From Chaetoceros tenuissimus (Eukaryota > Bacillariophyta > Thalassiosirophyceae > Chaetocerotales > Chaetocerotaceae), in assembly GCA_021927905.1 (NCBI GenBank), contig BLLK01000045.1:744001-808000 (forward strand): DNA of 64,000 nucleotides. Direction: 5' to 3'. The translations under genes and the position numbers were made by a program. This document shows positions 1 through 64,000 of this stretch, piece by piece; position 1 is the first letter of the stretch, and each line of letters opens with the position of its first letter. The notes beneath the pieces were generated by a model. The model was not told where the DNA came from. It did no database searches and worked only from the letters and a program-made list of their open reading frames with translations.

Positions 1-1
1 C

Positions 2-922
2 ATGGCAAGCACGCAAGCTCCAGTAGTAGAAGTTCCCAAGTTAACAAACATTGAATTTGATGACAATGATAAAATGATCATTACCGGAAGTGCAAAGATT
101 AGAACATCACCTGATCAACCGATGGTTGAAAACTCATTTAAACTTCGAACGAAAATTGGTACACGGGAAAACGGTCAATATATAAGATTGGAGGAGCCGG
201 AGATTGCACTAGTTTTGGAATGCCCAAAGGCTTGGGAAAGAAATATAGTCTCAGCTTGTAAGAACTTCAAACTACCGATACCAAAGCGACCTGAGCCATT
301 ATACCAATTTATTCCTTTAGTTTCTCCAATCAAAAAGACAGAACAAGATGGTTTTAACCTTGGAGAAGACAATAGAATCAAATCAATATTTGTGAAGGAT
401 GGTGCGCTAAGATTTGAACTATCATCAGTCCTTCGTCCTGGCCGTTTCCTTGGTAACCATTATCTTGCCTTCACTATTCCAAATAGAACTTTTATTGTGA
501 CAATGGATAGAATAAGAGAAGGTATTAAGATGGCTAGGCAAAATAAAAGAGAGTTAGAAAGATCAAAAAGAGAATCGGAGCTTAACAAGAAGAAGCAAGC
601 AAAGGATGTATACAAAACAGCTGTTGCTCAAGCGTTGTCTTCATCCACAGATGTCACATCTACTGCTGAGAATATCGACCTTTCCTTCAAAAAAGAAATT
701 GAAGAAGACCTATCGTTCCTTGAAAATGAGGCCTCCCAAGTCAACGAGAGTGTTGTTAGCGATGAAATAGTTCCAACGAATAGACCAGGATTCTTTGGAC
801 GATTCCTGGAAGGCTATCTAGAGGCTGCAAGAGAAGAAACAGAGAACGAAAGAAACGAAAGGCTTACAACAGCAATCAGCGAATTTTTCAGTCCGGTAGA
901 TTCAGATGACATGGAAACTTGA
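2..922 (+). CDS. DUF2993-like protein, 5' end possibly cut by window edge
   Basis: The frame is open from the first bases to a TGA at 920-922 and gives 306 residues from the ATG at position 2. The window starts one base earlier, so this ATG may be internal. The first 170 residues look like a beta-rich soluble domain, and the stretch FDLGEDN-like (FNLGEDNRIKSIFVKDGALRF, near residue 120) recalls DUF2993/LmeA-type proteins, a weak match made by eye. Residues about 175-205 are a highly charged Lys/Arg/Glu helix, followed by an acidic tail containing an FFGRFLEGYLEAA amphipathic segment. No signal peptide or membrane span is visible in the part shown. Function is not known. Confidence 0.7.
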   Translation: MASTQAPVVEVPKLTNIEFDDNDKMIITGSAKIRTSPDQPMVENSFKLRTKIGTRENGQYIRLEEPEIALVLECPKAWERNIVSACKNFKLPIPKRPEPLYQFIPLVSPIKKTEQDGFNLGEDNRIKSIFVKDGALRFELSSVLRPGRFLGNHYLAFTIPNRTFIVTMDRIREGIKMARQNKRELERSKRESELNKKKQAKDVYKTAVAQALSSSTDVTSTAENIDLSFKKEIEEDLSFLENEASQVNESVVSDEIVPTNRPGFFGRFLEGYLEAAREETENERNERLTTAISEFFSPVDSDDMET

Positions 923-1230
923 TAAAACCAATCATCAAAGCACGTCGCACGATAAATTAAAGATATGATTTTACTTTGTCAAAATTGGACAAATAAAGCT
1001 TTCTTGATACAGTAAGAAGAAGAGGTGCACCGTGACAATATCATATTGCTACTATTTCTATTTCCAATTAGGGGTATACAAATGGTAGGCTAGAAGTGAA
1101 AATTGTGAGCAGTAATAAAAAGCAAAATATTATGAAATTATAAATGAAAATTGTCAAATGCAAAAGAAAACTTTATAAGAAATATAGGTACAATAGATGG
1201 AAAACAGCAAAATCGTGAAATGTTCTTTGT
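923..1230. other. Intergenic, convergent 3' ends
   Basis: This stretch lies between the ends of two convergent genes. It is AT-rich, and I see nothing structured in it. Confidence 0.5.
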
Positions 1231-1818
1231 CTACTCGACCGGAAGCCTTTCTGACCAGTAGATTGGCATGGTGGTAGTTGATTCAGAACATATAATTGAT
1301 CTTCTCTTGGTTGCCTGCTGCCCACTGATCTCACGCTGGTGCTCACATTCATCAGACTCATATATTGGATTTGCACGCTTAAGGGTTCCATTACCAAGCA
1401 TAGGGATTGTGAATCCATTAGTAGAGGCTTCATCTCCAGTATTCCTCCCCGAGATACTTGTTTCTCTGTCTGAATACGGCATTGCAGTTCTCTCATCGTC
1501 TCTACTACTTCTTGAATGTGGAATATGCTCTTCAGGATCCCTAGAGTCAGCAAATTCATAGTTATGGGGATCATCACGTTGGTCATGTGATAGTTGCCGA
1601 GACCGACAGCGAGAAACTTCAAATTCAGAACTTTCATCCTGTCTTTCATCATAACTGAATTGATAGAATTGACGAGTGTATTCAAAACTGAGTGCACTTC
1701 GAGGATTATTACATTTTGTTGAAGATGCACTTGGACTTTCTACCAAGCTTGAAGCTCTGAAAATTCCCTGAAATGTTTTTGAGGGCTCGCTTGATCTTGC
1801 TCTATAAATTTGATCCAT
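1231..1818 (-). CDS. Hydrophilic Ser/Arg-rich protein of unknown function
   Basis: A single open frame of 195 residues starts at a true ATG (1816-1818). The product has no membrane span, signal peptide or domain that I recognise. It is rich in Ser, Arg, Glu and Asp, with repeated RSS, RSR and RRS triplets typical of a disordered, phosphorylated protein. A TATA-like tract lies about 40-50 bases upstream. A second, overlapping minus-strand frame here has no convincing start and was discarded. The lack of any conserved domain leaves open whether this is a real protein gene or only a long open frame. Confidence 0.45.
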   Translation of the reverse strand: MDQIYRARSSEPSKTFQGIFRASSLVESPSASSTKCNNPRSALSFEYTRQFYQFSYDERQDESSEFEVSRCRSRQLSHDQRDDPHNYEFADSRDPEEHIPHSRSSRDDERTAMPYSDRETSISGRNTGDEASTNGFTIPMLGNGTLKRANPIYESDECEHQREISGQQATKRRSIICSESTTTMPIYWSERLPVE

Positions 1819-2577
1819 TGTTTCTTCCTAGCTGAACAAAAATGTTTTGGACTCACTGAACTTTATATATCTTTCGTTACAAGATAAGGAAATTAAATGA
1901 ATTGTAAAATGGTGGGTAGATGGATTTTTTCTGTGAGAGGAGCAAATGTAGAATTTTCCATAGTCGCCAAAAGTCCTATTTTGCTCTAATGACACCTATC
2001 TAGACACTATGAAGAGGCCATTTCCACCACCCCAGAGCCGTTGAGAAGGCAATTTTGCCATCAATTTCATTACTTGCTATTATGGTTGCACCAATTCAAC
2101 TTTCAGCCAATGAGGAAGCGAGATGGTGGAAAATTTGCCTATAACTAAGCGACAACAAAAGTCAGAGTGAGCAATAGGTGTTGCTAACAGTCCAAATTTT
2201 TCTGTTTGCGGCGCACCCTTAAATCACGACGCAAGTGTCATCATTGAAATAATGAATCTAACTGAAGTTAACGAGCACCGATTGCTGAAATATTGCATTA
2301 TGGCAATTGTAAGTACCATACAATTGGAAAAACTTGAAATGCCACCTCAGTGCATCTGTTCTTTGTCTAAACACTTCGAGACAGATACCACCACCACAAC
2401 AATAATCAACTTACAAACTACGTGTACAGTACATCGTACAAGTATAAATATATCTTCTTTATAAGTACATTGTCGACACTAAAAGGTCGACAAGGAAAAA
2501 AGTTTGAGTTATAAAATTTTCCTCGTTTGTGTTGAAGTATTTCTGTAGCAAAAATGAAAGCGTTCTTTCAAACGGCT
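1819..2577. other. Intergenic, no supported gene
   Basis: This stretch holds the promoter side of the 1231-1818 gene, with TATA-like TTTATATAT at about 1861. It also has a CA-rich stretch near 2388-2402. A 70-codon ATG frame at 2252-2464 has no domain and no coding-like composition. Confidence 0.5.
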
Positions 2578-3036
2578 TTAGTTCCATGGCAAATATAATT
2601 CACCTCTTGAATATAACCTCAGCATTTCATAACCATAAGCACCGAACAGACCAACTAAAGAAACAATCGCAAAAATAGGAATAAATAAATCTCTTTCAGT
2701 ATTGTCATCTCCTGCTATTTGGTTTTGTTTATCATTCTTTGTCTTCGATGAGACTTGAGCTCTTAATGATTCTAGTTCATCCTCTTGACTCGATGAAGGC
2801 GATGTAGACAATTTTGCATCATCACCCCAGCCATCATCATCTCCTGCGGTCATCAGCAAACGAAAGCTATCCTGTACATAATTAGGAACTTGATAACTGT
2901 GTTGTTTTGATTTCAATTTGTAAGAGATTCGTTGTGTATTGATGGCGGCTTTCCTTGTATGTACCAACGAGAAAGCATAGGCGAGAGAAGATTGTACAGA
3001 AATCAATGACAAAAGGAGAAAGTTAGATTTCATCAT
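2578..3036 (-). CDS. Small plastid-targeted single-pass membrane protein
   Basis: The frame opens upstream only at a GTG (3093). The first real ATGs are the adjacent pair at 3034-3036 and 3031-3033, giving about 152 residues. The N-terminus is a clear signal peptide (MMKSNFLLLSLISVQSSLAYA) followed by FSLVH. Phe directly after the Ala junction is the motif that sends diatom proteins through the ER into the complex plastid. A basic transit-like stretch follows, then an acidic Ser-rich linker. One membrane span near the C-terminus (IPIFAIVSLVGLFGAYGYEML) precedes the ending GELYLPWN. I recognise no family. The layout suits a small thylakoid or envelope membrane protein (inference). Confidence 0.7.
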   Translation of the reverse strand: MMKSNFLLLSLISVQSSLAYAFSLVHTRKAAINTQRISYKLKSKQHSYQVPNYVQDSFRLLMTAGDDDGWGDDAKLSTSPSSSQEDELESLRAQVSSKTKNDKQNQIAGDDNTERDLFIPIFAIVSLVGLFGAYGYEMLRLYSRGELYLPWN

Positions 3037-3459
3037 GAAAGGTTCTTGCCAAGCGCAATGGAGTAGTCTAATACTTGGTCTCGGTCTCTCCACAGCAATC
3101 CGTATGTTTAATAACCTTTAAATCGAATCAATAGAGGTACATCAAGAGTGAAAGTTGAAAAGATCTTGTTTTGTGGTGTTGGGTGTTGGATAATATCTGT
3201 CTCCAAGTACGTACGTATTTTTGTTCACGGCGGTTATTCCTTTAACGGTTACGAGTCAAATCATTTTTATTAAACAAAAATTAATTCACTGGTTATGGAT
3301 TACAGTCAATTCATTCTAAAGCATTATCAAACATCAATCTCTCTTACTTCTATTTACAAATTTATAAAATTAAATTCATTTATAACAAAATGATCTGGGG
3401 ATGTAGAGCGTTGTCTCGATGTAAGTTCCCGCGCTTTGAATTTATCATCTCCATGCGAT
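3037..3459. other. Intergenic, promoter of the plastid protein gene
   Basis: AT-rich sequence lies between the start of one minus-strand gene and the end of the next. Two similar short segments occur here: GATGTAGAGCGTTGTCTCGA at about 3399 and a diverged GATATGGAGGGTGGTCTCAA at about 3506. Nothing else was seen. Confidence 0.4.
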
Positions 3460-4887
3460 TTACTTATTTAGAAGACTACCTTCAGTAGTGAAAATAATTC
3501 TACAGATATGGAGGGTGGTCTCAACGTAAGTTTTCACGCTTAAATCTTCATGGTCATCTCCGTATGGATCTGCCATTTTCTGTCCAATCAAACGTAACCC
3601 GATTACAAAGATACATTGGAGAAGAACAATGATACCGTTCAAGATTTCGATACCAATAGAAGAATATGCCCCCCAGCCTCCTTTGAATCCATTATCAATG
3701 GCAAAGATTGGAAGGTAAAATGCCGATAATAAGCATAAAAAGTGAATATAAAAGAAATGAGGAGGCTGATCACAATAATCATAGATTCCTAATGAAGGTC
3801 AAAGATATTTTGGATAAGTAATATTTCACATACACAAATTTCAAAAGACGCACGACTAAGCTTACCATCCATTGCTGCACGAAAAGCTACGATTCGCGTA
3901 TGTAGCTCAACAGCCTCCATGCTATCAATGTGACCAAGTTTCTTTGCAAGTCCCACATCCCTCTGACACCATGTACAAAGCTCTTTCAGTACATCAGAAC
4001 CATCATTCCAATCATAGTGAGCCAATTGATCCATTTCCTTTTCTGTCAACATATTCCATTCTTTATTATAATGGTCGAAAAAGTGTTTCTTTGAATAAGG
4101 TCCGCCCAATCCGCAATATCCTGCAACATGTGCAGCATTCATATGTCTAATGATATTTTCTGCAAGCTCCTGAGGAAATTGTGTACTTGCCTTTACAAAC
4201 AAAAATGGTAAGAAAGACTGAAAGATATAGCAGTGACTGAAATTTTAACAATATACATACCATACCAGCCACATCCTGAGTTCGACCACTTGCCGCTTTA
4301 CTGAAACCATACATCTCGAGGAAACGTGTGTTCGTCTGGTTAACGAAAAGAACTAAAAAGTATATAATGTCAGAGGTTTGTTATTCTCTTTGTTCAGCCA
4401 ACAGATATCTTTTATACTCACCTAAGAAGAAGGAAAGAAATCCTCCCAAAACTGCAATATTAGACTTTCCCCAAATCTCTAGATCTGCTGGTTCATCTTT
4501 AGATAAGCGTGCATAGACTCTGATACCAATATATACAGCTAAAGTGATATAAATCAGCGGATCTAAAGCCAACCCTTTCAGACATGTACCACTTCTGTAG
4601 AACAATATGCGCCATGCAGGCTTCTCAACCTAAATTCAATACCAGCGTTAGTGAAACTATGGTAAATTAACCTCTCAGACAAGAATTTTGTAACTCACTC
4701 TCTTTAAGATTTCTCTTCGCTTCTCCTCAATGCTATTGATTTTTTTCCAATTCGGTCTCTTGATGCTCAGCGTTCCATCGTGCCTGCGAAAAGACTCCCC
4801 CTTGTCCACCATACTTGTTGACTTTGGAATCTCAGCTTCAGATGTCATTTGGTACTCAGTAGTAACTGTACTTGATTCACTCTCCAT
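3460..4887 (-). CDS. Bestrophin-like anion channel, five exons
   Basis: The gene reads in frame through exons 4887-4699, 4629-4422, 4352-4261, 4190-3866 and 3788-3460, all with GT-AG junctions. The upstream frame to 5025 begins only at TTG, so the ATG at 4885-4887 is taken as start. The product has several hydrophobic segments. It contains a NQTNTRFLEMYGFSKAA stretch after a membrane helix and, near the end, IGLRLIGQKMADPYGDDHEDLSV, which matches the conserved Asp-Pro-(Phe/Tyr)-Gly-(Asp/Glu)-Asp region after the last bestrophin transmembrane helix. Bestrophins are pentameric chloride/bicarbonate channels, and algal members supply bicarbonate to thylakoids. No plastid signal peptide is visible here, so its membrane is uncertain. 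The overall domain call is firm and the first exon is less so. Confidence 0.75.
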
Positions 4888-5202
4888 GAATTCAAAATAA
4901 TACTTGTGGTTTTGTTGATTTATGAAGAGAGTAGAGTAGAAGTACCTATCAGTGTCTTGGCTTGGTTTGAGGATTTTGGCGAGTGAAGACAAACAACGGC
5001 TAGGACCTTCAATGATGGGAATCAAATAGCACTAATTTTGTAGAAGACATTTAGAAAAGTCGACCGCATTGTATTTGAGCGCTTCTGAACTGTCTTTCCC
5101 TTATTTGAGTTTCTGCTAATGTTACAATAATGTTTTATGCATTTATTTATTCTAATGTGATGCATTGACTTACTGTTACAAAGTGGCTTTGAAAGCTTGA
5201 TC
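4888..5202. other. Leader and intergenic region
   Basis: This is probably the 5' leader of the bestrophin-like gene and the 3' end of the next minus-strand gene. No other signal was seen. Confidence 0.4.
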
Positions 5203-6732
5203 TCAGGCTATTGAACAGACTGACTTTCCAAATTTAGATAGTGAACAAATTAGATTCATCACTTTCTGGGAAAGCTCCGCACCGATGCATGAATTCAATC
5301 TACCCTCTACATCAATAAACACGTTACCTTCTTGAGAGTCATCACCCATACCATCTTCGAGAGTTCCCTTACTTTTCTCAGAGGTGGCTGTCTCGAGGAT
5401 GTTATTTATTACAATCACACTTCTTGCAAAATTAAACCAATGCATTTCATCATTTTCATCCTTCAATACAGACGAAATGGATTTTACGAAACATGATATA
5501 GCAAGGGCACAGTAAGTTGAAATATCCATGCCAATACAGCCTCTCAACATATTTTCACGAACACGAGAAAGTTCACTCTGATTACTTGACTTTAAAATAT
5601 CCCATGCCTGCATTTCTTCTTCTATAGCCATCATCTCCTCCAATAAGCAATCAAAAATACAATCAATCGAGCAGATGGTAATCCAATTATGATTGATTGA
5701 TATTGCCTCCTCCAAGTTCAAAACAGAATGTCTCCAAGTACTGGGTACAAACATCATTTCACCCTGGCACTGATCAATTTGAACAATACTGTTGTCATCA
5801 CCTGAGTGACTGTCGTTTCTGTAAAACGTCCATCTCTTGGATCCAATTACATTGTAGCTCCAAGAATGAGAATTAAGTACATCAGAGTGTATAGGAGTGG
5901 AGCTTTTTTTACCTCCCCAATAGACGAATCTATAATCGCCTCCTTCATGGTCTAAAAGGAAGGGATTTAATATATCATCAAAGAGTATTGGGTCTTTATA
6001 CAGATGTTGAAAAAGGCTCTGAAGATGCCAATCTTTCAAATACTCGCTTGGATTAGGAGATGGATTTTGGTTCCGTTGAATCCATTTTTTCATAGTCATT
6101 TTGCTGGTGGTACATTCTGTTGCCCGCCCAGCAGTGTAACCTTCTTGGTTGACTCTGATAGGAACCTCTGTATCTCCACCAATATTTTCAATGAACCAAT
6201 CTGTATTAATTTTGAATGATTTTGCCTCAGCACCCGGAATATTTGAAATCCTAGCTTCTTTAATCCATTTCTCAGCAATGGGTATCCGTATATTTTGAAT
6301 AATACATGGAATATGCAAATGAAGATATCGTTGCTTAAACTCTGCAGATGTCATCCTCAACACCTTAGAATCATACTTGTTGTAATCTGTATAGAAATAT
6401 TCTTGCTCCGATGCCTTGGCTTGGATGACAACTCGATCAATCTTATTCAAATCATCTGTGACAGATTCTCGACGTGCCCAAAACACATCTTTACTTTCTT
6501 GTCGCCGATATTTCACTGATCGTGCAGATTCAATGATTGAATGAACTTTATCCGTCAGACTGGGAACTTTAAAGCTTTGATTCATCTTGATAATACCAAC
6601 CTCTCCTTTCGAAAGAATTTTTGCTACAAGAAGTTTATCCAAAGAATTACGAATTGAAGCTTTTAAGGTCAGGGGATGTTCTTCAGGTAAATCCTCAACA
6701 TGATCACTATTTGTTGTTGCTATTTCTTCCAT
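5203..6732 (-). CDS. JmjC-domain oxygenase, JMJD4-like
   Basis: An intronless frame of 509 residues starts at a true ATG. The central JmjC fold shows the iron ligands: His and Asp in STPIHSDVLNSHSWSYNV (about residue 281) and the second His in FVPSTWRHSVLNLEEAISIN (about residue 334). The sequence between them, IGSKRWTFY, fits the usual lysine-containing strand. The combination PSxWxHxVxNLExxxSINHNW is typical of JMJD4, a 2-oxoglutarate oxygenase that in animals hydroxylates a lysine of translation termination factor eRF1. The protein is longer than animal JMJD4, with about 100 extra N-terminal residues and an acidic Ser-rich C-terminal region. A role in translation termination here is inferred from family only. 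Confidence 0.82.
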   Translation of the reverse strand: MEEIATTNSDHVEDLPEEHPLTLKASIRNSLDKLLVAKILSKGEVGIIKMNQSFKVPSLTDKVHSIIESARSVKYRRQESKDVFWARRESVTDDLNKIDRVVIQAKASEQEYFYTDYNKYDSKVLRMTSAEFKQRYLHLHIPCIIQNIRIPIAEKWIKEARISNIPGAEAKSFKINTDWFIENIGGDTEVPIRVNQEGYTAGRATECTTSKMTMKKWIQRNQNPSPNPSEYLKDWHLQSLFQHLYKDPILFDDILNPFLLDHEGGDYRFVYWGGKKSSTPIHSDVLNSHSWSYNVIGSKRWTFYRNDSHSGDDNSIVQIDQCQGEMMFVPSTWRHSVLNLEEAISINHNWITICSIDCIFDCLLEEMMAIEEEMQAWDILKSSNQSELSRVRENMLRGCIGMDISTYCALAISCFVKSISSVLKDENDEMHWFNFARSVIVINNILETATSEKSKGTLEDGMGDDSQEGNVFIDVEGRLNSCIGAELSQKVMNLICSLSKFGKSVCSIA

Positions 6733-7177
6733 TTTTCCTGCGTATACTTAAAATCTTTTCATTCTCTGCCTGAAGTTTAATCTATTTTTCTTATCTCTAA
6801 TCTCTGATCTGTACAAGTAGCACTATCTTCTACAAGTATTCTGCATTCTTGTTCATCTTACCATCAAACAGATGTTGATGGTGGATAGAATTCGACTGCA
6901 TGTCTGGGTGGCGTCGCAGCCAATGAAAAATGGGACTAAACTTTTTGGCGCCCCAAGTTGAAGTGCGTTGATTTGGATTGTGGTGGTCAGCAATAGAGAA
7001 GATCCAAAAGAAAGATCCCATTACTGTGGCCATCATCAGCCTACTTTGCTCTTGTTGCTACAGTATTATTGATTGGAGATAATTCACTAACTCCCGGCCG
7101 GTATCATCCTGAATCTATATATAGATATAGTTCGAGTTTCTCTGCTACCTAAACAGAATTTTGTCATCGTTTTGAAA
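6733..7177. other. Divergent promoter region
   Basis: This region lies between the divergent JMJD4-like and FKBP genes. A 68-codon minus-strand frame at 6830-7036 has an ATG but no recognisable content and is not accepted. Confidence 0.4.
7114..7130 (+). promoter_or_regulatory. TATA-like element upstream of FKBP gene
   Basis: TCTATATATAGATATAG lies about 50-60 bases before the FKBP start codon and is the clearest TATA-like run in this divergent promoter. Its role is inferred from position only. Confidence 0.35.
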
Positions 7178-7966
7178 ATGAAACTTAGTGTAATTTTACC
7201 ATTACTTGCTATAGTGGGAGCTAATGGCTTTTCTTCATCCAACTTTGAAAGGAGTAGTAGCACCACAGCGAATAGCCGACGAAAATTTATTGCTACTTCT
7301 ATTGCAACAACATTAGGTCTTCCAAACTTAGCAAATGCTGATATTGAAGGAGTAGTGACACCATCATTTCAAGAAGGTGCTCCTAAAATATCAAACGAAG
7401 AAGGAGTAAAACTTTTCACAACTCGTTCTGGTCTAAAATATATTGTATTGAAGGAATCACAGCTTCCACCAGAACAAGCGAAATCTCCTAGATTTGGACA
7501 ACTCGTTAGGATTTCCTATAATAGTTACATCAAGCTCCCTAATTCAGATTTACAACAATATGACTCAGATAAACAATATCTGATGAAGCATGGAAATGGT
7601 CGTATCATTCCAGGTTTAGATGAAGGCATACACACAATGAAACTCGGAGAGACCAGAAGAATCATTATACCTCCAAAATTGGGATATGTAGGACCTGGTG
7701 TACTTGGACCACTTCCAGAAACTCCTTGGGGACGCTATAAATTGAATAAATTACTAGACCAGATGATCGATGTAAAAGCAGGTAATGTTGTCATTGATGT
7801 CGAATTGAAAGCTATTAGAGACGACGAAGCAGATCAGGGATATTATGAAGATGCTAGTATTTCTCCTGAAGATTTCAACACCTTGAGAGATAATTTATCT
7901 GCAAAAGCAAGAAATGCACGGGATGCCCGAGGAGCAGTGGATCTTACCAAAGGAGCTATACAATAA
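7178..7966 (+). CDS. Thylakoid-lumen FKBP-type peptidyl-prolyl isomerase
   Basis: The longer frame from 7172 begins with TTG, and the first ATG is 7178 (262 residues). The targeting sequence has three parts. A signal peptide (MKLSVILPLLAIVGANG) is followed by Phe at the ANG-F junction, marking the complex-plastid route. Then comes SRRKFIATSIATTLGLPNLANA, a twin-arginine lumen signal with an Ala-x-Ala cleavage site. Residues from about 105 form an FKBP domain with VRISYNSY, IPGLDEGIHTMKLGETRRIIIPPKLGYVGPG and a closing VIDVELKAI strand. FKBPs catalyse cis-trans isomerisation at proline, and lumenal members assist photosystem assembly in plants. The gene is divergent from the JMJD4-like gene. 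Confidence 0.88.
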   Translation: MKLSVILPLLAIVGANGFSSSNFERSSSTTANSRRKFIATSIATTLGLPNLANADIEGVVTPSFQEGAPKISNEEGVKLFTTRSGLKYIVLKESQLPPEQAKSPRFGQLVRISYNSYIKLPNSDLQQYDSDKQYLMKHGNGRIIPGLDEGIHTMKLGETRRIIIPPKLGYVGPGVLGPLPETPWGRYKLNKLLDQMIDVKAGNVVIDVELKAIRDDEADQGYYEDASISPEDFNTLRDNLSAKARNARDARGAVDLTKGAIQ

Positions 7967-8648
7967 ATAATGATAATTGTTTTTACTTTCATTTGTATTC
8001 TCATTATTTTGGGTTTATTATATTATCATGAAAATGGCAAATACTAAATGTTCGAGCAACACTCGAGCAACTGCATTGAAAAATTGGAAAAATTATTTGA
8101 AAAAGCGCTTTGGCGTGCTGGCATAGCAAAAGACGAGAAATTATCGTGGGTCATGATTCTTCACTTCGAATACAGTGCGTCTATGCAAATAAGCATACGA
8201 ACACTAGCAGCTTTTTAAAAATGCAAAAAATAGAAGTCTATGAAGTGGAAGAAGCTATTTTTCTTTCTATCTGGAGAATAAAAGCAAGTACTTCGTACAT
8301 ACGAGTAGATACCGTAAGAAACAACGAGAACTTCTCTGTAAAAGAAGTTTAAGCGCAATTTTGAGGACTTTTTGACGACGAATGGGAACTATGAGGTGTT
8401 TAGGCCGTCTACCAGGTGTTCGTTCCGAATTATCCAAGGATTGTGATGTCAGCCCTCAAAACACGTTTTTTGTGGATGATTATGATGTGGACGTGGTGAA
8501 CGAGTGTCCTTCTTCTATCATTGTGCCTTCGTGATTGAACATTGTAGGTCTTTATCAACCTTATGAACCCATGGCCAATGCATAAAAATCCAATAGGCTA
8601 CACAACCAAATCACGTCATTAAAATCCAAGCCGAAAAAAGACTGAGAA
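7967..8648. other. Intergenic with one short open frame
   Basis: This region holds the small frame at 8382-8534, described separately. A longer frame at 8110-8352 starts with TTG and looks non-coding. Confidence 0.45.
8382..8534 (+). CDS. Possible 50-residue microprotein or gene fragment
   Basis: From the ATG at 8382 to the TGA at 8532-8534 there is a 50-codon frame, with an in-frame stop just upstream. The product is mixed and acidic (for example NTFFVDDYDVDVVNECPSS), unlike the AT-driven translations around it. The local base composition is also more coding-like than its surroundings. I recognise no family. It could be a real small gene, an exon of an unseen gene, or a worn fragment of an old coding sequence. 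Confidence 0.22.
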   Translation: MGTMRCLGRLPGVRSELSKDCDVSPQNTFFVDDYDVDVVNECPSSIIVPS

Positions 8649-9749
8649 ATGAGCGGGATCATTAGAAAATTTATTGAGTTGGCTGATTCAGGGAACGGGG
8701 TCAATCTTTTGGTCTCTGATGGATTTTGCTATGAAGTTCTCCGAGACGCCAGTGAAGGCTATTCACTTGATATCTTGCTGATTATTTTGTTATTTTCGAG
8801 CGTCATGTGGACTTGTCCTAAACTGAGAGTATTATTCATCCGTATTTTTATAGATGAACTCTCGTATTACAACTTCTTGGTATACTTAGACGATGTAAAG
8901 GATACTTCTAGTATATACCAAGCCTACAATCAGTACAGAATAGGAGTACTTCTTCGACAGAAAGGACAATCAATTGAAGCATTGAAAATGTTTGACCACG
9001 CTCGATGCTCAATAAAAGATCTACTATCAGAAAGAACCCATGAACATCATAAAAATGAAGATGAACTTTTATATTATGCATGTCAAATGAACATGGCATC
9101 CATCTTTGGATTTGAGGGACAATTGTCACAGTCACTTTATAATTGTAATCAGGCGATCTCGAAACTAAAGCATTACTTTGGGGAAGAGTCATTGCATGTT
9201 GCAAGGGCACTGAATACCTGTGCACAGTCATTCAAGGTGTCAAATGATTACACTTCTTCTCTGAGATATTATGAGAAAGCAATGCACATCTGTGAGAAAT
9301 TGAACGAAAAAGCAGATGAAGCAAAGGTTTTGTCTAACATGTCTTTAGTTTATCTCAAATTGGGCAACCTAGAAGCAGCACTGAAAAGCATAGAAAAATC
9401 CTTACATCTGAAGCAATCGTTTGAACCGTCTGATTCCAATGAATTGTCAATGGCAATTTCCCTCAACAATAAGGGAATAATACTTTGCGCAAAAGGAGAA
9501 TTAGAAAAATCAATATTGTGTCACAGGCTTTCTCTAGCAATTAAGGAAAAACACTCGCAGAAAAATCAATTTTCTATATCACAAAGTTACTACGACCTCG
9601 CATCTGCGCAGTTGAAAGCAGGCCAAACAGAAGAAGCTGCTGAAAGTGCCAAAAATGCACTTGAAATCAGAAGGACACTTCTCAAACCGTCGAACTATCT
9701 CTTGCGCGCTTCTGAGAATCTCGTTGCGTCAATTACAATCAGAAAATAA
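8649..9749 (+). CDS. Membrane-anchored TPR-repeat protein
   Basis: An intronless frame of 366 residues starts at a true ATG. A hydrophobic segment at about residues 38-68 (ILLIILLFSSVMWTC and onward) is the only likely membrane anchor. From about residue 90 to the end there are five or six tetratricopeptide-type helix pairs, recognisable by YNQYRIGVLLRQKGQSIEAL, AKVLSNMSLVYLKLGNLEAALKSIEKSL and SQSYYDLASAQLKAGQTEEAAESAKNAL. Their spacing of roughly 42 residues resembles kinesin-light-chain-type TPRs. Such repeats bind peptides or partner proteins. Nothing indicates the partner or the membrane, so the function is unknown. Confidence 0.75.
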   Translation: MSGIIRKFIELADSGNGVNLLVSDGFCYEVLRDASEGYSLDILLIILLFSSVMWTCPKLRVLFIRIFIDELSYYNFLVYLDDVKDTSSIYQAYNQYRIGVLLRQKGQSIEALKMFDHARCSIKDLLSERTHEHHKNEDELLYYACQMNMASIFGFEGQLSQSLYNCNQAISKLKHYFGEESLHVARALNTCAQSFKVSNDYTSSLRYYEKAMHICEKLNEKADEAKVLSNMSLVYLKLGNLEAALKSIEKSLHLKQSFEPSDSNELSMAISLNNKGIILCAKGELEKSILCHRLSLAIKEKHSQKNQFSISQSYYDLASAQLKAGQTEEAAESAKNALEIRRTLLKPSNYLLRASENLVASITIRK

Positions 9750-10087
9750 TCTTTGTGAGACTGGTTTCATTGCAGGGAATGGGAAATAGAAAAATGATAA
9801 TTTAATCAGTGAAAGTTTGCTTGACAATGATCCAATTACGTACGTATAGCTACAATCCAAACTTCTCAAAACACTCTCATTTTCTGATGATTTTAGCCAT
9901 AGTTGTTGTACTCATTTTTCCATCTTCAATCTTCATATCATCAAACTTGAAACTAGTGGTAGTCAAGAGTTTTGTAGTACTTAGTAGTATATTACCGGTA
10001 CATCTCTAATTTTAATCTCCCCCCAAATTGGTTAAATAACGCGTTACAGTGGCCAAGCAATCTTTATCCATACAGGTTTACGAACAA
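9750..10087. other. Intergenic
   Basis: A frame at 9809-10009 opens with GTG and is hydrophobic noise. This stretch contains the promoter of the next plus-strand gene. Confidence 0.4.
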
Positions 10088-10825
10088 ATGCCTCATCATT
10101 TACATGTTCTCACCATCACTCTTCTTATCAAACAACTTCTAGTTTGCTGTTTCTCCCTCGCATTTGCTCTGAGTACGTCACCCTTAGAAAAGATTATGCT
10201 CCCAAAATTAGTCTTACTTGACCGAGATGGTGTCATAAATAGAGATGTTGGTGCTCCTGGTGTCTTGGATAGCTCACAATTAGAGCTGACTCCAAATGCC
10301 GGAGTTGCAATCGGTCGTCTGAAAAGGGCTGGATGTAAAATTGCAGTGGTGACGAACCAGAGTTGCGTAGGAAAAGGTTTGATTAGTGAAGCATATCTTG
10401 TTGAAAATATTCACAAGCAGTTGCAAACAATTCTTTTAGAAGAAGATAGTGATGCACTGATAGAACACTTTTTATACTGCACTTCTCTTCGTGATAGTGG
10501 AGACCCACGTATGAAACCAAATTCGGGAATGCTAATTGAAGCGATGGAAATGTTTAGGTTTAACCCAGAAGAAACAGTTTTGATTGGAGATGCTTTTCGA
10601 GATTTGATCGCAGCATCTGGTGCTGGAATAAAGCTGAGGGTTCTTGTTGAAACGGGTTATGGACACGAATTAATTTCTCGTTCACCCAATCTCAATAAAT
10701 GCGATGGAGTAGAACTAATCGATGATGAAAATTTCAACGATGCACTTATGCCACCTATATCACCTTTCTTATATACGACAAACTTGAATACAGCTGTTGA
10801 ATGGATTTTAAGAGAGCATCAATAG
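10088..10825 (+). CDS. HAD-superfamily phosphatase, GmhB/HisB-N type
   Basis: The frame from 10049 starts with GTG. The ATG at 10088 gives 245 residues with an N-terminal signal-like segment (TITLLIKQLLVCCFSLAFALS). A second ATG at 10196 would give the bare enzyme. The HAD motifs are in order: LLDRDGVINRD (motif I, nucleophile and acid Asp at about residues 44 and 46), VVTNQSCVGKGL (motif II), KPNSGML (Lys of motif III) and LIGDAFRDL (motif IV). This order and DRDGVIN belong to the heptose-bisphosphate/histidinol-phosphate phosphatase group. The zinc-binding Cys loop of bacterial GmhB is absent: only one Cys precedes the RMKP motif. The substrate is therefore open, and the N-terminus suggests an organelle or secretory location. 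Confidence 0.8.
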   Translation: MPHHLHVLTITLLIKQLLVCCFSLAFALSTSPLEKIMLPKLVLLDRDGVINRDVGAPGVLDSSQLELTPNAGVAIGRLKRAGCKIAVVTNQSCVGKGLISEAYLVENIHKQLQTILLEEDSDALIEHFLYCTSLRDSGDPRMKPNSGMLIEAMEMFRFNPEETVLIGDAFRDLIAASGAGIKLRVLVETGYGHELISRSPNLNKCDGVELIDDENFNDALMPPISPFLYTTNLNTAVEWILREHQ

Positions 10826-10856
10826 ACTTCACAAGTACCCTGTATTTTATTTACAT

Positions 10857-12230
10857 TTAATCAAGATCAAGTACATCTTCATCATCATCCTCGTCCTCAT
10901 CCATATCCTCGATGTATTCATCCTCCTCCACATCTTCGAAAGCAGCATAGCCATCATCAATAGGCTCACCCTCTTCTGGTGCATCTTCAGCTCCAATGTT
11001 CCATTTCTTTGCTTCTTCTTCCATTCTTTGTCTACGCTGTCTCTCCATTTCTGCCTTTTCTTCTGGCGTCTTTTCTTTGTAGTTAGGATTCTTAGCTCTA
11101 TGTTCAGCGCGTCTTTTCTCTCTTTCAGCCTTTCTTCCTTCCTTACTTCCGTCATTTTCTGTGCTTCCGCTAGATGCTTTTTCCTTTGGTGCATCCTTCT
11201 TCTTTTGTGAACGCTCTCGCTTTGCCTTCAATTGCGCCTCCAGCTTCTTGGATCTAGTTTTAACCTGAGGTGTTCCACTCAGTTTTTTCGGTGTTACAGA
11301 TCCACTTCTTACATCATTTATTAAATTGCTCATATTATTGAATGAGATGGATTCATTCAATGGGGCGATACTTGTGATGAGTCTTCCATCCTTGGCTTCT
11401 AAACCTCCACTAATCTTTTTGAAAACAACAAAACGATGATGCCCTGCTTCATACTCAGGAAGATATTCCTCCAATCCAGGTAAAATCATGGTTTGAATAT
11501 CTACACTTGCAAATGATACATCTTCATATGTACTCAACATGTTCTTGAAAGCATCTTTCAATGCCTGTGGAGGTGTACCACCTTTTAACAATAAGGCACA
11601 GATATTTTTGTTCAAACATTTTGATTTCAAATCCTTTGTACTTTCAATTTTTGCAGCATGTGGTTCCAACATTCCCTTTAGAAGCTTTGTAAGCATCTTT
11701 CCAGTTTTCAAATGTTTTTCTGGTACCTGCTTTGGAGGTCCAACCTTACCAGAGACAAAGATTGTTGGGCGCTTTTTGAGATTGAGCTTGAACTTTTCTT
11801 GAATAGTTTTACCAGAAGGGAGCGTATGTGCACAATCCATCAAAGAAAATTGTGCAATCATATTGTTATTTGCTTGTAATTCATCCATAGAATCTTGGAA
11901 TACTGAACTGATTGGTAATGGTTTCTTCCCTGATCCCTCCGCAGGTAAAGTATGACACAATACAACATGATTCTTTCCTTCTCCTTCACCAAAGAATACT
12001 TCCCGAAGTGCCAATTCATCGGTAACATCAATTCTAGGAATCTATAAATTGAAGATATTTAGTAAATGAAGAAACGTAACAACTCCTACAATGTTCAAAA
12101 TCAAACTTACATCTGTATTGATTCCCTTCATGAAGTTGTATGCAACTAGAGCCAATACGACACCAATCGCAGGTTTAAGAAGCTTATCAATTGCCGGTGG
12201 CTTCTCTGTCTTTGATTTCTTTCCTGCCAT
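10857..12230 (-). CDS. Membrane-anchored protein with thioredoxin-like region and acidic tail
   Basis: Two exons, 12230-12111 and 12041-10857, join in phase 0 (GT-AG, intron 69 bases) and give 434 residues. The 385-codon second frame alone has only a TTG start. The N-terminus MAGKKSKTEKPP is basic and is followed by one membrane span (PAIGVVLALVAYNFM). The next 200 residues include AQFSLMDCAHTLPSGKTIQEKF and KKRPTIFVSGKV, whose spacing resembles a thioredoxin fold without a CxxC pair (inference). From about residue 285 the chain is Lys/Arg/Glu-rich. It ends in a long Asp/Glu run closing with VLDLD, like a chaperone-type or ER-facing cytosolic tail. I do not recognise a named family. Confidence 0.78.
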
Positions 12231-12562
12231 TTTGTAGTTAGAACAAGCTTTTTGAGAAATGTAATAGCGTCAAGGAGTGCATTTTGAATTTCTAACAATC
12301 AACATGATGCAAACGCATCAAGAAAATGATAGGCCAACAAAGATCAACGCGTGGAACAGAAGTGAATATGATGTCACTTTTAGGCCTATTTGGATGTCTT
12401 ATGCTTGTCATTGTTATCCATCCATCGTCCTTACTAAACTTGGAAGTATTGATTACGTATCTTTTATTACAACACCAATAATTACCTTGCTTGTATTACA
12501 CACATACAACAAATAGGATCAATACAACTATCCTCCTGTGTCAAGTTTAGTTTGAATGCGAT
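12231..12562. other. Divergent promoter region
   Basis: This region lies between the minus-strand membrane-protein gene and the plus-strand DUF2358-like gene. A 79-codon frame at 12277-12516 starts with a non-ATG codon. Nothing else was seen. Confidence 0.4.
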
Positions 12563-13141
12563 ATGCTTTTTTCTAGAATTATCTTCCTTTCAACACTGTT
12601 GACTGTTGTCGTCAGCTACACTCCATCTGGTTCTACGTCATCATCTTCGCGATCTCAATTTCTCAAGTCAGCTTTTGCTTCCACGGCTGCGATTGCGTTC
12701 GCCCCCGATGTTACCCTAGCTAACGATAAGCAATTGAATCTTTCACCGTCCGATATAGCAGCAATTGTTAAGAAAGACTTGGTCGAAAATGCGTTCCTTA
12801 CAAATGGAAAGTTGACAAGATCTATTTACGACGAGAAAGCAACATTCACCGATGAAATCGACACATATGGACTTGATCAATGGATAAAAGGAACATCGAA
12901 ACTTTTTGTTGGACCACCTGGATCCAGGGTTTCTTTAGTTGGTCCAGTAGAAGCTTCGGACAAAGAAATTGTTTTCCGTTTTGAAGAAGACTTGATGTTC
13001 AATATTCCATTCAAGCCAGTTGTGAATCTTTCAGGAAAAGTTGTTTTGGAAAGGGATTTAGGGACTGGATTGATTACATCTTATAGAGAATTCTGGGATC
13101 AGGATGTCAAGACTGTTTTGAAGAGTGCAAAGTTCAAGTAG
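12563..13141 (+). CDS. DUF2358-like plastid protein with lumen-type leader
   Basis: A frame of 192 residues starts at a true ATG. Residues 1-18 are a signal peptide. They are followed by a Ser-rich stretch and a second hydrophobic segment (FLKSAFASTAAIAFAPDVTLA) that looks like a thylakoid-lumen signal. The mature part, about residues 55-190, shows the pattern of DUF2358, an NTF2-like fold found in cyanobacteria and plastids: DIAAIVKKDLVENAFLTNGKLTRSIYDEKATFTDEIDTYG early, FRFEEDLMFNIPF in the middle and SYREFWDQDVKTVL at the end. The biochemical role of the family is not established. Location in the plastid is inferred from the leader. Confidence 0.75.
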   Translation: MLFSRIIFLSTLLTVVVSYTPSGSTSSSSRSQFLKSAFASTAAIAFAPDVTLANDKQLNLSPSDIAAIVKKDLVENAFLTNGKLTRSIYDEKATFTDEIDTYGLDQWIKGTSKLFVGPPGSRVSLVGPVEASDKEIVFRFEEDLMFNIPFKPVVNLSGKVVLERDLGTGLITSYREFWDQDVKTVLKSAKFK

Positions 13142-13255
13142 AATAATAACTACATATGCTACCTCTAGGTCATTTATATTTCATTATTAATTTACTCCAA
13201 ACATTCTATTAATTTGATTAGCTTGTTCTACTTCACAAGAATAGATTATATACCC

Positions 13256-15029
13256 TTAAACAACGCATACATCCTCAAAGAAGCATTGGTGAAGATGCTT
13301 GATTGCGTCTTCAATCTGCTCATTCTTGAGAACAAAACTAATGTTGACCTTGGATGCACCTTGACTCATCATCTCAACCTTGATGTTTTCTTTGTCAAAC
13401 ACACGGAATGCAGTTGCCAAAACTTCTGACGATCTCTCAACATCGGTAATAAGGGTAAGAATTGCTCTGTCCTGCTTTACCTTGACATTTGCGTATTCAG
13501 ACAATTTCTCTACTGCTTGATGAATATTTTCTTCTTTCTGCTTTTTATCGAAAGTAAGTGAAACAGAAACCTCAGAAGAAGCAAGTACATCAACTGATAA
13601 TTTATTTTGCTCAAGATCCTTGAAAACATTTGCAAGGAAACCATATGCTCCAAGCATTTGTGTTGATTCAATATCAAGAAGCTGGATTCCACGCTTGCAT
13701 GTGATAGCAGTTACCTACATATTGAAAACATTAGTGACTTCTGCTTTCATCAATATAAAAAAGAATCTAAATGCTAGCGATTCACTTACCAAACGAGGAG
13801 CAGGTCCATCTCTCTTGGAAATAACAGTTCCCTTTGCACTTGGGTTGTAAGAGTTCTTTACACGCACAGGAACGTCAAACTTCATTGCAGGTTGCATTGC
13901 GATAGGATGAAGTACCTGTGCACCGAAGTATGCCAACTCAGAAGCTTCATCATAACTAACATCCTCAACTGGTACAGCCTTCTTGACCACACGTGGATCG
14001 GTGGACAAAATACCATCTACATCCTTCCATACTTGGATCTCATCTAATTCACAGAATGCTCCAATAGCAGTTGCGCTCAAATCACTACCTCCACGTCCTA
14101 AAGTGGTGATCTTTCCATTAGGATCATGTCCAATAAATCCAGTTACAACAGCTACTACATCAGGATCAAGTCTTTCATTGAAAGATTTTCTGATTGCTTC
14201 TTCTGCCTCTGGAAGCAATTTTGCATCTCCAAAGTTGGAATCAGTCAACATACCAATATCCCAGGAATCAAATGCTTGAGCTGGAACTCCAATCTGATTC
14301 AATCTAGCAGCTACAATTCTAACTGAGCATCTTTCCCCATAAGATACAAGTTGATCAAGAGATTTTGGACTCAATTCTTGAATCAACTTAACTCCATTCA
14401 ACAAATCTTCACATTCGTCCAAAAGTGCAGTTACTTCAGCTCTTACATCGTCATTCAAGTCAAATTCATCCAAAGCTGCATTATGAAGGGTACGAATTGC
14501 ATCAATATTAACACGTCCCTCAAGTGCAAAGTCTCCTGCTGAAAGGAGGGAGTTGGTAGTTTTTCCCATTGCAGAACAGATGACTGCGCGTGGGCGATAT
14601 CCTGCTGCTATTTGATCTTTGATGAGTGCAGTCACATGATGAATTCTATCAGCATCAGCAAGGGAAGATCCTCCGAATTTCATGGTTACATCGATTTTCT
14701 CCTTTGGTGATCAAGGTTTGTAGATGAGTCAAAACATACATTGCAACATGGTTCAAGCGAAAGATGGGAAACAGAACATGAGAATGGAGTTAGATCTTTT
14801 GATAAAAGCAATTCCATCTTGTCATAGCAAAGCGACAAAGACTTACATTTTTGCCTTCCATACGAGTCATGCTCTGCTTTTCCTTAAAGTCAGATACAAC
14901 ATCATTTTCAGCCATTGAAAGAACATTGTATGGAGTTACTACAGCTCTTTGTGCAACAAGCGGGGATGTAGTGAACGCCGACACTGAGGCCAAGCTCACA
15001 AGAGAGATAGCAATAGTTGAAATTCTCAT
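13256..15029 (-). CDS. Plastid aspartate kinase, monofunctional
   Basis: Three exons (15029-14847, about 14701-13790, 13714-13256) join in phase 0 to give about 517 residues. The acceptor of exon 2 could also lie 3 bases further in. Exon 1 is almost only leader: a signal peptide, then the SVSAFTTSP junction for plastid import. Exon 2 carries the kinase: KFGGSSLADADRI, SYGERCSVRIVAARL and TTLGRGGSDLSATAIG, with KDVDGILSTDPRVV nucleotide-binding residues. Exon 3 holds two ACT regulatory domains (SVDVLASSEVSVSLTFD and ENIKVEMMSQGASKVNISFV). The enzyme phosphorylates aspartate at the start of lysine, threonine and methionine synthesis, and ACT domains normally give lysine or threonine feedback. 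It lacks a homoserine dehydrogenase half. Confidence 0.92.
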
Positions 15030-15586
15030 GGTTGCAAAGTTTCAAGATATAAGTCTGGTATGAATATAAGGAAACAGTGAGGTTGTCAAGGCAATGAGGA
15101 CCTTTATGAAGTCTTTGTTCGGAGAGAAAAAGGTTGAAGATGATGGATTGGAGGGCTGTGTGTCTTCAAGAAAATGGAAAAATGTGCATCCATCCAATGG
15201 CAATGGATCCAAATAAAATGACGTCCATTTCCCAAGCTAAAGCGGTTTCTTTTATCCTATTTGGTAGGGGTATCTGAATTTTTCAAAAGTGTCCATTCTT
15301 GAGGGATTGAGCATGCTTGTGTGGAGTTTCGTGTAAGGACGTAGCTTTTGTCATTTTGTCTAAAACCGCCCACTTTCCTTTATTTCAATTCCAAGCAGCA
15401 GCTACAGTCCGATTCAAATAGCATTGTCAATTTGTAGAGGATAGTCTCCATCCATCTATCGAAACTTAAACCACACAAAGAATATTACTACTGAGGTATC
15501 AGAGTTGATTAGAGTGAAGTTTTTAGCCGCGATATCATCAAGATCTCATTGCCCTAGCTTTATTAGATTCACATGTTGTTTGGTTT
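15030..15586. other. Divergent promoter region
   Basis: This region lies between the aspartate kinase and VASt-protein genes. It contains a TGACGT half-site at 15219-15224. No gene was seen. Confidence 0.4.
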
Positions 15587-17575
15587 ATGCAGACCTACAA
15601 GAAGGTAACCAAGATGGCAATCCATAACAAAGAAAGACATGTATCGACGGGTACAACAGTTCTTCATGCAACTGACTCAATAGAATTAGCAGTATCAACT
15701 CCAGATTCATCTAGCTCTAAGCAACAACGACGCTCGAAAAGTACCAAAGACAAGCGAACGCCTAGTTTACCAAAAGTTAGAGATCTATTCAAAATAAAAA
15801 AGACACCCAGTAGAAGGTTCTTAAGATCTTCCAAGTCTTGTGATGATTTGGCATCATCACAAGAAGTTGTAATAACTCCAAAAGTTAAAAGGAATTCTTT
15901 GACCGTTGATGTACCCGATGTACCTAGGATAAATACCGATTTGCGAACAATAGCATACAAGCCTAATAATGATGATACAGCATCTGCTCCAGATGCAATT
16001 CCAACTGGCTCTTCTGCCAGTACGACTTCAAAGTCAACGATAGGTGATGATTCAACCATGATGCAATGTACATTTTCTGATTCAATAAACTTGGCATGGG
16101 GAGATGATTTACCACAAGAGTCATTTTTTGCTGTTACAGATTTTACGAAATCCAATTGGATGGAAACTGTAACTTCACAGTCTACGCAATCATTGTCATT
16201 AGGTTTCATCTCAGTGATGGCAGCAACTGTAGTGATTCATCCAATCATTTTTGTCACAGGAGCAGCGGCTGCTGTATGGGCGGTTGGTGTAGTTCATGCA
16301 GTGGAGAAAGGATATCAATTCTTTACTGATGGTGAATTCCAGCAGCTATTTTGGGCAGATTCAGAGGATGTACAAGATGAAGATAAAGTAGAAGAAAAGC
16401 AGGCAGAAAAAGTATGCGAAGATTCATCGCACACTCAATCCTCAAGTACAGCAATGAGTCCATGTTCTGATCCACCTTCGCCTCTTTTCTCTCCAAGAGA
16501 AAAGTCTAATAGACGTCATATTAATCCCATGGACAAAGCAATTTTGGCGCACTTTCCACAGCTTGATAATGAGGTTGTGACAGCAGAATTTCCAGGGTTG
16601 AATGCGTTAGAGTTTTTCTATGTATTTTTCTCGGACAAGGCTCCATTTTCTTGGAAAGAGTTTCAAGAGTCAATTGGCGATGTAGATATTAATTATGGCA
16701 AATGGGATAAACAAAAGGAGACCCCTTTCACATTTCATCCTAGTGTTTTAAATGCACCCCGCGAGTCATTGCCAAAATTGCCTGCTTCATCCCGTAAAGA
16801 AAGAGTGCTAGAGTTTAAAACTCTTACGAAAAGTTATTTCGGGCCAGCATACGCCAAGGCTAGGAAAGTACAGCGAGTCACCAAGTTTTCAACTAGACTT
16901 GTGATTATTGAATGTAAAACAGAACTGTTTAATATTCCATACTCTGACCGCTTTTTCGTACTCGAACGGTGGGTCATCGAGTCTACTAAGCATGATAAAT
17001 CGGTCAATCCTGCTATGTTATATAATACAAAGATATCCGTATCGGTACAAGTATTCATGCTGAAGCCCTGTAATTTTGAGAAGCAAATTAGGTCAAAAAC
17101 TCTCTCAACCATGACTGGTTTAGTTACTACTTGGTGTGAGAAAGCTACAAAAGCATTGGATCTCACTCTGAAAAAGAAATTAGAACGAATGCGATTAAAG
17201 TTGGATACTCAAGATACCAAAAGCATTTACAGCTATCACAGCGCCAATACAGCACTATCAAAGCCACTCAAATCCTCTTTGTTATCCAATTCTAATAGTG
17301 ACATTAGACCCAAAGGGGGCAAAGAACAGGCATTATTGAAAATTCACAACAAACAGTTGAAAATCATAGAAAAGAAAATCGCCGCTGGTGATATGGAATG
17401 CATCGAAACAAAACATTGTCAGCTCGCTGGGGAAGGGTTAGCTTTCGCAAGAGTTCTAGGTCAAGATGATAATAATGACAGCAATAACGCAAATCAAGAA
17501 GAAACAAACACGAAGATGGAGAAGAAGAAGAGTAAAAACCTCAAGAGACTTGTCTTCAAGAAAAAGAATAGATAG
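15587..17575 (+). CDS. VASt-domain membrane protein, probable lipid-transfer factor
   Basis: An intronless frame of 662 residues starts at ATG 15587. Residues 1-200 are a disordered, basic Ser/Lys-rich region. A hydrophobic stretch at about 205-245 (ISVMAATVVIHPIIFVTGAAAAVWAVGVV) can span or dip into a membrane. Residues about 315-520 show the VASt pattern: AEFPGLNALEFFYVFFSDKA, then GPAYAKARKVQRVTKFSTRL, PYSDRFFVLERWVIES and SVSVQVFMLKPCNFEKQIRSK. VASt domains (plant VAD1, yeast Lam/Ltc, animal GRAMD1) hold and move sterols at contact sites. Here I see no GRAM domain, and the membrane segment precedes VASt rather than following it. The tail is Lys-rich. Lipid transfer is inferred from the family. 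Confidence 0.7.
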   Translation: MQTYKKVTKMAIHNKERHVSTGTTVLHATDSIELAVSTPDSSSSKQQRRSKSTKDKRTPSLPKVRDLFKIKKTPSRRFLRSSKSCDDLASSQEVVITPKVKRNSLTVDVPDVPRINTDLRTIAYKPNNDDTASAPDAIPTGSSASTTSKSTIGDDSTMMQCTFSDSINLAWGDDLPQESFFAVTDFTKSNWMETVTSQSTQSLSLGFISVMAATVVIHPIIFVTGAAAAVWAVGVVHAVEKGYQFFTDGEFQQLFWADSEDVQDEDKVEEKQAEKVCEDSSHTQSSSTAMSPCSDPPSPLFSPREKSNRRHINPMDKAILAHFPQLDNEVVTAEFPGLNALEFFYVFFSDKAPFSWKEFQESIGDVDINYGKWDKQKETPFTFHPSVLNAPRESLPKLPASSRKERVLEFKTLTKSYFGPAYAKARKVQRVTKFSTRLVIIECKTELFNIPYSDRFFVLERWVIESTKHDKSVNPAMLYNTKISVSVQVFMLKPCNFEKQIRSKTLSTMTGLVTTWCEKATKALDLTLKKKLERMRLKLDTQDTKSIYSYHSANTALSKPLKSSLLSNSNSDIRPKGGKEQALLKIHNKQLKIIEKKIAAGDMECIETKHCQLAGEGLAFARVLGQDDNNDSNNANQEETNTKMEKKKSKNLKRLVFKKKNR

Positions 17576-17685
17576 CAACCTTTAAAAAGTCTTTCATCAC
17601 CACTATTAAGTCTAAACACTATTATTTGACATGCATTCTACATACCATTCACTACTGACGTAGCGTCATTGTTTTCGAGGAATCA

Positions 17686-17711
17686 ATAGCTAGCTACGTA
17701 TAGCTAGCTAT
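17686..17711. repeat. Perfect 11-bp inverted repeat
   Basis: ATAGCTAGCTA and its exact reverse complement are separated by CGTA, upstream of the mpaB-like gene. It could form a hairpin or bind a dimeric factor. Confidence 0.6.
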
Positions 17712-17719
17712 GTAGTATC

Positions 17720-17727
17720 TGACGTCA
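17720..17727. promoter_or_regulatory. CRE palindrome TGACGTCA
   Basis: A full cAMP-response-type palindrome lies 120 bases before the mpaB-like start. In the diatom Phaeodactylum, TGACGT/ACGTCA sites act as CO2/cAMP-responsive elements. The same role here is inference. A TGACG-TAG-CGTCA dyad lies at 17656-17668. Confidence 0.35.
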
Positions 17728-17847
17728 TTTTCCTTGGCTATGTTTTTACAGAATTCTTCAATGCAACTCTTTTCATCTGATAATGCCAATGATCGCGTGT
17801 CGATCTTCTTCCATAAAATGGTATGTCTGAGTTAAATATGTACTATT

Positions 17848-19016
17848 ATGAAAGAATTTTCCATGGATTTCAAAAAAGCAGCTGGTGCTGGCATCATTGG
17901 AGTCTTGACGTTGCTTCAATATGTACATTCTAAAAGAAGAAAGATTCTGGAAGAATTGGAAAGGATGCCTTCACCAACAAATGCCAGAGAAGCACACGAA
18001 ATATGCAAAAGATTCTGCTGGCAATACTTTCCTTTCGTTGCGACCAAGGCGCTTGAGTTTGGCTTGTTCAAAACATATGGTAAGTTCATGAAAATAAAAT
18101 GAGATATCAAGATACACATGACTAACACTTCAACAGGCATCCCAAGTATTAGTTCGATATTAAATGAAACACGGGAATTGATTGATAATACCAATAAACG
18201 ATACGATGATACTGATATTCTAATCAGAGAATTTCTTGAACATGACCCTGAATCTAAGCGAGCAATGGTATCTCTTGAAAGAATGAATTTTATACATTCT
18301 CATTATCAAATCTCAAATAGAGATTACCTCTACGTCCTCGCAGTTTTTATTGTTGAACCAATTGTTTGGATACGAAAGTATGGCTGGCGAAATCCTCATC
18401 CAAAAGAAGAACTTGCAGCTTACTTAAGATGGAAGGATATAGGTAAGAAAAATGTACAAAGTTTTTCAAATTTGATCAAAGTGAGTATGATTGCTCACGA
18501 TCATATATAGCTGAGAAGATGGGAATAAAATCAGTGCCTGAATCTTTCAAAGATGTTGAGATGATGATGGAAAAATACGAAGAAAGATATATGAAATACG
18601 CAGAAAGCAACAAAGATCTTTCTGAATCTACAATGAAGTTGCTCTTAAGCAAGATTCCTTTCAAATCGTTACACCCGACATTGCTTCATCCCATCATTGC
18701 AGCACTCTGTCCTGATCGCCTCCGTCGTGCTATGGGGCTGAGAGAGCCTTCAAATACTCTTCAGAAGCTCGTTCCATTTGCCTTGCAGCTGCACTCATTC
18801 CTAAATAGACATTTTATTCCACCTAGATCATCACCAATTCTTCGTTGTAGTGAAAGTGATAGCAAATACATCCCATTAGAACCAGGCGTTCAGAACACTA
18901 CTATGTTGTACACAAATTTTGACGATTATGAAGCAACATACAAAAATGGATATATAATTGAAGAGTTGGGACCACATCATTTGAGTGAAAAGCATTGGTG
19001 TCCTATGTTGAAATAA
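17848..19016 (+). CDS. mpaB/DUF2236-type oxygenase-like protein
   Basis: Three exons (17848-18079, 18137-18442, 18511-19016) with GT-AG introns of 57 and 68 bases give 347 residues. A short hydrophobic segment near the N-terminus (AGAGIIGVLTLLQYV) suggests a membrane anchor. The core resembles the DUF2236 / ER-bound oxygenase mpaB family: an Asp-Pro-Glu-containing entry (EHDPESKRAMVSLERMNFIHSHYQISNRDYLYVLAVFIVEPIVWI), then LRWKDIAEKMGI and a helix with EMMMEKYEERYM. A final ALCPDRLRRAMGLREP is the usual closing segment. Fungal mpaB cleaves a terpenoid side chain, and related rubber oxygenases bind haem. The substrate here is unknown. The separate open frames in this locus are its exons. Confidence 0.75.
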
Positions 19017-19158
19017 TTATACTTATAAATATCCTTGAATTGAAATTTTGAATTGAACTTAGTGCCGGACAGACTAAAACGTCCCATTTTTGCCTCTTCA
19101 ACCTTCAACTCTACTTACCAAACTACTATTACGTGTATCTAGTAGGTACCATGGTAGT

Positions 19159-19190
19159 CTACGCTTGGCCACAAAACCGCCGGCAGTTTT
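19159..19190 (+). repeat. Left terminal inverted repeat
   Basis: It starts CTACGCTTGGCCACAAAAC and runs into a nearly palindromic AAAACCGCCGGCAGTTTT. The first 19 bases match the right end exactly in inverse orientation. Confidence 0.8.
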
Positions 19191-19383
19191 CCCGCAAAAA
19201 GTGAGAACGCTCTCACCACACACATAAAAACAAACACAAAAGCACTTCTCATATCAACACAACAAGCATACAAATATTAACTTAGAATGAAAACAAATAC
19301 ATAAGCTATTCCTATTTCTATTCTAATTAATTGGGGCCGAGCGCTTGCTGGAAATTATGCCACAGCGCAAGTGAATGTAAGAG

Positions 19384-21009
19384 CTAGTTGCTACTATGTC
19401 TGCCGACTGCTGCTTCAAAGCCACCCGACTGCGATTTATTATCAAGCATGCCAATACACAACTCATATGCAAGTTCAAATAAGTAAGCAACAAGCATCAA
19501 CTGAGTTTCTTTTTGAGTCATATTATCCCGTTTCTTACAATATTCCTCAATCCAGTCTTTGATACCATGAGTCCATTGCAATAGCCCATCATCCATATTT
19601 AGGATCTGTTCCACATCTTCCGGATCAAAACTTAGTCCACAATATTGATTCAAGTCTTGAAAAGATCCTTCTCTACACTCTGAGACTACGTCTTTATCTG
19701 CATAAGCCATGTAAAATGAACTTTGTAATTCACGTGATGCCTTTGCGTGTTCCTTATCTCTCGACTGGAATGTTGTCTTTCCATTTCCTCCAGCTTTTCC
19801 ACTACGGACCCATTTTCCAGACTCGCGATCATAATACAAATAACACCCGTGTAATTTTGTGTAAGGTTCATCTCTTGCATTGCAGAAAATTGACGTGGTA
19901 GAGGTACAAGGATTTCCAAGTACAGTTGTAGACCTTGTCACGAATTGATTTCTTAGATCTTTTTTGGTATGGGAAGCCAACGTAATGGCGGCACACAATC
20001 TTGGTAAGTTTCGTTCAGTCCATACAAAACATTCATGCTCGCGGTAGTTAATCATGTGATGAGTCTCAAAATGCATTTCAAATCTGTTTTGTAAGATTTC
20101 TAACAATACGTTTGCATCTTCCTTTAAGGTATCTTCTACTTCCTCATCCACTTCGATTCTTCTGACACCTTTGATGCTAGCGGAAAACTTTCTTCGCCAT
20201 ATTGCTTCTTGGAGATATTCAGATGGTTTCTTTTGTGAAAGGCTAATTGGTATAGCATTTTCATTGGTGTTCCCCTCTGTTAGATCAACGGTGTCATCGT
20301 CGCTATCATTGTTTTGATCGTCAGTACCGTTATCTTCAAGTTGGATATCAAGGATAGGAACAAAAAGAATCGGAGGCTTCTTCATCAACTGCTTTGCATA
20401 CTCTATAACTTCATTCTTCTTGTTCGGCAAGTTTCTAATGTTGGAAACAGTATCAAAAGAATATTCACGAACTACTCCAAACGACTGTAAAATAGGCATA
20501 GTCAAAGTATCAAGCATGATATCTAGTATTGCGTCGGGCATATCGTCAAGTGTAGCAAAATCAACTAACGTAACATTTGAATCTGACCCTTCTTTACATA
20601 AGGCCTTCCATTTTTTCTTGAGAGAATTAGTACCTTCATTTTGTTGCAGCAATGAATTAGTATTTTCATTAGTTCTTGCATCAGTGATCATCCGTGAAAG
20701 ATACTGCGATGCTTTCTCATTATTATCAACGTGCTGCCTTGCTTTTAATCTGAGTTGCCTATTCTTTTTATCAACTTTTTCCTGTATTGCCATTTTGATT
20801 TTCAAGCGATTTTCAATTTGCCATCGATGATTAAGCGTTTTTGCACGTTGTCGAGATTCTGCATCTGTATCCCTGTTCACTCTTTTGTCTTCATCTTCAT
20901 AAACGTCTTTAGGAAAATCTAAATCATCAAATTTCGCTTCTGACACAAAGCCTTTCTCTTGCCATTCATGCTGTAGTTCCTCAAATGATACATCAATCAA
21001 ATCTACCAT
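19384..21009 (-). CDS. Large unknown protein of the inverted-repeat element
   Basis: An intronless frame of 541 residues starts at a true ATG. The N-terminal 120 residues are charged and helical (RQRAKTLNHRWQIENRLKIK and KVDKKNRQLRLKARQHVD). An acidic stretch near residue 240 contains DDDTVDLTEG, close to a SUMO-interacting motif. The region at about residues 385-440 is the most structured: GCYLYYDRESGKWVRSGKAGG, then SRDKEHAKAS and SSFYMAYADKDVVSECR. Helical segments close the protein. I see no DDE/D triad, zinc finger or helicase motif that I can assign. Because it sits between terminal inverted repeats with a partner gene, it may be a new type of transposase or a DNA-binding factor (inference). 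Confidence 0.72.
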   Translation of the reverse strand: MVDLIDVSFEELQHEWQEKGFVSEAKFDDLDFPKDVYEDEDKRVNRDTDAESRQRAKTLNHRWQIENRLKIKMAIQEKVDKKNRQLRLKARQHVDNNEKASQYLSRMITDARTNENTNSLLQQNEGTNSLKKKWKALCKEGSDSNVTLVDFATLDDMPDAILDIMLDTLTMPILQSFGVVREYSFDTVSNIRNLPNKKNEVIEYAKQLMKKPPILFVPILDIQLEDNGTDDQNNDSDDDTVDLTEGNTNENAIPISLSQKKPSEYLQEAIWRRKFSASIKGVRRIEVDEEVEDTLKEDANVLLEILQNRFEMHFETHHMINYREHECFVWTERNLPRLCAAITLASHTKKDLRNQFVTRSTTVLGNPCTSTTSIFCNARDEPYTKLHGCYLYYDRESGKWVRSGKAGGNGKTTFQSRDKEHAKASRELQSSFYMAYADKDVVSECREGSFQDLNQYCGLSFDPEDVEQILNMDDGLLQWTHGIKDWIEEYCKKRDNMTQKETQLMLVAYLFELAYELCIGMLDNKSQSGGFEAAVGRHSSN

Positions 21010-21442
21010 TATTTTGGTTCACTTTTCTTTTTGCATCTTTAGCATTTCTATTTCCGCGTCCTGTTGATGATGTTGTCTGCTTGGGAGCTGGAGATGTAAA
21101 GGTAAGCGTCTCTCCTGCAATTGGAAAAGTGCCATCCTCCTGCATATCACCAAACTCGTCTTCATGGAGCTTATGACAATATTCCAAATCACCAAGACCA
21201 GATACCATGGGTAATTCTTTCTGAGCCATAGTGAGTTTGTTGAGTGCTGCTACACAATGTTCCTTAGCTTCTTTTTGAAGAGTTCGTTTTTTTTCCATGG
21301 AGATCTTCCGTTTCTTGTTTGTGTCAGCTAGTTCACATGTAATGCCATACAACATTTCCACATCCCTTTTTGCAGATTCATTTCTGCTATATACTTTTCC
21401 TGTATATATGTATTTTTTACTATGATTGTGAATATTAGGCAT
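20993..21442 (-). CDS. Small basic first gene of the inverted-repeat element
   Basis: A frame of 149 residues starts at ATG 21440-21442. It is basic, with a KKRKISMEKKRTLQKEAKEH helix that could be a nuclear-localisation or coiled segment, and a Gly/Asn/Lys-rich tail. Its stop codon lies inside the start of the next gene: the two frames overlap by 17 bases in different phases. No clear donor-acceptor pair joins them. The pair may be made from one transcript by leaky scanning, reinitiation or frameshifting. It may act as the accessory DNA-binding partner of the large protein (inference). No family was recognised. Confidence 0.6.
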   Translation of the reverse strand: MPNIHNHSKKYIYTGKVYSRNESAKRDVEMLYGITCELADTNKKRKISMEKKRTLQKEAKEHCVAALNKLTMAQKELPMVSGLGDLEYCHKLHEDEFGDMQEDGTFPIAGETLTFTSPAPKQTTSSTGRGNRNAKDAKRKVNQNNGRFD

Positions 21443-21530
21443 GATTCATCGTGTTGTTTTTTATGGATGATATGAAGATATGGTGTTGTGTGGTTGTGCA
21501 AAAATGAGGGGTGATTTAGGTGCGCGCCGC

Positions 21531-21572
21531 CGGCAGTTTTGTGAGCGTCGGCAGTTTTGTGGCCAAGCGTAG
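21531..21572 (-). repeat. Right terminal inverted repeat with doubled subterminal motif
   Basis: Read inward, it begins CTACGCTTGGCCACAAAAC. CGGCAGTTTTGTG occurs twice on the plus strand (21531-21543 and 21549-21561), 18 bases apart. This resembles paired transposase-binding sites. Confidence 0.78.
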
Positions 21573-21724
21573 TAGTCTATAAGTACAATTCCTCTGTGTA
21601 TGATATCTATCATTCAATTATTCATTACAATAACTACAACATCATAGATCCATGTTCTAAGTATTACTTGCACTTTGATTGTAATAATATTTACTACAAA
21701 GAACAACTAAAATACAAGAAACTT

Positions 21725-22438
21725 ATGGTTTGTTTGACAAGGTCCTCAACATTTATCCTTCTCGCCCTCATCTCATTCTTGGATTGGTCAGAAGCATTTC
21801 TTTCACATACAACTTTACCTTCTCCATATATTCTCAACCAATTTAGAAATTTCATATCTTGCTTCTCAGCTGCTATTGACTCGGATTCTGGTCCTAGTCT
21901 GAATTTGGATAACCTGCCTCCTATACCTGAGCTTGTATCTTTACCACTTCCAGCGAAATTATTTGGAGGACTATTACTTTTTTCGAGCTCGGTCAAAGGG
22001 AGAGACAAAGATCTCGCACAAAAACTACAGTCAAAAGCACAAAACATTATAAATTTGGACCCACTTTTGTCAATGGAACTTGGAAGAGGACTTGAAGCAG
22101 GAGGTATATTTTGTTCGACCTCATCTATTGACCATGTGACACTATCAAATGCTCAAGTTGCTAGCTGTCATCAATTAATTATAGAATTTCAAATAAATGG
22201 TGGGAATTCTTGGGCCCAATGTCGGTGCCATGGATATCAGCTAAAGACCAGCGATAGGAACGCGTCAAGCGACAGTGAAAATGATATACACATGGTATCT
22301 CTACGTGTGTCAAACATGGATGCAGCATTTAATGGCGGTTGGATGGACGTCAAATTAAATGATGAGAATGATTCAGTCACTTCGAGCATTTCTGGATCTT
22401 TCAATCTTCCATACAGTCCAAATGAGGAAGATATTTAG
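21725..22438 (+). CDS. Plastid-targeted protein of unknown function
   Basis: The open frame reaches back into the end of the mobile element but only through a TTG. The first ATG is 21725, giving 237 residues. The leader (MVCLTRSSTFILLALISFLDWSEA) ends in EA-FLSH, a Phe-containing plastid-import junction. Residues about 80-105 contain a hydrophobic segment (PAKLFGGLLLFSSSV). The conserved-looking part is LDPLLSMELGRGLEAGGIFCS followed by a beta-rich stretch with FQINGGNSWAQCRCHGY, reminiscent of Coa1-like cytochrome-oxidase-assembly folds. That similarity is weak and made by eye. The mobile element ends 152 bases upstream, so the element now forms part of the promoter region. Confidence 0.7.
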   Translation: MVCLTRSSTFILLALISFLDWSEAFLSHTTLPSPYILNQFRNFISCFSAAIDSDSGPSLNLDNLPPIPELVSLPLPAKLFGGLLLFSSSVKGRDKDLAQKLQSKAQNIINLDPLLSMELGRGLEAGGIFCSTSSIDHVTLSNAQVASCHQLIIEFQINGGNSWAQCRCHGYQLKTSDRNASSDSENDIHMVSLRVSNMDAAFNGGWMDVKLNDENDSVTSSISGSFNLPYSPNEEDI

Positions 22439-22676
22439 GCAAGAATTCCAATGTGGCTTCAGATGGTCAAGGGAATAGAAAATGTTACTCCGATTTGATG
22501 TTTATCGGAATTATAACTAAATAAATGAAGACTGCATAGATTGCTTCATGACTTCTTACACTTCAAAACTTTTGAAATCCTTTTTACAATTCTAAAATTT
22601 ACTCACAAAATTGTTCAAAACTCTATATCCATAAGTATGCCCAAGTAAACCATACAAAGCTACGCTTTTTGCTAAC

Positions 22677-23082
22677 CTATACTTGCCAACTCATGGTATT
22701 TTTACTATTTGGACCAACCAGCGGTGCATTTGAATTAGCCTTTTTTTTCTTTTGTGGTTTTCCAATCTGATTCTGTTTGGCTCGTGCTTCAGCTGCAGCT
22801 GCTCTTTCTCTTCGAATATTTTCGCGTTCTTCGTCTGTTAAATTTTGATTATACTTTGGTTTGGGATTATCTTCGTATTTTGCTGCAGTAGTTGTTGTTT
22901 TTGTTGTTGGAGCATCTCCTGCCGATCCTAGTCTTTGTCCCTATCAGAAAGAGGACATGAACTGTTGAGAAATTCAAAGGCGGTCCACACACATAGTCTG
23001 CAAATGGCATAGTGCAGAAGTAGCAATTGAAAATCAAACATACCTGACCAGCAAACTGTTGCTTTGAACTGCAGCACCCCAT
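22677..23082 (-). CDS. N-acylated SVIP-like microprotein, two exons
   Basis: Exon 1 (23082-23044) encodes only MGCCSSKQQFAGQ. Exon 2 (22940-22677) follows after a 103-base GT-AG intron in phase 0, for 100 residues in all. Gly2 and Cys3/Cys4 form a textbook N-myristoylation plus palmitoylation site. The middle contains TDEERENIRRERAAAAEARAKQNQ, a charged Ala-rich helix, then a Lys-rich stretch and the ending NTMSWQV. Small VCP/p97-interacting proteins have the same order: acylated MG-C start, VIM-like Arg/Ala helix that binds p97, and a Trp-containing C-terminus such as LRWTVS. SVIP inhibits ER-associated degradation in animals. Assignment rests on architecture, not on long identity. Confidence 0.62.
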
Positions 23083-23523
23083 TCTCAAACTTAATTAAAG
23101 GTCAAAGCTATAGTCTTCAATAGCTATTCTTTTCTCACTATTATACTCGTATATGAGTATACTAAAAGGCACATCAAAGGTAAAAAAAATTGGCTCCATC
23201 TCGCATTTTCGGTATGTATTACTTAAAGTATGAAAGTGGCACCCCTATATCTTGAAAGTAGGAGTATTTTGCATCTTTGCTTTTGTATCAGGGGGAGCTA
23301 ATTCTACCATAAAATATGATTTGTCATCATCTCATACCTCCTGCACTTTTTTGCATTTTGCACACTGCACACACACATCTCGTCGTTCTACACTGTTTCT
23401 ATCTTTCTATCCAATCGGAATATACATGGTGCTTCATTTGCAATACTGTACACCTGCATCAAATACTTATATTCCCATTAGACATCTCTTCCCATTACTT
23501 ATCGGTAAAAGAAACACACGAGC
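23083..23523. other. Divergent promoter region
   Basis: This region lies between the SVIP-like and RagC/D genes. Frames at 23252-23549 have no domain and are not accepted. Confidence 0.4.
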
Positions 23524-25319
23524 ATGAATGGATACGGCTACAATTATGACTCGTCCTCAAATAATCAATACATGGACGACACACCATATTCATCATCTTC
23601 AGGGCCGCAGCCCAGCAGTAATCTAGCAGATGCGCAATATGGATATCAACATTACCCATATGATGACAATGAAAACTATGGAAATGAAGATGATCATATT
23701 TCTAATGACGATGGTGCTGCCATGGGCGGTGAGGAGCAGGAAGATGGAAGTACAGTCAGTGATGCAGTCTATGACGAAGTTGATTTTGATGATCCACGCA
23801 TTGCAAATCTGCCTAGAATTCTAATGATGGGACCGAGAAGAGCTGGTAAAACTTCTATTCAGGTAAGATTGCAGCAATGTAATCATATTTTGCATATTGA
23901 AAATGAAAGACTGAACCATATTTTATTTGATTTTAGCGTGTTGTATTTCATAAGATGTCACCACATGAAACTCTATTTCGTTTAGAAGCAACCCAGAGTC
24001 TAGAACGTGCAGTGATTGATCATACACCGTTGTGTCGTTTTACTATTTGGGACTTTCCAGGAGACTACTACGGCTCCAATACTGTCGACGGAAGTGGACA
24101 TGGTGATTCAATGGGCGCCATGAATGACGATGGATTCATGGATATGAATAACTACAATCAGCAACAAATGGGCATGGACTATAATCAGCAAATGATGCCA
24201 GGAAACGCATTATCTATGAGCAGACAACCTCCTGTTCATGGAATGGGTGGTATGGACATGAGAAATTCAAACGAAAAATCATATGGGAATGATGTAGACG
24301 GACAAGTTCCGGATGCTTTCAATTCACAAGAGAACGATGCAGATACACAGGTATTTGGACGAGCAACTGCTTTAATTTTTGTTCTAGATGCTCAAGATGA
24401 ACCATATGATCATGTACTTCAGCATTTTACTGAAACAGTGAAACGTGCAGCCAGAGCCAATCCTCACATTGCGATTGAAGTTTTTATTAACAAGGTAGAT
24501 GGAGAATTATTCTTGAGCGACGAAGCAAAATATGACTGTCGTAGAGATGTTATGCAGCAAGTCTCAGATGAATTGGCGGATGCTGGGGTCATGCCAGAAT
24601 CTGTGCAGATTAGCTATCACCTTACTTCCATTTATGATCATTCAGTATTTGAGGCATTTTCTCGTGTTGTTCAGAAACTGATTCCACAATTGCCAACTCT
24701 AGAGAATCTCCTCAATGTCTTGGTTTCAACTTGCGCAATGGAAAAAGCATATTTGTTTGACGTTGCGAGTAAACTATATATTAGTACAGACTCAAGTCCA
24801 GTTGACATGCAGAGTGTGGAGCTTTGCTCGGATATGATCGACGTAGTTTTGGATGTAAGTGGCATCTATGGAGGTGGGGATCAAGATGAAGGGAAGAAGA
24901 CAATTGAAGGTGATGCAACTGAATTTGCAACAGGGGAAGATGGTGAAATAGCTTCAATGACATCAGGTAATTTGAATAGGACTGGTGCTGATGGCGATGA
25001 TAATGATACAACCCAGAATAGTAACGCAGATGGTAATGATGAACTTGTAGGAACTCTGATTAGCCAAGGAGCGAATCCTCTGTTAGCTCATGGAGATGAT
25101 GACGACATTATGGAAAAAGAGGGTGATTCAGCATATGACAGTGATAGTGCTAGTGTGATTCGGTTGAGCAAGAAAATGGTACTTTATCTGAAAGAAGTTG
25201 ATACAATGCTGGCACTTGTTTGCCTTACAAGATCTGATAATTTCCGAAAGAGAAACCTTATCAACTACAACATTCGTTGTCTCAAGAAGGCTTTGAAAGC
25301 ATTAGTAAATAAAGAATAA
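23524..25319 (+). CDS. RagC/D (Gtr2)-type GTPase with large insertions
   Basis: Two exons (23524-23862 and 23937-25319) join in phase 0 and give 573 residues, against about 400 in animal RagC. An acidic Tyr/Ser/Asn-rich N-terminus precedes the G domain. The P-loop is MGPRRAGKTSIQ (residues about 102-113). It runs across the splice into RVVFHKMSPHETLFRLEAT, a near-diagnostic Rag stretch. WDFPGDYY (about 151) is G3, and FINKVDGE is G4. Between G3 and the strand ATALIFVLDAQDE lies an insertion of about 80 Met/Asn/Gln/Gly-rich residues. A second, acidic insertion interrupts the C-terminal roadblock-type domain, which resumes at SVIRLSKKMVLYLKEVD. Rag GTPases recruit TORC1 to lysosome or vacuole membranes in response to amino acids. 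Confidence 0.88.
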
Positions 25320-25418
25320 ATCTAGATCAGGAGACATCTCAAATCCTTTACAGTCCACAGTAGAAAAAATCTGTGAACACATTATCTTTTGGTCTCATCA
25401 GCTTCCCTATATTAACCT

Positions 25419-25424
25419 ACGTCA
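25419..25424. promoter_or_regulatory. CRE half-site ACGTCA
   Basis: ACGTCA lies 276 bases before the large coiled-coil gene start. In diatoms this hexamer is one of the CO2/cAMP-responsive motifs. The functional reading is inference. Confidence 0.25.
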
Positions 25425-25455
25425 CTGACTACTGTCAACATTCAAATGGCCTACA

Positions 25456-25463
25456 TGACGTCA
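25456..25463. promoter_or_regulatory. CRE palindrome TGACGTCA
   Basis: A complete CRE lies 239 bases before the start codon, 32 bases from a half-site. Two sites close together favour a real bZIP target over chance. Confidence 0.35.
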
Positions 25464-25694
25464 GAGGAAAAACCGCGCACATAAATGCCCACAATGATGT
25501 ACATAGCAAAATCTTCTTCAAATCTGTGAAAGATACCATCCATCAATCCACCCAAAACATACTTCTACGTTTGCGAACATACCTAGACCTAGTGGGCGTA
25601 GTTACAAACAGAAGGAAAGGGAGATATCCGTGAGGACTAGTAGACTATTAGAAATATTCAGTAGGAAATCTATCATATAACATAAGAAGTCGAG

Positions 25695-28600
25695 ATGCGT
25701 TTTCAGCAAAGTGCATTTTCAGTATTTTTATTGACGGCCGTCACCAAACAATGTCATTTTGCATCAGCAGCAGCATCCTTCACTTCTGGAGCAAATTTTC
25801 CAATCCTTAGAAATAACCATGTATCTGCAAGTGATTCGAATACTTTCAGAGCTGCACCCTTATTGGATTCACAAGACAATGTGTACCAACCTCTCTTCAT
25901 ACGACGACGAAGCAATGAAAAGAAAGAAGGACTATTTAGTCGGTTCATGTCTATAGGAGACGACGAAGAAAATAAAAACATTGAATCTAATGAAATTGAG
26001 GCAACTGAATCTAAATCAGTTCTAGGCACATCAATTCCTAGTTCATCGAATGGAGTTGCTGATGTAGGAGGATCATCGGTTGCTGGAACAAGTATTCCTA
26101 GCAGTGGTAGCGCCTTTCCTGGAAATGCATGGAATCCAGGAGGAGGGGATGTAACAAAAGCTTCAAATATATCAAATAGTGAAAAAGGCAACCCAGATGG
26201 GACCTCTGATACAGACACAAATGAAAAGACAACGAAAGATAGTCTAAATAAAGAGCAACAAGATGATAATAACAGTAAAGCAAAAGATGATAAAGACGAG
26301 GAACAGATTAGAGCCAAACGATTGGCGGAAGCTGAAGAAATACAGAGAAAATTTGAAGAAGAAGCAAAGCGAGCAAGAGAGTTGCGAGAGGCCATCGCCA
26401 AAGAAGAAGAAATACGTAAGTTGGCAAAAGAAGACGAACAGAGAAAAGCTTCTATAAATACAAGACTTGTTACACTTCAAGAAGCAGCAAAGAAAGAAGC
26501 AAAAGATAAGAACACATCAAATGCCACTGAAAAGGGAGATAAATCTAGTACTATACTCGGTAGAAATGAACGTCAACAGAATCTACCAATCAAAGAAGAA
26601 TCTTCGTCTTCACAACCATTTCCATCGCTGAAATCATTCCTTACTCCAGGATCACAGTCGCCTGAAAAAGACAGTAAGACGATTCCAAAAAGAGATGACA
26701 AGGTATTCGGCTTTGGTAATGACATCACTGAAAAAGGAACTGATGGACTTGATAAATCAGCCAAAAGAACAGTTAGGGTGAAGAAGCCTGTAATCATGAA
26801 TCGTGCGGAAGAGAACTCATGGCTATTGAAAATCTTCGGGAATGACGAGAAGAAAAAAGAGAAAAGCGTCAAAAAGGAAAAAATGGATATAGAGGCCCGT
26901 AGTATGAATAAGCTTGAGGAAATTCAGGACAGTTTCTCGAAATCTTTGGATAATATACAGAACGATTTTGATATGAAGATAAAAGAAATGATGCAGAAGA
27001 AAAAGGAGGACCGCGTAGACGTTGATAATTTAAAGTCTACGACAGGAGAACGAAAGGGCAATGACTTAAATCCATCGCAAATAAAAAGTGGCCAAGGTTT
27101 AGCAAAAAATCCAACATCATTGCAACCTCCAAAAAATATTGAGAAGAAAGTGATATCTCCAGATGATAAAAAGGTTGACGTAACTACTGTCCAGGGAAGA
27201 ACTACATTCCCGAGGAAAACGCAAGTGGTTCCAACTCAGTCTCAGCAACAAACTAAAAATATCCCTTACGTTGGTATGCCAGATAAAGACGTATCTCCAA
27301 CAGGTCGAAATGCTCCCATACTAGAAACCTCTAACAAACCAATTGTTGCAGTATCATCCTCGCAATCGGACACACGTATTGGAAGCAATCTTGACGTTGG
27401 GGGCAAAGCTTCTATTGGGTCAAAGAATCAATCAAATGAACTTCTGAATTCGGATTTCGAAATGGAAAAGAAGAAGTTGCAACAAGAGAGAGATGATGCA
27501 CTTCAAAAATTACAAGAGACAGAAAAGGCACAGAAAAGTTTCGAGGTCACCATTTCTACTTTGAAAGATGAACTTCGCGTTTCGATGGAGTCTGCAAGAA
27601 AGGACAAAGATAAAAAGTTTAGCTTTTATGAGCAAGAAATTAAAAGGCTGTACTCAGAAGCAGAGGAAGCAAAGAGAGAGAAGGGCCAAATGCAAAAGGT
27701 TCTTGAGGATGAAAGACTTGCAGCTGAATTGGAAAAGGATGAAATGTTCACCGCTTATGACGAAGAAATCAAAAAAGTACAGGCTGATGCAGAGAAAGCG
27801 AAGCAAGATCCAGTAAAGGAGAGACAAGAAAAAATGAAAATAGAAGCACAAAACCCCGCGAAAACTATTGAAAGTAACAAATCTCAACCAAACGATGCTG
27901 AAGTGGAAGCTTTGAGGAAGAAGTTTGCAGCGGAGAAGAGCACTCTAGAAGCAAACATGAGGTCCTTGCAGGCAGTGACAAATCAGACGAATGCTCTCAT
28001 TGAAAAGCTGAAAGCTGATGAAGAGAAATCCAAGCAAGAGAAGAATGAAATACAAAAGGCTCTCAACGATCTTCGAACGAACAGTAAAAAAGATGTGGAT
28101 GTTCAGCTGAAGGATATGAAGGAGAAGTTCGCAGCGGAGAAGAGTACGCTGCAAGCAAATTTCGAGGCTGAGAAGAGTACTCTAGAAGCAAACATGAGGT
28201 CCTTGCAGGCAGTGACAAATCAGACGAATGCTCTCATTGAAAAGCTGAAAGCTGATGAAGAGAAATCCAAGCAAGAGAAGGATGAAATGCAGAAGGCCTT
28301 GAAAGATCTTAAGCTTGCAAACAAGAAAAAAGTAGATAAGCAGCTTAAGGATATGAAGGAGAAGTTCGCGGCTGAGAAGAGTACTTTAGAAGCAAATTTA
28401 GCCTCTCTAGATGTAGAAAAGAATCAAGCCAATTCCTTAATCGAGAAGCTACAGGCAGACTTAAAACAAAGTGAAAAGGATAGAACGGAGATGGAGAAAG
28501 CCATTGATGAGCTCAATACTAGTAGCACAAAATCTATTGATAAGCAGATTGAGGACTCTGAGAAGAAATTCAAGGCCGAAAAGAAAATACTCCAGACTAA

Positions 28601-30197
28601 TATCTCTTCCCTGGAAAAAGAAAAGAATCAAGCTGAGGCATTATTGCAAGAAGCGAAGAAAGTCCAATCTACCTCGGAATCTGTGATTACTGATCTACAA
28701 TCGAAACTAAAAGATGCTTTAGAGAAGGTAAATGCTAAAAGTGAGCAAGTGGTATTACTAGAAGAAAGAAATACAGAGATTGAAAAAGAAAAGAAGACTC
28801 TGAAAAAGACTGTTTCCTCTCTGGAAAACGAAAAAAGTCAACTTCAATCAAAAATGAAGACTATATCGGATGCGAAATTAGAATATGAAAAAATAAATGC
28901 CAATTTGCAGCAGGAGCTCAAAACAGCCTTGGAGACTTCATCGACGAAAAGTAAACAGACTGAAGAACTGAATAGACAGCTAGAAAGCGCCAAACAAACG
29001 CTGGAGAAGGAAAAAGAGGAAATGTTTATGGCGTATGATTTGGAGATCAATAAGTTGAAGGATGAAGCAGAAAATGCCAAGAAAGATATGGTTGCTGCCC
29101 AGAAGTCCTTAGATGACTTCAAAGTCAGAATCAGTGAAGAACATGACAAAAATATTGAGGACATGAAGAAAAAGTTTGAGAAGGAGAGATCCGCTTTGAA
29201 AAGTAACATGAAGGCATTGGAATCTGAAAAGAACCAAGGTGACCTCATGCTACAAGAAATTGAGGCAGCCCAAGCTGCTTCTGATTCTATGATCGCTGAT
29301 CTAAAGTCTGAACTGAAAGACGCATTAGAAAAGGTTCAATCTAGCGATATGGTTGAACAATTAATTGCAACTCAGTCCACGATGGAAGAAACTATTAAAG
29401 ACCTTCAGAAACAATTGACTGAAAGTAAAAAGACTGCTCTAGAAGAAAAGACTCAAATGCAGCAAACATTCGAACTTGAGATCAAACAAATCCGTGAAAT
29501 GGCAGACGAAGCAGAGAAAGAGAAAATGAAGATGCTCAAGGAATTCAAAGAGGGATTCGATACTACTCTTGATACCCTCAAAAAGCAATTTGCGGAGGAA
29601 AAGGCAATTTTAGAAGCAGAAAAGAAAGAATTGAAAAGTTCCAAAGCTATGTTTGATTCAACAGTCGCGGATCTTCAGAAGGCGCTTGATACAATGGAAG
29701 AAAGAGCCAGAACCGAAAAGAATGAGTTGCAAAGGAACCACGATATAGAAATGGCAAAGATGAGGGAGATGTTGAAAATGGAGAAAGAGGATAGAATAGC
29801 TCGTCAAAGAGACCTGAAGGAGAAGGAAGATCTCCTACTTCTTCTGAAGAATAAAGATGAAGAGAAGCCTAGTCGAGGTTGGGTATCCAAAAAGCCACCA
29901 GTCTCCCAAGAAAGAACTGCAACGGCCTTTAAGCGTGCAGTAGCTCCTCCACCAGGAACATTGGATGATGAAAGTTTGATTGCGAAAATTCCAACAGACT
30001 ATGTACAAGTAAATAATGAAAACAAAATGGATGAAGATATAGTTGAAGAGGGCGATTTCTCCCTTGAAGAGAATGAGAGAAAACCATCTCGCTTGAGGAG
30101 AGTTTTCAGCAGACCAAAGAAAGAAAAGGCTCGTAGAAGTGAGCTAGCAGAATATGCGTCTGACTTTGTCGAAGTTGTTTCGTCATTGGTAAAGTAA
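25695..30197 (+). CDS. Giant coiled-coil protein with signal/plastid leader
   Basis: An intronless frame of 1500 residues starts at ATG 25695. Residues 1-28 form a signal peptide ending FASAAAS-FTSG, which fits a complex-plastid import junction. Residues about 50-300 are Ser/Gly/Asn/Lys-rich with a long Glu/Lys/Arg helix. From about 580 to 1400 the chain is almost continuous coiled coil with heptads. A 79-residue unit is duplicated nearly perfectly (KFAAEKSTLEANMRSLQAVT and onward). The tail is basic, with clusters of Arg/Lys near the end. Coiled-coil families are hard to name by eye. The leader suggests a structural or tethering protein in the plastid or secretory system rather than a cytosolic myosin-type tail. 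Confidence 0.8.
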   Translation: MRFQQSAFSVFLLTAVTKQCHFASAAASFTSGANFPILRNNHVSASDSNTFRAAPLLDSQDNVYQPLFIRRRSNEKKEGLFSRFMSIGDDEENKNIESNEIEATESKSVLGTSIPSSSNGVADVGGSSVAGTSIPSSGSAFPGNAWNPGGGDVTKASNISNSEKGNPDGTSDTDTNEKTTKDSLNKEQQDDNNSKAKDDKDEEQIRAKRLAEAEEIQRKFEEEAKRARELREAIAKEEEIRKLAKEDEQRKASINTRLVTLQEAAKKEAKDKNTSNATEKGDKSSTILGRNERQQNLPIKEESSSSQPFPSLKSFLTPGSQSPEKDSKTIPKRDDKVFGFGNDITEKGTDGLDKSAKRTVRVKKPVIMNRAEENSWLLKIFGNDEKKKEKSVKKEKMDIEARSMNKLEEIQDSFSKSLDNIQNDFDMKIKEMMQKKKEDRVDVDNLKSTTGERKGNDLNPSQIKSGQGLAKNPTSLQPPKNIEKKVISPDDKKVDVTTVQGRTTFPRKTQVVPTQSQQQTKNIPYVGMPDKDVSPTGRNAPILETSNKPIVAVSSSQSDTRIGSNLDVGGKASIGSKNQSNELLNSDFEMEKKKLQQERDDALQKLQETEKAQKSFEVTISTLKDELRVSMESARKDKDKKFSFYEQEIKRLYSEAEEAKREKGQMQKVLEDERLAAELEKDEMFTAYDEEIKKVQADAEKAKQDPVKERQEKMKIEAQNPAKTIESNKSQPNDAEVEALRKKFAAEKSTLEANMRSLQAVTNQTNALIEKLKADEEKSKQEKNEIQKALNDLRTNSKKDVDVQLKDMKEKFAAEKSTLQANFEAEKSTLEANMRSLQAVTNQTNALIEKLKADEEKSKQEKDEMQKALKDLKLANKKKVDKQLKDMKEKFAAEKSTLEANLASLDVEKNQANSLIEKLQADLKQSEKDRTEMEKAIDELNTSSTKSIDKQIEDSEKKFKAEKKILQTNISSLEKEKNQAEALLQEAKKVQSTSESVITDLQSKLKDALEKVNAKSEQVVLLEERNTEIEKEKKTLKKTVSSLENEKSQLQSKMKTISDAKLEYEKINANLQQELKTALETSSTKSKQTEELNRQLESAKQTLEKEKEEMFMAYDLEINKLKDEAENAKKDMVAAQKSLDDFKVRISEEHDKNIEDMKKKFEKERSALKSNMKALESEKNQGDLMLQEIEAAQAASDSMIADLKSELKDALEKVQSSDMVEQLIATQSTMEETIKDLQKQLTESKKTALEEKTQMQQTFELEIKQIREMADEAEKEKMKMLKEFKEGFDTTLDTLKKQFAEEKAILEAEKKELKSSKAMFDSTVADLQKALDTMEERARTEKNELQRNHDIEMAKMREMLKMEKEDRIARQRDLKEKEDLLLLLKNKDEEKPSRGWVSKKPPVSQERTATAFKRAVAPPPGTLDDESLIAKIPTDYVQVNNENKMDEDIVEEGDFSLEENERKPSRLRRVFSRPKKEKARRSELAEYASDFVEVVSSLVK
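27933..28290 (+). repeat. Recent 237-bp in-frame tandem duplication in coiled coil
   Basis: About 111 bases starting at 27933 recur at 28170 with one mismatch (GAGAAGAGC/TACTCTAGAAG and onward). The offset is 237 bases, or 79 codons. The unit keeps the reading frame and heptad phase nearly intact. Confidence 0.8.
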
Positions 30198-30519
30198 GAT
30201 TTAGATTTAAAATAAAAGATACTGGCAATAAATACCCAGTAATAGGGGGCGGAAAATCAATTTTTGACATGGCTAAAATAGCACATTGACAGCATTTTCC
30301 GCGCATTGGAATACTTAAAAAATACTTACACTTGTGGCGGTAGGTTTCTATTGCGTTCCTCTGCATTAAATATGTTACAAAACATGATTCCTTCTTCATG
30401 CTGAATTGAATTTCATAGGAAAGAGAACCATTTAATCACAGAAACGTGTAATACCGTACTTGCATATATTTGACAACTGAATTTCAGTGTAGCTAACCAT
30501 TGTAGTTTCATTAGAACCC
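30198..30519. other. Intergenic between two coiled-coil genes
   Basis: I see no gene. The GC-richer patch CGCGCATTGG near 30300 is the only contrast. Confidence 0.4.
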
Positions 30520-33500
30520 ATGTCGTTCGCAAACTTAAAGTTGAATGACTTGGACTTGGATATTGTCAACACTCTGAGCAATGTTGACATGGATTTCATC
30601 GACACAGCATGTACTGACAAGTCTGGATTTTTTTTGCCAACTAGTAATGCATCCAAATCCAATTCCTCGAAGTCAAAGAACATGGCGACCGAAATAGCTT
30701 CACTTCGTAATGAGCTAAACAAAGCAAAATATAGGGAGAAAGCACTTCTTAAAGAATTTGCACATAAGTTCAAGGCGTTGCAACAGCAGGACGCACCCAA
30801 GTTTAACATCATTACCGAGTCTCAAAAGACATCTATGCCCTTTGATGAAGAGGAGATGCCTATGGATGAGATGGCAGCCACAGCACGCATGGAGAGAGTC
30901 GTTCGAACTATGGAGAATGCTGAACAGCAACGAATGATTGAGGAGTTGAAAAGACAACAGGATGAACAAATGTATCACTTGCAACAAGAAAATGAAAAGG
31001 TTATATCTTCTTTTGAAAAGAAATTGATGGAGAAAATGCAAGAGATGGAGGAAATGCAAAATTACCTAGAAGCTGTGGAAAATGAAAGGAACTTATTAGC
31101 TGAAAAAGTCAAGACACCCTGTGTATCACCTGATACTGTCGCAAATTCCAGTTCAAATGCAACTCAAAATAATAGTTTTGGTCAATGGAATAATGGAGTT
31201 TGTGAATTAGATTCATCATTGGAGAAGACTGTTCAATTGTCTCCTCAAAAAAGTTCCATTACACCATTGCAACGGCTACGATATGAAAAACAAAAACAAA
31301 ATCTAAAGAACCAAGTTGCGACACCACCAACCGTAGATACTTGCAATACAAGCGATGGTAGTTTAGTCAGTGATAGTGCTAATGCTAGCAAACAAAGCAA
31401 TGTTCCCCCATCTAGACTGAGTGCATTATTTGAGTCAGTCACTGATCCCAAGTTGAATTCAATCCATAATCTACTTACAGCTGTAGAAAGAAAAATCCAA
31501 GAATGCGCTGAAGAAGATGACTCTGGACATGATGAAATGTTGCATCTCGATAAACAATCAAAGACATTTGAATACGTTGACAAGCTTTCAGATGCAGAAA
31601 AAGAATTTGTAGATCGTGTTGCATCTTTATTCAAGTCCACATTGAGTGAGCAGATGGAACTTATCCAACATTTGCAAACAGAGCTCGTACAAACGCATGA
31701 CGATTTTCAATCAAATGAAGCAGATATGAGCAAGATGCTGGAGGAGACTTACTCCAAGATTGAGGATTTAGAGATGGAATTAGATTCTCTGAAAAATACA
31801 AAAAGTCACACCGAGAAACTTCAAGGGTTTTTGAATATGATTGCAGATGATAAAAATAGTAGCTCCTTTGATTTGAAGGACTTGGAGCAAAAGTTGCAAG
31901 GCATTGAAGATGAACGCAATTCCCTCATGGAAGAAAATTTAAAGGTCCAAAAGGAAAATGAGGAGACAGTTCTTGCTTTAAGAAAAGTAATCGATGACAT
32001 GACTAAGGAAAAAGAAGAAGTAGTAAAAGAATTGATGACAAGGTTACAACATAGCGAAAAAGAATGTGATGCATTGAAGGAGGTCAACGGTATAGATAAT
32101 GATCTCAAAGTAGGAGATGATAATGCCGTTCTCATAGACATCAATGAATTGAATGCATTGAGACGACAGACTGAAAGTAGTTCTAGCGACAAAGAAATTA
32201 CTACATTGACGCAAGAATTGAACGAAGCCAAATTGACAATCTCAAAGCTCGAAAAAGAGAAAAGTCTTGGTCCAGATGAGATGCTTGATTTACAGCTTCA
32301 GGAAATTAGAGAGGCCAACGCCGACCTTCAAAGCAAGCTATTGGAGCAAGAAAGGGAATTTGAGCAAGAGAAGAAGAAGCTCGAACATTCAATTTCGAAC
32401 CTTGATCAAGATTTAGCTACACTACATGAAGAAAGTGAAAACAATTTAAGACAGCTCGCTAGTGCGAAGAATATGTCGTCTGCTCTTGAGAAGGAGAACG
32501 AAAAGCTTAAAGAAAAGACAGATACCTTAACTAGTGAACTTGAAAACGCCCAAAAGTTTCTTCAAGTGACTAAAGAAGCTCATTCTCGGGAGCAGTCTCT
32601 TGAAAATGACTTGGAAAAATCACTTCAGGAAATTGAAAAGCTCAGGGAAGATACTGAATCCGAAAAACAGGTTTTGATTGATCAATGTGAGGATCTGGAA
32701 TCTAAAGTACAAGAGTTACAATTAGAGATAATTGAAATGAAAGAGGAGAAACTTTCTCTCAAGATACGAGTCAGGGATGCTGAAACTGCTTTTGAGCGCT
32801 GTGATAGGATCATGACAATGCTACAGGAAACTAATGTTTCTCAAGGCACCTCATCTCAAGCTTTGGCAGAATTTAAAGACCAACTTCATGAGATACATGA
32901 TCACATGAGCAAACTTCGCAATTCTTGCGACGAAGATTGCCATGAAATAATTGATGTTGTTGATAAGAAGGTCCATATGATTCTATGTCTTCTGGAAACA
33001 AATGTTATTGGTATCAATGGATCTTCAACCATTGTGCCTTTTGATTTTAGCAATGGGGTTAGCCCTAAGGAGGTACTGCTAGAACGAAGTCTTCGCATGA
33101 TGAGGTCAGAAACTGACAGGATTAAAAAGAATATTGAGGAACTCAAGACTGAAAAAGATCAAGAAACTGCAATTTTGGGGATTGAGCTCGCATCGCTCCA
33201 GGGGAAGTTTGAAGCAAAATGCGAGTTGTTAGAGCAGAAAGAAGAAGAGCTGAAGAATTTAAAATCAAGTTTCACAGAACAATCGATGGAATATATTTCT
33301 GATGACGATAGTGATGGGGACATTGAAGAGAATTCTAGTCTATTCCTTCCATCGACTAGTCTCCATCCAAATGCCGAAAAGGAATTTAGTGATCTTTGTA
33401 AACAGTTACAAAGCGAAAGAGATGAAGCTCAAAAGAACTCAAAGAAAAAAGATGATGACCTTGCGGAAGCAAAAATGATTATTTCTTCCCTTGAACAGTC

Positions 33501-33669
33501 TAACAAAGCTATCACGGATAATCTTCGGTCTAGACTACATGACAGTAATGCTGCTTTGGTATCTCTTCTTGAACAGTCTAAGCAGAAAGAAAGTGAAAAC
33601 GCGGAATTGAAGTCAAAACTTCAGGCAATCATGGAGAAAGTGAACGATACAAACGATGGAAAAGAATAA
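30520..33669 (+). CDS. Long coiled-coil protein without leader
   Basis: An intronless frame of 1049 residues starts at ATG 30520. It begins MSFANLKLNDLDLDIVNTLS with no signal peptide. Coiled-coil heptads fill about residues 60-180, 340-480 and 520-760. They are separated by a Ser/Asn/Gln-rich linker and by a globular-looking stretch (DHMSKLRNSCDEDCHEIIDVVDKKVHMILCLLETN). An acidic patch ISDDDSDGDIEENSS comes before a last coil. It follows the 1500-residue coiled-coil gene in the same orientation, but the two share no obvious unit and differ in targeting. Architecture resembles a golgin or centrosomal scaffold. That is only an analogy. Confidence 0.78.
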   Translation: MSFANLKLNDLDLDIVNTLSNVDMDFIDTACTDKSGFFLPTSNASKSNSSKSKNMATEIASLRNELNKAKYREKALLKEFAHKFKALQQQDAPKFNIITESQKTSMPFDEEEMPMDEMAATARMERVVRTMENAEQQRMIEELKRQQDEQMYHLQQENEKVISSFEKKLMEKMQEMEEMQNYLEAVENERNLLAEKVKTPCVSPDTVANSSSNATQNNSFGQWNNGVCELDSSLEKTVQLSPQKSSITPLQRLRYEKQKQNLKNQVATPPTVDTCNTSDGSLVSDSANASKQSNVPPSRLSALFESVTDPKLNSIHNLLTAVERKIQECAEEDDSGHDEMLHLDKQSKTFEYVDKLSDAEKEFVDRVASLFKSTLSEQMELIQHLQTELVQTHDDFQSNEADMSKMLEETYSKIEDLEMELDSLKNTKSHTEKLQGFLNMIADDKNSSSFDLKDLEQKLQGIEDERNSLMEENLKVQKENEETVLALRKVIDDMTKEKEEVVKELMTRLQHSEKECDALKEVNGIDNDLKVGDDNAVLIDINELNALRRQTESSSSDKEITTLTQELNEAKLTISKLEKEKSLGPDEMLDLQLQEIREANADLQSKLLEQEREFEQEKKKLEHSISNLDQDLATLHEESENNLRQLASAKNMSSALEKENEKLKEKTDTLTSELENAQKFLQVTKEAHSREQSLENDLEKSLQEIEKLREDTESEKQVLIDQCEDLESKVQELQLEIIEMKEEKLSLKIRVRDAETAFERCDRIMTMLQETNVSQGTSSQALAEFKDQLHEIHDHMSKLRNSCDEDCHEIIDVVDKKVHMILCLLETNVIGINGSSTIVPFDFSNGVSPKEVLLERSLRMMRSETDRIKKNIEELKTEKDQETAILGIELASLQGKFEAKCELLEQKEEELKNLKSSFTEQSMEYISDDDSDGDIEENSSLFLPSTSLHPNAEKEFSDLCKQLQSERDEAQKNSKKKDDDLAEAKMIISSLEQSNKAITDNLRSRLHDSNAALVSLLEQSKQKESENAELKSKLQAIMEKVNDTNDGKE

Positions 33670-33844
33670 CCATTAATAAATAACAAGTATGGAAGATGAC
33701 TGGTTCACAAGATATTAGGAAGGTAATACAATAATGCATTACTACAAAACTTTCCAGTATAGTTTCTTCGTCATTATAGTCGAACAAATGCTACTTTATC
33801 GTTTTATCAATAATATTCGAATTGAGAGCGCATGAATGATTCCA

Positions 33845-35287
33845 TTACTTATTATAAGCAATGCCACTTTCTTTCAGTTTGTTCTCGAGATATTTGATTC
33901 TATCTTGTGCTTCTTTCAATTCTTTAGATACACTTGCAACGGTCTTCAATTTCATCTTTGCACCTCCACTTCCATTTTTGGAAGAAAGAGCTGGGTTCAA
34001 GCTCATTCTACAAGGCTGCTTGGAAGATCCCTCTCTCCATTCATCAGCCGAATGTGCTGGAATAGCTGAAACGCAATCTGGGAAAATATCATCCTGGAAA
34101 GCGTCAGACTTTCTTGGTACTGTCCAAGACAATGGATGAATACCATCATTGTTTGTTACTTTGAGGATTCTAGCGGTTTCGCATTGCATAACGTTAAGTC
34201 CACGCTTAGGAACAAGACAAAGTCCCTTTGCTGGAGTAGTTGATCTGAAACCATCATTGAGTTTATGAAGATAAGGACCCTTGTCTTCAAATTCATATGG
34301 TCGAATGATACCATCTCCCTTTCCACAGAGATACAAAATATTGGAGTCGTGATCAAACAAAGGTAAAAGAGCTCCAGATGCAGTGTCAACATTCTCAACT
34401 GCAAGTGGCTGTGACAAATTTTTCAAATCCCATATTTTTACTTCACGAGAACGAGATGCTCCAGTTGTAAGGAACTTATCCGTATTTCCGATAAATGACA
34501 GTTTCACACTCTTTAGTCCATCATGTGCCTTTGCAATTTGACTGGAAACAGATCCAGTACGTGGATCTGTGAATCTTACGGTCTTATCCTTACAACTTGT
34601 AGCATACATGTCACCTTTCATGTCCCAAACCACGTCCTGGATCAAATTATCCCCGAAATCACTAAAGGTAGAGATTGCCTCTCCCTTCTCCACATCCCAA
34701 GTTTTCACAGTATAGTCAGAACTTGTACTTGCTAAAATATTGCTTGCAGTTGGATGGAATCTCAACAAGGTAACTTTCTTTCTGTGTCCAACTAAATCTA
34801 CGAGACTTTCAGTGAGGTTTTCTCCCTGCTTTGCCAAACCCTTTTCATCTGTCGGTTCAAAGTCTTCAGGGATACTCCATAGTTTGATCGTAGTATCCTC
34901 TGATGCTGATGCAAACATGGAATCATCGAATGGGTTGAAATCACAGTCGAGCACAGCTCCAGTGTGTCCTTCTACTTGAGCAGAAGTTCCTGATTCAAAT
35001 CTCCCAGGACGATCCAGGCGTCCTACATGAATTGGTCCTCCTCCTCCAAAGAGTGAGACAACATAGTATTTCGCAGAAGCCTTGATGTATTGCTGATCCC
35101 CAGTTACTGTACACAAACGCATACCAGTGTAGCAGTGCTATGTGAGAGGGCAAAGTGAGATAGATGATTAGAAAGATATACATTTCATCATACTGTCAAC
35201 AATGACCATGACCTTTTAAGTACTTACCTCTGGTTTTGGGTTGTCGCAGAATACATGGCGATACTGTGATTTTCTAATCTTGAACAT
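33845..35287 (-). CDS. Coronin
   Basis: Exon 1 (35287-35228) encodes MFKIRKSQYRHVFCDNPKPE, the typical coronin N-terminus, and is too short to show as a long frame. Exon 2 (35137-33845) continues in phase 0 with HCYTGMRLCTVTGDQQ, for 450 residues. The beta-propeller shows repeated WD-type blades: EGHTGAVLDCDFNPFDDSMF, DTTIKLWSIPED, SDYTVKTWDVEKGE and KDKTVRFTDPRTG. The coronin-specific C-terminal extension follows, with RGLNVMQCETARILKVTN. A short coiled coil (KELKEAQDRIKYLENKLKES) ends the chain for oligomerisation. Coronins bind F-actin and Arp2/3 and regulate actin turnover and endocytic traffic. The length fits short class I coronins. Confidence 0.93.
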
Positions 35288-35688
35288 GATTCTAAATCAG
35301 TTATTATGTTACAAGAACTTGCTTATTTATGAGCAAGGTGGCAGTAATTGATAGGAAAGTATGTAATAGAATGAAGTACGTTGTACTTTGAATAGATGAA
35401 GCGAAAATGAAGATTGAAGATGAACAAAAATCCCAACTTTTCAGCCACCACAAACGCCATTTTTAAATGATGTCATCTTAGCAAATAGGCTTTTTTGACA
35501 GGTATCGTAGAGAAATATGTTCTCATATTTCTATTATTTGCTTTTGTAATACATAACCTACAAAGATATATATTCTATTTTGTACTGCTTCAACTAAGTG
35601 TATCTCTATTGTCTACCTACTGTCTCTAATCATCCCTTCTAGTAAGATATCTAATTCTTCCTTGATATCCGCAAGACTAGGTTACAGT
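35288..35688. other. Divergent promoter region
   Basis: This region lies between the coronin and methyltransferase genes. It is AT-rich, and nothing structured was seen. Confidence 0.4.
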
Positions 35689-36540
35689 ATGTGTTTCACT
35701 TCAAGGACAAGGCGAGTTCTTGTCATCTTTTGTGCAGCCCTTTTCCATTTTCAAGAGCTATGTGATGGACATAAGATACCATCGTTTGTACAACCACCAT
35801 CGTCAAGTAAAAGGAAAGGGATGAAAGACATAAATATAGGCAAGCATAACTACCGTCAAGAACGAACACATCTAAACTTGAGGGATATCAAAGATATAGA
35901 ACTAGATCAGTTTGACTTTTCTTCCAAAACAGGTTGGGACGACTTTTACATACAGCTCAATGAGGATGAGGTCGATATCACCACTGATCATGACGACAAA
36001 TCCTACAAAACATTTGAATTTGAGTGGCATTCTTCAATGCAACATGAAAACATCATATCAGAAATTGAAAAACATTCCAAAGTTATTGTAGTAGGCAATG
36101 GAAATAGTCGCTTACCAAGAGAAATATATGATTATCATGAAGGAGAGATAGACATTACATGTTTAGATTATAGTCAACCCTGTGTCGACATGATGTGTCG
36201 CTTGCACTCGAAAGAATGCCCAAGGATGAGTTTTGTTTGTGGAGATGTAACCAAAATGAATAATTTATTTGAAGAAAAGTTTGATGTACTTGTAGACAAG
36301 GGTTTAATGGATGCTTTGATGTGTACGGAAGGCTTTGAGAAACAGGTCAGTGAATATTGGCGAGAAGCAAAGAAGATTCTAAAAGCTGATGGAAAAATTA
36401 TTTTGGTTGCTTATAAAGTCAGCTCATCAACGTGGGAATTCTTGGATGAAATTGGTAAAGAGTTGAATATGGAGTGGACCGAACAGGAGTCCAAAGGCAA
36501 TGGCAGAATCAGTTTTCTTATTGGAAGATATAAATTATGA
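35689..36540 (+). CDS. SAM-dependent methyltransferase, METTL13/EFM-like, with signal peptide
   Basis: The longer frame from 35662 begins with TTG. ATG 35689 gives 283 residues. The leader (MCFTSRTRRVLVIFCAALFHF) is hydrophobic and signal-like. The Rossmann-type core shows KVIVVGNGNSRLPREIYD (motif I), ITCLDYSQPCVDMM (acidic end of strand 2), MSFVCGDVTKM and FDVLVDKGLMDALMC. The VDKG-x2-D-x-L signature is typical of METTL13 and elongation-factor lysine methyltransferases. KKILKADGKIILVAY is the post-motif strand. Close relatives methylate eEF1A. The leader suggests an organelle or secretory substrate instead (inference). No zinc or RNA-binding addition is seen. Confidence 0.8.
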   Translation: MCFTSRTRRVLVIFCAALFHFQELCDGHKIPSFVQPPSSSKRKGMKDINIGKHNYRQERTHLNLRDIKDIELDQFDFSSKTGWDDFYIQLNEDEVDITTDHDDKSYKTFEFEWHSSMQHENIISEIEKHSKVIVVGNGNSRLPREIYDYHEGEIDITCLDYSQPCVDMMCRLHSKECPRMSFVCGDVTKMNNLFEEKFDVLVDKGLMDALMCTEGFEKQVSEYWREAKKILKADGKIILVAYKVSSSTWEFLDEIGKELNMEWTEQESKGNGRISFLIGRYKL

Positions 36541-36632
36541 GTAAACATCAAGGTAGTAATAGTAAGCAGGGATTTTATTGTCTGCGAACTAATCGTTGAA
36601 ACTGAGACATGTAGATTCGATTTATATGTACA

Positions 36633-38785
36633 TTATGATAAAATAAAGAATAAGTCGGGATCTACCTTCACCACATAGTCCTTTGCACTCACAAATGCCA
36701 TGGATAATCGTTGTTCGATTTTCAACTTCTCCAAGATTTGAGAAGGAATCTCGTCAGCATATTCTATGGTTTCTAGATGCATCTCCTCTTTCACAACAAC
36801 TTGTTTTTCAACATATTGTTTATTGTAAGCAATGCCCACTAGTACAAAGACCATTAATAGAATGAGTGTTTTGAATCCCCTTCGACTAGTTTGTGTAACA
36901 TTCGTTTTAGTAGATTGTACTGTTTCTTCTTTCAAGTAGTCTTTTAGTAGACCAGAAGCGCATGCGTTAGAGATTGCAATGTTTTCACTACTCAGATTGC
37001 ATTGATTGTGTTCCAACTTGTTCAAAATCTCTCTTCGTTTCCTTTGTCGAGAGGTGCAATCCCTAGGAGTTAAATTTCGGATTGCTCTGGACTCTTTGAT
37101 GATATTCATATCAGAGTACGCCATAGATTGATAAGTCCAAAGAGGTCTATACCGTGCCTTACTTGCAACTAGAACAGATGAAGAAATAACATCATTGGAA
37201 CTTCTTTTTGCGAGTTCTAATGCTTCATCTGGAGGGAAAAGATGTCTATTGGATATTTTAGATGCTGTGGTGAGATATTTCCAAAAAATATAAAAAGAAA
37301 TAGAAGTATAGAAACTTACATGTAATTAGTTGCGGTTTCAATAATCTCTTCAATACTTGATTCAACCTCCAATCTACTTTGACAAGTAGTAACAATGGCA
37401 GAGGGTACTGAAAATAAAATCTCTGCCAAATGCTCTGCATCTTCATTATCAGTAGCATCTTTGATTCGTGATCGATTTGATGCACTAGTAATCATTGCTG
37501 CGGCTATGTAAATTGGAAATGTATAGTGGCTGACGAGGAAAGCATCAAATAGTCGAGCCACAATGCGATAGTCATTGATATCACTTGCAAACCAGCAAAG
37601 TATCCAGCGAAGTGCGAATGAGCAAGGATCATAAACGCCACTATCATTCAACTGACAGTATAGCTCCTTGTCAAAATGTTCCAGTACAGGATATAAAATA
37701 CATCGCATTATGGCTTGTATATCATCAAAGCTGGGTGATACTGAATCCTTCATATGATAGGTGGACAACCGTTTCAAAGTTAATGAAGTCAACGATGGCG
37801 AATGTAATGATATGAGCAAGAGAGCTGCTACATTATGCATCCCTGGGTAATAAAAGAGTCTCTCCATACCCAAATCTTTCACCTCCGAAGGGTACGTTCT
37901 TAAAACCGAAGTAATGATATTTAGCAACAATGATCTTTCCTCTTCTTTTTTCTTTCGCTCTGCTCTTGCTGTTTTCAATCTTCGAGCTACTTTATATGAA
38001 GACGGAGAAGTGCAGGACTCCTTGTCTTCAATTATAGCTTCGGGTCGACATTGTGGAGTAGGAGATTGTGGTTGACATGTTGTACTCTCGAAACTGGTAA
38101 ATGATGTGTTGTCAGTCTCCACGGATTGTCCACTAATTTCACTGGCAACCATTGTTCCAAGTCTTATTTCTTCTCCTATTTCCCAAATACAGTTTCCAAT
38201 ATCTTCTTTGATCAGATCAAGTTCATGATCGGATATCTTTGCAACATCTCTTTTCGATTCGTGTTCAGCATTCAAAGATTCCAAGTTTGTTTGGTTGAGT
38301 AGGATACTTTCGCTTGCATCGATGAGCTTGATCCAAGCCCTTTTCCTAATTGACACGTCTAAGAGCCCACCTCTTGAAAGTGCTAATTGACGTAGACGCC
38401 AAAGATCTACAACCTCAATATCCTCATTTGTGTCTGCATGAGTAGATTCTTTCTTCTCTTCGGATGGTTCATATCTTCTTCCACTCAAACATTCTTCTAT
38501 TTCTGATCTTTTCTCGTCTATGAATTGTATAGCTTCTTGCAAAGCCTCTTGTCTTTGGGTAGATACTGAAGAAATTCCATCATCACCTGAGTTTTCATCT
38601 TGAAACACTAATTTTCGGACTGGGAATGAGGTGAGATCCAAAGTTACTGGACTGAGCATTGTACCTCCTGAATCCCGACTGTTATCAATCGACACATGAC
38701 CAGGTACTGGAGTTACTTCTTCAGAATGTGTTTCTTCCATTTGATTATCTATCTTGCAGCTTCTATCTATTTCGAAGCTATGCAT
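36633..38785 (-). CDS. TBC1D20/Gyp8-like protein, probable inactive GAP
   Basis: Exon 1 (38785-37320) and exon 2 (37245-36633) join through a 74-base GT-AG intron in phase 2, giving 692 residues. The TBC domain begins LRQLALSRGGLLDVSIRKRAW. It continues through LKRLSTYHMKDSVSPSFDDI and ALRWILCWFASDINDYRIVARLFDAFLVSHYTFPIYIAAAMI. After the splice comes HLFPPDEALELAKR, as in TBC1D20, and near the end a tail-anchor span (TLILLMVFVLVGIAYN). This family activates Rab1/Ypt1 GTP hydrolysis at the ER. However, the IxxDxxR arginine is Asn (IKEDIGN), and the YxQGxxD glutamine is Pro (YYPGMHN). Both catalytic fingers are therefore missing. Confidence 0.85.
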
Positions 38786-39033
38786 GCATTAATCTATTTC
38801 CATCCCGGTTTCACAGATGCAATGAAGTTGTTAGTTGTTGTTATTCTGTGTGTGGATGTACTCACAAAAAAGGGTTCGTTGTTTCATTCTTCTTTAAAAG
38901 AAAAAGTGCGCGTCATAACGTCAATTGTGGTAATAGGTCACAGTCTGACATTTATATCATTGGAAAAATCCAAGGGTGTCTTTCTTTGGAAGAGAACAGG
39001 AGAAGGAATATTTGAACTGCACTTGGAGTTGAA
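38786..39033. promoter_or_regulatory. Short bidirectional promoter
   Basis: Only 248 bases separate the starts of the TBC1D20-like and CFAP210-like genes. A CGCGTCATAACGTCA stretch near 38908 is the most distinctive sequence. No X-box could be assigned. Confidence 0.4.
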
Positions 39034-40480
39034 ATGAAATTCATAAGCAAAGAAGATATAGATAGAATGAAGAAGGAAATTGCTCCAAGAGAGAGTATAC
39101 CGACTCGAAATCCTACCTTCGACAAAAATGTGAGTATAGAGTGATGCTAAAAACCCCTTCGTCATTGCCAACGCTGAAGCTAAATCTTTCCATCTCCATT
39201 TCCAGCTTGACTTAAAGGAGAAGAGTACGCGTAGAGTTTCAGGATGGAAAAATACTCTAGAATCTAAAAGGAAATCAAAACTGCAGTGGAAAGCAGAAGT
39301 TCTTGCTAGGGAAGAGGCAAAGCGACAAGAAATTGATAAAAAAGAAGCAGCATTGAGAGAAAAAATGACAAATGAAATGTTGGAAAGGTCTAAAGCCATG
39401 AAGTATGAGGAAAATGAGCGAGTCAAGCTACTGCGTAGTCGGCAACTATATACAGATGTGATTGCAACTAGGCAAATACAGATGCAGGAAAAGATTGAGC
39501 AGAAGAAAAAACATGAAGCAGAGGAAAGAATATGGCACCAACAATCTATGCAGGCGCTTCAGAAAGCGGCACAAAAGGAAGATCAAGATAAAACATTAAG
39601 AAAACAAAAACAAATAGAAAACGCTATAATGATGGAAAAGCAATTACTCGAAAGTAAAACCAAAGCCAACTTGATAAAAATGCAAAGGATGAATGAAGAA
39701 AAGGCTGTTGTGAAAAAGATTGAAGAAGAATTCGTGAAAGGCCAACAAGCCATGATAGAAGCAAAGAAAAGGGCGAGGCAGAAATCAAAGAAGGAGATGG
39801 AACAACTCGCTATTGATTTAAAGACAAAGAAGCAGTTAGAACATGACTTGGAAGTAGCAGATGAGAAGAAGCGACAAAAAGAGGTTGAAAAGTCTGCTTT
39901 TGTAGCAAAAGCTAGGGTAGAGCTTGAAAGAAAACATTTCAATGAACGGCAAGCAGCAAGGAAGCTATTATCTGACAAAGCTTCACAAGAACTGAAATTG
40001 AGATCGGAAAGAGAAGTAGAACTATTCATCAGAGATCAAAAGGCAATTGAACTGAAAGATCGAAAGCGAAAGGAGCAAGAGTTGCAAAAGCGTTTAGAAA
40101 TGGAACATGCAATAGACCAAAGTAGGAAGGAACAAATTGCTCAGAAGGAAGCAAAAAGAATAGAGGATGCAAAAAATGATGCAATTTGGGTGAATGCATA
40201 CCACCAGAAATGTCTAAAGGAGCTTGAAAACGAAAAGGCAAAGGCAGCAGAAAAAATAAAACAAAACGTGGCGTTTAGACGAATGCAAGAGGAGCAAGTT
40301 GCCTCAACACGTGGTCAGCAGAAACTATTCAAAGAGAAGGAACTTGAAGATGCCAAAAAGATAAAAACTTCGTTGAAAGAAGAGGATGACGTTTTTCTGC
40401 AGTTCGCACGTGAGGAAATGCGAAGATTTGAAACATTAGGGAAAAAGACAGATTTGCTACATAAGGTGGTTGCTACGTAA
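39034..40480 (+). CDS. CFAP210/CCDC173-like axonemal coiled-coil protein
   Basis: Exon 1 (39034-39129) encodes MKFISKEDIDRMKKEIAPRE and onward. Exon 2 (39206-40480) joins in phase 0, for 456 residues. The separate long frame at 39353 has only a TTG start. The chain is a continuous Lys/Glu/Arg helix of the TPH (trichohyalin-plectin homology) type. The order matches CFAP210: an early I-x(4)-RM start, then VSGWKNTLESKRKSKLQWKA and then YEENERVKLLRSRQLYTDVI. A closing RRMQEEQ and DDVFLQFAREEMRRFE follow. CFAP210 is a microtubule inner protein of motile-cilium doublets. Low-complexity helices can mislead, so the call rests on motif order. It implies a flagellated stage. Confidence 0.65.
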
Positions 40481-40529
40481 AAATTTCCATGTAAAGTTAC
40501 TCTAGTTATATATTCTTCTACTCTTCATT

Positions 40530-41102
40530 TTAGAGCTCAGGTGTAGTGACCAACTCAATAAATTCAATGATATCTTTGTTATTGGTCATGTCCAGACAAG
40601 TCTTGCCATCTTTTGATTTAAGAAGAGGATCAGTTCCCATTTTGACAAGGGCTTTGAATGTATCCGTATGCTTTGGTTCAGAACCCCAACAAGCGCGATG
40701 TATTGGGGAAAATCCATCTTCGTGAACATCATTGACATCCAAACCAACCTGATTCAAAAAGTGCATAACATCAGGTCTTCCTTGAAAAGCTGCACCATGG
40801 ACTGGTGTGTAACCCTGTCTCTCTCCAATAGTATGATCTGCCCCAATTTTAACCAGTAGTCTGACAATATTTATTTTGCCCCTTAGAACAGCAGCCATCA
40901 AACAGGTTTGTCCCGACCTTTCCTCTTGCACATTGATATCTGCGCCAAGTTTTAGCGCTGCCCGAATCGCATCCACGTCGTCCTCCCCTTTTGGTGACAT
41001 ACAAGCAGCTAAAAGTTGGCTGTTTGCCTCACTTTTGCCATCTGCATTGATGAGTAAAGGTAGCAAGAAAATGATTATAACTTTTGAAAGTAAAGTGTGC
41101 AT
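40530..41102 (-). CDS. Secreted or organellar ankyrin-repeat protein
   Basis: The frame extends to 41207 but starts there with GTG. The ATG at 41100-41102 gives 190 residues with a clean signal peptide (MHTLLSKVIIIFLLPLLINADG). Four ankyrin repeats follow: VDAIRAALKLGADINVQEER, SGQTCLMAAVLRGKINIVRLL, GYTPVHGAAFQGRPDVMHFL and GFSPIHRACWGSEPKHTDTF. A last half repeat ends DGKTCLDMTNNKDIIEFIEL. Ankyrin repeats are protein-binding scaffolds. A signal peptide with no following Phe junction or membrane span points to the ER lumen or outside the cell. It converges with the CFAP210-like gene. Confidence 0.82.
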   Translation of the reverse strand: MHTLLSKVIIIFLLPLLINADGKSEANSQLLAACMSPKGEDDVDAIRAALKLGADINVQEERSGQTCLMAAVLRGKINIVRLLVKIGADHTIGERQGYTPVHGAAFQGRPDVMHFLNQVGLDVNDVHEDGFSPIHRACWGSEPKHTDTFKALVKMGTDPLLKSKDGKTCLDMTNNKDIIEFIELVTTPEL

Positions 41103-41483
41103 GGTTTGATTATTTCTATCTAATGTATAGAGAGAGAAGCTGAACTGGATGTGTTGTGGGTTGTGGAAGTGTGTTAAAGAGAGTGAGTGTGTGAGGAGAT
41201 CTTCCACACATGAGAAGCCGAGAACCCCAACAAGGCCTTTTATGACGACATCACATTTTACCTATCCCTACCTGCCTATTACAATTACAGACAATTACAA
41301 TAACTATTTCTTTCACCTTACTATGATGCTGATTTGGACTTGCTTCACTACTTTCAATAATTAAATGACAAGTATATTATATTTATATGCATTTGTATAC
41401 ATCACGTATTTTCTATTCATCGAAAACATACACCAAACTCTTTTGAGAGGTTTCCTCACAGTATTTTGGACAAGATTCCTAGT
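41103..41483. other. Promoter side of ankyrin gene
   Basis: This stretch contains a GT/GA-rich region at 41150-41190. No gene was seen. Confidence 0.4.
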
Positions 41484-42080
41484 CTACTGAAGTTCAATCC
41501 AGTCAAGCTTCTTTCTGCAACTGGGACAGTCTTTACTTCGTTCTACCCATTGGTAAAGGCAAGGCAAATGGAAATAGGTCTTGTTTTCACCACAACCACA
41601 AGTTGTCGGCATTCTTGGATTAGTATCATCAAATGCTTCTAAGCAAATGATACACTCATCTTCATTCGATTCAGATCCAATACCTTTATCTTGAAGCCTC
41701 ATTGACATTTGCTTTTGGAGCGGTGAACCAGGCAGCACAACCTCCTCCAGGAGAATAGAAGGTATGTCATCCATAGAATGGTATGTTTTCGCCTCGCGTA
41801 AAGGAGATGGTAATTCATAATCTTCATCCTCAGGATCATACTCCCCGCTAGTGATTTTTCTTGCTAGCATGCTTGATCTGTCATGTGTAAGGCCATCGTC
41901 TAAATCAAAGGTTCCTCCAGTTGATCCATCTTCACTACGGTCAAGAGATGGTGCATTTTCGATAATGTTTTCGTGAGACGTTCCTCGAGAAAGAGTCACT
42001 GCTGTATTTTTGCGGCAATTGCATGCACTAGTACTAGCCTCATCTGTGAAGCAGTTCTTAAATATATTGAATATTGCCAT
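41484..42080 (-). CDS. RING-CH type zinc-finger protein, probable ubiquitin ligase
   Basis: The ATG at 42078-42080 gives 198 residues. An upstream extension opens only with TTG, although a splice from the ATG frame at 42608 (donor GAG-GTGAGT at about 42383) could lengthen the N-terminus. The first 130 residues are disordered, Ser/Asp-rich and acidic. The C-terminal finger reads CIIC-x14-C-G-C-x7-H-L-P-C-x10-C-P-S-C. That is the C4HC3 order with C-x-C before the His, as in MARCH/RING-CH proteins. RING-CH proteins pass ubiquitin to membrane proteins. No membrane spans are present here. An early CNCR plus Cys cluster (FKNCFTDEASTSACNC) might be lipidated (inference). Confidence 0.8.
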   Translation of the reverse strand: MAIFNIFKNCFTDEASTSACNCRKNTAVTLSRGTSHENIIENAPSLDRSEDGSTGGTFDLDDGLTHDRSSMLARKITSGEYDPEDEDYELPSPLREAKTYHSMDDIPSILLEEVVLPGSPLQKQMSMRLQDKGIGSESNEDECIICLEAFDDTNPRMPTTCGCGENKTYFHLPCLYQWVERSKDCPSCRKKLDWIELQ

Positions 42081-43107
42081 TTTATGAAAATACGGGTGGA
42101 CGTTTTTCTCCAAATTCTTTTCTTGAGAGTAAATAGTATGCTACTAGAAATAGTATGGATTGATGGGCACAGTTTCGTCAGACCTATGGTAAGTAATAGT
42201 TCAGACAATAGTATCTTATTTCAACAATTGTGGTCCAATAATGAAAACAAAAATGTTTAAACTCTCATCAGTGTATGAACATTTCACCGGGTTCTTTTAT
42301 TTGATGTCATTTCATCTTGTGTCACAAACCTACCCTGGTACAAATCAAGACAATAATTTGCTTAGCATTAGCAAGGAACTCACCTCGTTGAACTTATAAG
42401 AAGGGGGAGTTATTGGATGCTCTTCCTCAAAGGATTTCTGTATGAAGTAGTTGTTCAGAATGAGAAATTGAAGGTACGGGTTGAAGTTCTTTTTTGTTGT
42501 GTGGTGGTATGTGGTGGTGATGTCTGTTGTCTGTTGCCTGTTGCCTGTTGCTGATTGATCATTCCCAATCTCGAAGCTGCGTTGTCCTTTTAGGGATAAG
42601 GGTGACATCGAAAATCTGGATAAAATAGTCTTTTTTCTTTTTTCAGATTTTGTAAATTAATTGACTACTTCGCTAAGATCAGGCTGCAGAGCAAGAAGTA
42701 CTGGGATAATATGTGTTATTGATATATACAAAAAGAGTTGATCTTTGATCCCCATAGACCTAGTCTAAGGAAATTTTATCTTCAAAAATATGACAAAGGA
42801 ATGGTGGTTATTTTACCGTTTCTGGCAAAAAAATTCAGTGCAAATTTTTATTGCTGCGGAATGCGGGAAATGGAAGAGAAGGTGGTTTGAAGGAGTTTTG
42901 AAGGATTTAAAAAAACGAATATGCTTTTCTTTATTCATTATTTACTTTCATTTCATTTAATCAATGCGTAGTACAAGTTCACTTCAGAATCTCTCCTATC
43001 CTCTACTCACATCTATTCAATAAAAGAGAAATGACTTTTATATTATCTCACACAAAATGATTTTAATTTAATAGGTACTCGCTTCTTAAGTATAATTTTA
43101 CTCACTT
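42081..43107. other. Gene-poor 1-kb interval
   Basis: This interval holds an 87-codon ATG frame at 42345-42608 with no domain (a possible 5' exon of the RING gene). It also has a short TGTTGCC-type repeat at about 42524-42555 and AT-rich spacer. Confidence 0.4.
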
Positions 43108-44095
43108 TCATCTAGGTATCCCAGTTTCTTCGTCATATTCATCAAATGAGCTAGGCATATCTTCGTTTGGACTTCTGTAAATATCTCTCCAATTTTGTGC
43201 ATGAACATTATCTAAAACTAGACTAAAGCTTCCAACCAAAGCATCTCGTTCTCTTGGACTATTTGCTTCCAAATCCAAACTTCCCTCCTTGGTCAAAAGA
43301 CTGAAACATAACTCCTCAGGAACTTGTGCATTCTCCGGCCGACGAAGAGCAGTTGTCTGTTTTCCTACATCAACGTACATAATATTAGCCAATGCAACAG
43401 AATGGACTTTGCCATATTTAATCTCTTTACTTTGTCCGGAGGAATTCTTCCTTCTCGTTTCAGTTCTCCAAGTAATTGCATCATTGGTGAGCTTCAGTCT
43501 CACTTGCTTTGGTTTACCTCTTGATCCATGTGCAACTATGTGCACTCCCTTGTTACGAAGGGTATTCATATAAGTATTTATCATGGCTTCATCTCCATTT
43601 GCTTCTGAATGCGAAGTCTGAGATGGAACCGCATGAAATTCTACAGTTTCATCCATACCAGATTTGGTACTTTTTGTCGACGATATTGCTGTACTTCCAG
43701 CAATGCTTCCGCCTATTGTTTGAATGCGTTGTTTTTTACCAAACATCCCTGAGGTTGTGCTTTGTCCCCCACTGACATTTGACCCGGCTCCCAAGCTAGC
43801 AACCTGAAAGTGCAATGAAAATGATTAGTAAACTTTGTGGACAGAATTATTTGTCATTTGGAAAGTGGTTTGTGATCTCACAAACACAGCCTATAAAATT
43901 AGATAGCGTCTGACTTACTCTTCGAATTCTTCTCGGCCTTGCACTCCATTGATATCTCTTTGGATATGCAGCAAAATATTGTACTCGTATGCCTTTTGGT
44001 AAAAGTAAATATAGGACAAATAAAAATAGGCATCCAAATAAGGTAAAAGCGAAATATAACGGGTCAATCCCCAGTGGTCCAAGTGGCCGGCTCAT
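43108..44095 (-). CDS. Membrane-anchored PH-like domain protein
   Basis: Exon 1 (44095-43919) and exon 2 (43803-43108) join in phase 0 through a 115-base intron, giving 290 residues. One membrane span lies at about residues 12-34 (LYFAFTLFGCLFLFVLYLLLP) and is followed by basic residues, so the rest is probably cytosolic. A Gly/Ser-rich linker leads to a beta-rich domain of about 110 residues. It has the strand-strand-helix order of PH-like folds: GVHIVAHGSRGKPKQVRLKL, DAITWRTE, SVALANIMYVDVGKQT, LCFSLLTKEGSLDLEA and the closing helix ERDALVGSFSLVLDNVHA. PH domains bind phosphoinositides or proteins. The ligand is unknown and the fold call is by eye. Confidence 0.68.
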
Positions 44096-44588
44096 GATTG
44101 ACTAAGTATATATGATGAAAATGTAAAATCGCAATAGAGATATTACAGCATACACAGCTTCGTGATGAAGTATAATTTTTATACTATCCTCGTTATGTGC
44201 AAGCTATTGCACAACATATGAAGGGAGTGCTTGCTGTGCTGTACTTTGTTGTTTGCTCTGTGATGAAACCTTCCTCTCCGCCCCGCTGTTTTGAAAACGA
44301 AAGGTAGGAAAACTTTGTTGAGTCGGAGCAAGTCATATATCTAAACGGATAGTATTCCCATTTCGCGTAAAAACGAGCCCAAGAAGAATTTAGGTCGTGA
44401 TAGATACTAAAAACTGAAACACGGAACATGACAATTTGGGCACCTTCTATTCTCGAATGACCTCTGTTTCTCCGTGTTTCCTCCTCACTCCTTTTCCACG
44501 CACAACACAGAACAAACCCTACTGTGCCCCTCATTACTCCGTATTGGACATAGTTCATTGTACAAGTAATTCAGTTGTGGAAAGAAGT
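44096..44588. other. Divergent promoter region
   Basis: This region lies between the PH-like gene and the first sulfotransferase-like gene. The open frame upstream of 44589 is likely leader. Confidence 0.4.
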
Positions 44589-47222
44589 ATGATTCGAACA
44601 GGAAAATCTTCGAGTACGGGATCATCTCGTAAAGCTGAAAGAGAGAGACTGCTTGATGAAGAGGAGGATGGGTATTCTACAGAAGGCCAAAAATACATCG
44701 AGATCCTGGAAGATGACGAAGAATCTGATGAAGAACCCCCACAACAGGTTTATGTAAGACGGAAAGATGGTTCTTTAAAGAGTGCAAAGAGAGGAAGTCG
44801 CTATTGTGGTGGAAAATGGAGACGGAAATATTGCTCTTTTCCTCGCATGCGGTCCAGAGGCGATGGTGGGGATATGCCAATGTATGGAGGACTAGAAAAT
44901 TATCAGGAGCATCCAGCTTTCCTCCATCCATCAGCAGGTCTGCATTATTCCTATATTATTGTAATGGCTTTGTTGCTATCGACAGTTGTACAGTTATCTA
45001 GAGGTGGACTACTTGCCTACGAACAAAAGAAAGACCCTCATGATCATGATCATCATATGCACCCAAACTACACTCAGCATGGGTTCAGTAATATTCGCGG
45101 AAGTAACAATTTGAATGCAGGATATTATGGAAACTGGGGAAATCATATGATGATGGGAAACATGGGATCTAATATGAATAATAATGGAATGGTGCCAATG
45201 ATGAGAGGCAACATGAACGACGTCAAGATGAATGAGGATGACACGAAAAAAGATACAGAGGATGATCAAAAGAAGACAGAAGAGTATGATGGAAAAAGCA
45301 CTACAAAAAATAATGAAAAGAGTGAAGCAAAAGGTTCATCTACTAGTAGTCAGGATGTAGATGAAACGAAGAAAGAATCATCTGGAATGACCCCCTCTGT
45401 TACACAACTCATGAACAATCCAATGCAGAATAGCGTAACTCCTGAATCGTCTGGAATGGATTCAGTCATGCAGTCTATGAATAATCCGCAGTCTTCGAAT
45501 AATCAAGCTTCAAGCATGAATATGCAATCCAATGCATCCGCACTACAAAATATGAATAACCCCATGCAAGGTATGCCACCCAATGCATCCTCACCACAAA
45601 ACATGAATAACCCCATGCAAAGTATGCAACCAAATGCATCATCACTACAAAATATGAATAACCCCATGCAAGGTATGCCACCCAATGCATCCTCACCACA
45701 AAACATGAATAACCCCATGCAAAGTATGCCACCCAATGCATCATCACTACAAAATATGAATAACCCCATGCAAAATATGCAGCCAAATGCATTATCATCT
45801 AATATGAATTCATTCCCTAGTGCTGGTGAGATGCCACAAACAATGCCAGGGAATGAAAGCATACCTGTCGTACCAAATGCTCCTACCGCCAATGCTGCGG
45901 CAGCATTGGCTATGACTCCAGTGACACCAACCTCACCTGCAGCGTCTGTAACACAAGCTGTATCTACGACATCAACAACTTCATCGTCATCATTGCCTGA
46001 ACTACCACCGCCTGCTGCTGGTTCTCAGAGTGCCTCATTACCAAGTATTCCACCACCTGAAGCAGGATCCTCTTCATCTTTTTTTGCATCGCCTGATTCC
46101 ACAGCTGCCGTACATAAGAAGGTTGATGTTCCAGAAGTATTGGACCCTAATGATTCTCTTCCGCTTCTGAACAACTACAAAGATACTTGGGATCCATGGG
46201 ATCCAAGTGATGTCCCAATGTTTTTCCACATTCCGAAGTCAGGCGGGAGTTCGATTAAAGATATCATGGGTACATGTCATCGCTTTACTTTGGCGAGTGA
46301 GTTCGGTGTCACTGATGGCCACATCAATGATACTGAAATTGCAGTTGTTTATCCAAAAATTGGGGTCAAAGGTGCTTTCCTTAGTCCTTTTGTGAACATT
46401 GATGCAACAACTATCCCTGGAATCAATAGAGCAATTTCAATGGGCTTTCCTGCTTCTAATCATCTTGCCGATGTAGTCGTCAGCCCTTATTTGTACGAAG
46501 CAAACGATTTGTTTACTCCAGCATCTAAGGGAAGACTTTTTTCTGTCTTCCGCCATCCTAATGAACGCTCGTTGAGTCTTTTTTACTATCTTCAGTATGC
46601 TGACTGGTGAGTTTTTGAAGAATATTTTTACAATATGCCATACTTATAGAATGTTCAAAATACTAACTTTTGCATGTTTAGGGAACCCACATACGATCCA
46701 GCACTCAAGGATTGGACAGTAGCACAGTATGCCATGAGTGAGAAATTTGAGAACAACTGGTTGACTCGACAACTCACGAATGAACTCGAAGGTGAATTGA
46801 CTGATGCGCATCTTCAAATGGCAATCGAAGTCCTTCGTCGGAAATTCCTTGTGGGTTTGGTGTCTAGAATGGAAGAGACCATGACTAGATTTGAAAGATA
46901 TTTTCGATGGAAATATATCGTCAGCCCGGCCACTCAGGAGACCTGCAGACAAGATCTTTTACATGGCAAAGTGAACTCCAATACAAAGAATAAGCACGAC
47001 AAACCAAAAGAAGGAAGTGAAGAATGGAATCTTTTATCAGAGCAGAATAATTTCGATTTACAACTCTACGCATATGTTGAGAGTCTTTTTGATGAACAAG
47101 AGGCTTTTGTTGCCGACATTCCCGTCAATATTCGATTAGATCAAAGTACTTGTTGTATGTGCGAGCCTGCGACATTCTCACCTGATGGTAGAGAATGCCC
47201 GGTGACTGTTCAAGAGGAATAA
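44589..47222 (+). CDS. Sulfotransferase-like type II membrane protein, copy A
   Basis: Exons 44589-46606 and 46682-47222 join in phase 2 and give 852 residues. The frame runs upstream to 44436 (TTG) with another ATG at 44457, but ATG 44589 is favoured. A short acidic/basic cytosolic tail precedes one membrane span at about 117-140 (SYIIVMALLLSTVVQLS). A long Met/Asn/Gln/Ser-rich stalk with a 17-residue tandem repeat fills residues about 150-530. The C-terminal domain has FFHIPKSGGSSIKDIMGTCH, a 5'-phosphosulfate-type loop, then FRHPNERSLSLFYYL, the 3'-phosphate-type motif. ENNWLTRQLTNEL and NNFDLQLYAYVESLFDEQ follow. It ends in a Cys-rich tail. Golgi sulfation of glycans is the expected role. 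Confidence 0.78.
45549..45794 (+). repeat. 51-bp tandem repeat in protein stalk
   Basis: About five copies of a 17-codon unit (NMNNPMQGMPPNASSPQ type) occur in frame. Units alternate between two variants, giving a 102-bp higher-order period. Asn-Ala-Ser in every copy is a potential N-glycosylation sequon. Confidence 0.85.
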
Positions 47223-47851
47223 GCAGCTATATTTAATAAAACAAACGGTTTCTGTGTGAAGCTGTTTTACTTTCAACCTAGATGGTCGAAAATTTCCAGC
47301 GAATGCGATCTGTACTTTATCATAATTTATTAATAAAGATTTTAGTCAATTCATTCGCTTGATTTCATATGGTACGAACTGTACTTGTAATAATAAGAAG
47401 AAGAATTCTTTATAAGTATTTTCATTTCTTCTATTTCTAAAATAAAGTCTATCTCCCATGTTGGTGTAGAGATTCCTTCTTACTTTACTTGTAATATCTG
47501 AAGTGCATTACTACCTTCCTTACGATAAGTGGAAGCCAATGACAGTAGCTGGTAGAAATGGCGCGCCAATCTTTTTGTATTTAGTCGTGGTTTCAAATGA
47601 TCCACCAATGAAAATAAGCCACAAAGACATCCTCATAATGCAGACCCATGCTGCCGAACAGAATTCAGATAGCTACGTGTTTGAGAACAGCCAATCTAAT
47701 AACCTCTACTCCAGAGTCTACTGTAAACCATTCAAAAAAAGAATTATCCATTTTATCAAATATCAAAACTCTAGCTTTTGAAGCTTGCTTCACAGCTCGT
47801 ATCGAAGAGCGCAGGAGAGTGCCTGGTTTCTGGTATTGGGCTTAGTGAAAA
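47223..47851. other. Intergenic
   Basis: Frames at 47503-47845 start without ATG and show no domain. Nothing else was seen. Confidence 0.4.
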
Positions 47852-49948
47852 ATGGTGAAAGATACAATTTGTTCTTCAACTGAAACTGATGAGCCCTCTT
47901 GGATGCAAATTGCACTTTCGTGGGTTCTGAATAATAATGGTTTGAATAATACTGAATTGGCAATACTCAGTAATGTTTCTGTAGAATGGAGAAATGTTGT
48001 TCTATCAGAGATGAAGCATACATTACAATCATTGGTATATGAAAATCATGTCAGCAATCTGAAAAATCTTTTGTTGCCAGATATGGGTTTTGAAATTGTA
48101 AAACGTCGACTTGCTGAAAAAAATATAACAAATCAAATAGTGAGGAATGATTCAGACTCATTTTGCTTGGCTTGGTTTCATCCAAGAGGTATAAAGATAA
48201 AGACACTTGATGTTGCAGAAGATTTTGACGAAAGTTCAAGCTCAGACGATGACAATGGTGTCGTGAATTTTAAAAGTCATTTGAGAAATGCAACATCGCG
48301 GTTGAAAAATAGGAAAATTAAAGCCAGTTCTGAATTCAAAACTGTAGCGGATGAGTGGCAAGGGTACAGAAATGCGATGGATATCCTAATTCCTTTTGGA
48401 TATGCCACAGCGTTTGTTCGAGAATATCTTGTTTTTGCAGCTGACTTTGACTTATCGAGTAATTGTATTCAAAATACTTGGAATGAGCATCCTCTAGATC
48501 TTGAAGAAGTGTCAACCCAAATGAATGATAAAATGTTCAAAGCAGGAACTATTACCAAAGCGAGAAAAACAACATTTGCTGTAAGGGGCGCCACTTTTGC
48601 TCGACCACATGGATTCTGTTTGTGCTGGGATGATAACACACAGCAGTTTGAGTCTATGAATATGAATGATGACTTGCCAAATTTTGACCATCATAATGAC
48701 AATAGAAGATTAGAAACTTACAAGCGCCGAGCTAAGAAGAAGCGTGAAAAGAAATGCAAAATTCGAATGAGAGATAGTTTGCCAAGAACATGTCTGAGTA
48801 CTTTGGCGAAACATCCAGAGTACCAAGGACCTCTGGGAAATATTGAAGGAAGAAGGCAACGATGTATACAATTTTTGAATGCTGAGAAAAACAGGGCCGT
48901 CTATATGAGAACTCATCCTTTCGATTGTGGACCATGCTCGGGTCCTATTACAATGTTTGTGGTGGGAATAGCCACAGAAGATGGCTGCTTTGTATCAGGT
49001 CTTAGAAGGAGATTTGAACTTGGACATTTACATGGAAATAATTCAGAAGAATCACTGGTCGAAATGAGTCCAATTTGTATTGCTACTGAAACATCAAAGA
49101 CGAAATCATTGCTTGATATTCAGAGACCGTCGGGCTCCTGCTCATTCCAGCATAGTGTTGATGACTCGGATGATAGTAGTATTTTTGGACGACACATATT
49201 GCAGGAATATGGAGATGCAAATTGCTCATGTAAAATACAGTGGAAGCAACAGTATGATAATGGTGGTTCGGATGAAGATGATGAAGACGATGACAATTCG
49301 TATCATTCTGAAGTTGATGAAAACAGGATTGCACGAGGAGAACTTGGTCCGGGACGCTGGCACGTCTATTCTGCTGTGTTTAATGGAAAAAATAGTATCA
49401 TTAGGGTGGATGGAGTGGCAGAGCCGCTAAATCAACTAAACCATGCTCACAATGACCCAGTCCTGGATGGTTTGACTATTGGCTCAGATCATGTGTTCGA
49501 TATGAGCCTATGTTTTGGTGAGGGATCTGATGGCGAAGGAGTTGGAAGCATTGCAGAAATAGCAGTTTTCAAGGGCGCAATGGATGTCGGTGATATGCAG
49601 GTGATAGAGGATTACCTCATGAAAAAACATGGAATTTTACACGGTTGTACTGGATTCGAGAATGACATTGATTCCATGGATAGCTCGCGCCACAGTACGG
49701 TTTTAGAAATAAATAGCCAGAGAAAGAACCCTTCCGATCGTTGGGAAGAAGATAGATGGAATAGAGATGTACATGCACTTATGGCTCACTCTCCTCCTTT
49801 TACTGCACCTTCAGGGAAAGGAATTCCTCTACGAATTGCTGCCAGGCATCGCAATGTTGCATGGCAAAAGTGCTGTGAAGTTACAGGTAAACCAATGCGG
49901 GTCTCGAGAATAGGTAGTAGATTGAGCAATGGATCTAGTGACTGGTAA
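47852..49948 (+). CDS. F-box-like/LamG-like two-domain protein
   Basis: An intronless frame of 698 residues starts at ATG 47852. The first 60 residues (LNNTELAILSNVSVEWRNVVLSEM) resemble a degenerate F-box helix pair. A large middle region has basic patches (RLETYKRRAKKKREKKCK) and acidic runs. Two stretches, FLNAEKNRAVYMRTHPFDCGPCSGPITMFVVGI and GRWHVYSAVFNGKNSIIRVDGVAEPLN, form a split concanavalin/LamG-like fold. It closes with SIAEIAVFKGAMDVGDMQVIEDYLMKKHGI, the typical last strand and helix of such sandwiches. An acidic linker interrupts the fold. LamG-like sandwiches bind glycans or proteins. With an F-box it could be a substrate adaptor, but that half is tentative. It lies within the sulfotransferase-like cluster. 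Confidence 0.62.
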   Translation: MVKDTICSSTETDEPSWMQIALSWVLNNNGLNNTELAILSNVSVEWRNVVLSEMKHTLQSLVYENHVSNLKNLLLPDMGFEIVKRRLAEKNITNQIVRNDSDSFCLAWFHPRGIKIKTLDVAEDFDESSSSDDDNGVVNFKSHLRNATSRLKNRKIKASSEFKTVADEWQGYRNAMDILIPFGYATAFVREYLVFAADFDLSSNCIQNTWNEHPLDLEEVSTQMNDKMFKAGTITKARKTTFAVRGATFARPHGFCLCWDDNTQQFESMNMNDDLPNFDHHNDNRRLETYKRRAKKKREKKCKIRMRDSLPRTCLSTLAKHPEYQGPLGNIEGRRQRCIQFLNAEKNRAVYMRTHPFDCGPCSGPITMFVVGIATEDGCFVSGLRRRFELGHLHGNNSEESLVEMSPICIATETSKTKSLLDIQRPSGSCSFQHSVDDSDDSSIFGRHILQEYGDANCSCKIQWKQQYDNGGSDEDDEDDDNSYHSEVDENRIARGELGPGRWHVYSAVFNGKNSIIRVDGVAEPLNQLNHAHNDPVLDGLTIGSDHVFDMSLCFGEGSDGEGVGSIAEIAVFKGAMDVGDMQVIEDYLMKKHGILHGCTGFENDIDSMDSSRHSTVLEINSQRKNPSDRWEEDRWNRDVHALMAHSPPFTAPSGKGIPLRIAARHRNVAWQKCCEVTGKPMRVSRIGSRLSNGSSDW

Positions 49949-50095
49949 TTTCGGAGTTCTACATCGAAAATCTATTCTGATAGTTTCAGGTCTTGAAATA
50001 TTTTGTGGAAGATATGCAGTAATGTAAATTTAGTCCCCTTATTCCTTATTTATTTTATGGTACCCTCAATTTGGATTGATTTTTGTATTAAGTCT

Positions 50096-52252
50096 TTATT
50101 GAAATAATTGTCTCTGCTCCTCAAAGAGTACCTTTGCGTATTCATATAGTTGCATGTCATACTTGTTTTGGCCGCTAATCAATTCCCATAGTCTGTTGCC
50201 TTCCAACGCTTCCACTTCATGAGGATTGCGGAGGGACCAGTCCCATTGCAATTTTCTCGTCTGGCACTCATTCACCTGTGGATCAGAAGAAGACCATTTA
50301 AATTGTTTCGAGAATCTTGCAAAAGATTCATCCTTATCTGAAAGCAATCCAACTAGCACCTTTCGTCTCATTATTTCTTTCGCTAGTTTGAAGTCATTTT
50401 CGTCCACAAAAGCTTTCGTCAGCTGATTTGTCAAGTATCGCACGTGCCAATTATTTTCACCTAGGCTTTTTACAAAGAAGTTCTCAATAGAAATGTTGGC
50501 AAGTTCAGCATTAAACGTAGTAGGTTTCTTCCAAACATTATCCTGCATGAAATAAAACATCGAGACCATTCGATCAACAGGGTGCCGGAACATTGTAAAA
50601 ATCTTTCCTTTCCTTGTCACATCGAAAAGCGGTGCAGAATCGTGAAGCAAAGAACTGATGGCTACATCGGCAACATTTTGACGTGCGAAACCCATATTGA
50701 CTGCTCTCTGGATACCTTGAGATGTCGATATATCAACATTCACATACATTTGACCACCCATGTTCACTAAACCTAATTCTGTATCAGCGTCGTGACCTCC
50801 CATAATTCCAACGTTTGTTGCAACACGAAGTTTATGACAAATACTAAAGACATCATTCAGAGTTGCACCAGCTGATCTAGGGATGTGCCAAAAGTATGGC
50901 ACAATCTTCGAATTCATATCTGTTACTTCTGCAAAGTTTTCAAAGATGGGTGGAAGAGGCATTCCTTCATGTGATTTATCTACTGTAACCTTGGACCCAC
51001 GAAAAGCTGCAGGTTTTCCGACAGTGGGAGGAGTGACTGTTACGGTTTTGAATTTAGTCTTTTCGTTTTGTATTAGATCAATGTCTTCGGTGCCTTCTCC
51101 AGTATATACAAGTATGATTAGACACAGGAAGACCCCAACTGCTAGTGCAATATTGGCCAATTTCTTCTCTTTGTATCCTTTTGCCCAAGAATATGTTACA
51201 GCTTGTCCACCGCTGGTGAAATCGGTTGACATGAGCTTTGCAAAATAATCAGCATCATCGACTGTATCATCGTCAAGGTCGTCATTCTTTTTTCGCCTTG
51301 CTCTATATCTTGCGACACTGAATATATGGTAAGCCTGATTATACATCCAAATAAGAGGATTTTTACTTTGGACTTTGGGTATTCCTCCATGTGAATATCT
51401 TGATTCTCCCGCGGTGCTTGGTGCGTAAGAATAAATATCTCCTACAGATATACCATCATCGTGATCTCCCATAACAGAATTATGACTGTTAAATTGGGTG
51501 TTGGAATGAACTCGAATGTTTTGATTTGGTTGATAAATGTTTATCTCTTCGTCTTCATCTCTAGATCGATTAACTGCATTCTTCCGTTGAGAGGCTCCGC
51601 TTTTAGACCCAACATTACCAAAGAAACGCTCAAAATCTTCATCATCCATGACAAGGGATTTTTTCTCATCCATAGGTGGAAGTTGACTAACTCGGCTTGC
51701 ACCGCTGTTACTGCTGCTACGACCGCTATTGTCAGTCCCATCTAAACTAGGTAGTATATCAACTCCTGTCCCAGCTCTAGTAGACGAACGATTGTTGACA
51801 TTGGTTGTAAACTTATTCTTGGGATATGAAGATATAGAATGAAACATGTACTCGTGAGAGTAAATTGTATTTCCAGCTATAGAACTTGTGATTTGGGAAA
51901 AGTCATCGTCATCGTCGTGATTCGCATAGATAATTGGACCCTCCTCTTCCTCGTCGTCACTGGGAATTTGCTGGTGATTTGGAGTTCGACTGTCCGGTAT
52001 TCTTTGTGAAGCTTCCTGGTGACCATTTCCATAGGTGGTGCTGGCTAGTTCAGCCTCAATTTCACGGCCTAGACTAGATCTTGCACTATGACCATCGGTC
52101 TGAGATTCAGTAGATTGAATCATGTTACTACTTGGCTCGTCTTCATCCAACATTTTAATCACGTCTTCAATGTCAGCGCTAGTGACCGATGCTTTACTAG
52201 TGTAATTGCTATTCTCGTTGGAGCCTTCTGCTATACTCTTTAGACTTTCCAT
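50096..52252 (-). CDS. Sulfotransferase-like type II membrane protein, copy B
   Basis: An intronless frame of 718 residues starts at ATG 52250-52252. The cytosolic N-terminus is long (about 360 residues), Ser/Asp-rich and disordered. It is followed by one membrane span at about 364-386 (LANIALAVGVFLCLIILVYTG). The lumenal domain carries YFWHIPRSAGATLNDVFSIC and FRHPVDRMVSMFYFM, then ENNWHVRYLTNQL, IMRRKVLVGLLSDKDESFARF and NKYDMQLYEYAKVLFEEQ. These are position-for-position relatives of copies A and C. Unlike A, its extra length lies before rather than after the membrane span. Role and substrate are expected to be as for copy A. It is tail-to-tail with the F-box-like gene. Confidence 0.78.
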   Translation of the reverse strand: MESLKSIAEGSNENSNYTSKASVTSADIEDVIKMLDEDEPSSNMIQSTESQTDGHSARSSLGREIEAELASTTYGNGHQEASQRIPDSRTPNHQQIPSDDEEEEGPIIYANHDDDDDFSQITSSIAGNTIYSHEYMFHSISSYPKNKFTTNVNNRSSTRAGTGVDILPSLDGTDNSGRSSSNSGASRVSQLPPMDEKKSLVMDDEDFERFFGNVGSKSGASQRKNAVNRSRDEDEEINIYQPNQNIRVHSNTQFNSHNSVMGDHDDGISVGDIYSYAPSTAGESRYSHGGIPKVQSKNPLIWMYNQAYHIFSVARYRARRKKNDDLDDDTVDDADYFAKLMSTDFTSGGQAVTYSWAKGYKEKKLANIALAVGVFLCLIILVYTGEGTEDIDLIQNEKTKFKTVTVTPPTVGKPAAFRGSKVTVDKSHEGMPLPPIFENFAEVTDMNSKIVPYFWHIPRSAGATLNDVFSICHKLRVATNVGIMGGHDADTELGLVNMGGQMYVNVDISTSQGIQRAVNMGFARQNVADVAISSLLHDSAPLFDVTRKGKIFTMFRHPVDRMVSMFYFMQDNVWKKPTTFNAELANISIENFFVKSLGENNWHVRYLTNQLTKAFVDENDFKLAKEIMRRKVLVGLLSDKDESFARFSKQFKWSSSDPQVNECQTRKLQWDWSLRNPHEVEALEGNRLWELISGQNKYDMQLYEYAKVLFEEQRQLFQ

Positions 52253-53011
52253 TATGATGTTTTCTTCTTGCCTGCAGTTTGGGAGTCACTTCACTCTTTT
52301 GTCGAGTGGTTTCCAGGTCTGGTGAATGAGAGAGTTAAAATATGCCTCGTAGTTTCACTTATTTAGTTGTGGAACGTTAAACTCACGGAAGAATCAGAAC
52401 CTTCCTTTCCTAATGACAAATGTTATAATCCTGCCTATTGTATGCAGAGCTGCTAGTAGGCTTGTGAGAAAAACAAAGGATTGAAAAGTAGTGTTTTCAA
52501 GATGGAATTCAGCAGATACCAGAAGTAATTCTGTTCTAGTAAACTCACCAAATAGTATCTTCAGTATTCTATCCTTTATTACTTGCAAAGATGGAATGCG
52601 GTGTATTTCTACTAACTTTCCTTTCCCTTTCTTGTTACTGTGGAAAATGATAAATTTCACAATTGTGATTACTGCCAACCTCAATCGATGAAATGTAAAT
52701 CTCGTGATTGAAACTTCCTACTACGTCGCATGTACATAAACGGATTTACTTTATAGGACTTTTTATTTATTAAAATATAAGTCTTATGACTTTCCCTCCC
52801 CGTCATAGTTTCTTCATCATTCACGCAGTTCGGAGTTATATGTCCATACGATGACTCTCTTTTTCGCGCATTTTCTCATGCACTGCAAACTCTTTTCCTA
52901 TTCTTTTACTGTGATGGTTGATAATATTACTCCAATACTCATAGTTTGGAGTTGTGCTTAATGTGAAAGTTATGTTAGGATTACTTATTCTAATATAATA
53001 GATATACAATC
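52253..53011. other. Divergent interval between copies B and C
   Basis: A hydrophobic frame at 52394-52684 opens only with TTG and is rejected. The region probably holds both promoters. Confidence 0.4.
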
Positions 53012-54607
53012 ATGAACTTCTCTAGCGTCAATTTCAAGAGAGGCTACACTGAACTCAGTCGACAAGAAGAGAAGCAGCAATCTCCAGTTGAGCCTCCGAG
53101 GCATAGGTTTGAAGCAACACTTCATATTCCTACAGGTGCCGCTACTTCTAATAACAATCAAAACTCTAAACCCACGCCTATCAAAAATATAGATCCCTGG
53201 AGAGCGCCTAAAGCTGCTTTGGCTATATTTTTACTTTTCTGTATGACTGCTGGATTGCAAGTGATATTTGGTATAGAAAATGAATTCATTTCGCAGTCAT
53301 CGAATACTCACAAGCAATATCAAGCAAAAACTCCGTATCATTTGGAAAGTCAATATCATAATTTTACAAGAAAGGAAGAGATACGATTGAATCGCATAAT
53401 AAAAGAAATTTCTCGACCAAATTTGGATCAAATGGGACAGCCTATCATGGTACCACCCGAACTTGATAATCTGGTTCCGATAGATGTACCGTTTAACAAA
53501 GATAGGGATACAGCATTCTTCTGGCATGTACCACGAAGTGGTGGAGCCTTGGTGAAACATACTGCTGCATACTGTCTAGATTTAATACAAGCTTCGGATA
53601 TGGGTAATGCTATTGATGAACAAGCCGCGGAATTGCCGCAATTGACTACAATTGTTGATACTCAAACTGGAGCTAGATTTGTAAATGCGGATACATCATC
53701 TCCTCATGGATTGGAACTTGCAACAAGGAAAGGCACTGTTATAAGTGCTTATCCCAACATAGGACTGATTGCAACTCCTTACTTATTTGATGGGTCACAA
53801 AAAATGTTAGATTTAGAACATAAGGGACGATTGTTTGTAATGATGCGACATCCTATAGAGAGAGCAGAAAGTATGTTTTGGCATTTAAAGAATAGGCCCG
53901 ATCTTGGTCCTATTGTAGGTGATTCCTTGCTGAATTTTGCAAAAGGTAAATTATATATTTTCGACATAATGCAATTTTCATTTCATGGATGGGAACTCAC
54001 TTTATACTATTCTCTCCCTTTAGGTCCTGTCATCGAAAACAACTGGATGACAAGATTTTTGTCAAATAAATTGGGCGGAGAACTTACTGTGGATGATGAA
54101 GCACTTGCTAGAGAGGTTTTGAGGACAAGAGCACTAGTGGGACTATTACGAAAGAAGCATGAAAGTTATCAACGATTTAAAGATTACTTTGGGTGGAGAG
54201 TAAATGATGCATATCCAGAGAAAGTGGCATGTGAAGACAAACATTTGGAATGGGGTTGGATGGCATCAGATTATAAGAACGCAGCTGAAGGATCTGAAGA
54301 GTGGAATGCCTTGAAGATGTCTAATACGTTTGATATGAGACTTTATGAATATGCTGAAAAACTGTTCGAAGCACAAGGGGTCATGATGCAAAATGGAAGA
54401 ATGAATTTTGCCTTAGCTGATGATTTGCCTAATGATCCAGATTACATACCTATTCCTAATATACCCAATGAGGCCTTGAGTTATCAAGATATGAGCCAAT
54501 TGCCAAATACTGCCATGACCACTAATAACGCCCCCTTTGAAAATCAAATGAGTGATAACAGCGTCATCGACCTAATAGCTTCAAATCTCATTAATTCAAA
54601 TCATTAG
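53012..54607 (+). CDS. Sulfotransferase-like type II membrane protein, copy C
   Basis: The frame is open throughout (531 codons), but residues after LLNFAKG do not align with copies A and B. A 78-base GT-AG segment (53946-54023) restores the match when removed, so exons 53012-53945 and 54024-54607 give 505 residues. The cytosolic tail is short (about 65 residues), then one span at 68-88 (AALAIFLLFCMTAGLQVIFGI). The domain shows FFWHVPRSGGALVKHTAAYC, MRHPIERAESMFWHL, ENNWMTRFLSNKL, VLRTRALVGLLRKKHESYQRF and NTFDMRLYEYAEKLFEAQ. Copy C has the shortest stalk of the three. Intron positions differ between A and C, while B has none. Confidence 0.8.
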   Translation: MNFSSVNFKRGYTELSRQEEKQQSPVEPPRHRFEATLHIPTGAATSNNNQNSKPTPIKNIDPWRAPKAALAIFLLFCMTAGLQVIFGIENEFISQSSNTHKQYQAKTPYHLESQYHNFTRKEEIRLNRIIKEISRPNLDQMGQPIMVPPELDNLVPIDVPFNKDRDTAFFWHVPRSGGALVKHTAAYCLDLIQASDMGNAIDEQAAELPQLTTIVDTQTGARFVNADTSSPHGLELATRKGTVISAYPNIGLIATPYLFDGSQKMLDLEHKGRLFVMMRHPIERAESMFWHLKNRPDLGPIVGDSLLNFAKGKLYIFDIMQFSFHGWELTLYYSLPLGPVIENNWMTRFLSNKLGGELTVDDEALAREVLRTRALVGLLRKKHESYQRFKDYFGWRVNDAYPEKVACEDKHLEWGWMASDYKNAAEGSEEWNALKMSNTFDMRLYEYAEKLFEAQGVMMQNGRMNFALADDLPNDPDYIPIPNIPNEALSYQDMSQLPNTAMTTNNAPFENQMSDNSVIDLIASNLINSNH

Positions 54608-54995
54608 GTGTAATAAACGAATAATAAATATATTCATAAGCTGTACAGTATTGAATTTGAAATCTAATAACAAAATGTAATATCATTCTCGACAGAGGCC
54701 ATTGAATCATGATTCCATTGTAACCACGGCTAGGCCGTTGTGAGCAGAGAATTAACCGCAAAGGTAAACCAGAAATGAATTTTCTTTTTACTGCGGAATA
54801 CTAACAAAAGCAGCCAACTATGGTAAGCTCTGAATTAATTTTTATTGAATTAGGTATTATATTGATGGGATTCTAGAAAGACTAGTGTGAGTAAATATGA
54901 TACAGTTGTATTCTTCTGTTCCAAAAATAACTCCAAGAATCATTTTAGAAAAAAGAACAGAAGTACAAAGTCTCTCTAGTACTAGACTTGTCAGT
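54608..54995. other. Intergenic, convergent 3' ends
   Basis: AT-rich spacer lies between copy C and the VOA1-like gene. Nothing else was seen. Confidence 0.4.
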
Positions 54996-55781
54996 TTAAT
55001 GTTCACGTCCAATGGTTGGGTACTTGCTTACATAAACATCTTGTCCAGCAATCATTCCCAAACATCCAATTCCGGTGTAAATGACAGCGGTGAAGAAGAA
55101 AAAGAATAATAATCCAGCAAAGATGTTCGGTGTGAAATTGACAAAGTAAATTCCATCAGTGCTGTTTTCATCATTGTTTCCATCCTCCAATCTACGACGG
55201 TTCATGTTTCTGCTTACTTTGTACATGTTTCTCTTTGCATTTGCGTCTCTCTCTAACTTCACTTCAGAAAGGCCACGAACAGCGGTAAGTACAACGGATC
55301 CGATCTTTTCGTTCTCGATAGCAGCGGTAACAGCAGCATCAATTTCTCCAGCGGAAGCACTCGCAGGAACATTCACAATGACAAGGTCGGAGTTCTCACG
55401 TGCAAGGTCGGTGGTGAAGTGACTAAGGTTGGACTCGATAACATTGGAAGAGGTATCCTTAGCATCTTGAGTGATTGAATTAATGCTCTCAATGCCGCGT
55501 ACGTAGTGGTGCACTGAGGAAGCCTCTGAATACTTGGATGCAACCTTTGGAAGAGATCCACTAGAGGTAAGTCCAGTAAGACCCTCTGATCCACTCGCGT
55601 CTCTGCCTACAACAAATACTGCTGCAGAAGATTCGGAGGAAGCAACATTTGAAAGGAAGTCCTTCGCATCTACGAGGTCGGATATGTGTTTGGACTCAGT
55701 ACTTGCTGAAGACCAAACGATAGCTGGAGCAGCAGCAGCAGATGCAAAAAGCGTTGAAACTAAGATTGAAACGAGCTTCAT
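54996..55781 (-). CDS. VOA1/Ac45-like V-ATPase accessory subunit
   Basis: An intronless frame of 261 residues starts at a true ATG. A signal peptide (MKLVSILVSTLFASAAAAPA) begins a lumenal region rich in Ser/Ala with a compact alpha/beta look. The C-terminus is the diagnostic part. A short beta segment (DGIYFVNFTPNIFAGLLFF) runs into one membrane span, FFFTAVIYTGIGCLGMIAG. It is followed by QDVYVSKYPTIGREH, as in the VOA1/Ac45/BIG1 transmembrane domain. In yeast and animals this subunit sits inside the c-ring and aids V-ATPase assembly and targeting. The pump acidifies vacuoles and, in diatoms, the silica deposition vesicle. The body is shorter than animal Ac45, and the RRRL before the membrane may be a processing site. 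Confidence 0.78.
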   Translation of the reverse strand: MKLVSILVSTLFASAAAAPAIVWSSASTESKHISDLVDAKDFLSNVASSESSAAVFVVGRDASGSEGLTGLTSSGSLPKVASKYSEASSVHHYVRGIESINSITQDAKDTSSNVIESNLSHFTTDLARENSDLVIVNVPASASAGEIDAAVTAAIENEKIGSVVLTAVRGLSEVKLERDANAKRNMYKVSRNMNRRRLEDGNNDENSTDGIYFVNFTPNIFAGLLFFFFFTAVIYTGIGCLGMIAGQDVYVSKYPTIGREH

Positions 55782-56132
55782 AATTTTGAGTATTTGAATA
55801 GCTTTGGGTAGCTTAAGCTAATACAGAGCAGTCTATTAGGAAGGTGCAAACACAAAGAGCATTAGCTGCTATGCTGCTATCGCTGCTAACGCAAAGTTAG
55901 AGGAAGCAAACCCAACCGAAACAAATCACAAAGCTAAGTTAGCTTAGTCCCGTCAAAAGTGGGGCGCTCCGTTTTTTCTTTTATTTGATTTCATAAATAG
56001 TAGTCTGTGATTAAACTTTTAAATATATGGCATATATTTTCTATTTAATCTCTCTATCATGATCTTAATAGGGAAAAAGATAGGCTAACGCTAAGAAAAC
56101 ATGTGTTTCATTCTTATAAAACTTTTATATTT
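55782..56132. other. Promoter of VOA1-like gene
   Basis: This region has two short dyads: TAGCTTAAGCTA at 55809-55820 and AAGCTAAGTTAGCTT at 55931-55945. No gene was seen. Confidence 0.4.
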
Positions 56133-57124
56133 TTATTTACTTCTCAAAGGATCCCCTTCATTACTCTCAATGTCGACGTTGATTTGATCTTTAGCTTCTG
56201 ACCTCCTTGGGAAAATCATACATAGAATCATTTGAGCGAAACCAAACAACGCGCCGATACCGTTTGGAATTGCTATGAATAAATCAAAGACAGCTATACC
56301 GTAACAAGTCCAAAAGAATCCATTCAGAGTATTCGTCACCATTGTTGGTACATGAATGGAACTTGAGTCTCGTGTTTTTGATACTGTCATGATTGTCGAA
56401 AGTGGAGCTCCGTAGAAAAAGACTAGATTGAAATTTACGAGAGAAGCCACTATTAGCTCGCGATTTCTAGGTGTAATGCTCGTAATGAGGCAAATCACTG
56501 CAATGATGCCAAACCAGATTATAGAAATGGTCATGACCAATGTTTCATGTGGAGTTGGTGCTGGTTTTCTTTGTGATGTGACATCAAGAAAAATCTTCAT
56601 CCATTCTGTATGGGTTTTTGACGATATGGCAACTTCATCAATTCCTTCTTTATCATGAACAATGCTGTCTTTCTTGTCATCCTCACCACTTTGAATTGCT
56701 TCTTCATGGTCCATATCATCTTCATGTATCAACAGTTTCATAGACTTTGAATGTATAGAAGAGAATCTCTTTGATATTCTCTTGTCTTCTTCAACCAAGA
56801 AGTTCACTACAGAATTCTTCATCTCGTTATAGTGGTGGTTTTGAAACAAAAGTTTCGAAGCTCCTAGATTGAGGTAAATGCTGAGTAAGAACCCTTGTGA
56901 ATTTCCAAAGAAGATCCAGTAATTTTGTAGTAGCACACCATAGACTACCCATCCAAAGCAATTTCCAAGCATAAATGCCCATGGAGTTGGGTTAAGATCA
57001 CCAATGGAACTGTTTCGAACAGCTTTTCGCAGATCCTTCACTGGAGCAAAAACATGATATTTGCAAGAATCACTCCCATCGCGGGGGAGAAATATTCCAA
57101 GATAATTTCTTTTGCGTCAGGCAT
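56133..57124 (-). CDS. SWEET/MtN3 sugar transporter, one-base frame break near start
   Basis: The main frame (57041-56133, 302 residues, GTG at its edge) lacks the first helix. The missing N-terminus lies just upstream in another frame: ATG 57122-57124 encodes a start ending SPAMGVILANIMF. The frames meet at a five-A run (plus strand 57048-57052), and one more base would give a continuous IMFFAPVKDLRKAV. SWEET features are clear: LNPTPWAFMLGNCFGWVVYG and GNSQGFLLSIYLNLGASKLLF in the first MtN3 repeat. A charged loop of about 90 residues follows, then NLVFFYGAPLSTI and NGFFWTCYGIAVFDLFIAIPNGIGALFGFAQMILC in the second. SWEETs carry sugars down their gradient. The break may be an assembly error or real. 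Confidence 0.85.
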
Positions 57125-57421
57125 CTTGGTTAATAGCAATAGCGTTGAATTTAAGTAGATTTTATCAGATATATTTGATTGAAAGAAAAAAGGAAAGAGA
57201 ACAGGGAGTTTTTTTTGAGTAATGAGGTAATGGTAATGTACATACGTACTGCATTCCCGGGGGAAAAATGCAGACCTGCTAGGTTCAAAAACCTATTATA
57301 CTTTTGAGTTGATTTTGAGATGTTGTGTTTCGTGTTTCCAATGACACTGTTTGTATCCAAAAGTGTAAATTTCATCTACAGGTGGCCTCTTCCAGCACCA
57401 TAATGGAATATTATTTGTATT

Positions 57422-58909
57422 CTATCCAAATAGTGCAAATTGCATCTCCTCCAGTGGCCTCTCCCAGCAATGATGTGTGCCATAATAAGGATAAAATATC
57501 TCTTCTCCGCATTCATAACAAAAATGAGTACCGCATTCAGTACAATTCATATGGAAGCATCCTTCTGATCTTTCAATAGCATTTTTACAATTTGGACAAA
57601 TATTAGCGTTTTGCTTTACCCAAATAGATAGAGACATGTCAGTTTCTCGATTCTCAGCATATGATTTCAGCCAATGCCAACGTTCATCACATTTGGTTTT
57701 GACTTCTTCTTTCGCCCGCAAATATCTCTTCACCAAATTCAAAGCGCCGGCTTCATTACACTTCAGTTGGTGGTCATAGCCTAGATCCTTCTTATATATT
57801 CTGTCAAGACATAATTCGCAGAAACATGCTTCACATTTTTCACATTTAACTATTGTATTGGTTGGATCATTGTTTATCTTTCTCATACCATTAGCACGAC
57901 AGCTACTCCTTGGACATAGACTCAAGACATAAGTTGGAGGGAATTCGAGATCTTTCTTCCATAGTAGTATTCGATTCCTCTGATCGTCTTGCAGTAAATG
58001 AGAACATGATTTAATCTCTTTGTTTGAAACGCCCAGTATGTTCATATCAGCCTTACATTCAGGTACTGGACAGACAAATGGGTTTCTTCTACATGATTTG
58101 ATCCCTTCAAGAGTCGATGTTATATACATTTCTATGCAGTCTTGACAGTAAAAATGATTGCATGGTAATTCGGCTGCTTTGTCACAAATTTCCTCGCAAA
58201 GGCAAATGGGACATGTAAATGATGTATATTTCTTCCAAGATTTTAACATAGCATGTCTTGCGTAAATATGTGAAATTCCAGCACTATGCGGCATTTCCTT
58301 TGAGATTCTAACATCGTTTATAAGTTTGATCATATCATTATCTTCTTTCCATGGCATGTCGTAATAACCAAACGACTCCTCTTTCAGAAGTATGGCAGAG
58401 TAACCATGTTTACTATTGCTATCGATAGTCTCAAAATATGACATGGCTTGATGAGCTACAAAATCACATACATTAAAGGAAAACATCTCTTCCGCAAGAA
58501 TCCCAGAAACCTTTTCCTTTAACCATTTTGACCAACGTTCCTTCTCAAGGAATGGCCATAATTTTGGAAATTTTGTAATCATAATCTCACATGAGGTAGG
58601 ATAACATTCCGGATCGATATCCATATAAAAAAATGACAACTCAATCTCTGGTGCATCGTCTATTTTCGACAGAATTAAGTATTGAAAACGAGGATTAATC
58701 CAAGTAAACGATTCTCCTTCTTTTTGTCCAGCAACTGTGACTACTTCCGGCTCAAGTATGCGGAACGCTATGATGTGCTGAAGGTTTATGCGAATATTGA
58801 GGGTGACTTTTCCAGCATCTTCACTGACTACATCATCCATGAAAATCGCTTTTGTTGCTTGCCAATCATAGTTTTCTTCAATATCTATAATTGTCTCTCC
58901 TTTTGACAT
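57422..58909 (-). CDS. RWD-RBR ubiquitin ligase, RNF14-like
   Basis: The frame reaches 58948 with GTG. The ATG at 58907-58909 gives 495 residues. The first 130 residues (DWQATKAIFMDDVVSEDAGK to CYPTSCEIMITKFP) have the RWD-domain layout. RING1 is TCPICLCEEICDKAAELPCN plus HFYCQDCIEMYI and FVCPVPEC. The in-between-RING carries CPRSSCRANGMRK and KCEKCEACFCELC. RING2 is ICPNCKNAIERSEGCFHMNC and onward, where the Cys of EGC is the catalytic thioester residue and is present. RBR ligases form a ubiquitin thioester before transfer. RNF14 acts on stalled ribosomes and crosslinked proteins in animals. The exact substrate here is not predictable. Confidence 0.88.
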   Translation of the reverse strand: MSKGETIIDIEENYDWQATKAIFMDDVVSEDAGKVTLNIRINLQHIIAFRILEPEVVTVAGQKEGESFTWINPRFQYLILSKIDDAPEIELSFFYMDIDPECYPTSCEIMITKFPKLWPFLEKERWSKWLKEKVSGILAEEMFSFNVCDFVAHQAMSYFETIDSNSKHGYSAILLKEESFGYYDMPWKEDNDMIKLINDVRISKEMPHSAGISHIYARHAMLKSWKKYTSFTCPICLCEEICDKAAELPCNHFYCQDCIEMYITSTLEGIKSCRRNPFVCPVPECKADMNILGVSNKEIKSCSHLLQDDQRNRILLWKKDLEFPPTYVLSLCPRSSCRANGMRKINNDPTNTIVKCEKCEACFCELCLDRIYKKDLGYDHQLKCNEAGALNLVKRYLRAKEEVKTKCDERWHWLKSYAENRETDMSLSIWVKQNANICPNCKNAIERSEGCFHMNCTECGTHFCYECGEEIFYPYYGTHHCWERPLEEMQFALFG

Positions 58910-59545
58910 GATTGCGTATTCAATGCTTTTTACATATTTTTTCTTCACAAATGGAAGAGCAGAGCTTTTGCACGAAATGTAGTAGAAGGTATGAAAAATG
59001 AGTTGAAGCGACTACAAATGAAATTTGTGCACAATACATTCAAATTGTTTCGCCAGATAGATCATGGTTGTACGTAAAATGAATGGCGTGGAACAGAAGA
59101 AGGAGATGTATTGAGTTTTGAGTTTTACTCGTTCTAATTGTACGTAAGGTTGTACATATAGTTTTGTCTCCAATGATACACGCGTTAAGTATGTCTAGGA
59201 AAAAGTCTTCTTTTGTCTTCTTTTTTGTTTTTTAGTTGAAGTGACACCACATTTTATGAGCAGGCAAGAATGTGAAAAGTAAAAGATACTTCCCTATCTT
59301 TATCTTCATATTTTGATGCTGTCTTTTTCTTCTAAACCTACAACCGCATCTTTGCTATGGAAGTTCTTTCAAATGCGAAGTAAATACTGGTAAAAGAAAC
59401 TTCCCTATCTCGTGCCTACGTATCTGTCTTGTGCAAACATATTCGCTGTGAAAGTTCTTTATTAAAAATAAGTCCTATTATAATTCTTACTGTATACCAT
59501 TATTCAAGGAAATGATTTTGGAGTATGCACTCTAAGATCTATATC
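58910..59545. other. Intergenic with a worn direct duplication
   Basis: GTAAAAGATACTTCCCTATC (59279) recurs with one change at 59390, and a GGAAGTTCTTT-like part follows each copy. This looks like an old duplication of roughly 110 bases. No gene was seen. Confidence 0.45.
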
Positions 59546-60472
59546 CTATAGATTATAGCACTGGAAACTGGTGTTGTTCTTCATACTATTGGTGTTGTTC
59601 TTCATACTATTCATCGACATTCTCCTGCAGAAGGCATTTTCGTTCAAGTTTTCGAAAGCGAAAGAATCGAACGAGATGTCATCTTTCAAAACTTCATCAA
59701 AATCAATGTCGATAGTAGCAATCGACAAGGTTGAATCCCGTCTAGAATAGGAAAGAAGCAACGAATTCCTTCTCGAAGAACTACAGACCGTAGAATTCCT
59801 TCTATATGAGAGGTCTGGGTTCGTAGCATGCCTTGAGTACTGCCTTGAGTTTGATGGGATTTCAGAATTAGAGTAAGGTCTAGTCCTATTTGTTGGATCT
59901 ATTTCCGAGTGCTGGGTTGGAAAGTGTCTAGGCAGCTCTTGAGATCTCTTCGATAAAGATCGTTTACTTGGCCTTGGTCTCTTGGGCACATCTGCATATG
60001 TATGAGTATCAAGTGGCTGCTCTGGGTGGTCGTATCGTCTCTTCCTACTCGAAGAAGTCGAATTGCCTGTCGTGGCGTCGTAATGCTGGGGCTCTGAACA
60101 GTAGACATTTGGTTCTTGTATCATGTTACTATTGGTCGGTGCAAGTTGCTTGGAGTTATAAACGTCGAGTTTTTCCCCTTGTTGTCGCTGGTGCTCGTAA
60201 TAATAGTAGTTGTATTCGTTTGCGTAGTTGGCAAATATTCCTGCTTTATCATGAGAACAAATCTCTTTCTTGAATGAGGGTTTCGAGTTCTCGGACTTAT
60301 TAGTAGTCACTTGACTCAATCGAAATCTATCTGCTGCATTTAGATCAAGTTTTGCTCTATCAGCTGCTTTCCTACTCTCGTCAGTCTTATCCATGAAATT
60401 AAGGAGACGGATGGAATGCTGTCTCAGCTTAGATTCGAAGTCAATATTAGATATCTCCATTTCTGGCTCCAT
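59546..60472 (-). CDS. Basic Ser/Arg-rich protein of unknown function
   Basis: An intronless frame of 308 residues starts at a true ATG. An N-terminal helix (ESKLRQHSIRLLNFMDKTDESRKAADRAKLDL) is followed by a disordered Tyr/Asn/Gln and Arg/Ser-rich region. There is a bipartite basic stretch (KRRYDHPEQP, KRPRPSKRSLSKRS) suited to nuclear import. Several Arg-Arg-x-Ser sites (RRNS, RRNS, RRDS, RRMS) match PKA- or CaMK-type phosphorylation. An acidic block (ATIDIDFDEVLKDDISFDSFAFENLNENAF) near the end looks like an activation or docking segment. The last residues repeat NSMKNNT through a 21-base duplication. It might be a transcription co-regulator (inference), and no known domain is present. Confidence 0.65.
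   Translation of the reverse strand: MEPEMEISNIDFESKLRQHSIRLLNFMDKTDESRKAADRAKLDLNAADRFRLSQVTTNKSENSKPSFKKEICSHDKAGIFANYANEYNYYYYEHQRQQGEKLDVYNSKQLAPTNSNMIQEPNVYCSEPQHYDATTGNSTSSSRKRRYDHPEQPLDTHTYADVPKRPRPSKRSLSKRSQELPRHFPTQHSEIDPTNRTRPYSNSEIPSNSRQYSRHATNPDLSYRRNSTVCSSSRRNSLLLSYSRRDSTLSIATIDIDFDEVLKDDISFDSFAFENLNENAFCRRMSMNSMKNNTNSMKNNTSFQCYNL
59569..59610. repeat. Exact 21-bp tandem duplication in coding sequence
   Basis: TGGTGTTGTTCTTCATACTAT occurs twice in a row and repeats seven residues at the C-terminus of the Ser/Arg-rich protein. Being in frame, it is tolerated. Confidence 0.8.
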
Positions 60473-60858
60473 TTGTTGAACTCTAGTTTGTGATTGAAAG
60501 TTGTCAATGGCAGGTTTATGGAGCTCGACGAAAGACGATCAAATCCGAGTACAGAGCTCGTTAATCACAGTTTTCTCTTCCAAACACAGATATGTCCTAT
60601 CGATAAAATGGGTGTACGAGTCTTAGTTCTCTTTTTTGGAAGGGACATATAGCTAAAAACGTCTGATTTGGCATTTCCACGGGACATTGTCGCATAAATA
60701 CTCCGTTCATTTTTCTTCTTTCGTGAAACGAATGAAACGTCGAGGTGGTATTCCATGTGACCTGGTTTTCCAGATGACCAACCACAGGGAGGAGAGGAAA
60801 GGAAAGGAAATAAATGATCCCTTCCTTTCAATCCTCGTATCTAAATTTTTGGGTCATT
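60473..60858. other. Intergenic
   Basis: Frames here open without ATG. A purine-rich run (GGAGAGGAAAGGAAAGGAAA) lies at about 60790. Nothing else was seen. Confidence 0.4.
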
Positions 60859-62214
60859 TTACCCATTTAAAGTCAATATTTGAGACTTCGGAGCGCCACT
60901 CTTCCTAGATCTTCGCTTTCCGCGTGATTTTGTTTTGCGGCCAACGTCAGGAATCGAGAAAATTTCTCCAATGGTACATGCATCTTCTATGCTTCTCTCG
61001 ACTATGGTATCGTTGTCTAAATTATCAAGAAGTTCTTCAAGCCATTCAAGCAACTCTCTCCTTTTTGAGTCTATCTGTGACAAGTAACCTTTCATAGGGT
61101 AATCCCTCAACAATGCCACAAGAATTCTCAAAAGAAATTCTTTTGCACTTTTTGCGTCCTTCTGTTTGAGGTCTTCATTGTACTCGTGATTGATTATGTT
61201 GAAAAGGAGGCAGCACAAGTCCATATGTAATGTTACTGGTGAATACTGAACTTCTCCATCGTTGACAGGTGCTCCGATGTTGTCTTCATTTGGTTCTATC
61301 TCCTCGTCGACTGTCTCCGGCATACCAATAGCAAATGCAAACATGCGTGAAGATTCAGTTGGAGGACCGGCATGAACTTCATTCCCCCCTGCAATTAAAG
61401 TAGAACCAGGGTCCACAACCAAAGAGTATTGGTACTCAACTCGCTGGTACAATTTCCCAAAACATTCTAAATTGTAATTCAGCGTTTTCCAAAAAGAAAA
61501 ATAGCGTGTGTAACTTTTTGAACTCAAGGGTATATCACACTTGTTCTGAAAGATATCAATGATCAAAGAAGGCACATCATAGCCATCTACTGCAACCCAA
61601 TGTTCAAGAAGACTTTTGCAATCCGTGATACAGTCCTCCCCTCCCTCCATGGAATACACGATTGTGCTTGGACAGTTACTTGACATGTACAAACAAATTT
61701 GAACATTTGATACCATGTTATCAATATGTCTGACTTGCCCATCTGAACCACCAAATTGAAGAATAAACATAAGATTGCCTAGACTGACAAAGTCTCCGCA
61801 ATCTCTTGAATTTGAACGACGTTGACACATGGACAGCATATATTCTCTCAATCTTTCTACTGTCAAGATGTTTTTGTATTTTCTTCCCATAGAATGCAAG
61901 TAGAACTCGTTCAATATCAATGTCACTGGTTTACATGAATTCAATGGATCTTCATCACCAGTAATTATCACTCGATATATACTAAAATGATCGCTGCCAC
62001 CTTGTAGCAACCCAACACTGTCGGTAGAGTCATTGTCAAGTATCCCTTTACAAATATCTGGCTCTTCCTCTAATACGAATGAAGAAAAGCTTTCCATAGC
62101 TTCGGCCATAATTTTCTCTCTTTTTGATTCAGGTTCGAAGAGGTCAACCCCCATGCAATGAAGCTCATCTTTGATTGTTTCGTCGGAATGCAGAGTTGGG
62201 TAGAGTTTTCTCAT
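60859..62214 (-). CDS. Possible 2-oxoglutarate-oxygenase-like protein
   Basis: An intronless frame of 451 residues starts at a true ATG. The central part has a beta-rich pattern with VRHIDNMVSNVQICLYMS (His-x-Asp) and, about 120 residues later, PGSTLIAGGNEVHAGPPTES. The latter is followed by SRMFAFAIGMP, where a His, then an Arg-x-Phe strand, occur in order. His-x-Asp ... His ... Arg is the metal and 2-oxoglutarate pattern of double-stranded beta-helix oxygenases such as prolyl hydroxylases. The spacing is longer than usual. The C-terminus is helical and ends in a basic patch (GRKTKSRGKRRSRKSG), probably nuclear. No named family was recognised, and the oxygenase reading needs a profile search. 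Confidence 0.6.
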   Translation of the reverse strand: MRKLYPTLHSDETIKDELHCMGVDLFEPESKREKIMAEAMESFSSFVLEEEPDICKGILDNDSTDSVGLLQGGSDHFSIYRVIITGDEDPLNSCKPVTLILNEFYLHSMGRKYKNILTVERLREYMLSMCQRRSNSRDCGDFVSLGNLMFILQFGGSDGQVRHIDNMVSNVQICLYMSSNCPSTIVYSMEGGEDCITDCKSLLEHWVAVDGYDVPSLIIDIFQNKCDIPLSSKSYTRYFSFWKTLNYNLECFGKLYQRVEYQYSLVVDPGSTLIAGGNEVHAGPPTESSRMFAFAIGMPETVDEEIEPNEDNIGAPVNDGEVQYSPVTLHMDLCCLLFNIINHEYNEDLKQKDAKSAKEFLLRILVALLRDYPMKGYLSQIDSKRRELLEWLEELLDNLDNDTIVERSIEDACTIGEIFSIPDVGRKTKSRGKRRSRKSGAPKSQILTLNG

Positions 62215-64000
62215 ATGATTTCCGTCGATGAACTTCAGCCGTCAAAACAAATTTGCAAACAAAGTGCACTGCTGATATGATGCAACACAGGAAGGTATTA
62301 CTTTGTTACTTTCTTGGAACAAGTTGTGGGAGTTGGACGAGTGTTAGAGTTTTTGATAGTTTTTTTGAAACGTTCGGAGGGTTCATAACCAGTAATCCGA
62401 AAGTTAGGATACGAAGAATAAGTACGTACAGTGTAGTATTAATAGTACGTACATGAGCGATGAGTGTGAGGAGCAAGCGATTAGAAAAAAAGATTAAAAA
62501 AAACATAACACTCATTCCAATACGTACATACATGTACAAGCTATTAATTGTGCTGGCCTCATTTCAATACAAATCATACTTGAAAAATATGCTATTTCTT
62601 TTTTTCATATGAATATGATGTTGTATGATGGTTGCTTTGTTGTAGGCAGGAAAATAGATGGAGAGTAGGAGTATAGTTGCTATGAACAATGAAATGAAGA
62701 AAAAGCGACGACTCTTGAGTACAAGTAGCAGGGCCTTCGGGAGTGCAATTCAAACAAACAAGAGCCACCCTTGCTTTAGAAAAAATTGAATTTAGGTCTA
62801 AATTTGACCAATTTTCACGTCGAAAACAGTTACAAAGTAATTGAAGTTGTACTGAATATTACAATTTGAATTCCTCACTTTTGCTAGATATTCTTTTTCG
62901 TTTGAATAAATGCAAAAATAGAAGTCCGAACAACTTTGGATAGGGGAGGTAAGCTACTCGTACGTATAGAAGCAGCACTTCGCTTAACCTGCACGTAAGG
63001 CAAGGCAAGTGGGGTGGCCAGACCAAACCGGACAAATACACCCGAAAATATTAAAAATAAACCAATCTTTGTAATAAACTACACAAAGGGAATAGATAAC
63101 TCCAAATAACTAACTAAAATAACAGTTTCTAGATCACTGCTTTACAAGTATAGTATATATAATATATATATATATATCATTTCTTGTAGTTTCCTTTTTA
63201 TTCGTCGACACTGCCCAAAAAAGCAACAGCGTCCAGATGCTTGTACTATGCTGAAACTATCAGAGGCTCATATAAAATAATTTATTTGTAAATAATTACA
63301 TTATTATTGAAAAAGTACAATCAAGTATCTTTCAAAACCACAACAAAAGTACGAATCTTCTTCCTCTCTTTTTCTCTTTCTTGCTTTCCTTAGATCATTT
63401 TAATTCATACTTCATTAATTTTTGAATTTATGCAACCCATCCCTTCAGCCTTTAAGTAGATATCGGTGACTTTGAGTCCAAAGATTATTTTCTTATTAAA
63501 GATTTCTTGTGCAATTAGAAATTGAAATACGTAGAGTGAAATTGTGTTCGGAGAGCACGTGGGGAATCTCTTCCTCTCTCTCTTTCTTTCCCCTTTCTTC
63601 CGAAAGTTTGTCCGTTTTTCCGAAAGTTTGTCCGTTTTTCCGAAAGTTTGGAATTTTTGGATGTTTGTGTGGTGTTTGGAGAAATGGATGGAGGTCGTCG
63701 GTTGTCGGTTTGTCTTTGTCGGCCCAAATGACGTCTGTCAATGAGCTAATGTTTTCTTTGCGAAAATGGAAAGGGCAAAAGCATATTTTCCTGCTAGTGA
63801 GATAAAAGGTATTTAGTTTGGCGCTTAATTTAATTTAACAAAGCTTCTGCCTCAAGTTTCTATCTTTGAAACTACTATATTAGCGAATCTACTGTAGATT
63901 GCTTTTATCAGACTGTAACCTACTGTGATGTTTATTAAGATTGAGAGAAAATGGTAGGGTACCGAAAGAGAAATCAAAGTAGTCAAACCTCTGCCCTCAT
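62215..64000. other. Gene-free terminal 1.8 kb
   Basis: No supported coding region was found. It contains an AT microsatellite (TATATAATATATATATATAT) near 63155-63178 and the 20-base tandem repeat at 63601. The frames across that repeat have no ATG start. Confidence 0.5.
63601..63650. repeat. 20-bp tandem repeat, 2.5 copies
   Basis: CGAAAGTTTGTCCGTTTTTC is present twice exactly, plus a half copy. All the open frames over this area are produced by the repeat. Confidence 0.8.

Follow-up and report, generated by a model that had tools for sequence, protein, structure and literature searches.

The element at positions 19159–21572 of the window analyzed here (the whole 64-kb stretch C32:744001–808000, from an assembly of 41,027,912 bases in 68 contigs) is very probably a non-autonomous derivative, with an internal deletion, of a DDD-type cut-and-paste DNA transposon from Chaetoceros tenuissimus. 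This reading follows from the two open reading frames of the element, which correspond to the outer parts of a single larger protein encoded by a full-length relative on C7, and from the absence of the aspartate-containing core that lies between these parts in the relative.

Ends, frames and internal deletion of the window element

The window element is 2,414 bp long and is flanked by TAGT on both sides (Table 1). Its two terminal inverted repeat (TIR) arms of 24 bp are complementary at 23 of 24 positions, with the first 19 bases identical, and no other inverted 24-mer pair of this quality was found in the window (12 exact seed bases, at most one mismatch, arms 0.3–8 kb apart). For an 18-base end pattern with up to three mismatches, 0.04 matches are expected in the window by chance, compared with two observed, both of them exact. 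The first-pass annotation, made from the letters of the window, had described 19-base inverted ends with short flanking direct repeats, and two undamaged minus-strand frames whose proteins could not be placed in a known transposase superfamily. All of this holds: both frames (541 and 149 aa) are free of stops, neither protein has a Pfam match above the cut-off, and a PDB sequence search with the 541-aa protein gave no match. Elsewhere in the window, positions 26001–30000 show a strong AT skew (0.35) together with a positive GC skew over 4 kb.

Table 1. Positions of the features of the element within the window.
Feature	Position	Strand	Basis
Left target-site duplication, TAGT	19155..19158	.	sequence
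Left TIR, 24 bp, starts CTACGCTTGGCCACAAAA; box CACAAAACCGCCG at end positions 12–24	19159..19182	+	
Left-end second box, inverted, end position 23 (putative binding site)	19181..19190	-	5-element comparison
541-aa frame; C7 transposase residues 665–1205 (C-terminal), 74% identity	19384..21009	-	
Deletion-junction zone; ~1.6 kb of the C7 and C29 copies is absent	20990..21045	-	
149-aa frame; first ~133 residues match C7 transposase residues 1–133 (N-terminal), 61% identity	20993..21442	-	
Right-end second box, direct, end position 30 (putative binding site)	21531..21543	-	
Right TIR, 24 bp; box at end positions 12–24	21549..21572	-	
Right target-site duplication, TAGT	21573..21576	.	

Searching the genome with both window frames identified the C7 relative, which is 3,993 bp long and carries one uninterrupted frame of 1,205 aa. 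When the C7 protein was used to search back, it aligned with the 149-aa frame at its N-terminal end and with the 541-aa frame at its C-terminal end (Table 1), and approximately 530 residues in its middle (~134–664) are missing from the window copy. The DNA comparison agrees: measured against C7, and likewise against a long copy on C29, the window copy lacks ~1.6 kb. At the present divergence the junction cannot be placed exactly, and the two frames lie in different phases on either side of it. The initial description of the element as apparently intact did not survive this comparison. We note that the TIR arm of C7 is 25 nt long (100% identity, including one flanking base) and that of C29 is 36 nt long (89%, including six flanking bases). 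The window element has ends of the same kind as its full-length relative, with the core coding part gone.

The C29 copy (6,581 bp) has ends as in the window element, and its transposase frame is broken, with other sequence inserted. Within this interrupting sequence lies a frame of 621 aa, whose match to a reverse-transcriptase zinc-binding domain is below the cut-off (22.5 vs 27.5 bits). At the same locus (L037:1707–7087), the deposited "hypothetical protein" CTEN210_07020 (P0003) is a fragment of the broken transposase copy.

In all five elements compared, a box of the form CACAARAxYGCC(G/A) begins at position 12 of both ends, and a second box is found in direct orientation at position 30 of one end and in inverted orientation at position 23 of the other. 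The box sequence varies between subfamilies and is near-identical at the two ends of one element, and we regard the boxes as putative binding sites of the transposase. A full-length transposase would bind these boxes, excise the element and integrate it through a staggered cut of 4 bp. The window copy, having kept both ends, may in principle be movable in trans by such an enzyme; the segment that it lost encodes helices presumed to bind DNA and the three aspartates presumed to be catalytic.

Family copies, target duplications and an empty site

Across the genome, the 18-base end pattern (up to three mismatches) gave 21 matches, compared with 13 for a reversed control, and thus many of the weak matches may be due to chance. 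All eight matches with zero or one mismatch form four complete pairs, namely the window element, C29, and short elements on C34 (556 bp) and C54 (545 bp). Three matches with two mismatches each (C19:702214, C38:17410 and C44:1106191) have no partner end within 1.5 kb; the first of these also matches the window element by DNA and is probably a fragment. Further fragments matching the window frames or the C7 protein are located at C34:2115202, C14:1607731 and C34:787600. The short C34 element in turn matches five more copies of ~0.5 kb, at 85–86% identity over 486 bases, all of which carry the C7-type end CTACTGGTCGCC, one (C34:1951978) with a damaged right end.

Perfect 4-bp target duplications flank nine of the ten family elements examined, that is, all those with both ends readable: TAGT in the window, ATAC on C29, AAAT on C7, ACAT on C34 and ATTT on C54, as well as ATTC (C33), CTAT (C16), GTAT (C58) and TTTT (C14) around the ~0.5-kb copies. 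The tenth is the unreadable C34:1951978, and fragments were left out of this count; the probability of finding the same 4-mer at two randomly chosen window positions is 0.0053. At the one site examined, a clean empty site was found: a C13 copy of the C7 target agrees with the predicted empty site at 120 of 120 positions and carries a single AAAT. The C7 element lies in a repeat: ten other sequences match all or part of its 1,330-base right flank (L038:4171–5500) at 78–99% identity, eight of them at 98–99%, and two more give short matches at 76%. For the window copy, 800 bases of the right flank are single-copy in the assembly, and no empty site is demonstrable there; the published C. tenuissimus genome is 1.56% heterozygous (PMC8613185). 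The ends could also be read as TA followed by CGCTTGG, with a TA duplication; this reading is rejected because the empty site of C7 and the duplications of the other elements fix the length at 4 bp. As the first-pass annotation had anticipated for a mobile element, a genome search with the ends thus returned several copies with the same ends and 4-bp duplications, which together with the C7 empty site make the mobility of the family well supported.

The transposase core and its relationship to known superfamilies

Three aspartates are invariant in all seven aligned relatives and lie in the part deleted from the window copy, the last two being separated by 39 residues (DD39D) and the first two by 163–201. 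These aspartates would perform catalysis, and helices in the same deleted part are presumed to bind DNA. The family combines TIRs, a fixed 4-bp duplication, a clean empty site and three conserved acidic residues, and the parent enzyme resembles a cut-and-paste transposase of the DDD/E type. The earlier suggestion of a new class of transposon is not demonstrated, and that of an element using its own recombinase finds no support in the window copy, from which the three-aspartate part is deleted.

Compared by sequence with Pfam, NCBIfam and the PDB, the transposase family gave no credible match. A search of 5.8 billion proteins, which finds only relatives sharing exact 5-residue words, returned seven relatives in addition to the window protein itself, all without an informative name. 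Foldseek searches with two predicted models gave no significant match, and the models are poor, so that this result is uninformative on novelty; in structural superposition on the core, Mos1 and Sleeping Beauty place weakly. No relative was confirmed in a scan of viral contigs and prokaryote genomes by a few short peptide patterns, and among open-licence papers we found no title or abstract opening naming this transposon family.

The family may, tentatively, be a lineage of the Sola2 superfamily, to which it is likened by published description. Sola2 elements are described as having 4-bp AT-rich duplications (AWWT; ATAT, AAAT, ATTT), terminal repeats of 12–21 bp and, in one family, an 888-aa transposase (PMC3627910). 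Derivatives that have lost most of the transposase are also described, such that the 4-bp AT-rich duplications, short TIRs, single large transposase and deleted derivatives all have counterparts in the family studied here (PMC3627910), in which the 4-bp duplications are mostly AT-rich. However, the 1,205-aa protein has a C-terminal part of ~540 residues beyond the core, and the duplications of two distant relatives, read as CCAG on C38 and as CTTG on C46, are not AT-rich. As a separate observation, a ~0.2-kb insertion interrupts the C46 copy of a distant relative (L061:2490–2745). Its inverted ends (CTAGCCCATTCGGTACAACGCG) are near-perfect and it has TCATCA on either side, and it perhaps represents another family of short inverted-repeat elements.

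Somewhat less probably, the family may instead represent a new eukaryotic superfamily of cut-and-paste transposons. The lack of credible matches in the three libraries and of an informative name among the seven relatives is in line with this, as is the absence of the TA duplication of Tc1/mariner despite the DD39D spacing; however, Sola, Chapaev and other superfamilies with 4-bp duplications lie outside the comparison, and the protein search is limited to relatives with exact 5-residue words in common. To our knowledge, some known superfamilies are not covered by Pfam.

The 39-residue spacing of the last two aspartates and the weak superposition of Mos1 and Sleeping Beauty on the core are points of likeness to the Tc1/mariner/pogo group, where the last two acidic residues of Tc1/mariner enzymes are separated by 34–41 residues. 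Membership in Tc1/mariner nevertheless fails because the target duplication is 4 bp rather than TA, and the 163–201 residues between the first two aspartates are a further difference; neither DDE_1 nor DDE_3 (Pfam) is found at E ≤ 1 in any of the seven relatives. A kinship with pogo/DDE_1, suggested by eye, found no support in a profile comparison with the one DDE_1 piece found in the genome, which covers only part of the domain. The retroviral-integrase-like core of Ginger, named rve in Pfam, is likewise not found at E ≤ 1 in any of the seven relatives. KolobokP (PMC9587614) is a eukaryotic DDD/E transposon with extra protein content, in which it resembles the family studied here, but it is distinguished by long direct repeats at its termini and by a separate His-Me nuclease, neither of which is seen in our elements. 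Finally, a tyrosine-recombinase (Crypton-like) element is exceedingly improbable, since the one weak similarity to Phage_int_SAM_1, seen in the N-terminal frame of C29 (E 0.072, 13.8 bits vs a cut-off of 22.3), is below the cut-off and has no equivalent among the seven aligned relatives, and TIRs and 4-bp duplications with a clean empty site contradict it.

State of the coding remnants and the C-terminal module

Between the window copy and C7, dN/dS is 0.14–0.16 over 535 codons by two methods, at a synonymous distance of ~1 that is near saturation. In the 541-aa part, counted over 383 codons common to three copies (85 codons different in all three being dropped), the lineage-specific nonsynonymous:synonymous changes are 13:32 for the window, 25:50 for C7 and 17:34 for C29. 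The corresponding counts for the N-terminal part (125 codons, 35 dropped) are 7:5 for the window, which is too few to judge, then 14:11 and 10:11. The codon changes in the 541-aa part thus show no sign of long neutral decay, a pattern that both a recent deletion and retained function would fit.

Other proteins in which the core is absent include P0002 (613 aa), where ~20 N-terminal residues, read by eye, are joined to the C-terminal part, and two that are C-terminal only, P0004 and a 389-aa frame near C34:1355654. The C-terminal module is common to a 1,242-aa distant relative (L062:2206–5931) and a stand-alone 389-aa frame (L063:1543–2712), and 24 of its columns, including G, Y, D, R, G, R and H, are invariant in six of six sequences. 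By eye, these invariant residues resemble a GIY-YIG domain, but profile searches do not support this: the C-terminal part has no Pfam match, its best PDB profile match (E 0.11) is unrelated, and hhalign gave a probability of 0.1% against two GIY-YIG sequences of this genome only, which are a weak yardstick.

KP and other P-element derivatives are internally deleted with ends kept and coding remnants left, as in the window copy, although P elements belong to another superfamily. By analogy, the remnant proteins might constitute a KP-like regulatory derivative, in which the N-terminal helical part and the 541-aa C-terminal module would bind the transposase or its partners and dampen transposition. 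We consider this rather unlikely. Both window frames are still open, the 541-aa part has fared no worse than those of full-length C7 or C29, and core-less and C-terminal-only proteins exist as well, all of which would be consistent with regulation; however, a recent deletion accounts for the open frames equally well, because the divergence from C7 would be almost entirely older than the deletion, the counts for the 149-aa frame are too few to judge, and P0002 and P0004 derive from short contigs (2,081 and 1,586 bases, respectively), so that splicing or truncation is possible. Less probable still is the fuller proposal of an undescribed superfamily defined by DD39D, 4-bp duplications, asymmetric ends and a ~540-residue module that outlives the core as a trans-acting regulator.

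Taking the window element as an internally deleted copy of a DDD-type transposon, the family represents a transposase that was missed by the protein libraries searched, and of which one piece has been deposited as the hypothetical protein CTEN210_07020. If the C-terminal remnants are under selection, this would be another instance of a transposon family limited by its own deletion derivatives. For tests of transposition in a diatom, the family also supplies a candidate enzyme with an uninterrupted frame, together with defined ends, one empty site and ~0.5-kb derivatives.
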